Below, piece after piece: positions 1 to 36,403 of a stretch of 36,403 bases of DNA. Source of the DNA: Puniceicoccales bacterium (GTDB lineage: Bacteria; Verrucomicrobiota; Verrucomicrobiia; Opitutales; UBA953); the NCBI GenBank assembly GCA_031273045.1, contig JAISSQ010000057.1:1-36403 (forward strand), written 5' to 3'. The first letter of the stretch is position 1, and each line of letters opens with the position of its first letter. A program made the position numbers and the translations under genes. The notes beneath the pieces are model-generated. The model was not told the DNA's origin, ran no database searches, and saw nothing but the letters and a program-made list of their open reading frames with translations.

Positions 1-1449
1 GCCGGCGACCGCGCTGCCGACGGCGAACTCCGGTCCGAAATCGAGTTCGAGTTGACGCGGCGGCGGCGTGAAATCCTCGGCGGCGACCTTCGCGAGCAGC
101 CGGCTCTCGTCGGGCAGACACACCGGCACCAACGAGCAACGCGGGCACTTCGGCGAGTTGTCGAGCGGCGGCGGCAACGGCGCGTTGATGGCGGTGCGCG
201 CCTCGCCGATGGTGCGCTCAATCCACGCGACATCGCCGGCGGTGAGCGTGTAGGTGACGCGCTGCCGCGTGGCGCGGTAATAGACGATGCCGGTGTCGCA
301 CGGATAGCCGTTCTCGCGCAGCAACAGGATTTGCAGACCGAGTTGGATTTTGTCCGCCGGCCACAACGAATTCCCATCCTCGCCCTCGCGCGGCGCCCCC
401 CGCTTGTATTCGACGGGCACGAACGCGGCGTTGCCGGCGGCGTCGAACCCGCTCTCGACAAGGTCGAGTTTCGCCGTGACCCCCAGCGTGTCCGACCCCA
501 ACGACACCGAACGAACGTGAATGGTCTCCGGCGCCGCTGCCGCCGACGCCGCCGCCGCCGCCGACGCCGCCGGCGCCGGTGACGGCGACGCTGAATCCGC
601 CGGCGACGACGGAGACGTTGCCGCCGCCGGTGCCGCCGGCAACGCGCCCTTCCCGCTATCGAGCCGCTTGTGCTGCGCCTTCCCCTCGATGGTGTCGGCA
701 TTGTGCAGAAACACTCCCTCGACGTGCTCGTAGTAAAACAGCCGCGGACAATAAACGAACTCGTTGAGCATCCGCGCCGGAATGGGGTCAGGCGGGGAAG
801 TCGCCGGTTGGGAGCGGGGAGCGGGGAGCGGGGAGCAGGGAGGAGGTGCCGGCGACACAACGGTGACTGCCGGCGACGCTACCGGCAGTTCTTGCGCCGG
901 CGGCGGTGCGGCTACCGGCGGTGATGCGGTGGCTGCCGGCGGCACCGCTCCGCGCCCTTTCCGCCGGCGCGGTTCCGCCGCCGGTGACGTCGGTGCTGCC
1001 GGCAATTCGCACCCCTTGCATTTTGCGAGCCACGCGAGCGCGACCGCTACGGCGTGTTTGCAAAACGTCCCGCGCTGCCCGACCGGACACGTGCAACTCG
1101 CGCCGAACCGCGCCACCGCCGGCGCGTCGCTCGCCACCCCTTCCGCGCAAAACAACCGCGTCCGATAAACCGCCTCGCCTGTAATCTCCGCGCAAACCTC
1201 CCTCACTCCACCGGCACTGCCGCCGTCGTCACCGGCATCTCCAGCACCACCACCGGCACTGCCGACGCTCTCGCGAATTTCCCCGACCCGCCCTTCCCGC
1301 GCATATTCCGCCCCGCGCTGAAACGTTTTCTCGCCGGCGACTTCGCGCAGCAACTCCACCGACAGCAGCGCGTCCAAACCGTCCCCGCCGGCGGCGGAAG
1401 GGTTGGCGTTGGGGCGGGCATTTTCATCTCTGATTTCGGGATAAGACAT
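1..1449 (-). CDS. cas4: SWIM zinc finger fused to Cas4 (probable SWIM-Cas4-Cas1 CRISPR adaptation protein), partial
   Basis: One open frame starts at the ATG at 1449 and continues off the left edge (483 codons seen, no stop; an in-frame TGA lies upstream at 1470). Residues about 24-142 form a SWIM domain: the CxC at 119/121 and CKH at 130-132 complete a CxCx8CxH zinc site. Residues about 144-221 are an Ala/Pro linker. Residues about 222-450 are a Cas4 RecB-like nuclease: LNEFVYCPRLFYY (Cys234), AKLD (Asp329), VEYK (Glu347, Lys349), Gln369, and SPKCPRCS with CLPDE (Cys435, 438, 444), which with Cys234 would hold an iron-sulphur cluster. This Cas4 form is the one fused to Cas1 in type I-G (I-U) systems, where Cas4 selects and trims prespacers and Cas1 integrates them. 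The frame is cut where Cas1 should begin, so Cas1 is inferred. An Ala/Pro/Ser insert (about residues 265-305) interrupts Cas4. The gene lies 58 bases downstream of the alpha-2-macroglobulin gene on the same strand. Confidence 0.88.
   Translation of the reverse strand, partial: MSYPEIRDENARPNANPSAAGGDGLDALLSVELLREVAGEKTFQRGAEYAREGRVGEIRESVGSAGGGAGDAGDDGGSAGGVREVCAEITGEAVYRTRLFCAEGVASDAPAVARFGASCTCPVGQRGTFCKHAVAVALAWLAKCKGCELPAAPTSPAAEPRRRKGRGAVPPAATASPPVAAPPPAQELPVASPAVTVVSPAPPPCSPLPAPRSQPATSPPDPIPARMLNEFVYCPRLFYYEHVEGVFLHNADTIEGKAQHKRLDSGKGALPAAPAAATSPSSPADSASPSPAPAASAAAAASAAAAPETIHVRSVSLGSDTLGVTAKLDLVESGFDAAGNAAFVPVEYKRGAPREGEDGNSLWPADKIQLGLQILLLRENGYPCDTGIVYYRATRQRVTYTLTAGDVAWIERTIGEARTAINAPLPPPLDNSPKCPRCSLVPVCLPDESRLLAKVAAEDFTPPPRQLELDFGPEFAVGSAVAG
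811..841. repeat. GGGGAGC tandem repeat at the SWIM-Cas4 junction
   Basis: Four near-perfect 7-base copies of GGGGAGC (the last followed by AGG) sit inside the reading frame, between the Ala/Pro linker and the first conserved Cas4 residues. They are translated as a Pro/Ala/Ser/Arg stretch. A related run (GGGGAGCAG) occurs within the repeat insertion near 25290, so the unit is not unique to this gene. Confidence 0.75.
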
Positions 1450-1507
1450 AAAGTGACGCCGCCACGGTCACCGGCGTCCGTTTCGGCACCGGTGACGGAC
1501 GCCGCGC

Positions 1508-4500
1508 CTACTCCACGCGCAGGGGGGTGCTCGCGGAGCGGGAGGCGAAGGCGGGGGCGTAGGCGCTCTGGATTTCCGCGACGCCGCTCTGGAACAGGCC
1601 GCGGTTGCGGACGCGCATGTCGTATTCAAAGACGTGGGTGCCGGCGGGCAGGTGCGCGATGAAGAAGTGCGAGGCGGTGTCGCGCACGCTCTCGTAGTAG
1701 CCGAGGCCGGAGCGGTAGTGGTGTCCGCTCAAGACGTTCACGGGTTCGCAACCGCTGGGGCGCTGGTCCTTCAGGTGGATGAACTCCATGTCGCGGTCGG
1801 CGCGGATTTCGACGCGCACGACCAGCGTGTCGCCGAGGGCGAGCGGCGCGTTGCCGGCGGGGGCACCGGTCTTCGCGGTGGTGGTAGCGGCGGCGGAGTT
1901 CGCTCCGGCGGCGGCGGTGCCGGTGACGGGGACGAGGGTGTCGCCGGTGGCGGTGCGGACGCGCTTCCAGAGGGTCTTTCGGATGGTGAGCGGGGTGGCG
2001 GCGGCGGCGCGGATTTGTCCGAGGGGCTGGAAGTATTGCCACGCGACGCTCGCCCAAGAGACGCCGGCGTCGGGGCGGGTGACGCTGATGTGTCCGAGGG
2101 TGGGTTTGACGAGTGCGCCGGCGATGCGCTCGGAGTAGTAGCCGGTGCCGGCTTCGACGTTGCGCGGGGTGATGGCGGCGCCGCCAAGGGTGACGGTCGG
2201 TAGGGTGCCGGCGGCGAGGAGGGGGAAGGCGGCACCGGTGGCGGCGTTCGCGGGGCGGGTCGGAGACCCGCGCTCCTGAATCGGGTCGGAGACCCGCGCT
2301 CCCGCCGGCGGCGGCAGGAGGAGGGCGTAGACGGCGTCGGCGGTGGCGGAGGCGGTGGACCAGGCGCGGACTTGCTTTTGCGAAATCAGCCAGCGTTGGA
2401 GGGCGGCGACGGCGGGGGCGTCGGCGGCGACTTCGTTGAAGACCTCGATGGCGGCGGCTTGCGTTTCGAGCGGGGCGTTGCGCCACAGCCAGCCCTCGCG
2501 GGCGGCGGGCGGCCACCACATGCCTTGTTCGGGGTCGAGGCGGGCGCGTTCGCGCAGCGAGCGGACGATTCCGGCGGCGGCTTCGCGCTGTCCGGCGGTG
2601 GTGCCGGTGCGGTGGAGGGCGAGCGCGACGTGGCACTGCGACAGGAGCGGGAGCGTGGGCCAATAGACGCGCGCCTGCTCCCGATAAAAATCGAGCGCGG
2701 CGCGGACTTCGGCGGAGGTGCCGCCACCGGTGCCGCCGCTCGGCGGGAAGAAACTGCGGGCGTAGAGGTGGAACGCCTCGGCGGGACCGATGTGGTCCTC
2801 ACGGGAGGCGTCGGCGCCGCGCTGTTTGGCGGCGGCGAGCGCGGTCAAGTGGCTGCGGACGAGCGCGGCGTCGAGCGCGGCGATGGCGCGTTGGAGGAAG
2901 CGGGGAATCGCCGCGTTCCGCTCACCGGCGGCGGCGCGGAGTTTGCCGAAGCCGGCGACGATGCGGCGCGTGGTGTGCTCGGAGAGGTCGCCGCCCGGGC
3001 ACCACGGCCAGAACCCGTCGGGACGCTGCCGCTGCATGAGGTCGTTGAGCGCGGCGGCGACTTCGGCGGCGATGCGGCTCTTGTCGAAGAGGATGCCGAC
3101 GCGCCGGCGCGACGCGCTTTCGCCCTCGGCGTCGCGCACCCACGGGGTCTCTTCGAGGAGGACGCTTTTGAGGTCGGTGTTTTTGGCGAGGGGCGAGTCG
3201 AGCGCGGGCGTGTTTCGCCACTGCGCGAAGACGCGCTCGATGCGCGGGTCGGCGCCGGCGATGCGCGCGGCGAGCGAGTTGGCGTAGAGCCGGTGGAAGA
3301 GTTCGTCCGACCACTCGCGCCGTCCGGGCTCCATCAGCACCGGCAGCGCCATGACCGCATACCATGCGGGGTTCGAGACGACGCTGACGGTGAGCGCTTC
3401 GTGGCGGATTTGGCGCGCGGGGTCGGCGGATTCGAGCAGCGGGGCGAAGTCGCGTGTGACGGGGCGGAGGACGGCGGCGCTGCCGGCGGTTCCGGTTTCC
3501 GCCGCCGCCGAGGGGACGGCGAACGTGAGCGTGTCGGTGACGAGTTGCCGGCGCGGAAGGACGGGCAGGAAGCCCTCCTCGCCGTCGCTGAGCAGGCCGG
3601 CGGCGCCGACGGCCTTGTAGGTGAGCCAGCCGCGTCCGTCGGGCACGCGCACGCGCCACGACAGGGCGCGGGAGGAGCGCGCCGGCAGCGTGAACTCGCG
3701 CTCCGGCGCGGTGTTGCCGAGGGCGGCGTCAGCGGGGTCGAGCGTGGCGGCGTCGGCGAAGTTGAGCCGGACGCGGCCGGCGAGCGGGGCGTCGCCCTTG
3801 TTGGTGAGGCGGACGGCGATTTCGAGCGTGTCGCCCTCGCGGATGAACCGGGGCGCGTCGGGTTGCACCATGAAGTCCTTGGCGGTGACGATTGAGGCGT
3901 CGGCGAACGCGCCGGAGCGCAGTTGCCGGTCGTGGGCGAACGCGAGGAACCGCCAGCGGGTGAGCGCTTCCGGCGCGGTGAATTCGAGGCGCGCGCCGCC
4001 GTCCGGCTCGGCGATGAGCGCGGGGAAGAAGAACGCGGTCTCGCGCAGGTTCTGGCGCGCCGAGATTTGGTCGAGCGCGACGACGGCACCGGCGGCGGCG
4101 GCACCGGCACCACCGGTGGCGTCGGGCGAGGATTGGAGTTGGGAGGTTGCGATTTGGGCGTCGGCGGCACCGGCGGCGGCGACCGCGCTTTCTTTGACGC
4201 GGGCGAACGCAGGAGCGGCGGCGCGTGGCGCCGATACGCTCCGCGAGTCGAAAGCGGAGACCATGTTTACCCTCCGGTCCCGCATTTCCCACTTGGGGCG
4301 CCACGACTCCCACGTCCCCGCGATTTCCGCCGCCCAGTGCCGGTAGCATGCGGGGTAGGTCTGCTTGGAGAACGAGTCGGCGGTGGCGTTGGGGTGCTTG
4401 TCGTAGAGCCGGCGACCGGACTGGATGCCGTTGGCGAAGGCGAGCCGGCCGAACCACAGGCGCGATTCGTCGTAGAAGATGCCGGTGTCGCCGATGGCGC

Positions 4501-7500
4501 GCCACGTGTTGGCGCCGGCGAAGGCGTCGAGCGAGGCGTCGTAGAGCGCGGCGGCGATTTCGGCGGCGGCGGGCGAGCCGTCGGGGTTCCTCACGCGCAG
4601 CGTCCACGTCTCGCGTCCGCCCGGGGTGAGTTTCGAGTTGAAGCGCTCCCACGCGATGTCGAGCCGCTTGTCGTCCCACGGGACGCGGATGGCGCGCGCG
4701 CTTTCGTAGAAACGGTTCTCGGCGACCTGCCAGACGCGCACGGAGAAGCCGCCGCGAAGCGCGTCCGTCACCGGCAGCGTGACGAGTTGCTGCGTGCGCC
4801 CCGGCTCGGTCCAGAACGCGGCGAGCGTTTTGCCGCGATGGACGATTTCGACGCGGGCGCGGGCGGTCTCGTGCCCGCTGCGCCAGACGGCGGCGAAGGT
4901 GTCGCCCGGACGCAGCGTGTCGCGCCGGACTTCGAGCGCGAACGGCTCGCGCGAGACGGACTGCGCGGCGGCGGGGTCGGCGACGGTCACCTCGGCGCGG
5001 GCGGTGACGGGGGCACCGGCGGCGTCACGCGCGGTGACGACGGCGCGATAGACGCCGGCGTCGAGTTTGAGCGCGAGCGTGGCGACGCCCTTTTCGTTCG
5101 TGGTGAAGCGTTGCGAGGCGACGCCGTCGAGTTCCGCCCAGTGGCGCGGCTCGCCGCCGGTGGGCGCGTCGGGGTCGGCGTCGCCGCCGCCGTAGTCGTA
5201 GGCGTCCTCGCTGCCGAGGGGTTTTCGCAGGGCGCGCTCCGGTTGTTTGAGCGAGTAGATGACGAGGTTTCCGGCGAGCGGGCGCGGCTCGCCGTCGAGC
5301 GAGAACGTGCGGACGGTGAACGCCACCGGTGCCGCGGGCGACTGCCAGCCACCGGCGGTGACTTCGGCGGCGACGGCCGCGTAGCCGGCGACGACCGTGC
5401 GCGAGACGGCGCGGGTCTCGCCGGCGGCGTCCGTCACCTCGGCGCTGACCTCGTAGTGGAAGCGCGGCTCGGTCTTGGGGTCGGCGGTTTTGTCGGGCGC
5501 GGCGTTGAACGTGACGAGGAACGAGCCGTCGGCGGCGGTGCGGGTCTCGCCGCGCGCGATTTGGCGGGCGGTGCCGGCGCCGGCGCCGGCGGGGCGCCAC
5601 CAACACCAGTCCGGCCAGCGCGTGAGACGGCGCACCGTCCAGCGGACGCGCGCGGTGTCAACGGCGGCGCCGGTGTATTGGCGCGCGCTGCCGGCGAGGG
5701 TGACGCTGCCGCCGAGTTTGGGCGCGGCGACGGGCGCGTTGAGCGCGACCTCGAACTTCGGACGCTTGTATTCCTCGACGCGCAGGCCGGCGCGGCCGTT
5801 CTCGGCGCCGAGCGAGTGCAGTTGGTAGTAGCCGGTGAGGCGGCCGGCGGGGACGGTGAACGTGCCGTGCGCCGCGCCGAAGCCGTTCGTGGTGAGCGAG
5901 AGCGTCGCGGCGTCCTTGCCGTTAGGGTCGAGCAGGCCGACGGTGAGGCGGCGTCCGGCAGCGGGGCGGTATTCGGAGGTGTCGCGGTTTGCGGTGAAGA
6001 CGACGACCTTGAAGTGGATGGTCTGCCCGGGGCGGTAGATGGCGCGGTCGGTCAGGAAGTGCGCGTGGTAGCGCGTGCGGTCGGGCGGCGGCGCGCCGGC
6101 AACGTGTCCGGGGTGCGCGCGGTCGGAGGAGAGTTGCTGCCCGTCGGGCGCGGTGACGTGCAGGACGTCCGTTCCCCAGCCGATGCCGCGCTTGAGCGCG
6201 AACGCGCCGTCAGCACCGGTGACGGTCTCGGCGACCTTGACGCGCTCGACGGAGTCGCGCTCGCGCCGCCACACGGCGACCTTCGCGCCGGCGACCGGCT
6301 CGCCGCTGCCGGCGCGGGTGACGAAGCCGCCACCGGCGGCGGTTTCGGTCTCGCCGCCGAGCAGACCGCGCCGCGCACCGTGCCGGTTCGCGAAGACGAG
6401 CGCGAGGTCGCTCACCCAGAAGGGCATGACGGCGATGTCGGACGCGCGCGTGGAGAATTTCTCCGTCGAGGAGGCGATGACGAAGTAGAAGCCCGGCGCG
6501 AGGCCGTCGGGGACGGCGACGCGGTGCGGCGCCTCGATGTAGGGCGCGCGGGGCAGGTTCGCCGCCCACGCCTTCGCCGGCTCGCGGCGGAGCAGTTCGT
6601 CGAGTTCGGCGGTGTTGAGTTCGTGCGGCCGGTTGTGCGTGGCGGCGAGGTAGGCGGACCAGTCGGCGCGGACGACGCGCAGGAAAACGGTGTCGAGGTT
6701 TTGCGCGCGGACAGTGACGGAGCGCGGCGAGACGAACTCGCCGGCGAGCGAGACGAGCGCGCGCCGCTGCAAGGTGGCGATGACCTCACGGCAGGCGTCC
6801 GCGCCGGGCGACTGCGGGTGCAGCGCGGTTCCGAGCGAGGCGGACTTGAACGCTTCGAGCGCGCCGGCGGCGTCGTTCGGACGCGCGAGGAGCAGGCGGG
6901 CGAGGTCGGCGGCGGCGTCGGCGCTCGGCTCGTAGGCGCGCCATCGCTCGATGTGCGCGCGGAGGGCTTTTTCGACGCGCTCGCGCGCCTCGGCGGCGTT
7001 GCCCAGCGCGTCCCGCGCCCAGAGGATGCGGCGCCGGTCGGCGTCGGCGGCGGCGAGGTAGTTCTTGGTCTCGCCGATGTGGAAGCGCAGCAGCCGCTGG
7101 TAGAGCGCGATGACGGTCGCGTCGGGCGACGCCGCCGGCGCGCGCGGCGTCCATTTCAGGAACTCCTCGACGCCGCCCAGCAGCGGCGAATCTGCGTTCA
7201 GTTCAAAGTGCTCCTCGGACTGCGCGCCGCCCTGCTCGCCGAGCGAGTGGAACTCGATGGCGTCGGCGGCGACGAAGTCGAAGAGCGTCGGGCGGTAGGT
7301 GTCGGGACGCTCGGCGGCACCGGTGGTGAGCGAGCGAGGGAACGCGGTGACGGGCACGGCCTTGAGCGCGGGGGCGTCGGAGAGGGCGAGCGCGAGCAGG
7401 GCGGCGATTTCGGCGCGGACGCGCGAGGCGTCCCACGTGAGGAAGTCGGTGTCCTCGGAGACGGTCGCCGAGCGGCGCAGCAGCGTGCTGCGGTTCTCGT

Positions 7501-8197
7501 TGTAGTATGCCTGCCAGACGCGCGCGAGGGCGGCGGCGAGCAGCGGACGCACCGCCGGCGGTGCCGTTTCGAGGCGCGAGCGCAGGGCGCGGATTTGGGT
7601 GGCGCGGGGATTTTGCGCGCCGGCGGCGCCGAGTGCGTCGGCTTCGAGGACGCTCGCGCGCAAGAGCGCGTCGTTGTCGCCGGCGGCACCGGCGGTGGTG
7701 ATGATTTTGCCGAGCGCGGCGAGGGCGGTTTTGGGGAGGCGTTTCTCGGTGGCGTCGGCGACAATCACCCACAGCGAGTGGATGTCCTCGTTGCCGGTGA
7801 GGACGATTTCGTCGGGCACTGGCGCGACCGCCGCCGGTGCCGCCGGTGCCGCCGGTGCCGGGGCGGGCGCCACCGGCGCGGGGCGGACTGTTGCGGCGGT
7901 GCCGCCGCCGGCGGGGGCTTCGGGGGCGGCAACTGGCGGGATTTCGACGGGCACGGCGCGGGCGCCGGCACCACCGGTGGCGGGCTGCGGCGCAACGGGG
8001 ATTTCGACGGCGCGAGCGCCGGCTCCGGCGCCGGTGGCGGGGGCGGCGTCCTGCGCGAAGCATTGCGGCGCGCCGCCGGTGGTGTTCGCTAGGGCGGAGA
8101 GGAGCGTCAGCAGCGCGGCGGCGAGGACTTTGCCGAATAACGTTTGCGTCGGACTTTTGCGGGTGGTTTTCGGCGGGAAAACGGCGGATGTTTGCAT
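1508..8197 (-). CDS. Alpha-2-macroglobulin family protein lacking the thioester motif
   Basis: This is a 2,229-residue secreted or periplasmic protein. Bacterial alpha-2-macroglobulins are thought to trap foreign proteases in the envelope. The ATG at 8197 is preferred over one at 8251 because a signal peptide follows directly: basic N-terminus, hydrophobic residues 24-37, probable cleavage after Cys-Phe-Ala (46-48). An Ala/Pro-rich segment comes next. An MG2-type motif (TDRAIYRPGQTIHFK) lies near residue 715, the macroglobulin core near 1,380-1,420 (FPALIAEPDGGARLEF), and the alpha/alpha barrel shows DGFWPWCPGG. Where Bacteroidetes-type relatives have PYECxEQTF before the YANALA segment, this protein has EPGRREWSDELF, so the thioester Cys and Gln are absent. 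Its length exceeds that of typical relatives (about 1,500-2,000). A pair of REP-like repeats is translated within the C-terminal third. It is divergent from the vWA gene and upstream of the SWIM-Cas4 gene. Confidence 0.88.
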   Translation of the reverse strand: MQTSAVFPPKTTRKSPTQTLFGKVLAAALLTLLSALANTTGGAPQCFAQDAAPATGAGAGARAVEIPVAPQPATGGAGARAVPVEIPPVAAPEAPAGGGTAATVRPAPVAPAPAPAAPAAPAAVAPVPDEIVLTGNEDIHSLWVIVADATEKRLPKTALAALGKIITTAGAAGDNDALLRASVLEADALGAAGAQNPRATQIRALRSRLETAPPAVRPLLAAALARVWQAYYNENRSTLLRRSATVSEDTDFLTWDASRVRAEIAALLALALSDAPALKAVPVTAFPRSLTTGAAERPDTYRPTLFDFVAADAIEFHSLGEQGGAQSEEHFELNADSPLLGGVEEFLKWTPRAPAASPDATVIALYQRLLRFHIGETKNYLAAADADRRRILWARDALGNAAEARERVEKALRAHIERWRAYEPSADAAADLARLLLARPNDAAGALEAFKSASLGTALHPQSPGADACREVIATLQRRALVSLAGEFVSPRSVTVRAQNLDTVFLRVVRADWSAYLAATHNRPHELNTAELDELLRREPAKAWAANLPRAPYIEAPHRVAVPDGLAPGFYFVIASSTEKFSTRASDIAVMPFWVSDLALVFANRHGARRGLLGGETETAAGGGFVTRAGSGEPVAGAKVAVWRRERDSVERVKVAETVTGADGAFALKRGIGWGTDVLHVTAPDGQQLSSDRAHPGHVAGAPPPDRTRYHAHFLTDRAIYRPGQTIHFKVVVFTANRDTSEYRPAAGRRLTVGLLDPNGKDAATLSLTTNGFGAAHGTFTVPAGRLTGYYQLHSLGAENGRAGLRVEEYKRPKFEVALNAPVAAPKLGGSVTLAGSARQYTGAAVDTARVRWTVRRLTRWPDWCWWRPAGAGAGTARQIARGETRTAADGSFLVTFNAAPDKTADPKTEPRFHYEVSAEVTDAAGETRAVSRTVVAGYAAVAAEVTAGGWQSPAAPVAFTVRTFSLDGEPRPLAGNLVIYSLKQPERALRKPLGSEDAYDYGGGDADPDAPTGGEPRHWAELDGVASQRFTTNEKGVATLALKLDAGVYRAVVTARDAAGAPVTARAEVTVADPAAAQSVSREPFALEVRRDTLRPGDTFAAVWRSGHETARARVEIVHRGKTLAAFWTEPGRTQQLVTLPVTDALRGGFSVRVWQVAENRFYESARAIRVPWDDKRLDIAWERFNSKLTPGGRETWTLRVRNPDGSPAAAEIAAALYDASLDAFAGANTWRAIGDTGIFYDESRLWFGRLAFANGIQSGRRLYDKHPNATADSFSKQTYPACYRHWAAEIAGTWESWRPKWEMRDRRVNMVSAFDSRSVSAPRAAAPAFARVKESAVAAAGAADAQIATSQLQSSPDATGGAGAAAAGAVVALDQISARQNLRETAFFFPALIAEPDGGARLEFTAPEALTRWRFLAFAHDRQLRSGAFADASIVTAKDFMVQPDAPRFIREGDTLEIAVRLTNKGDAPLAGRVRLNFADAATLDPADAALGNTAPEREFTLPARSSRALSWRVRVPDGRGWLTYKAVGAAGLLSDGEEGFLPVLPRRQLVTDTLTFAVPSAAAETGTAGSAAVLRPVTRDFAPLLESADPARQIRHEALTVSVVSNPAWYAVMALPVLMEPGRREWSDELFHRLYANSLAARIAGADPRIERVFAQWRNTPALDSPLAKNTDLKSVLLEETPWVRDAEGESASRRRVGILFDKSRIAAEVAAALNDLMQRQRPDGFWPWCPGGDLSEHTTRRIVAGFGKLRAAAGERNAAIPRFLQRAIAALDAALVRSHLTALAAAKQRGADASREDHIGPAEAFHLYARSFFPPSGGTGGGTSAEVRAALDFYREQARVYWPTLPLLSQCHVALALHRTGTTAGQREAAAGIVRSLRERARLDPEQGMWWPPAAREGWLWRNAPLETQAAAIEVFNEVAADAPAVAALQRWLISQKQVRAWSTASATADAVYALLLPPPAGARVSDPIQERGSPTRPANAATGAAFPLLAAGTLPTVTLGGAAITPRNVEAGTGYYSERIAGALVKPTLGHISVTRPDAGVSWASVAWQYFQPLGQIRAAAATPLTIRKTLWKRVRTATGDTLVPVTGTAAAGANSAAATTTAKTGAPAGNAPLALGDTLVVRVEIRADRDMEFIHLKDQRPSGCEPVNVLSGHHYRSGLGYYESVRDTASHFFIAHLPAGTHVFEYDMRVRNRGLFQSGVAEIQSAYAPAFASRSASTPLRVE
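2256..2302. repeat. Two REP-like 21-base direct copies inside the alpha-2-macroglobulin gene
   Basis: Identical 21-base units lie at 2256-2276 and 2282-2302. Each has an imperfect palindrome, CGGGTC-GGA-GACCCG, followed by CGCTCC. They are read in frame as part of the protein (near GARVSDPIQERGSPTRP). The layout of a palindrome with a GGAGCGC tail (on the minus strand) matches the larger element at 25671-25816 although the palindrome sequence differs. Confidence 0.8.
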
Positions 8198-8452
8198 GGG
8201 AAACAATGGCTGAAAGTGGTGTCGGCGACCGACCCCGACACCCTGCCGCATTCCCCGTGCACGGGCAAGTTTCGCATTGCCGGCGGGAAATTGGGGCGGC
8301 GGAGCGACGGGCGTGCTTGGCGGAAAACAAGCAACCTTCGCTGCCGGTGGCTGTCATTCCACGCGCCCGCTTCCGCCCCGTTTTCCGCGCCGTCCCGCCC
8401 GCCCCCTTCCCCGCCCTTTCCGCGCCATCTCCCGCCCAACGCTTCGCCCCGC
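8198..8452. promoter_or_regulatory. Divergent intergenic region, alpha-2-macroglobulin / vWA
   Basis: This 255-base region separates two divergent start codons and must hold both promoters if the chosen starts are right. I could not pick out convincing -35/-10 boxes, an operator or a riboswitch. It is pyrimidine-rich on the plus strand near the vWA start and lacks a Shine-Dalgarno sequence before either gene. Confidence 0.35.
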
Positions 8453-10309
8453 ATGAACGACGAAAACGCCACCATCAGCACCGTTCGCAAAATCGGCGAG
8501 ATAAACGCCCGCATCGCCGCCCTGCGCGGCACGGACACCGAGGAGGCGCGGACGGAACTCACGCGAATCGCGCAGCAGTTGGTTGACCTGCAACTCGACC
8601 TGTTGGGGAACCGCAAGACGCCGCCGGCAACACCAGCACCGGCGGTGCCGAATGCGCCATTGCCGCCGGCTCCGCCACCGGTGCCGCCGGTGCCGCCGGC
8701 GGAGCGTTCGGTTGCAACGCCACCGGTGCCGCCTCCCGCGCCGCAACCGGTCGCGTCCGCCGCGTTGCCGCCGGCGCCGGACATTCCCGCCGTCCCGGAA
8801 CCGCCCCCGCCAATCGAAGCACCGCCGCCGCCGGTTCCGGTGGAAGCGGACATTCCACCGCCGCCGCCGTCCGCATCTCCGCCGCCGCCGCCGCCCGCGC
8901 CGGCACCGGTGGCGGTCTCGCCCGTGACGCTGCCGGTGGTGCTCACGCCGATGGAGCGCGTGAAGCGCGCCGTCCGCCGTTTTGGCGCGGAGGGGTTCAC
9001 CGTCAGCATCGCCATCCACGGCGCGCTCATCCTCATCGCGCTTTTCTACATCACGGCGCGCCACCTCATCGTCGAGAAGCCCCCCGAAACGTTTCCGACC
9101 GGTTCCGGCGGCGGCATGCGCGGCGAGCGCGTGAGCATGGAGCCGAGGCGCGTCCGCGCGCCCTCGATGAACACGCCGCGCTCGCGCGAGCGCGTCACCG
9201 TCACCGGTTCGGCGTCCTCGCTCTCGTTGCCGAGCATGCCCTCGCTCAGTCAGGGGTTGCTCGGCGAGGGCGCGGCGGGCGCGCTCTCGAAAGGTTCCGG
9301 TGGCGGACTCGGCGGCGGCTCCGGCGGCGGCATCGGGCTGGGCATCGGCAACAAGCGCAACTTCGTGAGCAAGTTCGTCTTCGGGCGCAAGGTGTCCGCC
9401 AAGAAAATCGCCGTCTATGTGGACGCCTCCGGCAGCATGGAGCCGCACCTGAAGCGCGTCCGCGAGGAGGTGACGAAGCACTTTCCCGACGCGGACATCT
9501 TCGAGTGTTTCGGCGTGGGCATCACCGTCACCGGCGGCAAGGTCGCGATGGGGCGCGCCTTTTCGCAGAAGAACTGGCACGACTACGCGAAGGCGAAGTT
9601 CGCGGACAAGTTCATGGTCTATCAGTATTTCTACAACGAACCGTGGCGGCTGCGCGTCCGCGCCGCGCTCTCGGCGCAGGGGCAGGAGATTTACGACCGG
9701 CACTGGCCGCAGTTTCACCTCGGACAGGTCGGCGCGTGGCTCGACATCATGCTCTTCGAGAAATACGACGCGCTGATTGTGTTCGCGGACTTCGAGGACG
9801 GCGTGGGGCAGACGCGCTATCCGAATCCGACCGTTTTCAACCGCTGGTATGGCGACTCCGGCAGCCGCATGTCCTACAAGGTCGTCGAGACGCGGTCGGG
9901 CATCGGCGCGCCGAGCACCACCGAGTTGCCGCGCCGCCCGCTCGAAGAGAAGGAGGGCGCGCCGTATCCGGTCATCTGGTATCCCTCGTGGGGCGCGTGG
10001 GCGGGCGCGGGGCACCTGCGCACGTGGATTTACAACGAGCGCGCGAACGGCTCGGCGTTCTACGATTTCCGCGCCGAGAGCGAGCGGGCGTGGGAACGCG
10101 AATGGCTCGCGCGCTGCGCCGACACCGAGTCCGGTCCGCGCATCTACCTTTTCTCCATCCAGCACTACCCGCAGAGCATCTGGCGGCGTTGCGTGAAGGC
10201 GTCCGACGGTGCCATCAACATGATGCCCGAACTCGGCGGCGCCCGCGCCGGCACCGACAGCCAGCCCGTCCGCAAACCGCCCGCGCGCGGCACGCGCGGC
10301 ACGCGCTGA
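8453..10309 (+). CDS. Membrane-anchored von Willebrand factor A domain protein
   Basis: The 618-residue product starts at the ATG at 8453; upstream in-frame ATGs give a low-complexity, unconserved N-terminus. Residues 1-50 form a short amphipathic, possibly coiled segment. About 55-165 is extremely Pro/Ala-rich. One membrane helix lies at about 182-203 (FTVSIAIHGALILIALFYI), then a Gly/Ser-rich linker. The C-terminal domain opens with AVYVDASGSM; Asp324-Ala-Ser-Gly-Ser is the metal-ion-dependent adhesion site of vWA domains. The topology resembles a proline-rich spacer plus inner-membrane anchor presenting a vWA domain, probably for a protein partner. The partner is unknown. The divergent alpha-2-macroglobulin gene is a candidate only by position. 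A terminator hairpin follows about 80 bases downstream. Confidence 0.72.
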   Translation: MNDENATISTVRKIGEINARIAALRGTDTEEARTELTRIAQQLVDLQLDLLGNRKTPPATPAPAVPNAPLPPAPPPVPPVPPAERSVATPPVPPPAPQPVASAALPPAPDIPAVPEPPPPIEAPPPPVPVEADIPPPPPSASPPPPPPAPAPVAVSPVTLPVVLTPMERVKRAVRRFGAEGFTVSIAIHGALILIALFYITARHLIVEKPPETFPTGSGGGMRGERVSMEPRRVRAPSMNTPRSRERVTVTGSASSLSLPSMPSLSQGLLGEGAAGALSKGSGGGLGGGSGGGIGLGIGNKRNFVSKFVFGRKVSAKKIAVYVDASGSMEPHLKRVREEVTKHFPDADIFECFGVGITVTGGKVAMGRAFSQKNWHDYAKAKFADKFMVYQYFYNEPWRLRVRAALSAQGQEIYDRHWPQFHLGQVGAWLDIMLFEKYDALIVFADFEDGVGQTRYPNPTVFNRWYGDSGSRMSYKVVETRSGIGAPSTTELPRRPLEEKEGAPYPVIWYPSWGAWAGAGHLRTWIYNERANGSAFYDFRAESERAWEREWLARCADTESGPRIYLFSIQHYPQSIWRRCVKASDGAINMMPELGGARAGTDSQPVRKPPARGTRGTR

Positions 10310-10390
10310 ACTCCACCGGAACTCCACCGGCGGTGCGTTCTTGCCCCCGCGCCGCGCCCCTTGCCGCGCCGCCCCGTTCCGCCAAAAGCA

Positions 10391-10425
10391 AACGACCTCC
10401 GGCGCGTTGCCGAAGGTCGTTTTTT
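10391..10425. terminator. Bidirectional intrinsic terminator
   Basis: Arms ACGACCTCCGGC and GCCGAAGGTCGT form a 12-position stem with one C-A mismatch and a GCGTT loop. A run of six T follows on the plus strand, serving the vWA gene. On the minus strand the stem is followed by TTTGCTTTT, so it can also end the tRNA transcript. Confidence 0.8.
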
Positions 10426-10430
10426 GAAAG

Positions 10431-10507
10431 TGGTGCGGGCGAACGGATTCGAACCGTCAACATCCACCTTGGCAAGGTGGTACTCTAGCCAATTGAGCTA
10501 CGCCCGC
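10431..10507 (-). tRNA. tRNA-Gly (GCC)
   Basis: The acceptor stem pairs GCGGGCG with CGCCCGC (7 bp). A D arm (GCTC/GAGT), an anticodon stem CCACC/GGTGG enclosing TTGCCAA (anticodon GCC), and a T arm GACGG-TTCGAAT-CCGTT follow. The discriminator is A and the terminal CCA is encoded at 10431-10433. No intron or anomaly is seen. The terminator at 10391-10425 lies just downstream in the direction of tRNA transcription. Confidence 0.96.
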
Positions 10508-10544
10508 GCTGAAAGGAACTGTGCGCAACGCTACCGGCGCGCCC

Positions 10545-11486
10545 TTATCTGTCAAGCACCTTCAGGAGATTTTTTTTCAGCGTCTTCTCGACGTTCACGA
10601 AGCCGGCGGCGTCGAGTTTCTCCGCCAGCGCGTCGCTTTCAAACAGCGACAGCAACGGGCGCGCCCTCGCCAGATTCTTCACGGGCACGACGGCATAGAG
10701 CGTGATGGAGAGCGGGTAGTCGCCGTTGAACAGGTTGTCGGCCGTCGGCAGGTAAGCACTGCCGGTGCGCGGCGAGACGACCGCGAGCACACGCAGGTTC
10801 GCGCCCTTCGCCGGCGGACGCGCCAGTAGCGCGACGACGTTCGAGTTCACGCGCACCTGCTCCGCCGCCCGCCCCGCGTCGGCGTAGAAACTCACCGTGT
10901 CGCGATACTCCTTGCCGCCGAGCGCGCGCGCGCGGAACAGCGGTGCCACGAGGTCATGCCCCGTGCGCTGCGCCACGGGAATGATTTGCAGGTCGGTCTT
11001 GAGCACCGGCGCCACGTCGCGCCAGTTCTTCACGTTCACCGGCTGCTGGTGGCTGTAAATGCCCGCGAGCGTTGGCAGGTTGATTTGCTCCACCGGCACC
11101 AGCGCGTTGACGGCGACCACGACGGACTGGAACGCCACCGGCACCGCCAGCCACGCGCCGGAGCGGATTTCTGGCACCGACCCCTTGTCCTGCAAAAACA
11201 GCAACGCGGCGTCCGCCCGCCCGTCGCGCAGATACTTCAGCCCGGGCAAACTGCCGTCGAAACGCGACGCGACACACCCGCCGGCGGTGAACGTTTTCTC
11301 GACCTCGCCCCGAAGCAAATCGCTGCCGGCGAGGGTCAGTCCCGCGCTCGCGGCGGTCGGGGCGGAAGCGGTGCCGGTGGAAGGAGAACCGCCGGCGGAA
11401 CCGGCGGCAACGGCGGCGGCAGTGCCGGCGGCGGCGGTTAAAGCGGCGGAGAGAAACAGGGCGCGGAAGAGGGCTGGCGAACGCAT
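10545..11486 (-). CDS. PstS-like substrate-binding protein
   Basis: The 313-residue protein starts at the ATG at 11486, directly before a signal peptide (MRSPALFRALFLSAAL and an Ala-rich stretch); extension upstream would run through the pyrC 3' end out of frame. After a Gly/Ala/Pro low-complexity segment the mature part shows LAGSDLL, RFDGSLPGLKYLRDGRADAA and NLPTLAGIYS, the pattern of phosphate-binding (PstS-type) periplasmic proteins that find the solute in a Venus-flytrap fold. Similar proteins without a transporter often act in phosphate or redox-linked stress responses in Verrucomicrobiota. No pst permease or ATPase genes are next to it, so the ligand is uncertain. It sits 112 bases downstream of pyrC on the same strand. 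Confidence 0.72.
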   Translation of the reverse strand: MRSPALFRALFLSAALTAAAGTAAAVAAGSAGGSPSTGTASAPTAASAGLTLAGSDLLRGEVEKTFTAGGCVASRFDGSLPGLKYLRDGRADAALLFLQDKGSVPEIRSGAWLAVPVAFQSVVVAVNALVPVEQINLPTLAGIYSHQQPVNVKNWRDVAPVLKTDLQIIPVAQRTGHDLVAPLFRARALGGKEYRDTVSFYADAGRAAEQVRVNSNVVALLARPPAKGANLRVLAVVSPRTGSAYLPTADNLFNGDYPLSITLYAVVPVKNLARARPLLSLFESDALAEKLDAAGFVNVEKTLKKNLLKVLDR

Positions 11487-11598
11487 GCCGCAAAGGAAGA
11501 AGCGCGGGCGAGCCGGAGCAAGGGCGAAGGCGGAAACGGGAGGCGCACTGCCGCCGGCGACGGCACCGGTGGCACCACCGGTGGTGCCGGCAGTGCGC

Positions 11599-13233
11599 TC
11601 ACCGTGCAAACTCCAGCCGCATGCCGCGCGGGGCGGCGGCGTTGAAGACGCCGCGCTCGAAGACGACGGTGCCGTTGACGAGCGTCGCCACGACGCTTGC
11701 GCCGAACGTGTGCCCTTCGAGCGGCGACCAGCCGCATTTGTAGAAAACGTTGCTGCCGGCGGCGACCGTCTGCGGCGCGCGCGGGTCAACGAGCACGAGG
11801 TCGGCGTGATAGCCCTCGCGAATGTAGCCGCGCTCGCGAATCGCAAAGAGGTCGGCGACGGCGTGGCTGGTCTTGCGCACAATCGTCGCGAGGTCGAAGA
11901 CGCCGTCGCGCCACAGGTCGAGCAGCATTTGGAGCGAGTGCTGCACGAGCGGCAGCCCCGACGGCGCGTCGAAATACGACGCCGCCGCTTTCTCCGCCCG
12001 CGTGTGCGGCGCGTGGTCGGTGGCGATGACATCAATGCGCCCGTCGCGCACGGCGGCGCGGACGGCGTCGCGGTCGCCGGCGGTCTTGATGGCTGGGTTG
12101 CACTTGATTTGGTTGCCGAGCCGTGCGTAGTCCGCGTCGCAAAACCACAGGTGATGCACACACGCCTCGGCGGTAATGCGCTTGTCGCGCTCGTAGAAAG
12201 TTGCGGGGTTGACTTTGGCGATGAGTGCGGCAATCCTTTCGGACGAACTTCCGGGCGTTGTGCGCTGGCAGGACTTGGCGAGTGCATCTCCCTTTATAGA
12301 CGAAAGTTCACCTGCTTCGTGCGGGAGGTGCTGATGTCCCAGCGCGTCCAACTTTCGGCGAAGCAGTTTCTGATTAACGGCTTCGTCCACGCCCTTGTCA
12401 CTAACTTGGAAACGCGACGGAGCCGTTTCTTGCGTTTCGGGATACGGCGCAAACAGGTCGCATTCCGCCGCTGTTGAGATGTGGAGGACGTGGAGGCGGG
12501 CGTTGTGTTTGCGGGCGAGGGAGACGGCGAGGGTGGACGATTTCAGGCAGGCGGCGGCGGAGCGGATGCGGGCGTGTTCGGCGGGCGGAACGGCGTCGCC
12601 GAAACGTTCGCGCGCTTCGCGCAGGGCGGTCTCGATAAGCGGCGTGTCCTCGCAGTGCGCGGCGACGAGCATCGGTGCGCGGGCGAAAATCTTTTCGAGT
12701 GCCGCCGGCTCGTCCACGAGCATGTTGCCGGTGGACGAACCCATGAAGACCTTGATGCCGCAGATGCGGCGCGGGTCGGCGCGCTCAACCTCGGCGATGT
12801 TGTCGTTCGTCGCACCGAGATAGAACGAGTAGTTCGCCGGCGACACCTCGGCGGCGCGGGCGAACTTGCGCTCCAACGCGGCGGCGTCCGTCGCCGGCGG
12901 CTTCGTGTTGGGCATTTCCATGAACGACGTGACGCCCCCTGCGACCGCCGCGCGCGCCTCGCTGGCGATGTCCGCCTTGTGCGTCAACCCCGGCTCGCGG
13001 AAGTGCACTTGGTCGTCAATCAGCCCGGGCAACAGCAGCAGACCGGAGGCGTCAATCTCGCGCTCTGCTCGCGGCGCGTCCGCCGGCAGTCCGCCCGCTT
13101 CTGCGACCGCCGCGATTCGCCCGCCGGCGACGAGCACGTCGCCCACGAACTCGCGCCCGTCGTTGACAATCGTGGCGTTGTTGATGCGCAGTGCCGGCGC
13201 CGCCGGTGACGCCGAATTGGAAACGATTTGCAT
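11599..13233 (-). CDS. pyrC: Dihydroorotase, class I, with an in-frame insertion
   Basis: Dihydroorotase interconverts carbamoyl-aspartate and dihydroorotate in pyrimidine synthesis. The ATG at 13233 follows an SD-like AAGGTGG. Motifs are in order: LPGLIDDQVHFREPG (metal site, the first His of the usual HxH being Gln as in some Bacteroidetes-type enzymes), ITSFMEMPNT-like segment, CGIKVFMGSSTGNM (the Lys that is usually carbamylated), AHCEDTPLIE, HVLHISTA, AEACVHHLWF, and VIATDHAPHT with the catalytic Asp. At 544 residues it is about 90 longer than the family norm (about 440-450). The excess lies between LFAPYP and DKRITAE (12190-12438), where relatives have only a few residues. The frame is intact through the insertion, but whether the enzyme tolerates it is unknown. 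Divergent from the propeller gene at 13345. Confidence 0.88.
   Translation of the reverse strand: MQIVSNSASPAAPALRINNATIVNDGREFVGDVLVAGGRIAAVAEAGGLPADAPRAEREIDASGLLLLPGLIDDQVHFREPGLTHKADIASEARAAVAGGVTSFMEMPNTKPPATDAAALERKFARAAEVSPANYSFYLGATNDNIAEVERADPRRICGIKVFMGSSTGNMLVDEPAALEKIFARAPMLVAAHCEDTPLIETALREARERFGDAVPPAEHARIRSAAACLKSSTLAVSLARKHNARLHVLHISTAAECDLFAPYPETQETAPSRFQVSDKGVDEAVNQKLLRRKLDALGHQHLPHEAGELSSIKGDALAKSCQRTTPGSSSERIAALIAKVNPATFYERDKRITAEACVHHLWFCDADYARLGNQIKCNPAIKTAGDRDAVRAAVRDGRIDVIATDHAPHTRAEKAAASYFDAPSGLPLVQHSLQMLLDLWRDGVFDLATIVRKTSHAVADLFAIRERGYIREGYHADLVLVDPRAPQTVAAGSNVFYKCGWSPLEGHTFGASVVATLVNGTVVFERGVFNAAAPRGMRLEFAR
12190..12438 (-). other. In-frame insertion of about 83 codons in pyrC, with internal palindromes
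   Basis: The segment replaces the short loop between two conserved dihydroorotase motifs. It is poorer in the CCGGCG words common elsewhere here. It contains CGAAAGTT (12301-12308) matched by AACTTTCG (12350-12357), a nested CACCT/AGGTG pair (12309-12313, 12326-12330), and a GAAGC/GCTTC pair about 12358-12390. The translated insert is polar and basic and resembles no domain I recognise. Boundaries are approximate, inferred from family motifs. Confidence 0.6.
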
Positions 13234-13344
13234 GCCGCCACCTTGTCGAAACCGCGCCGCCGCCGCCACCGGCAAAAAGCGGAACGCCCGCCGGCGACGC
13301 CTGTCCCTTTCGGACGCACTTCCCCGCCCGCTCCCCGTTTTCCC

Positions 13345-14409
13345 ATGCGCCTTTCCCGCCTCCGCTTCCTCAAACTCGCCGGTGCCGCCGCCCTTGCCGC
13401 CGCATTCGCAACCGCCGCCGGCAACGCCGTTTCCGCCGCCGCCGGCGACGCCCCCGCGCCCGCCGCTTACATGGCGAACCGCCCCTTCGCCGCCGTGGAC
13501 TATTCCGGCAGGGCGATGCTCGTGGACGCCTCCGGCAAAATCACGTGGTCCTGCCGTCTGCGCGACCCGAACGACCTCACCCTCCTGCCAAACGGAAACA
13601 TCCTCACCACCAAGGGCGACGGCGCGCGCGAAATCCGCCCCGCCGACAACGCCGTCGTCTTCGACTACACGGCACCGGTGACGCCCACGCCGCGCAACCC
13701 GAAGGCGCGCTCGGAGGTGTTCGCCGTCCAGCGGCTCGCCAACGGCGACACGTTCGTCGGCGAATGCTCGTCGGGACGGCTGCTCATCGTCGCCCCCGAC
13801 GGCAGGACGGTGCGCCACGAAGTCCGCCTCCTCGCCAAGCAGACCACCCCCGAACGCCCGCTGCCCGGCGGCCACGGGTTCATGCGTTGCGCGCGCGCCC
13901 TCGACAACGGCAACTTCCTCATCTCGCGCTTCGGCGCCGGCGCCGTCGAGGAATACGACCGCGCCGGCAAACTCGTCTGGTCGGCGAAAGTCCCCGGCGG
14001 CGCGCACACGGTCGTCCGCGCCGCGAACGGACACACGTTCGTCAGCGCCGCCGACTTCGACATCCGCGCCGCCGGCGCCGACGGCAAGCCGTCCGGCAAA
14101 AAGTTCAAGAACCCCGCCTTTTACGAGTTCGACCGCGCCGGCAACGTCGTGTGGAAAATCACGAACGACGACCTGCCCGGACGCCCCCTGCGCTTCGCCG
14201 CCGGCTTCTTCCTGCTGCCCAACGGCAACGTCCTGCTGTGCAACTGGGTCGGGCACGGGCACCACGGCAAAGCGCCGCACATGCTCGAAATCACGCGCGA
14301 CAAGAAAGTCGTCTGGCAGTTCGACGACCACAAACAGTTCCGCACGGTTTCGAGCGTCCACCCGTTCGGCGACGACGGCAAACCACTGCCGCCGGCGGGC
14401 GTCCATTGA
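13345..14409 (+). CDS. Secreted beta-propeller protein
   Basis: The 354-residue product has a twin-Arg-like N-terminus (MRLSRLRFLKLAGAAALAA) and an Ala-rich signal peptide ending near residue 36. The rest is built from repeated blade motifs of the form L-x-N-G-N-x-L/F and D-x-x-G-K-x-x-W: LLPNGNIL, RLANGDTFV, ALDNGNFLIS, AANGHTFVSA, LLPNGNVLLC, with WSCR, VWSAKV, VVWKI and VVWQF strands. This is typical of PQQ-like or arylsulfotransferase-like propellers used for binding or as enzyme scaffolds. No catalytic residues can be assigned. It starts divergently from pyrC and ends 61 bases before the glycosidase, with which it may be co-transcribed; a role in polysaccharide handling is a guess from context. 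Confidence 0.72.
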   Translation: MRLSRLRFLKLAGAAALAAAFATAAGNAVSAAAGDAPAPAAYMANRPFAAVDYSGRAMLVDASGKITWSCRLRDPNDLTLLPNGNILTTKGDGAREIRPADNAVVFDYTAPVTPTPRNPKARSEVFAVQRLANGDTFVGECSSGRLLIVAPDGRTVRHEVRLLAKQTTPERPLPGGHGFMRCARALDNGNFLISRFGAGAVEEYDRAGKLVWSAKVPGGAHTVVRAANGHTFVSAADFDIRAAGADGKPSGKKFKNPAFYEFDRAGNVVWKITNDDLPGRPLRFAAGFFLLPNGNVLLCNWVGHGHHGKAPHMLEITRDKKVVWQFDDHKQFRTVSSVHPFGDDGKPLPPAGVH

Positions 14410-14470
14410 GCGCGCGCAACGCCGCCGGTGGCGGAACCAACGCCGCGCCGGTGTTGTTTCGCCACGCCGC

Positions 14471-17400
14471 ATGAAAAAGATTTTTGTCTCCGCGCTTGCC
14501 CTCCTCGCCGGTGCCGTTGCCGCAGGTTTCGCACCCGATGTTTTTGCCGCCAATAACGCCGCTGTCGCCGACCCGCTTCGCGCGGGGTTCGCGGCACCAC
14601 CGGACAGCGCGAAAATCTCGTGCTACTGGCGTTGGCTCAACGGAAACGTCACCAAGGAGGCAATCACGCGCGACCTCGAAGGAATGAAAAAGCAGGGCTT
14701 CGGCGGCGCGATTATCTACGACCTCGGTGCCGGCGGCGACGGCAACGCGCCCGTCCCCGCCGGTCCGCGCTACGGTTCTCCCGAATGGCGCGAACTCTAC
14801 AAACACGCGTTGCACGAAGCCGACCGCCTCGGTCTCGCGCTCTCGCTCAACATTATGAGCGGTTGGAACGTCGGCGGTCCGTTTGTCACCCCCGAACACG
14901 CCGCAAAACTTGTCACCTTTTCCGAGACGCAACTCACCGGTCCGCGGCGCGTCGAAATCGCATTGAGGACACCGCCGGCGCGCCACAATTTCTACCGCGA
15001 CATCGCCGTCGTCGCCTTCCCAAACAAAACAAACGCGCCCGCAAAGAACACCGCCGGCGGCGCGTCTGCCGGTGCCGCAATCGCACCGGTGCTCACGCTC
15101 TCCGCCTCCTCTTCGCAACCGGATTATCCGGTCGCGTTCGCAGCCGACGGCGACGAGTCCACATTTTGGGTTTGCGCCGACAGCAATCCGAAAAAACCGG
15201 TGACGCCGCAGCGTCCGCAGACATTCACGCTGACGTTCTCCGCACCCGTCACCGGTGACGCGCTATATCTTTTGCCGCGAAGGGGATACGGTCCGAAAGC
15301 GTGTGAACTTTTCGCCGGCGCCGGCGACGCGAAATCGCAGCCGCTCGCACGTTTTATTTGCAATCCTGACCGCGCGACGGAAATAAAATTTCCCGCGACA
15401 ACCGCACGCCAATTCACAATCAAAATCAACTCCGCTTACGACCCGACTTATCCGCAAACGCCGCGCAATGTGCAAATCGCCGAAATCGCGCTTTTGCACA
15501 ATCGCAAACCTGTCAAAACCTCCGCCACGTTCGCCGCTGCCGGTGCCGGCGGCACCGGTGGCGCGAAACCGGTCGCTGTCAAAAAACGCGGCGCGAAACT
15601 GCGCGACTTTGAAACCAAAATCGCCTCGCGCGAAGGCGGCGACTCGCCGAACTGTCTGCGCTTTGTCAACGACGAGCCGGTGACGCCCGGCGAGGAGCAC
15701 GCAGCGCTCGCGGACGTGCGCGACATCTCGCAGTTTTTCCAAACCGCCGGCGGCAAACTTTACTGGGACGTGCCGGAGGGAACGTGGACGGTTCTGCGCA
15801 TCGGATACACAATGAGCGGTGCGCACGTTTCCACTTCAAGCAGCACGTGGGGCGGCGCTGTCATTGACTATTTGAGCGCGGACGCGTTCCGTTTCTTTTG
15901 GGCGCGAGCGGTGCAGCCGCTCATTGACGACGCCGGCGCGCTCACTGGGAAAACGCTGCGTTATTTGCACACCGACAGTTGGGAGTGCGGCGGGATGAAT
16001 TGGACACCCAATTTCGCCGAGGAATTCCGCCGCCGGCGCGGTTATGAAATAACACCGTTCCTGCCAATTTTAACGGGCAAGATTTTGGACGACCGAAACA
16101 CTTCAAACCGGTTCCTTAACGACTTTCGCAGAACCATCGCCGACCTGATTCGCGACAATCATTACGCGCTGATGCAAACACTCGCCGCGCCGCACAACAT
16201 CGGCGTCAAAGCCGAGGCGGGCGGTCCCCATTGCGGCCCGTTTGACTCCTTGCAACTGATGGGGTTGTGCGATGTGCCGATGTCCGAATTTTGGAGCAAA
16301 TCACCGCGCCACCGCATCACCGACGCCGCCCGTTTCTTTCTCAAACAACCGGCGTCGGCGGCGCACGTTTTCGGCAAGAAATTCGTTGCCGCCGAGAGTT
16401 TCACAAACATCGGGATGTATTGGCAGGAGTCGTTTTCCGACAACTTGAAACCCTCGCTCGACCAAGCGTTTTGCGAAGGGCTGAACAGCGTCGTCTGGCA
16501 CGGCGTTTCCTGCTCGCCGCTCGACACCGGTTTTCCCGGACAGGAATTCTTCGCCGGCAGTTATTTTGGAACGAAGTGTTTCGTGTTTCACAAGTCGCGC
16601 GACTTCCTCTCCTACATCTCGCGCGCGCAGTTTCTTTTGCAGCAGGGATTGTTCGCCGCCGACGTGCTTGAATTCTACGGCGAGAACGCGCCGAACTTCA
16701 CGCAAAACAAGCAGGCGAACACCGCCGGCGCACTGCCCGATTTTGATTTCGACACCGCGCCGGCGGAGGCGTTGCTGACGCGCATCAGCGTGCGCGACGG
16801 CGGCATCTGCCTGCCCGACGGAATGCGCTACCGCGCGCTCGTCCTACCGCGCCGCAACAGCATTTCGCTGCCGGTGCTGCGCAAGGTGGAAAAGTGGGTA
16901 GTGGAAGACGGATTGACAATCATCGGCCCCAAACCGGAGCACATTACCGGACTCGCAAACAACACCGCCGAAACGGACGCGGAAGTGCAAAGAATCGCAG
17001 CGCGTTTGTGGGGCGAAACAACGGACGAAACCCGCGCCACCGGTGGTGCTGCCGGCGGCGTTCGGAAAGTCGGAAAAGGGCGCGTTATCGCCGGCAAGAC
17101 CGCGCTGGAAGTCCTTCGCAACGATGGACTTAAACCCGACTTTGAACGCCTCGCCGGCAGCAATAAAAATCCGCGTGTTGACCGCATTCACCGCGTCGTT
17201 TTCAAGAACCAACTCGCGCAAACAGACCTGCGTCCCTTCGCGGCGTTCTCGCCGAAAGAGGTTTTCACAACACCGGCGGCGGCGGAAAGCGGCGTCGCCG
17301 CACACATCTACTTTGTCGCCAATCTTTCGCCCGTTCCGGACACAATGCGCTGCGCGTTCCGCGTGAACGGTTTCCGCGCGGAATTGTGGGACGCCGTCAC

Positions 17401-18076
17401 CGGCGAGATTTCGCCGCTCGCGACGACCGCCACCGGTGACGGCCGCACCGCGCTCACGCTCGACTTGTGCGGCTACGGAAGCGCATTTGTCGTGTTCCGC
17501 GAACCTACTTCCGCCGGTGCCGAAAAACCGTTTGCGGAAACAACCGAAGAGAAAATTCCACTGACCGCCCCGTGGTCGGTTTCGTTCGAGGGAAAATGGG
17601 GCGGACCGCCGGCACCGGTGACATTCAAAGAACTCGTCCCGTGGCAAAAGCACGACGACCCGCGCATTCGTTTTTACAGCGGCCCGGCGACCTACAAAAC
17701 AACTTTCAACCTGCCGCCGGCGGTGCTCGATGAAATTCGGAAAACGAAAAGCAAACCGACCGCAAACTCCGCAAAACTCTATTTGCAATTCGCAAACGTC
17801 AGCGAGATTGCCGACGTTAAACTGAACGGAACCGCGCTCGGCACCATTTGGGCGCGCCCGTTCCGCAAAGACATCACCGGTGCCGTCCGCGCCGGCGCGA
17901 ACACGCTTGAAATTGAAGTGGTTAACCGCTGGGCGAACCGCGTCATCGGCGACGCCTCCCTGCCGCCGGCGCAGCGCGTCTCGCGCACAAACATCAAACG
18001 CCTCACCCCCGCCACGCCCCTGATGGACAGCGGCCTCACCGGACCGGCGGCATTAGTGCTGGTGCAGTCAAAATAA
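14471..18076 (+). CDS. Secreted glycoside hydrolase, GH106-like (alpha-L-rhamnosidase family)
   Basis: The 1,201-residue protein has a clear signal peptide (MKKIFVSALALLAGAVAAGF, cleavage near residue 27). The N-terminal catalytic part begins with YWRWLNGNVTKEAITRDLEG and GGAIIYDLG, then SPEWRELYKHALHEADRLGL and SLNIMSGWNVGGP: the characteristic opening of GH106 proteins. A discoidin-like strand-rich insert follows (about 200-330). Later signatures are LRYLHTDSWECGGMNWTP, FAEEFRRRRGYE and the C-terminal jelly-roll motif LYLQFANVSEIADVKLNG followed by GTIWARPF. GH106 enzymes remove L-rhamnose from plant or bacterial polysaccharides; substrate cannot be told here, and many relatives are uncharacterised. 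The SET gene starts two bases after its stop, implying one transcript. Confidence 0.85.
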   Translation: MKKIFVSALALLAGAVAAGFAPDVFAANNAAVADPLRAGFAAPPDSAKISCYWRWLNGNVTKEAITRDLEGMKKQGFGGAIIYDLGAGGDGNAPVPAGPRYGSPEWRELYKHALHEADRLGLALSLNIMSGWNVGGPFVTPEHAAKLVTFSETQLTGPRRVEIALRTPPARHNFYRDIAVVAFPNKTNAPAKNTAGGASAGAAIAPVLTLSASSSQPDYPVAFAADGDESTFWVCADSNPKKPVTPQRPQTFTLTFSAPVTGDALYLLPRRGYGPKACELFAGAGDAKSQPLARFICNPDRATEIKFPATTARQFTIKINSAYDPTYPQTPRNVQIAEIALLHNRKPVKTSATFAAAGAGGTGGAKPVAVKKRGAKLRDFETKIASREGGDSPNCLRFVNDEPVTPGEEHAALADVRDISQFFQTAGGKLYWDVPEGTWTVLRIGYTMSGAHVSTSSSTWGGAVIDYLSADAFRFFWARAVQPLIDDAGALTGKTLRYLHTDSWECGGMNWTPNFAEEFRRRRGYEITPFLPILTGKILDDRNTSNRFLNDFRRTIADLIRDNHYALMQTLAAPHNIGVKAEAGGPHCGPFDSLQLMGLCDVPMSEFWSKSPRHRITDAARFFLKQPASAAHVFGKKFVAAESFTNIGMYWQESFSDNLKPSLDQAFCEGLNSVVWHGVSCSPLDTGFPGQEFFAGSYFGTKCFVFHKSRDFLSYISRAQFLLQQGLFAADVLEFYGENAPNFTQNKQANTAGALPDFDFDTAPAEALLTRISVRDGGICLPDGMRYRALVLPRRNSISLPVLRKVEKWVVEDGLTIIGPKPEHITGLANNTAETDAEVQRIAARLWGETTDETRATGGAAGGVRKVGKGRVIAGKTALEVLRNDGLKPDFERLAGSNKNPRVDRIHRVVFKNQLAQTDLRPFAAFSPKEVFTTPAAAESGVAAHIYFVANLSPVPDTMRCAFRVNGFRAELWDAVTGEISPLATTATGDGRTALTLDLCGYGSAFVVFREPTSAGAEKPFAETTEEKIPLTAPWSVSFEGKWGGPPAPVTFKELVPWQKHDDPRIRFYSGPATYKTTFNLPPAVLDEIRKTKSKPTANSAKLYLQFANVSEIADVKLNGTALGTIWARPFRKDITGAVRAGANTLEIEVVNRWANRVIGDASLPPAQRVSRTNIKRLTPATPLMDSGLTGPAALVLVQSK

Positions 18077-18077
18077 A

Positions 18078-18725
18078 ATGCGCTCCACAAATAAAACAGA
18101 ACCGAAACGCTCCCGCGCGCATTCCAAACCGCCGCCGTTTGAGATTCACAAATCCGCCATTCACGGCACCGGTGTTTTCGCGGTCAGAGACATCGCCGCC
18201 GGTGAACGAATTGGCGAATACAAAGGCGAGCGAATCACAAAGAAGGAATCGCTGCGGCGCGCCGAAGCGCGCGTTTACAGCAACGCCGCCGGCAGTGCCA
18301 CCGACAGCACCACCGGCAGTGCCGCCGGCGACGATGCCGCGAGCGAAAGGAAAATCTTTATTTTCTCGCTCAACCGGCGGTTCGACCTCGACGGCGACGT
18401 TCCGGAAAATCTCCTGCGCTTCACAAATCATTCCTGCGATGAGAATTGCGAGGTTGTTTTGAGGCGCGGACATCTCTGGTTAGTGGCGCGGCGCGACATC
18501 GCCGCCGGCGAGGAATTGACGTTCGACTACGGTTTTTCGCCCGCCGGTTTTTTCGAGCATCCCTGCCGTTGCGGCGCCGCCGGTTGCACGGGATACATCG
18601 TCGCAAAACCGGAGCGGACGCGCCTTCGCATCCTTCTTGCGCGGCGGAGAAACGTGCGCGCGCCGGCAGCAACTGCCGCCTCAAACCAAAATTCCGCTTC
18701 CCAACCCCCGCCCTGCCCCGCGTAA
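18078..18725 (+). CDS. SET-domain protein lysine methyltransferase
   Basis: The 215-residue protein is almost entirely a SET domain, which transfers methyl groups from S-adenosylmethionine to lysines. Visible motifs: IHGTGVFAVRDIAAGERIGEY (start of the fold), RFTNHSCDENC (Asn117-His-Ser-Cys120, cofactor site), GEELTFDYGF (catalytic Tyr), and a post-SET zinc motif CRCGAAGCTGYI. An insert of about 22 residues rich in Ala, Gly, Ser, Asp and Thr (about 69-90) interrupts the domain and is encoded by repeated ACCGGCAGTGCC-type words. The C-terminus is basic (RLRILLARRRNVRAP), possibly for nucleic acid contact. Target unknown; such genes occur in Verrucomicrobiota and Chlamydiae. It follows the GH106 gene by one base and precedes speA by 11 bases. 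Confidence 0.88.
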   Translation: MRSTNKTEPKRSRAHSKPPPFEIHKSAIHGTGVFAVRDIAAGERIGEYKGERITKKESLRRAEARVYSNAAGSATDSTTGSAAGDDAASERKIFIFSLNRRFDLDGDVPENLLRFTNHSCDENCEVVLRRGHLWLVARRDIAAGEELTFDYGFSPAGFFEHPCRCGAAGCTGYIVAKPERTRLRILLARRRNVRAPAATAASNQNSASQPPPCPA

Positions 18726-18736
18726 TCCGGCGCACG

Positions 18737-20779
18737 ATGTCCGCAGCCAAAGCCGCCGTCACCAAAACCACCGTCACCAAGAACGGAACCCCGCGTCCGC
18801 CGCGTTCGTCGCGCGCCGGTGGCGGAAGCGCCGCCGGCGCCGGTGCCAAAGCCGTTCCCGCGGAGCCGTGGACGCCGCGCGAGGCGGAGGAGTATTACGG
18901 GTTCCGCCGCTGGGGCGGGTCGCATTTCTCGGTGGACGACGGCGGTCTGTTGCGCGTCCACCCGTTGGGCGACCAGCGGGCAATCCGCATTCTCGACATC
19001 ATCCGCGAGGCGGAGAGCATGGGCATCCGGCCGCCGCTGACCATCCGTGTGCAGGACATGCTGCGCCGGCGGGTCATCCAACTCAACGAGGCGTTCCGCG
19101 CGGCGATTCGCGACGAGGAATACGCGGGGCGTTACCGCGGGGTGTTCCCAATCAAGGTCAACCAATTGCGCGAGGTCGTGGAGGAGATTCTCGACGCGGG
19201 CGAGCAATACGACTTCGGGCTGGAGGCGGGCAGCAAACCGGAACTGCTCGTCGCGCTCGCGTTGCTCGAAAACAAGAACGCGCTGCTCGTTTGCAACGGC
19301 TACAAGGACGACGAATACATCCGGCTCGCGCTCATGGGGCGGCGTCTCGGCAAGCAGACAATCATCGTCATCGAGCAACTGTCCGAACTCGACGCCATCA
19401 TCCGGCTCGCGCGCGAGACGGGCGTCGCGCCGCACATCGGGCTGCGGCTCAAACTGACCACCGCCGGTGAGGGCAAGTGGGCGGACAGCACCGGCGAGAA
19501 CGCGAAGTTCGGACTCGCCGCCACGGAGATTGTCGCCGCCGCGCGCAAACTCAAACGCGCACGGATGGGCGACGCGCTGCGCTTGGTGCATTTCCACATC
19601 GGCTCGCAGGTGCCGAACATCGCGACCATCAAAAAGGCGGTCGCCGAGGCGGCGCGCTACTACTGCGAACTCGTCCGAATGGGGTTCCCGATGGGAATGC
19701 TCGACGTCGGCGGCGGGCTGGGCGTGGACTACGACGGAAGCCGCTCGAACTTCGAGAGTTCGATGAACTACAACATGGAGGTCTATGCGCGCGACGTCGT
19801 CGCGAACGTCAAGAGCGTGTGCCACCGGTGCAATGTCGCCGTGCCCGACATCACCTCGGAGAGCGGCCGCGCGCTCGTCGCCCCGCACAGCATTTTGATT
19901 TTCGAGGCGGTTGACCGCATCGTGCGCGGCGACCTCGCGTCAGAACCGCTGCGCGGACGCCATCCGGTCATCGTGCGCGAGATGGAGGACATTTACCGCA
20001 ACCCGTCGCGGCTCGACGCGCTGGAACGCCTGCACGACGCGCGGCAAAAACGCGACGAGGCGCACTCGCTCTTCAACCTCGGCTACCTCGGCTTGGAGGA
20101 GCGCGCAGAGGTTGACCGGCTCTTCTGGCTGACGTGCCGCGACATCCGCGCGAAACTGCCCGCAAGCGCCGCCGCCGCGCCCGACGACATCGCCGCGCTC
20201 GACCGCCTGCTCGCCGAGCAATACGTGTGCAACTTCTCCGTCTTCCAATCGCTGCTCGACCACTGGGCGCTCGACCAACTCTTCCCAATCGCGCCCGTGC
20301 ACCGGCTCGACGAAAAACCGACGCAACCGGCGACGCTCGTTGACATCACGTGCGACAGCGACGGCAAGGTCTCCGACTTCATTGATGTCGAGGACGTGCG
20401 CCACACGCTCGACCTGCACCCGCTCGTTCCGGGCAAACGCTACTACCTCGGCGCGTTCCTCGTCGGCGCCTATCAGGACATCATGGGCGACCTGCACAAC
20501 CTCTTCGGGCGCGTCAACGAAGTGCACGTCTTTTTGGAGGACGACGAGGCGGACGGCTTCTACATCGAGGAAACCATCGAGGGGTCCACGACGGACAAGA
20601 TTCTGGGCATGATTCAATACTCCGCCGACGACTTGTGCCGCATGCTCAAACGCCAGATTGACCGCGCCACGCGCAACGACGAGGTGAAGCCGCGCGAGGG
20701 CGTCGCGCTACTCGAAACCTACGAGAAACTCATCCGCTCCAAGACCTACCTCGTCACCGGCGGCGGAAAACGGAAGTAG
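18737..20779 (+). CDS. speA: Biosynthetic arginine decarboxylase
   Basis: The PLP enzyme converts arginine to agmatine, the first step of the agmatine route to putrescine and spermidine. The 680-residue length is near the E. coli enzyme (about 658). The ATG at 18737 is preferred; the first 45 residues are a Lys/Thr/Ala/Gly-rich extension before the conserved YYGFRRWGGSHFSV. Motifs: RGVFPIKVNQ with the PLP lysine at 140, GLEAGSKPEL, CNGYKDDEYI, GLRLKLT, KFGLAATEI, HFHIGSQVPN, DVGGGLGVDYDGS, and TCDSDGKVSDFID near the C-terminus with the second active-site Cys. Gene context shows no other polyamine genes. A terminator hairpin directly follows the stop codon and faces proB, which is convergent. 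Confidence 0.96.
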   Translation: MSAAKAAVTKTTVTKNGTPRPPRSSRAGGGSAAGAGAKAVPAEPWTPREAEEYYGFRRWGGSHFSVDDGGLLRVHPLGDQRAIRILDIIREAESMGIRPPLTIRVQDMLRRRVIQLNEAFRAAIRDEEYAGRYRGVFPIKVNQLREVVEEILDAGEQYDFGLEAGSKPELLVALALLENKNALLVCNGYKDDEYIRLALMGRRLGKQTIIVIEQLSELDAIIRLARETGVAPHIGLRLKLTTAGEGKWADSTGENAKFGLAATEIVAAARKLKRARMGDALRLVHFHIGSQVPNIATIKKAVAEAARYYCELVRMGFPMGMLDVGGGLGVDYDGSRSNFESSMNYNMEVYARDVVANVKSVCHRCNVAVPDITSESGRALVAPHSILIFEAVDRIVRGDLASEPLRGRHPVIVREMEDIYRNPSRLDALERLHDARQKRDEAHSLFNLGYLGLEERAEVDRLFWLTCRDIRAKLPASAAAAPDDIAALDRLLAEQYVCNFSVFQSLLDHWALDQLFPIAPVHRLDEKPTQPATLVDITCDSDGKVSDFIDVEDVRHTLDLHPLVPGKRYYLGAFLVGAYQDIMGDLHNLFGRVNEVHVFLEDDEADGFYIEETIEGSTTDKILGMIQYSADDLCRMLKRQIDRATRNDEVKPREGVALLETYEKLIRSKTYLVTGGGKRK

Positions 20780-20803
20780 GGGACGACAAGGGCGTCTCTT
20801 TTT
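20780..20803 (+). terminator. Intrinsic terminator after speA
   Basis: GGGACG (20780-20785) pairs with CGTCTC (20793-20798, one G-T pair) around a 7-base loop, followed by TTTTT. It starts directly after the speA stop codon (20777-20779) and reaches the end of the convergent proB gene. Confidence 0.65.
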
Positions 20804-21573
20804 CAGGCGCGCAGACGGAAGACCGTTCCGCGAAAGTCGCCCGACGCGATGGCGGGCAGGATGTCCGGCGCGCGCCCGTTCGCGATGATGGTCTCGGCGC
20901 CGACGGTTGCGGCGATTTCCGCCGCGAGCACCTTGGTCGCCATGCCGCCGACATTGCGCTGGCTCGCGGTGCCGGCGGCGAGGGCGCGGATTTTGTCGTC
21001 CACGACCTTCACAAGCGGGACGAGTTCGCCGGTGCCGTCGGTGCTGGTCATCAATCCGTCCACGGAGGACAGAATGATGAGTTTTCCGGCTCCGACGAGT
21101 GTTGCGGCGTAGGCGGAGAGGCGGTCGTTGTCGCCGACCTTGATTTCCTCGCTGGCGATGGCGTCGTTCTCGTTGACGATTGGCAGGAAGCGTCGCTGGG
21201 CGAGCAGGTGTTCGAGCGTTTGGGCGGCGTTTCGGCAGCACGAACGGCTGTCGAGATTGGCGTGCGTGAGCAGCAGTTGCGCGCCGAGCAGGTCGTGTTT
21301 GCGCAGGTGCCGCTGGTATTCGGACATGAGTTCGATTTGCCCGATTGTGGCGCACGCTTGGAGACCGGTGGTGGCGCGCGGGCGCTCCTCCAACCCCATC
21401 GCGGTCATGCCGGCGGCGATTGCGCCGGAGGAGACGAGGACGATTTCGATTCCCTCCGCCATGAGGCGGGCGACCTGTCCGACGAGCAGCCCGACCTGTT
21501 TGCGGTCAATCTCGCCCGTTTTGCGGGTCAGCAGCCCCGTTCCCAGTTTCACCACCCAACGGTTTTTCTTCAT
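20803..21573 (-). CDS. proB: Glutamate 5-kinase
   Basis: ProB phosphorylates the gamma-carboxyl of glutamate in the first step of proline synthesis. The 256-residue protein is an amino-acid kinase domain: VVKLGTGLLT near the N-terminus, VLVSSGAIAAGM, PIVNENDAIASEEIKVGDNDRLSA, SSVDGLMT and VGGMATKVLAA, followed by IIANGRAPDIL. It ends there, without the C-terminal PUA domain of E. coli ProB (367 residues), a natural short form found in many bacteria. No proA is adjacent. It is convergent with speA and divergent from rpoZ. No Shine-Dalgarno sequence precedes the start. Confidence 0.95.
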   Translation of the reverse strand: MKKNRWVVKLGTGLLTRKTGEIDRKQVGLLVGQVARLMAEGIEIVLVSSGAIAAGMTAMGLEERPRATTGLQACATIGQIELMSEYQRHLRKHDLLGAQLLLTHANLDSRSCCRNAAQTLEHLLAQRRFLPIVNENDAIASEEIKVGDNDRLSAYAATLVGAGKLIILSSVDGLMTSTDGTGELVPLVKVVDDKIRALAAGTASQRNVGGMATKVLAAEIAATVGAETIIANGRAPDILPAIASGDFRGTVFRLRA

Positions 21574-21741
21574 GCGCCGCCAGCGTGCTGCCGGCGCGCC
21601 GCCTTGTCAAACGGACGCTCGCGCGCCGCCGCCGGCAAATCCCCGCTTGCAAAACACGTCCCCGCCGCCATGCTCCCCCGCCCAGCAAGAGAACACTGCA
21701 AACACCACCGCAAACTCATAGAAAGAACTCCCTGCACTTCC

Positions 21742-21951
21742 ATGCGTGACGAATATCTGAAAGCCGCCAGCAAGGTCATCACCGACCCGAACATCCTCAT
21801 CAACGTCGTTTCCCGCCGCGTCAAACAACTCAAAAGCGGCATGGAGTCGTTCATCCAGACCATTGAGACGCTCGACCACGAGGACGTCGCCCTGCGCGAA
21901 ATCGCCGAGGGGAAAATCTCCTACGAGTTGTTTTCGCCGGACAAGGAGTAA
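21742..21951 (+). CDS. rpoZ: RNA polymerase omega subunit
   Basis: The 69-residue protein matches the omega family: KVITDPNILINVVSRRVKQL is the conserved N-terminal helix pair and EDVALREIAEGKISYE the end of the fold. Omega aids assembly of the polymerase beta-prime subunit and binds ppGpp in some bacteria. The ATG at 21742 is preceded by no clear Shine-Dalgarno sequence. smpB begins six bases after the stop, so the two are almost certainly one operon. Confidence 0.85.
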   Translation: MRDEYLKAASKVITDPNILINVVSRRVKQLKSGMESFIQTIETLDHEDVALREIAEGKISYELFSPDKE

Positions 21952-21957
21952 CGCCGC

Positions 21958-22431
21958 ATGGCCGCCAGAAAAAGCGCGCCGCCGGTTCGGGAGTTCCGCA
22001 ACGCCAAGGCGGGGCGGGATTATTTTTTGGAGCAACGCTTCGAGGCGGGAATCGTGCTCACCGGCACCGAAATCAAATCCGTCCGCAACGGCGGCGTGAA
22101 CCTCGCCGACAGTTTTGTGCGTCTCGACGGCGGCATCCCCGTCCTCTACCACGCGCACATCACCGAGTATAACTTCGGAAACCTCAACAACCACGCCCCC
22201 TACCGCCCGCGCAAACTGCTCCTGAAAAAGCGCGAAATCCGCAAACTCGCAGACGCCACCAAGTCCGGCGGATACACGGTCGTTCCGACGCGCCTCTATT
22301 TCAAGGGCGCGCTGGCGAAAGTCGAAATCGCCGTCGCCAAGGGCAAGCAGCACCACGACCGGCGCGAGGATTTGAAGAAGCGCGAGGCGGACCGCGAAAT
22401 CCGCCGCACCCTCGCCAGCCGCCGCCGGTAA
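21958..22431 (+). CDS. smpB: tmRNA-binding protein SmpB
   Basis: SmpB carries tmRNA to stalled ribosomes for trans-translation. At 157 residues it is of normal length. The beta-barrel shows RDYFLEQRFEAGIVLTGTEI, KSVRNGGVNLADSFVR, HITEYNFGNLNNHAP, RPRKLLLKKREI, and GYTVVPTRLYFK, followed by AKVEIAVAKGKQHHDRRE and a basic tail REIRRTLASRRR that inserts into the ribosomal mRNA channel. An AAGGAG (21944-21949) formed by the end of rpoZ sits nine bases upstream of the ATG and is the clearest Shine-Dalgarno sequence in the window. Confidence 0.96.
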   Translation: MAARKSAPPVREFRNAKAGRDYFLEQRFEAGIVLTGTEIKSVRNGGVNLADSFVRLDGGIPVLYHAHITEYNFGNLNNHAPYRPRKLLLKKREIRKLADATKSGGYTVVPTRLYFKGALAKVEIAVAKGKQHHDRREDLKKREADREIRRTLASRRR

Positions 22432-22602
22432 ACGAACCTCCGCCGCCGGTGGTGCTACCGCCGGTGGTTCCGGTGACGGCGGTGCCGGTGGTGGCGGTAG
22501 CGGGGAAGGAAAAAGGAACGCGCCGCCGGTGCCGGAACCTTCGCGTTTGCGGGGCTGTTTGCTTCCGGCGTCCCTCCACTTTCTCGCACTCAAACCTCGC
22601 TC
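22432..22602. repeat. Intergenic region dense in CCGGTG/CCGCCG words
   Basis: The first 80 bases are almost entirely repeats of CCGGTGG, CCGCCGG and GGTGGCGG units, the same words that encode Ala/Gly/Thr/Pro linkers inside genes of this window. The remainder is ordinary. It must hold the promoter of the 22603 gene if that gene is separate from rpoZ-smpB; no convincing boxes were found. Confidence 0.5.
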
Positions 22603-25600
22603 ATGAAAACGTTCCCCGTCCCCTCGGTTGGTTTCTTTGGTTTCGCGCTCGCCGTTTTGTTTGCGGCACCGGTAGTGCTCGGTGCCGGCGGCACTGGCGG
22701 CACCGGCGGCGTGGTTGCCGCGCCCGCGTCCGCCGCGCCCGCGTCCGCCAAGTCCGCGCCGGTGCCGGCGTTCGCGACGGTGGAGACCGGCGTGGTGCGG
22801 GTTTCGACGCCGGCGCAAAAACTCTCCGTCGCGCTCAACGGTGCGCGCGACCTCTACCTTGTCGCCACCACCGGCGGGGACTCCTACGACTACGACCAGG
22901 CGTTGTGGGGCGACCCGGTGCTGGTCACCGCCGGCGGCGAGCGTGTGCCGCTCTCGTCGCTCAAGCCGGCGTCGGCGCGCACGGGCTGGGGCGGGTTGCT
23001 TGTTGACCACGCGCTGGGGGGCGGCGATTTGCGGGTCGGTCAGCGGCGGTTCGCGCGGGGGTTCTGGGCGCACGCGCCGTCGCAGTTGCACTTCAAACTC
23101 GATGGCAAGACCTACGTGCGCTTCGAGTCCTTCGTCGGGCTGTCGCCGTCGGCAAAGAACGGCACCGTGGTGTTTCAGGTGCGGGCGGTGCCGGCGGACT
23201 TGTCGGCGCAGTTCGCGAAGTCGGGCGGCGGCGGCGCGTCGGGGCGGACGGCGGCACCGGCGCCGAAGGTGGCGTCCGCCGGCGCGACGAAGTTCGCGTT
23301 CAACGCCGAGGCCGCCGCGCGGTTGCGCGCCGCCGGTGTGAACGAGTTGCTGTTCATTCGCCGGCTGACGTTCACGGCGAACCACGTCTATACCGATTTC
23401 ATCAACTCGCGCTGGCTGCCCGGCGGGGGCATTTGCGCGCTCGACCTGCGCACCGGCACCGTGCGCGAAATCGCGCCGGAGTTCACCAAGACCGGCGTGG
23501 TGGGCTGGTTCGACCTGTCGTTCGACGCGAAGAAAATCGTCTTCGACTTCAAGGCCGGCCCGAACGAGGGCTACCGCATTTACGAGGTCGGCGTGGACGG
23601 CTCGGGGCTGCGCCAAATCACGTTCCCGCCTGAAAACGAGGCCGCGCTCATCGCCAAATACCGGCGCGGCTACCACCACGGCACCGACGACATGGACCCG
23701 TGCTACCTGCCCGACGGCGGTATCGCGTTCACCTCGACGCGCTGCCAGTTCTCCGTCCTGTGCGACAGCGGCGACGGTTTCACCGTGAAAAACCTCCACC
23801 GCGTCAACGCCGACGGCTCCGGCCTGCGCGCGCTCTCCTACAGCCCGTTGAGCGAGGCGAACCCCGTGCTCATGCCCGACGGCCGAATCCTCTACCACCG
23901 GTGGGAATACGTGGACAAGGCCGCCGGCAACTGCAAGGCACTCTGGGCGATGAACCCCGACGGCTCCGGCTCCGCCGAGGTCTATGGCAACACCATCTCG
24001 TTCCCCGAAACCAAAATCCAAGCACGCCCAATCCCCGGCGCGCCCGGCCGCGTCGTCATGCTCGGCGCCTCCCACTGGATTAACAACGCCCTCGGCACAA
24101 TCATCGTCGTGGACACCTCGAAAAACATCCGCAGCGCCGACTCCATGCGCTACGTCACCGGCGACGTCGCCGCGTTCGCCCACGACGGCTTCCACTTCAA
24201 GGACGCCGACGGCAAGTGGTTCTACAACCGCGACGGCAAGCCCGGCCGCCTCTTTCGCAACCCGTGGCCCGTCTCCGAAAACCTCTTCATCGCCGCCCGC
24301 AAACCCGCCGGCCCCGCGTGGAGCGACCCAACCGCCTACGGCCTCGCGCTCGTTGACGGCACCGGCGCCGACACCCCGCTCCTCACCGACCCGGGCTGCT
24401 CGCTCTGGCTCCCCGTCGCCCTCGCGACACGCCCCCGACCCCCGCAAGCCACCGGCGCCGCCCTCGACGACGACCTCGCCGCCAAAGGCCTCGCCCGCTG
24501 CATCGTCACCGACATCTACACCGGCCTCGAAGGCGTCCCCCGCGGCACCGTCAAACACCTCCGCATCCTCGAACAAGTCCCCCGCCCCTGGGCCGCGCGC
24601 CGCGACGGCAACACCGCCGGCATGGCGCACAGCGCCGTTGGCGACGGCTTCCTCTCCGTCAAAGTCCAGCACGGCGTCGTCCCCGTCGAGGACGACGGCT
24701 CCGCCCACTTCCTCGTCCCCGCCGGCCGCGCCATCTACTTCCAAGCCCTCGACGCCGACTACCGCGCCCTCCAGACCGAGCGCACCTACGTCAACTACCT
24801 CCCCGGCGAAACCCGCAGTTGCATCGGCTGCCACGAAACCCCCGACATCGTCCCCTCGCGCTTCACCGCCGGCGGCAACCCCAAAGCCCTCCGCCGCCCC
24901 GCCAGCACCCCCGCCCCCCAGCGCGGCCAGCGCGACGCCGCCCTCGTCTTCGACTACGAACGCCAAATCCAACCCATCTGGAACCGCCGCTGCGCCGAAT
25001 GCCACACCGGCGCCAAACCCGAAGCCGGACTCAACCTCGCCGCCACCCCCGCCGGCGTCTATAACACCTCCTACAACTCCCTCACCCGCGCCGCCCGCCG
25101 CGCCGGCGAACTCCTCGGCCAGCACCGCCGCTACCGCAACGAAGACGCCGCCAGCAACGGCATCGAATACCTCGCCCCCATGAGCACCGGCGCCATCAGC
25201 AGCCCACTGTCCGCATTCCTGCACGGACGAAGCACAGTGGGCAGTGGTCTGAAATCAGTGGACAGTGGTCAGTGGACAGTGGCCAGTGAACGGGGAGCAG
25301 CGTCCAGCACTTCAAAACCACTGACCACTGACCACCGGCCACTGACCACTTCTCCCACGCCCCCGCTCGCCTACCGCGTCTCCCCGCCCGCCGGCAACGC
25401 CGCCGAACGCGCCCGAACCGACGCCAACGCCCTTGCCGCCCGCCTCGTCAAAGCCCACGCCGGCACCGTCAAACTCACCCCCGAAGAACTCCTCCTCGTG
25501 GACAACTGGCTCGACATCAACTGCCAGTTCCACCCCTCCTACTGGGGCGCGAAGAACGTCCGCTTCGCCACCCAGCCCGACTACCGCCGCCCCGTCACCT

Positions 25601-25662
25601 TCGAGCAAGCCCGCTCCACCACACCCCCGCCCCCCGCCGCCCTCGGTGCTGCGGGCCTCTGA
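22603..25662 (+). CDS. Secreted NPCBM / beta-propeller / dihaem cytochrome c protein
   Basis: This 1,019-residue protein has a signal peptide (PSVGFFGFALAVLFAAPVVLG). Residues about 55-205 resemble an NPCBM carbohydrate-binding module (FARGFWAHAPSQLHFKLDGK). Residues about 240-700 are PD40/TolB-like propeller blades (FTANHVYTDFINSRWLPGGG, MDPCYLPDGGIAFTSTR, ANPVLMPDGRILYHRWEYVD), as in hydrazine-synthase-alpha-like proteins of Planctomycetes and Verrucomicrobiota. Two haem c sites follow: CIGCH at 740-744 and CAECH at 797-801. This suggests a surface redox protein; hydrazine chemistry is not implied. Between residues about 867 and 917 a CAGTGG-type repeat is translated in frame, splitting the C-terminal cytochrome-like region. 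It is convergent with the other dihaem gene at 25847. Confidence 0.8.
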   Translation: MKTFPVPSVGFFGFALAVLFAAPVVLGAGGTGGTGGVVAAPASAAPASAKSAPVPAFATVETGVVRVSTPAQKLSVALNGARDLYLVATTGGDSYDYDQALWGDPVLVTAGGERVPLSSLKPASARTGWGGLLVDHALGGGDLRVGQRRFARGFWAHAPSQLHFKLDGKTYVRFESFVGLSPSAKNGTVVFQVRAVPADLSAQFAKSGGGGASGRTAAPAPKVASAGATKFAFNAEAAARLRAAGVNELLFIRRLTFTANHVYTDFINSRWLPGGGICALDLRTGTVREIAPEFTKTGVVGWFDLSFDAKKIVFDFKAGPNEGYRIYEVGVDGSGLRQITFPPENEAALIAKYRRGYHHGTDDMDPCYLPDGGIAFTSTRCQFSVLCDSGDGFTVKNLHRVNADGSGLRALSYSPLSEANPVLMPDGRILYHRWEYVDKAAGNCKALWAMNPDGSGSAEVYGNTISFPETKIQARPIPGAPGRVVMLGASHWINNALGTIIVVDTSKNIRSADSMRYVTGDVAAFAHDGFHFKDADGKWFYNRDGKPGRLFRNPWPVSENLFIAARKPAGPAWSDPTAYGLALVDGTGADTPLLTDPGCSLWLPVALATRPRPPQATGAALDDDLAAKGLARCIVTDIYTGLEGVPRGTVKHLRILEQVPRPWAARRDGNTAGMAHSAVGDGFLSVKVQHGVVPVEDDGSAHFLVPAGRAIYFQALDADYRALQTERTYVNYLPGETRSCIGCHETPDIVPSRFTAGGNPKALRRPASTPAPQRGQRDAALVFDYERQIQPIWNRRCAECHTGAKPEAGLNLAATPAGVYNTSYNSLTRAARRAGELLGQHRRYRNEDAASNGIEYLAPMSTGAISSPLSAFLHGRSTVGSGLKSVDSGQWTVASERGAASSTSKPLTTDHRPLTTSPTPPLAYRVSPPAGNAAERARTDANALAARLVKAHAGTVKLTPEELLLVDNWLDINCQFHPSYWGAKNVRFATQPDYRRPVTFEQARSTTPPPPAALGAAGL
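25203..25351. repeat. CAGTGG-type inverted repeat inside the dihaem gene
   Basis: Left arm 25239-25288 is a run of CAGTGG(A/T)C units; right arm 25317-25350 is made of the reverse units (CCACTGACCACTGACCA type). A smaller hairpin (CCCACTGT at 25203-25210 with ACAGTGGG at 25234-25241) flanks it. It is read through in frame as a Ser/Thr-rich stretch. Such repeats are normally intergenic. Confidence 0.8.
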
Positions 25663-25670
25663 CTCCGCAA

Positions 25671-25816
25671 CTGGGAGCGCCGACTTTCAAGTCGGCTCGC
25701 ATGTGCGTTGCGGCGCAGCCGCCACTCTTTTTTAGAGAAGGCATGGCGGCTACGCCGCATCTCCACCGAGCCGACTTGAAAGTCGGCGCTCCATACTTGA
25801 AAGTCGGCGCTCCCAG
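25671..25816. repeat. REP doublet (REPIN-like) hairpin element
   Basis: Outer arm 25671-25699 (GGGAGCGCCGACTTTCAAGT and on) is matched in reverse at 25767-25792, and a third partial copy lies at 25795-25816. Each copy has its own palindrome CCGACTT-TC-AAGTCGG. An inner inverted pair (GCGGCGCAGCCGCCA against TGGCGGCTACGCCGC, one mismatch) surrounds a loop containing TTTTTT. The whole folds into a long hairpin between two convergent genes, so it could also stop transcription. Confidence 0.85.
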
Positions 25817-25846
25817 CGCCGGCGGCATCGCCGGCAGCGCGTCGTG

Positions 25847-28003
25847 TCAGAGCGCGTTCACGTAGAGGATGAGGGCGTCGAGGTCTTGCTTGGAGAGTTT
25901 GGAGGTGACGCCGTGCTTGTCGTTCTTGTTGAACTTGGTGAAGACGTCGTGGAGCGTGGCGGCGCGTCCGTCGTAGAGGTAGGGGGCGGTTCGCCAGACC
26001 TCGTGGAGGGTGGGCGTGTCGAAGGGGCGGCCGGTGTCCTCGGCGTCGCCGGTGCCGACGTCGTGGAGTTGCCGGTCGGTGAGGAAGGGGCCGTTGTGGC
26101 AGTCGGCGCAGCCGGCGTCGTCGAAGATTTTTTTGCCGCGTCCCTTCGGGTCTTTTGCGCGGTATTCGGCGAGGAACGGGCTTTCGAGCGGGCGCAGTGC
26201 CTTCATGTATTCGTCAATGTCGGCGGCGAACTGTTCGGGCTGGCGCGTGCCGAGCGTGTGTTGGATGCCGGCGCGGACGGCTTTTTCGGCGGTGGCGCGC
26301 ACGCCGGTAATCATGCACGGCGGGGTGACGTGGGAGAAAACGAAACTCTTGGTGTTTTTCGGGTTTCCGAGACCGTCGTTGCGCTGGTCCCAGTTGATGC
26401 CGTCGGCGCGTCCGTCGGGATGGCACGAGGCGCAACTTTGCCACTGCTGGTAGCAGATGGAGGCGTCGTTGAAGTTCGCCTCGCCGCGGCGGATGGCGTC
26501 GGGCGCCGGTTCGTCGCCGAGGGGCAGCAGCGTGGAGTTGACGCGCGGGAAGTCGCCGCCGGTGAAGTCGAGTTTTTCGAGCGCGGTGGAGAAGCGCGTT
26601 GCGACGAGCACGGACTGGCGGGCGGCGGCGTCAGCGGCGTTCGCGTCACCACCACCACCACCGGCACCGGCACCGTTCGCGTTAGCCGGCAGCACGGCGA
26701 GGGCGCGCGGTCCCCTGCCCTTGAGCGCGATGCGTTTCTTGAAGGCGGCGGTGAACGAGAGCGAGTAGTTGAGGTCGGCCTTCTGCTCGACGTTGGGGAT
26801 TTTGACCTTGCCGGCGAAGAACTCCTCCAACTTCGCGACCATCGCCGAGTTTTCGAGGGCGAGCACCTCATGTGTGCCGGCGAGCGCGACGTAGAGCCGG
26901 CGACCGCCGTCGGCGAACGCGAGCGCGTGCGGCACGGCGGCGCCGTTGTCGGGGTCGTCCAGCAGCACCGTCGCGAAGATGCTGGCGTCCTTCACCTCGA
27001 TGAGCGTGAGCGCGCTCGTGTTCACCCAGCCGCGGTCGAGTTGCGTGATGGGCACGCCGAAGCGCGACAGGATGTGCAGCGCATAGACGAAGCGGCCGTC
27101 GGGCGAAAACGCGACGCCGGCGAGCGACTGCGCGCCCGGATAGAGGACGGTGTTCGCGCGCACACGCCGCGCGGCGGTGTCAACGAGCGTGAGTTCGCAC
27201 GCGATGTCCGGCGCCGTCGCCGCCTGCACCGGCAGGAAGTTCGACACGGCGAGCGTCTTCCCGTCGGGCGAGAGCGCGAGTTGGTGCGGCTCGCGCACGG
27301 CGGGGATTTGCGCGAGCACGCGCCCGTTGCCGGCGGCGGAGACGTCGAGCACGGCGACCGTGTTCGTGAAACGGTTCGCGACGTAGAGCGTTTTTCCGTC
27401 GGCGGAGAGCGCCATCCCCGACGGCGTGTGACCGCCGGTGCGCCACGTGGCGACACGCTTGAACGAGGGCAGTTCGAGCACCTCGACCACGCCGCGCGCC
27501 TCGCCGGTGGCGGCGTAAAGACGGGAGCCGTCGGGCGCGACCGCCAGCCCGTTCGGGTTGCCGGTGAGCGGGACGCGGCGCGCTACGGCGTCGGGCTTGG
27601 CGAGGTCGGTGACGGCGATGGCGGCGGCGGTCGAAAGCGCCGTGTAGGCGAGGCGCCGCTTCGGGTCGAGGACGAGCGTGTCGGGCGACAAATAGGCGGG
27701 ACGCGGGATTGGCGCGGCGACCAATGCGGCGCTGCCGGTGGCGGCCGTCCGCGCTTCGGCGGCGGCGAGCACAGCGGGAGACGCGGCGGCGGTAAGCGCG
27801 GCGGCCTGCGCGTCACCACCGGCGGCGCCGGTCGGAGCGACGGCGGCGGAAGCACCACCGGCGGCGATTGCCGTCGGCGTCAGCGCAATTGCGGCGAGCA
27901 AGACGCCGGCGGCGACGCTACCGGCACCGCTGCCGATGGAAGAACACCGACGAAAAGCGCGACCGGACATAACCTTGCGAATGGTTGAGCGAATGGAGGG
28001 CAT
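25847..28003 (-). CDS. YncE-like beta-propeller fused to dihaem cytochrome c peroxidase-like domain
   Basis: The 718-residue secreted protein begins with a basic, Ala-rich signal segment (residues about 1-48); an ATG at 27970 is an alternative start. Residues about 100-450 are YncE/lactonase propeller blades: [73 protein letters not shown]. Haem sites CASCH (524-528) and CADCH (632-636) lie in a domain with [29 protein letters not shown] and [16 protein letters not shown], typical of MauG / cytochrome c peroxidase-like proteins. It may use peroxide or pass electrons; the propeller may bind substrate. Function unproven. It is convergent with the 22603 gene across the hairpin repeat and divergent from the ThuA gene. 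Confidence 0.83.
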
Positions 28004-28078
28004 GGTGATTTTTTGTCAGTGCCTTGGGCGGAAAGTTCCCCTTGCGCGCCACCGGCGGCGGCGGGAAAGTCCGCGTCC

Positions 28079-28861
28079 ATGTCCGAGAATGCCTCCCCCG
28101 CGCCGCTGCGCGTCACCGTCTGGAACGAGTTCCGCCACGAGCGGAAAAACCCCGCCGTCGCCGCCATCTACCCGAACGGCATCCACGAATGCGTCGCCGG
28201 CGTCTTCCGCGACGCGAACGCCGCCGCCGGTGCCGGTGACGCGCCGGAATTCGCCGTGCGCACGGCGACGCTCGACGAGCCGGAGCACGGGCTGCCGCCG
28301 GCGGTGCTCGACGCCACGGACGTTCTCATCTGGTGGGGGCACGAGCACCACCGCGAGGTCGCCGACGAGGTGGTCGCGCGCGTCCACGCCCGCGTTCTCG
28401 AAGGCATGGGGTTGGTCGTGCTGCACTCGGCGCACCTGTCGAAGATTTTCAAGGCGCTCATGGGGACGTCGTGCTCGCTGAAATGGCGCGAGGCGAACGA
28501 CAAGGAGCGGCTATGGGTCGTGAACCCCGCGCACGCCGTCGCCGCCGGTCTTCCGGAGTATTTTGAACTGCCCGCCGAGGAGATGTATGGCGAGCCGTTC
28601 GGGATACCGGAGCCGGACGAATTGGTGTTCGTGTCGTGGTTCACCGGCGGCGAGGTTTTCCGCAGCGGCGCGTGCTGGCGGCGCGGCGGCGGACGGGTCT
28701 TCTACTTCCGTCCGGGGCACGAGACCTACCCGACCTACCACGACGCGAACGTCCGGCGCGTGCTGCTCAACGCCGTCCGCTGGGCGCGCCCCGCCGGCGT
28801 GAAGTTGTCCGCGCGCTGCCCCAACACCGCGCCGCTGGAACCGCTGCCGGTGGCGGCGTAG
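28079..28861 (+). CDS. ThuA-family protein
   Basis: The 260-residue protein starts at the ATG at 28079; an upstream in-frame ATG (28013) would overlap the promoter region of the divergent gene and add an unconserved stretch. ThuA proteins have a class I glutamine-amidotransferase-like fold and are linked to disaccharide (trehalose) use; the reaction is not established. Visible: [88 protein letters not shown] and NAVRWARP. There is no signal peptide, so it is probably cytoplasmic. It ends seven bases before the convergent barrel gene. Confidence 0.86.
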
Positions 28862-28868
28862 CGCGGCG

Positions 28869-30074
28869 TCAGAACCGCCAGTTTGCGCCGAGGTTGAATT
28901 GGTGCGCGACGCTGGAGCCGTAGTTGCGGAACGCGCCGAAGTCGGCACCGGTGCTCGCCGAAAAACGGTATTGGAGCGTGAGGGCGAAATCGCGCGAGAA
29001 CGCCCAGTCCGCGCCGGCGGTCACGCCGTAGGAGAAGAGCAGTTTCGAGGCGCTCGCCTTTTCGCGCCGGTAGTCGGACGGGCGCACGGCGGCGGTGCTG
29101 TCGGCGGTCTTGTAGTAGTCCGTGCGGGCGTCGAAATCCGATTCTACGGAGAGGAATGTCGCGCCGATGGACGGACCGGCGCGCACGGAAAAGTTCCTCG
29201 CGATGTCGAAGTTGAGGGCGAGCGTGAGCATCGCCGGCAGCGCGAAATACTCGCTTTTGCGGCGGTTGAAATCGCGCTGCGTGATGTCGGGTTCGGACGG
29301 TTCGTCCGGCGGTTGGTAGGCACCGGCGGTGTCCAGAACGATGTCGGTTGCGCTGCCGAAATAGACGCCGGCGTCGCCGGTGAGCACGAGGTGCCGGAGG
29401 AGCCACGAGGAGGAGTTTTCGTTGCCGAGAAAACCGCCGCCGTGGAGCGAGAAACCGTAGAGCAGCAGTGCTTTCGTCTTCGCGCCGGAGAAGTCGCGCA
29501 ACTGCGCGCCGACGGTCAGCGCGATGTGCTCGCGGGGCGGCGTGGCGGCGGGACGGAGCGACGGTTCCGCCTCGGCGGCGGCGGTGGCGGTGCCGGCACC
29601 GGTGGTGGTTTCGCGGGCGCGCCGTTTCGCCTCGTGTTCGCGCAACTTCGCCTCCCACGCGGCGATTTGGTCGAGCCACGCCGATGCGGATTTCTTGATG
29701 GCGGCGTCCGCGTTTTGGGCGGCGGCGCGTTCGAGCCACTGCTTCGCGACGGGGATGTTTTTGGGGCGTCCGTCTCCGGTGTAGTAGCAGCGGGCGAGGT
29801 TGTATTGCGCGGCAGGATGACCGCGCGCCGCCGCCGCCTCGTAGGCGTCGGCGGCACCGGTGGCGTCCTTCTCGCGGGCACGCCGCGCGCCGAGGCGGAA
29901 TACGGCGTCCGCCGAGGCGTCCGCCGGCGGTCGCGTTTCCGGGGATGCCGGCGGCGCGACTTCCGCCGCCGGTGCCATCACCGGCAGCGCGACGGCAGAC
30001 GCAAGCACGGCGGCGAAGACAGGCAGGACGGTGCGAGGAGAGGGGAAAACGGGCGATGTGAAGCGAGTGTCCAT
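28869..30074 (-). CDS. Outer-membrane beta-barrel protein with N-terminal Sel1/TPR repeats
   Basis: The 401-residue product has a signal peptide (VLPVFAAVLASAVALPVMA, cleavage near residue 36). Residues about 55-125 carry Sel1-like repeats (DAYEAAAARGHPAAQYNLAR, then KQWLERAAAQNADAA) followed by a charged helix. From about residue 185 alternating strands typical of an OmpA/OmpW-like barrel follow (IALTVGAQLRDFSG, FALPAMLTLALNFDI, FSVRAGPSIGATFLSV), ending in FNLGANWRF: a terminal Phe is the assembly signal of outer-membrane proteins. Ala/Thr/Pro-rich linker (about 155-180) lies between. Ligand or function unknown. It is convergent with the ThuA gene and may share a transcript with the upstream unknown gene at 30112. 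Confidence 0.75.
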   Translation of the reverse strand: MDTRFTSPVFPSPRTVLPVFAAVLASAVALPVMAPAAEVAPPASPETRPPADASADAVFRLGARRAREKDATGAADAYEAAAARGHPAAQYNLARCYYTGDGRPKNIPVAKQWLERAAAQNADAAIKKSASAWLDQIAAWEAKLREHEAKRRARETTTGAGTATAAAEAEPSLRPAATPPREHIALTVGAQLRDFSGAKTKALLLYGFSLHGGGFLGNENSSSWLLRHLVLTGDAGVYFGSATDIVLDTAGAYQPPDEPSEPDITQRDFNRRKSEYFALPAMLTLALNFDIARNFSVRAGPSIGATFLSVESDFDARTDYYKTADSTAAVRPSDYRREKASASKLLFSYGVTAGADWAFSRDFALTLQYRFSASTGADFGAFRNYGSSVAHQFNLGANWRF

Positions 30075-30111
30075 GGCAAAACGGGAGAGTGGGCGGGAAA
30101 GGGAGCGCGGT

Positions 30112-30864
30112 TCAGAGGGCGAGACCGGCGACGAGGGGCGACTTCGTCAGCGCAAAGGCGGTGCGGACGCGCAGAAACTGCTCGGCGAGGGCGTTGGGCG
30201 TGTCCTGCGCGGGAAACTCCATGCGCAACGTGGCACCGGTGAAGACGACCTTCGCCTCGACGCCCTCGACGTGCAATTCGCACTGCGAGCAGTCCGACGG
30301 ATACTCGACGCGCAGGGCGGTGTTCGGAGCACCGGCGGCGGCACCGGTGGCGTCCGAGGCGGCGGCACTGGCGTTCGCGGCGTCCGTGTCGAGTGCCTCG
30401 ACGACATCAATGACGTCCTCGACGCGCACGGGCTTTTCGAGTTGGAACTCCAGCGCGGAGAAACCGGCACTGCCGGCGAACAGGTCGTCGAACTCGGCGA
30501 GGGCGAGAATGTTGCCACTCCGCACGCCGTGCAGCGCGCGCGTGAGCACCCATTCCTCCGGCGCATCCGGTGCGACGGCGTAATCCCATTCGAGCAAAAA
30601 ATCCTTCGTCTGCAAAACCGCCGCGCCGCCGCCCGCCGAGAGCGTGATTTCCTTGCGCTTGTAGTTCAGCGCGACGCGCGTCCGCTGAAAAAACTGCTCC
30701 GCCTCCGCCGCAAGTTCCTGTTCGGTCAACTTCGCCAAAAACGCGGCCGCCGCCGGTGTCGCCGCCGTCGGAGGCGTGTGCCGCTTCTTGTCGAACGCCG
30801 CCAAATTCTTGAACAACCCGCGCGCGGCGTGCGTCCAGCGGACTTGCGAGAGGGAAAGGTCCAT
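30112..30864 (-). CDS. Conserved-looking protein of unknown function
   Basis: I do not recognise this 250-residue protein. It has no signal peptide or membrane segment. Parts look folded: an N-terminal basic helix (SQVRWTHAARGLFKNLAAF), SALEFQLEKPVRVEDVIDVV, and a strand-rich C-terminal half with SDCSQCELHVEGVEAK. A short insertion rich in Ala, Gly, Ser and Thr (about 167-188) uses the same GCACCGGTGGC words seen elsewhere. It ends 37 bases before the barrel gene start, so co-transcription is possible. It is divergent from the large helicase gene, with 193 bases between the starts. Confidence 0.6.
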   Translation of the reverse strand: MDLSLSQVRWTHAARGLFKNLAAFDKKRHTPPTAATPAAAAFLAKLTEQELAAEAEQFFQRTRVALNYKRKEITLSAGGGAAVLQTKDFLLEWDYAVAPDAPEEWVLTRALHGVRSGNILALAEFDDLFAGSAGFSALEFQLEKPVRVEDVIDVVEALDTDAANASAAASDATGAAAGAPNTALRVEYPSDCSQCELHVEGVEAKVVFTGATLRMEFPAQDTPNALAEQFLRVRTAFALTKSPLVAGLAL

Positions 30865-31057
30865 GCGTGCTCTTTTCGGTGCCGCTGACTATGCCCCGCC
30901 CCGCCACCTGACAACTCCAAAGCCCGCCAACCACCGCCTCGCGCCGCACCGCCGGCAACAATTTTTAGGGCGCGAAAAAAGTTTAAAAAATCCTTCACAG
31001 CGCGCCGCTCCGGATGTAACGTGCTCAACCGAAACCCGAACAACCCGTCCAAAACTC
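30865..31057. promoter_or_regulatory. Divergent intergenic region before the helicase
   Basis: This 193-base gap holds an A+T-rich patch (about 30957-30996, with TTTTTAGGG and GTTTAAAAAATCC) unusual for the surrounding G+C-rich DNA. It could contain the helicase promoter, but no -35/-10 pair is convincing. There is no Shine-Dalgarno sequence before the ATG at 31058. Confidence 0.35.
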
Positions 31058-34000
31058 ATGGCTCTATACGTGTTCATATCCCCGCGCTGCGAAGAAACCG
31101 CGCGCCGTTTCAATGTCTTCGACGCCGTCCAAAAATTAAAAGCGCGCGTGGAGCGCGACCAGCGCGCCGCCTCCTTCGAGCCATTCCACGGTTCGCCTTA
31201 CGTAGTTAAGAAAAAAGTCGGCGTCTATAAAGGACGACTAATAGCCGAAGGGCGAAAAGTGGACGACGAGAACGAAGTGTTTGTCTTCCATGAATTGATG
31301 ATGCGTAGTGCGCTCGAATACGACAAATTTCGCAAAAACCCCGGCGGATACAACTCGCCCTATTGGTTATCCGTAAAAGATTCAACACTGGCGGAGGAGG
31401 TGCGACGACGGACGCAAAGCGAACCGCTGGAAAGAGCACCGGAACCATCGGACACCGAGCACCATTTCATATACGCGGTGCCGACGCGCGAAGAGAGTTC
31501 CGATTTAATCATTTATGAAACAAGAGAATGGAAAGAAGCGGTCGGAATTGAGAAAATTTCATGCAACCTGAACGCAATCGCCGCAAGTTTGCTCGGCGTG
31601 GACGAGTTGCCGGACGGTTTTCACAGCGTCGAGGCAAAGGGCTTGCAAGGTTGGAGCATCGAACTCTTCCGCGAAAAGAACAAGGTGCTCTTAATCATTC
31701 CGAGAACGGACAATCCGAACGAGCCGCCAGCGGAAAAGATTCTGGAAATCTATCACAAGAAAATCGAGGAGGGCGGTCGCGACAGAATCATCCGCCTCGC
31801 GCGCCGCGCCTATCCCGACTCAACTTTCGCCGACGAGGAAACATTCGCGCGAATAGAACGCGAAACCGTCGCGAACATGGCACTCTCGCCGGAAGAGTCC
31901 GAAGTGCTGCAAAGCGCGCGCGCCGCCGATGGTTTCCCGCTTTTTATCAACGGGCGCGCCGGCAGTGGAAAATCGACCATTCTGCTCTACCTGTTCGCCG
32001 ACATTATCATCCGCTATTTGAAGGCGATGGAAACGGGAACGTCACCGATGAACCCGCCGGTTTATCTGACCGCGAGCGGCGAATTGTTGCGCGTCGCGCG
32101 CGAAACAACGAAGGCAATGTTAAAAAACGAACTCTCACTCATGCGGGAGAAGAAGACCCTCGGCGCACTCGACGAAAAGGCGGAACTCTTTGACAACATT
32201 TTCAGGGAGTTTCAACCGTTTCTCTTGGAGCGGACGCCGCCGCAACGCTTCCCGCTCGGCAGGCATGTTGACTACGGTGCTTTCCAAAAGTTCTGGCGCG
32301 AGCAATTCGGAATTGACCCGCACATGAAATCGCTCGGTCCCGACATCTGCTGGCACATTATCCGCAGTTATGTCAAGGGAATGATTTCCGAATTCGGAGC
32401 CGACACGGACTCCGATGTTTACCTGAAACCGGAGGACTACGCCGAATTGCCGGACAACCAGAAAACCGTCTCGCAAAAAACCTACGAGGAGGTCTTCTCC
32501 AAGGTCTATGAGCGACGCTACCGGCCGTGGCTCGAAAAAGAAGGACGGTGGGACGACCAAGACCTCGCGAAATACATTCTCGACAACGACCTCGCAACCG
32601 CCTCGTATCCGGCTATCTTTTGCGACGAGGCGCAGGACTTCACGCGAATAGAAATGGAACTCCTCCTGCGAATGAACCTGTTCTCCGCGCGAAGCGTCCC
32701 AGCGTATGACATCTCAAAAATCCCGTTCGCGTTCGCCGGCGACCCGTTCCAAACATTGAACCCGACCGGATTCCGCTGGGACGCTATCAAGGCATTCTTT
32801 GTCGAGAATTTCATCCTCGCGCTCGACCCGGCGCACCGCGCCCGAACCGACCTCAACTACCGCGAGTTGTCCTACAACTACCGCTCCACTCCGCCAATCG
32901 TCCGATTCACAAACACCGTGCAGGCGTTCCGCTCCGTTCGGTTCGACCTGTCGGAAATCAAACCGCAAATTCCGTGGGCACCGTTCGCGGGAGCACTGCC
33001 GGTGATTGGATTTGACGCGCACAACAAGGATTTTTGGAAACGCTTCGACGAAATCAGAACGTTCGTTGTCATCGTTCCCTGCAACGAGGGCGAGGAAGCG
33101 GAATTCGTCGCGCGCGACCCGATTCTAAAAAAGCACATCATCGTCGGCGAAGACAAAATCCCCCACAACGTTCTCAGCGCTGTCCGCGCAAAGGGACGCG
33201 AGTATCCCTCCGTCATCGTTTACGGGTTTGGAAAGAAAAGCCGCGAGTTCCAAAACCTTGGCGGTGCTGATGCCGGCGAAGTCGAAACCGGCGACGCCAC
33301 GCTCCCGATGCAGTATTTCATCAACCGGCTCTACGTCGCCGTCAGCCGCCCCAAACAACAACTTATCATCGTTGATTCGGAAGAGGACAAAAAGGAACTC
33401 TGGCAGTTTGCAACCGAGGCGAACACTTGGAAAATAGCGCGCGAGACTGGACGTTTTCTCGACCCGGACGACCCGGCGTTCACTCTGCTCGAACCGCTGC
33501 GCGAAGGAAACATCCGCGAAATCTCGCGTGAGAGCGCCGGCGACGCCTTGGAGAACGCGCGCATGTTCGCTGCGGACGGACGCGAGCGCAAAGACGCCTA
33601 CCTGCTCCGGCAGGCAATGCACACTTATCTCAACGAGGAACGACCGGAGGAAGCGCGGGAATGCCTCGCGCGCGCGCTCGAAATCGAGGACAGACGCTTC
33701 GAGGCGGGCGAAAATTTTGAACACCTCAAACTTTGGCGCGATGCGGTTCGCTGCTACTGGCTCTCCGGTCGCGAGGGGTGGGAAAAACTCCTCGCGCTCG
33801 CAAATAAAAATCCGACCATAAAAACGGAAAACACCCGCGAGTTTTCATGGTGCTCAATGTTGCGAAACGGAATCTCGGCAAAGGTGCTCCAACCACTTCT
33901 CGACGCGCTTTTGCGCGACATGGATTCCAAAAAGGAAATCGCCGTCGAGGTGGCGAACGAACCGGTCTGGAAAGAGGTCTTTGAGACCGCCCTCGCCTTC

Positions 34001-36004
34001 GCGTTCGCTCCGACCCAGACAGTGGAGACAAAACGCGCGCTCGCCCTGGCATTGAACGAATTTCGCAAGCGCGGCGTCAGAATGGAACCGGCGAAACTTG
34101 CGGACTTGTTTTATCAGGCGGAGGATTACGCCACGGCGATTGCGCTGTGGAACGAGGCGAACGCGCCGCAGGGCGCGGATTACATTCGCGCCACGGCGGA
34201 AACCACCCCGTTCCCGGAATGCCTTGCCCATTGGGAGCGCGTCGAAAACAGCAGCGGGAAAATCCTTGAAATTATCAATGCAAAAGGAACGCCAGAAACA
34301 CTGCCGGCATCGGTGGCGCCAATCGCCGCCCGCGCGTTCCTCGCCGAACGCAAATTTGAAAAAGCACTCTCGTTCTCATGGAAATCGCGCAACGCCGGAA
34401 TAACACAGTCAATCGTCCCCCAAGCGGCCCGCGCCGGACAACCGGACACCGCGCGGCGCGCCCTCCAATGCTCGTTGCTCCTCTGGGTTGAAAACGAGAT
34501 GTGGGATGCGGTTTGTGAATTCGCCGGATACCCGGCGTCGGCAAACACGGCAGCCACAAGCGCAGTCGAGTCCATCCGCGCCTTCGCGCGTGAAAACAAA
34601 CTGCTCGCCACCGCGACACTTGTCCGCGCGCTTGCACGCTCGGAGCCGCTCACCACTCTCAATCCAAAATGGCAGGACCCAATCCGAAAATACCTCCGCG
34701 AAACGTTCCAATTCGGCGCGTCGAACTTGTGGTGGTATCCGGAGATAAGCGTGGAAGACGCCGGTGCCGCCCTCGAACGCGCAGGAAGAATCTCTGACAC
34801 CATTCTATTCTACACAAACATCTCGACTGACAAACACTTCGGGGACTCGGAAAAACTCTTCGCAAAGAAACGTTGGTATCTGTGCAAGAAAAAACTTTCT
34901 GATTACGAGAAAACCGTCTCCCTCGGAGCGAAAAACGCAACCTATGCGGACACGCGAAAGAGCAAAAGAATCGAACAGGAAATAACGGAAGCAATCCGCC
35001 GCGACAACACAACCGGCATCAAAGTGCTCGCCGACATTTTGAAACTGCCGCCGTTTCCAATACTCCCCAAAACAGGATTCCCAACCGGTCGTTTGGAGGT
35101 GCAGTTAGAAACGGTTCCATCCAAAGGACGCCGACCAACCGCAGGAGAACCGTTCGAAACCGAAAACAAAACCGAGAATAAGAAACCACCGGTGGCGGGA
35201 AAACCGGATTTCCGCCCGCCTAAACCGTCGGAATTCTCCCTCAAAGATGTCGGAACTCTAAAACGCGACAAAATCGTCTGTGAGGAAGACCTCGCCCGAT
35301 TGACAAGGGATTTGGAAAAGATGCGGCGAAAACTGAAAAACGCCGACAACCTGCGTCAAAAAAAGAGGCATGAAATGGAAATCGAAATGCTCGAAAAAGA
35401 CCGCAGGGACGTGGAACGCAAAATCGCCGAAATGGACTTGTATATCAAGGCGGCTGACAACCCGAAAAAGCCCGCACCGGTAGCGGCGACAAGCAATCCG
35501 TTCGCCATTCCGCCACCGTCCATTCCGCAAGCATTGCCGGTGGTCGCACCGACGCAGAAACCGGCGCAAAAACCGGTTTCGACCTCGTCCCCGTCATCGC
35601 CGGCAACGCAGACCATACAATCGAGCGCGCACAATCCGGGAAAGTTGGAGTCCCCTGCAACCGGAAATGATGCGGCTTTGCCCGAACCCACGCCGCCAAA
35701 CCTGCTCCCCGAAACCGTCGAAGGTTCCATAGGCAAAATCTCAATCCTGCTTGACCGGAAAACAGGACGTTGCGTGCTAAAACGAGGAACCGAAATGGCG
35801 ACTTTCTTTCCATCCATGGAAAGAATCTTCGGTCACGGCAACTGGCGCTCGCATCCCGACGGTCTATGGACCTCCGACGAATGGGATGCTTCCATCCGAA
35901 AAGACAAGGATACCATCGCAATCACCGCCATGAAGGACGGGCTGCTTTTCTGCATTGCAAACGCCATTCCCGAAACCAACCCCCTCCCCCACCAAGCAAC
36001 GTGA
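31058..36004 (+). CDS. Very large UvrD-like (SF1) helicase with helical repeats and coiled coil
   Basis: The 1,648-residue protein starts at the ATG at 31058; the upstream frame is open but low in conservation. SF1 motifs: Walker A GRAGSGKST (299-307), Walker B DEAQDF (523-528), GDPFQT (from Asp at 562), YNYRST (606-611), SAVRAKGREYPSVI (motif V) and YVAVSRPKQQ (motif VI, Arg764). Residues 1-95 are a small alpha/beta module somewhat like RelE/ParE. About 830-1,290 looks like TPR-like helical repeats (ARECLARALEIEDRRFEAGE, LKLWRDAVRCYWLSG). A coiled coil lies at about 1,402-1,465, then a Pro/Thr-rich linker and a C-terminal domain. A UvrD core plus TPR-like repeats recalls TRANK1-type helicases. 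A defence role is inferred from the island-like context only. G+C is visibly lower than in neighbours. The next feature is a repeat. Confidence 0.85.
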   Translation: MALYVFISPRCEETARRFNVFDAVQKLKARVERDQRAASFEPFHGSPYVVKKKVGVYKGRLIAEGRKVDDENEVFVFHELMMRSALEYDKFRKNPGGYNSPYWLSVKDSTLAEEVRRRTQSEPLERAPEPSDTEHHFIYAVPTREESSDLIIYETREWKEAVGIEKISCNLNAIAASLLGVDELPDGFHSVEAKGLQGWSIELFREKNKVLLIIPRTDNPNEPPAEKILEIYHKKIEEGGRDRIIRLARRAYPDSTFADEETFARIERETVANMALSPEESEVLQSARAADGFPLFINGRAGSGKSTILLYLFADIIIRYLKAMETGTSPMNPPVYLTASGELLRVARETTKAMLKNELSLMREKKTLGALDEKAELFDNIFREFQPFLLERTPPQRFPLGRHVDYGAFQKFWREQFGIDPHMKSLGPDICWHIIRSYVKGMISEFGADTDSDVYLKPEDYAELPDNQKTVSQKTYEEVFSKVYERRYRPWLEKEGRWDDQDLAKYILDNDLATASYPAIFCDEAQDFTRIEMELLLRMNLFSARSVPAYDISKIPFAFAGDPFQTLNPTGFRWDAIKAFFVENFILALDPAHRARTDLNYRELSYNYRSTPPIVRFTNTVQAFRSVRFDLSEIKPQIPWAPFAGALPVIGFDAHNKDFWKRFDEIRTFVVIVPCNEGEEAEFVARDPILKKHIIVGEDKIPHNVLSAVRAKGREYPSVIVYGFGKKSREFQNLGGADAGEVETGDATLPMQYFINRLYVAVSRPKQQLIIVDSEEDKKELWQFATEANTWKIARETGRFLDPDDPAFTLLEPLREGNIREISRESAGDALENARMFAADGRERKDAYLLRQAMHTYLNEERPEEARECLARALEIEDRRFEAGENFEHLKLWRDAVRCYWLSGREGWEKLLALANKNPTIKTENTREFSWCSMLRNGISAKVLQPLLDALLRDMDSKKEIAVEVANEPVWKEVFETALAFAFAPTQTVETKRALALALNEFRKRGVRMEPAKLADLFYQAEDYATAIALWNEANAPQGADYIRATAETTPFPECLAHWERVENSSGKILEIINAKGTPETLPASVAPIAARAFLAERKFEKALSFSWKSRNAGITQSIVPQAARAGQPDTARRALQCSLLLWVENEMWDAVCEFAGYPASANTAATSAVESIRAFARENKLLATATLVRALARSEPLTTLNPKWQDPIRKYLRETFQFGASNLWWYPEISVEDAGAALERAGRISDTILFYTNISTDKHFGDSEKLFAKKRWYLCKKKLSDYEKTVSLGAKNATYADTRKSKRIEQEITEAIRRDNTTGIKVLADILKLPPFPILPKTGFPTGRLEVQLETVPSKGRRPTAGEPFETENKTENKKPPVAGKPDFRPPKPSEFSLKDVGTLKRDKIVCEEDLARLTRDLEKMRRKLKNADNLRQKKRHEMEIEMLEKDRRDVERKIAEMDLYIKAADNPKKPAPVAATSNPFAIPPPSIPQALPVVAPTQKPAQKPVSTSSPSSPATQTIQSSAHNPGKLESPATGNDAALPEPTPPNLLPETVEGSIGKISILLDRKTGRCVLKRGTEMATFFPSMERIFGHGNWRSHPDGLWTSDEWDASIRKDKDTIAITAMKDGLLFCIANAIPETNPLPHQAT

Positions 36005-36249
36005 GGGCACTCCATTCGGATTCTCCCTCTGCGAAAAAAGACGAAAAAGATCGAATTCTGGACATGATTGACATGATTTGCATGATTTTTTGGAAGGATT
36101 CGGAGGGGGTGTTTGGGAAGGAACTGTTATTTGTTAATCAAAAATCATGCAAAATCATGTAATCATGTCTTAATGGCACTCCTAAAAATGAAGAAATGTG
36201 AGTAACTTTTTGCGGAACAAGTAGTTATTCGCGGTGTCTTATTCCGCGC
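36005..36249. promoter_or_regulatory. A+T-rich spacer between helicase and transposase-like gene
   Basis: Apart from the inverted repeat at 36061-36169, this spacer holds two GGCACTCC words (36006-36013 and 36175-36182). The second could mark the left end of an insertion sequence that begins near 36175. No terminal inverted repeat can be proved because the right end is outside the window. Confidence 0.4.
36061..36169. repeat. Long inverted repeat of CATGATT units
   Basis: Left arm 36061-36091 (units GACATGATT, GACATGATTT, GCATGATTTTT) is matched in reverse by 36140-36169 with only two single-base indel differences. The 48-base loop is G-rich then A+T-rich. The element could fold as a long hairpin and act as a terminator after the helicase, or be a non-autonomous mobile repeat. 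The flank is A+T-rich compared with the rest of the window. Confidence 0.85.
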
Positions 36250-36403
36250 ATGAACACTTACCAATGCACATTTTTTGATGGCGGAAACTCGCTTGCCGTT
36301 CTTGCGCCCGCGAACGATCTGTTGGGTGTTATTACGCAACACATTGACATTCCGGCGCTTGTGAAAATCGTCGAACCGTTCTGGCGCAAAGAGACGGCGC
36401 GGA
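36250..36403 (+). CDS. Probable transposase N-terminus (IS5/IS1182-like), partial
   Basis: The frame starts at the ATG at 36250 and runs off the right edge after 51 codons. It begins MNTYQCTFFDGGNSLAVLAP and continues through DLLGVITQHIDIPALVK and FWRKETAR. The pattern FFD, then about 15 residues, then L-x-x-I-D-I/F-x-x-L and a basic stretch resembles the opening of IS5-group transposases. No DDE catalytic residues are in view, so the assignment rests on about 50 residues and the A+T-rich, repeat-bearing context. Confidence 0.5.
   Translation, partial: MNTYQCTFFDGGNSLAVLAPANDLLGVITQHIDIPALVKIVEPFWRKETAR

Follow-up and report, generated by a model that had tools for sequence, protein, structure and literature searches.

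A SWIM zinc-finger module in one reading frame with a type I-G Cas4 in a draft Puniceicoccales genome

In the biochemically studied type I-G Cas4/1 proteins the PAM end is cut by Cas4 while integration is performed by Cas1 (PMC10504553). SWIM domains are named among the genes linked to CRISPR adaptation modules in the legend to Fig. 6B of Altae-Tran et al. 2023 (PMC10910872), and this entry in the legend tempers the novelty of a SWIM-Cas4 join and adds some weight to a functional link. In a literature search combining SWIM and Cas4 we retrieved only papers that have the two as separate genes. SWIM itself is a zinc domain of the DNA- or protein-binding type. Among phage-defence candidates, PDC-S62-type homologues in the phylum are mostly ~580 aa long and combine an N-terminal SWIM with a TPR/DUF6880-like rest.

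We report that in the window, i.e. the whole stretch of 36,403 nucleotides that was analysed (contig C215, plus strand, of the draft genome G000; 3.12 Mb in 247 contigs, 84% complete), a SWIM module precedes a type I-G Cas4, and that SWIM, Cas4 and Cas1 (the latter on contig C12) are supported as one continuous frame as far as the middle of Cas1. The features are as follows:

1..119, minus strand: exact 119-nt overlap with contig C12, leading to Cas1 (frame broken) and Cas2
1..1449, minus strand: SWIM-linker-Cas4 open reading frame, ATG at 1449, leaving the contig end in the direction of Cas1
79..783, minus strand: type I-G Cas4 domain, residues 223-457, with the motifs YCPRLF, AKLDLVE, VEYKRG and KCPRCSLVPVC
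523..657, minus strand: low-complexity loop within Cas4, residues 265-309, matched in position by a variable loop in relatives
784..1011, minus strand: P/A-rich linker, predicted disordered, residues 147-222
810..842, plus strand: heptanucleotide repeat (GGGAGCG/GGGAGCA)n in the linker, 3 matches, 0 in shuffles
1012..1377, minus strand: SWIM module (helices, beta meander, zinc site, helix), residues 25-146
1054..1095, minus strand: SWIM zinc ligands CTCPVGQRGTFCKH, residues 119-132
1450..1507, minus strand: hairpin-rich gap from the upstream stop to the SWIM ATG, -40.5 kcal/mol, z -3.9 for 1440-1515
1508..8251, minus strand: upstream gene for a bacterial alpha-2-macroglobulin (not a cas gene), on the same strand as SWIM-Cas4

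Translation of the minus strand from 1449 to 1 gave 483 residues without a stop, in agreement with the original prediction of one uninterrupted frame of at least 483 codons holding both SWIM and Cas4 (the frame stays open for 489 codons up to the contig end), and the SWIM-Cas4 chimera is real in the sequence. The window is G+C-rich and 47% of all its 76-codon stretches are free of stops, so the open linker alone is weak evidence. The third-position G+C content is 0.67-0.77 over SWIM and linker vs 0.80-0.88 over Cas4, which fits, but does not prove, separate origins of the two parts. The hairpin that separates the SWIM ATG from the stop of the alpha-2-macroglobulin gene is a possible terminator or translational block.

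The complete CxCx8CxH motif predicted at residues 119-132 was confirmed, with C119, C121, C130 and H132 as the zinc ligands and a match to Pfam PF04434 at residues 116-140 (27.6 bits, cut-off 19.6, E 2e-6); hence both hallmarks of a SWIM zinc finger, the CxCx(n)CxH ligands and a score above the gathering score, were found. In PADLOC, moreover, residues 84-143 match PDC-S62 (E 6e-8) and residues 29-140 match DpdE (E 1.5e-4), and the module is 25-36% identical to five SWIM N-termini. In the AlphaFold model, which was built using relatives of both the SWIM and the Cas4 parts, the pLDDT of the module is mostly 83-97, low-complexity loops excepted, and most of Cas4 is likewise modelled with high confidence. 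A chance occurrence of the SWIM pattern is ruled out by the concurrence of Pfam, PADLOC and the confident model. The fold search of the PDB returned Cas4 and related nucleases only, and no counterpart of the SWIM module; a search of plasmids with the SWIM part alone returned general SWIM proteins. The PDC-S62 match covers profile positions 44-93 only, not the full length (~566 residues), such that the module corresponds to the N-terminal ~95 of 566 positions. The same holds for DpdE (SWIM plus helicase), with a match limited to the first ~95 of its 1055-1282 positions. In G005, a genome of the same genus, a Wadjet jetABCD-type operon is followed directly by a PDC-S62-type SWIM protein (L079, contig C258, 353-8847), and in G098 a Wadjet operon directly adjoins Cas4/1 (L081, contig C128, 4818-12356).

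The Cas4 is an ordinary type I-G Cas4, 58-65% identical to those of relatives. It matches PF01930 (E 2e-15), NF049935 (cas4g_cas1g, E 7e-63 over residues 223-457) and Cas1g in PADLOC (E 7e-45), and the closest PDB chain, 7mi4_A, is itself a Cas4/Cas1 fusion. The motifs are intact and include the four cysteines and the PD-(D/E)XK residues of the nuclease domain; the claim that all expected nuclease and cluster residues are present is thereby borne out.

The linker between the two parts comprises ~75 residues and the pLDDT is below 50 (very low) over residues 165-216, i.e. AlphaFold predicts a disordered tether. Many Verrucomicrobiota Cas4/1 proteins carry P/A-rich N-terminal extensions of 50-200 residues before PARMLNEF; comparison with these proteins suggests that a long disordered stretch at this point is normal for the family and that the natural start could lie inside it. 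The Verrucomicrobiota Cas4/1 of the loci L193, L196, L198, L201, L207, L211, L213 and L217 have a brief N-terminal stretch in common, YRTARALYPHRP...EPLP.P.DHPE..L, which is conserved and lies ahead of the Cas4 domain.

We consider it unlikely that two proteins are made, with Cas4/1 starting in the linker (TTG149, GTG169 or GTG198) or at ATG227 and the SWIM frame merely reading in. The start of most order-level relatives lies ~12-22 codons before NEFVYC (others have the long P/A-rich extensions), and TTG149 and GTG169 are preceded by purine-rich stretches (AAGGGG, GGAAAGGG); nothing of the kind precedes the SWIM ATG, which lies behind the strong hairpin. However, there is no stop to end a SWIM-only protein, which means that a ribosome that starts at SWIM makes the fusion, and initiation at ATG227 would lose the conserved PAR residues. 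The latter point upholds one half of the earlier argument against a separate Cas4 start; the other half, that the in-frame GTG and TTG codons lack Shine-Dalgarno sequences, is weakened by AAGGGG and GGAAAGGG and would apply equally to the SWIM ATG, which has no such stretch, so that Shine-Dalgarno sequences cannot tell the candidate starts apart.

The last 119 nt of the SWIM-Cas4 frame are also the start of contig C12, where the protein continues in frame. A shared end of this kind is as expected for a de Bruijn assembly break, and Cas4 runs across the join exactly as in relatives. C12 encodes a Cas1 domain, Cas2 (PF09827, E 1e-19) and a PIN-domain protein. Extension to the left of position 1 in search of Cas1, as had been proposed, thus recovered it across the 119-nt join, and the possibility that there is no Cas1 to the left is excluded by the presence of both Cas1 and Cas2 on C12. 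The predicted fusion to Cas1 can be followed in frame on C12 up to FSGML, after which the frame of the assembled sequence changes in the central linker of Cas1. Specifically, when the relative G098 was aligned to C12, the match follows frame +3 as far as FSGML (nt 731; 56% identity) and resumes at nt 893 in frame +2, which it keeps to the end (73% identity). The frame is broken between ~754 and ~890 of C12 (L003), the C-terminal half is intact in the other frame, and the third-position G+C content gives a strong coding signal on either side of the break, in different frames. With Cas1 out of frame, the SWIM-Cas4 product would be unable to complete the reaction in which Cas4 cuts and Cas1 integrates.

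The heptanucleotide repeat is present both in the SWIM-Cas4 linker (window 810-842) and at the Cas1 break (L003 760-785). Genome-wide, G000 has 87 exact 19-base matches to (GGGAGCG)n (control 0) and ~45 repeat sites, among them 2022-2058, 2556-2581 and 2706-2742 of L227; no (GGGAGCG)n was found in eight genomes of the same genus. The tract has no stop in any frame, and at 17 of the 20 tracts examined, uvrA included, the coding signal crosses in one frame; it is thus not the tract within a gene that stands out in this genome but the break in Cas1. Such (GGGAGCG/A)n tracts in genes resemble in-frame selfish inserts, e.g. the Rickettsia palindromic elements. Some of the copies face each other and have AAGGGAT/AAGGGCA 7-base repeats alongside. 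In UvrA (TIGR00630, 768 bits; L227, contig C159, 2-2995) the second ATPase is interrupted in frame by ~60 heptad-derived residues that separate the ABC signature from Walker B, and a shorter insert lies further upstream.

With one extra heptad unit in the linker, the SWIM frame would run into a TGA at codon 222, immediately ahead of PARMLNEF. This speaks for an assembly or strain mosaic, where the heptad tract or the contig end has joined pieces that share one frame in no cell, as does the break of the contig within Cas4, from which we infer that the assembly graph branched there. We regard a mosaic as decidedly unlikely: the tract of ~35 nt is far below the 119-nt overlap word, Cas4 matches relatives exactly across the join, and most of the tracts examined are coded through in one frame, as noted. 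Phase switching through the linker tract is possible, and no variant of the linker with another heptad count was seen. That SWIM-Cas4-Cas1 as a whole is phase-variable, with the linker tract setting SWIM and Cas4 as fused or separate and the tract in the Cas1 linker setting Cas1 on or off, such that spacer acquisition would itself vary by phase, appears highly improbable.

In relatives, full I-G loci have the order cas3, cas8, cas7, cas5/6, cas4/1 and cas2 (ORF order, with matches to Cas5/6 and Csx17). In G000 the gene ahead of SWIM-Cas4 is instead that of the alpha-2-macroglobulin. The search for the remaining I-G genes, also suggested earlier, was successful for Cas2, a Cas5/6 remnant and the start of cas3 but not for cas7 and cas8. 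Contig C159 carries uvrA followed by the Cas5/6 remnant (the C-terminal 190 residues, 62% identical to G112, with one internal stop) and the start of cas3 at the contig end. No cas8 was detected in this genome (84% complete, 247 contigs); the cas7 model gave no match and was also silent in the controls, i.e. it is a model without a positive control, and the csx17 model likewise gave no match in the 84% complete genome, a model that also misses two relatives. Neither an intact effector module nor an I-G array was seen in this genome at its 84% completeness. The I-G system looks eroded, and the missing genes may be unassembled. The locus probably no longer acquires spacers, or does so poorly, given the out-of-frame Cas1 and effector genes that were either recovered as fragments or not detected. 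A second, separate CRISPR locus with Cas1 (360 aa), Cas2 and an array of 11 repeats (GTCCCCAAAAACCCATCAGCCGACAGGCATTGATGAC) is present on contig C183 (L218, 2998-5850), where the heptads CAGTGGT and CATCCTT occur before cas1 and between cas1 and cas2.

The fusion was also sought elsewhere. No SWIM pattern was found in the Cas4 frame or in flanking sequence of up to 5 kb in 80 public Cas4/1 loci (L138-L217), and none on the ~20 Cas4/1 proteins in relatives; the search of Cas4-Cas1 homologues for an N-terminal SWIM that had been called for was thus carried out over both sets and returned none. SWIM and Cas4 motifs in one frame occurred in the window alone among loci from 141 relatives, 388 genomes of the phylum and 273 of the order, three overlapping sets. 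The null result in the 80 public loci led us to reject SWIM as a regular part of I-G systems. In other genomes, long Cas4/1 frames are not SWIM fusions, since what extends them is either disordered or a short stretch of the YRTARALYPHRP type, and a plasmid or phage source of the fusion was rejected because those collections match the Cas4 part only. Judged by the sequences compared, the SWIM-Cas4/Cas1 join is unique so far among the loci searched.

Our preferred reading, to which we assign a probability of roughly 0.55, is that the gene is a chimera specific to this lineage, in an I-G locus that is breaking up. A SWIM protein of the PDC-S62/DpdE type would have contributed its N-terminal module, which a disordered linker connects to the N-terminus of an ordinary I-G Cas4/Cas1. 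The joining most likely took place in this lineage, e.g. when the remainder of the SWIM protein was deleted together with the DNA in between; no ancestral arrangement that would support a deletion was found in the genomes searched. Translation from the SWIM start would give SWIM-Cas4 plus the N-terminal half of Cas1, and SWIM, on its flexible tether, may provide Cas4 (the nuclease for the PAM end) with a contact to nucleic acid or protein. The original prediction went further in proposing that SWIM could add target selection to spacer acquisition, a proposal that we do not uphold, with Cas1 frame-broken, the effectors eroded and no second genome with the fusion.

As a counterpoint to erosion, the SWIM ligands and Cas4 motifs are all intact and both Cas1 halves are well conserved, which implies either that any decay is very recent or that misassembly or strain variation accounts for the Cas1 break. 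In the latter case the locus might encode a working SWIM-Cas4-Cas1 acquisition enzyme, where SWIM would tether Cas4/1-Cas2 to DNA ends or to a partner (e.g. a nuclease-helicase) and bias prespacer capture. The conserved zinc ligands, Cas4 residues and Cas1 halves argue for such an enzyme, as do the disordered and hence permissive linker, the fact that N-terminal extensions are normal among Cas4/1 proteins, and the listing of SWIM with adaptation modules in the Fig. 6B legend (PMC10910872). Given that the fusion is found in one genome only, with Cas1 out of frame and neither an intact effector module nor an I-G array seen, and that the 80 other Cas4/1 loci have no SWIM nearby, we view a working enzyme as a tentative and rather doubtful alternative.

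A functional chimera would amount to a Cas4/Cas1 with its own recruitment module and could be tested directly for biased prespacer choice. Even as a scar in an eroding locus, it would indicate that a foreign domain can be accommodated in the disordered N-terminal extension found in many Verrucomicrobiota Cas4/1. Moreover, the chimera draws attention to an unusual genome, with 7-base repeats that many genes read through in frame.

Compared with the type I-G Cas4/Cas1 fusions (Geobacter sulfurreducens, PDB 7MI4; MbCas4/1, PMC10504553; NF049935), the window likewise has a Cas4 with all motifs, followed by Cas1 and Cas2 on C12, but adds an N-terminal SWIM and a 75-residue linker, and its Cas1 frame is broken. 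With PDC-S62 (a PADLOC phage-defence candidate of SWIM plus TPR/DUF6880-like parts, ~580 aa) it has the N-terminal SWIM module in common, whereas the C-terminal ~470 residues are absent and Cas4/Cas1 stands in their place. DpdE of the Dpd system, where SWIM sits on a helicase, and the window both put SWIM at the N-terminus of a larger DNA-acting protein, with nuclease and integrase parts instead of the helicase in the window. Finally, as for the SWIM genes named with CRISPR adaptation modules in the Fig. 6B legend (PMC10910872), SWIM and an adaptation module occur together in the window.
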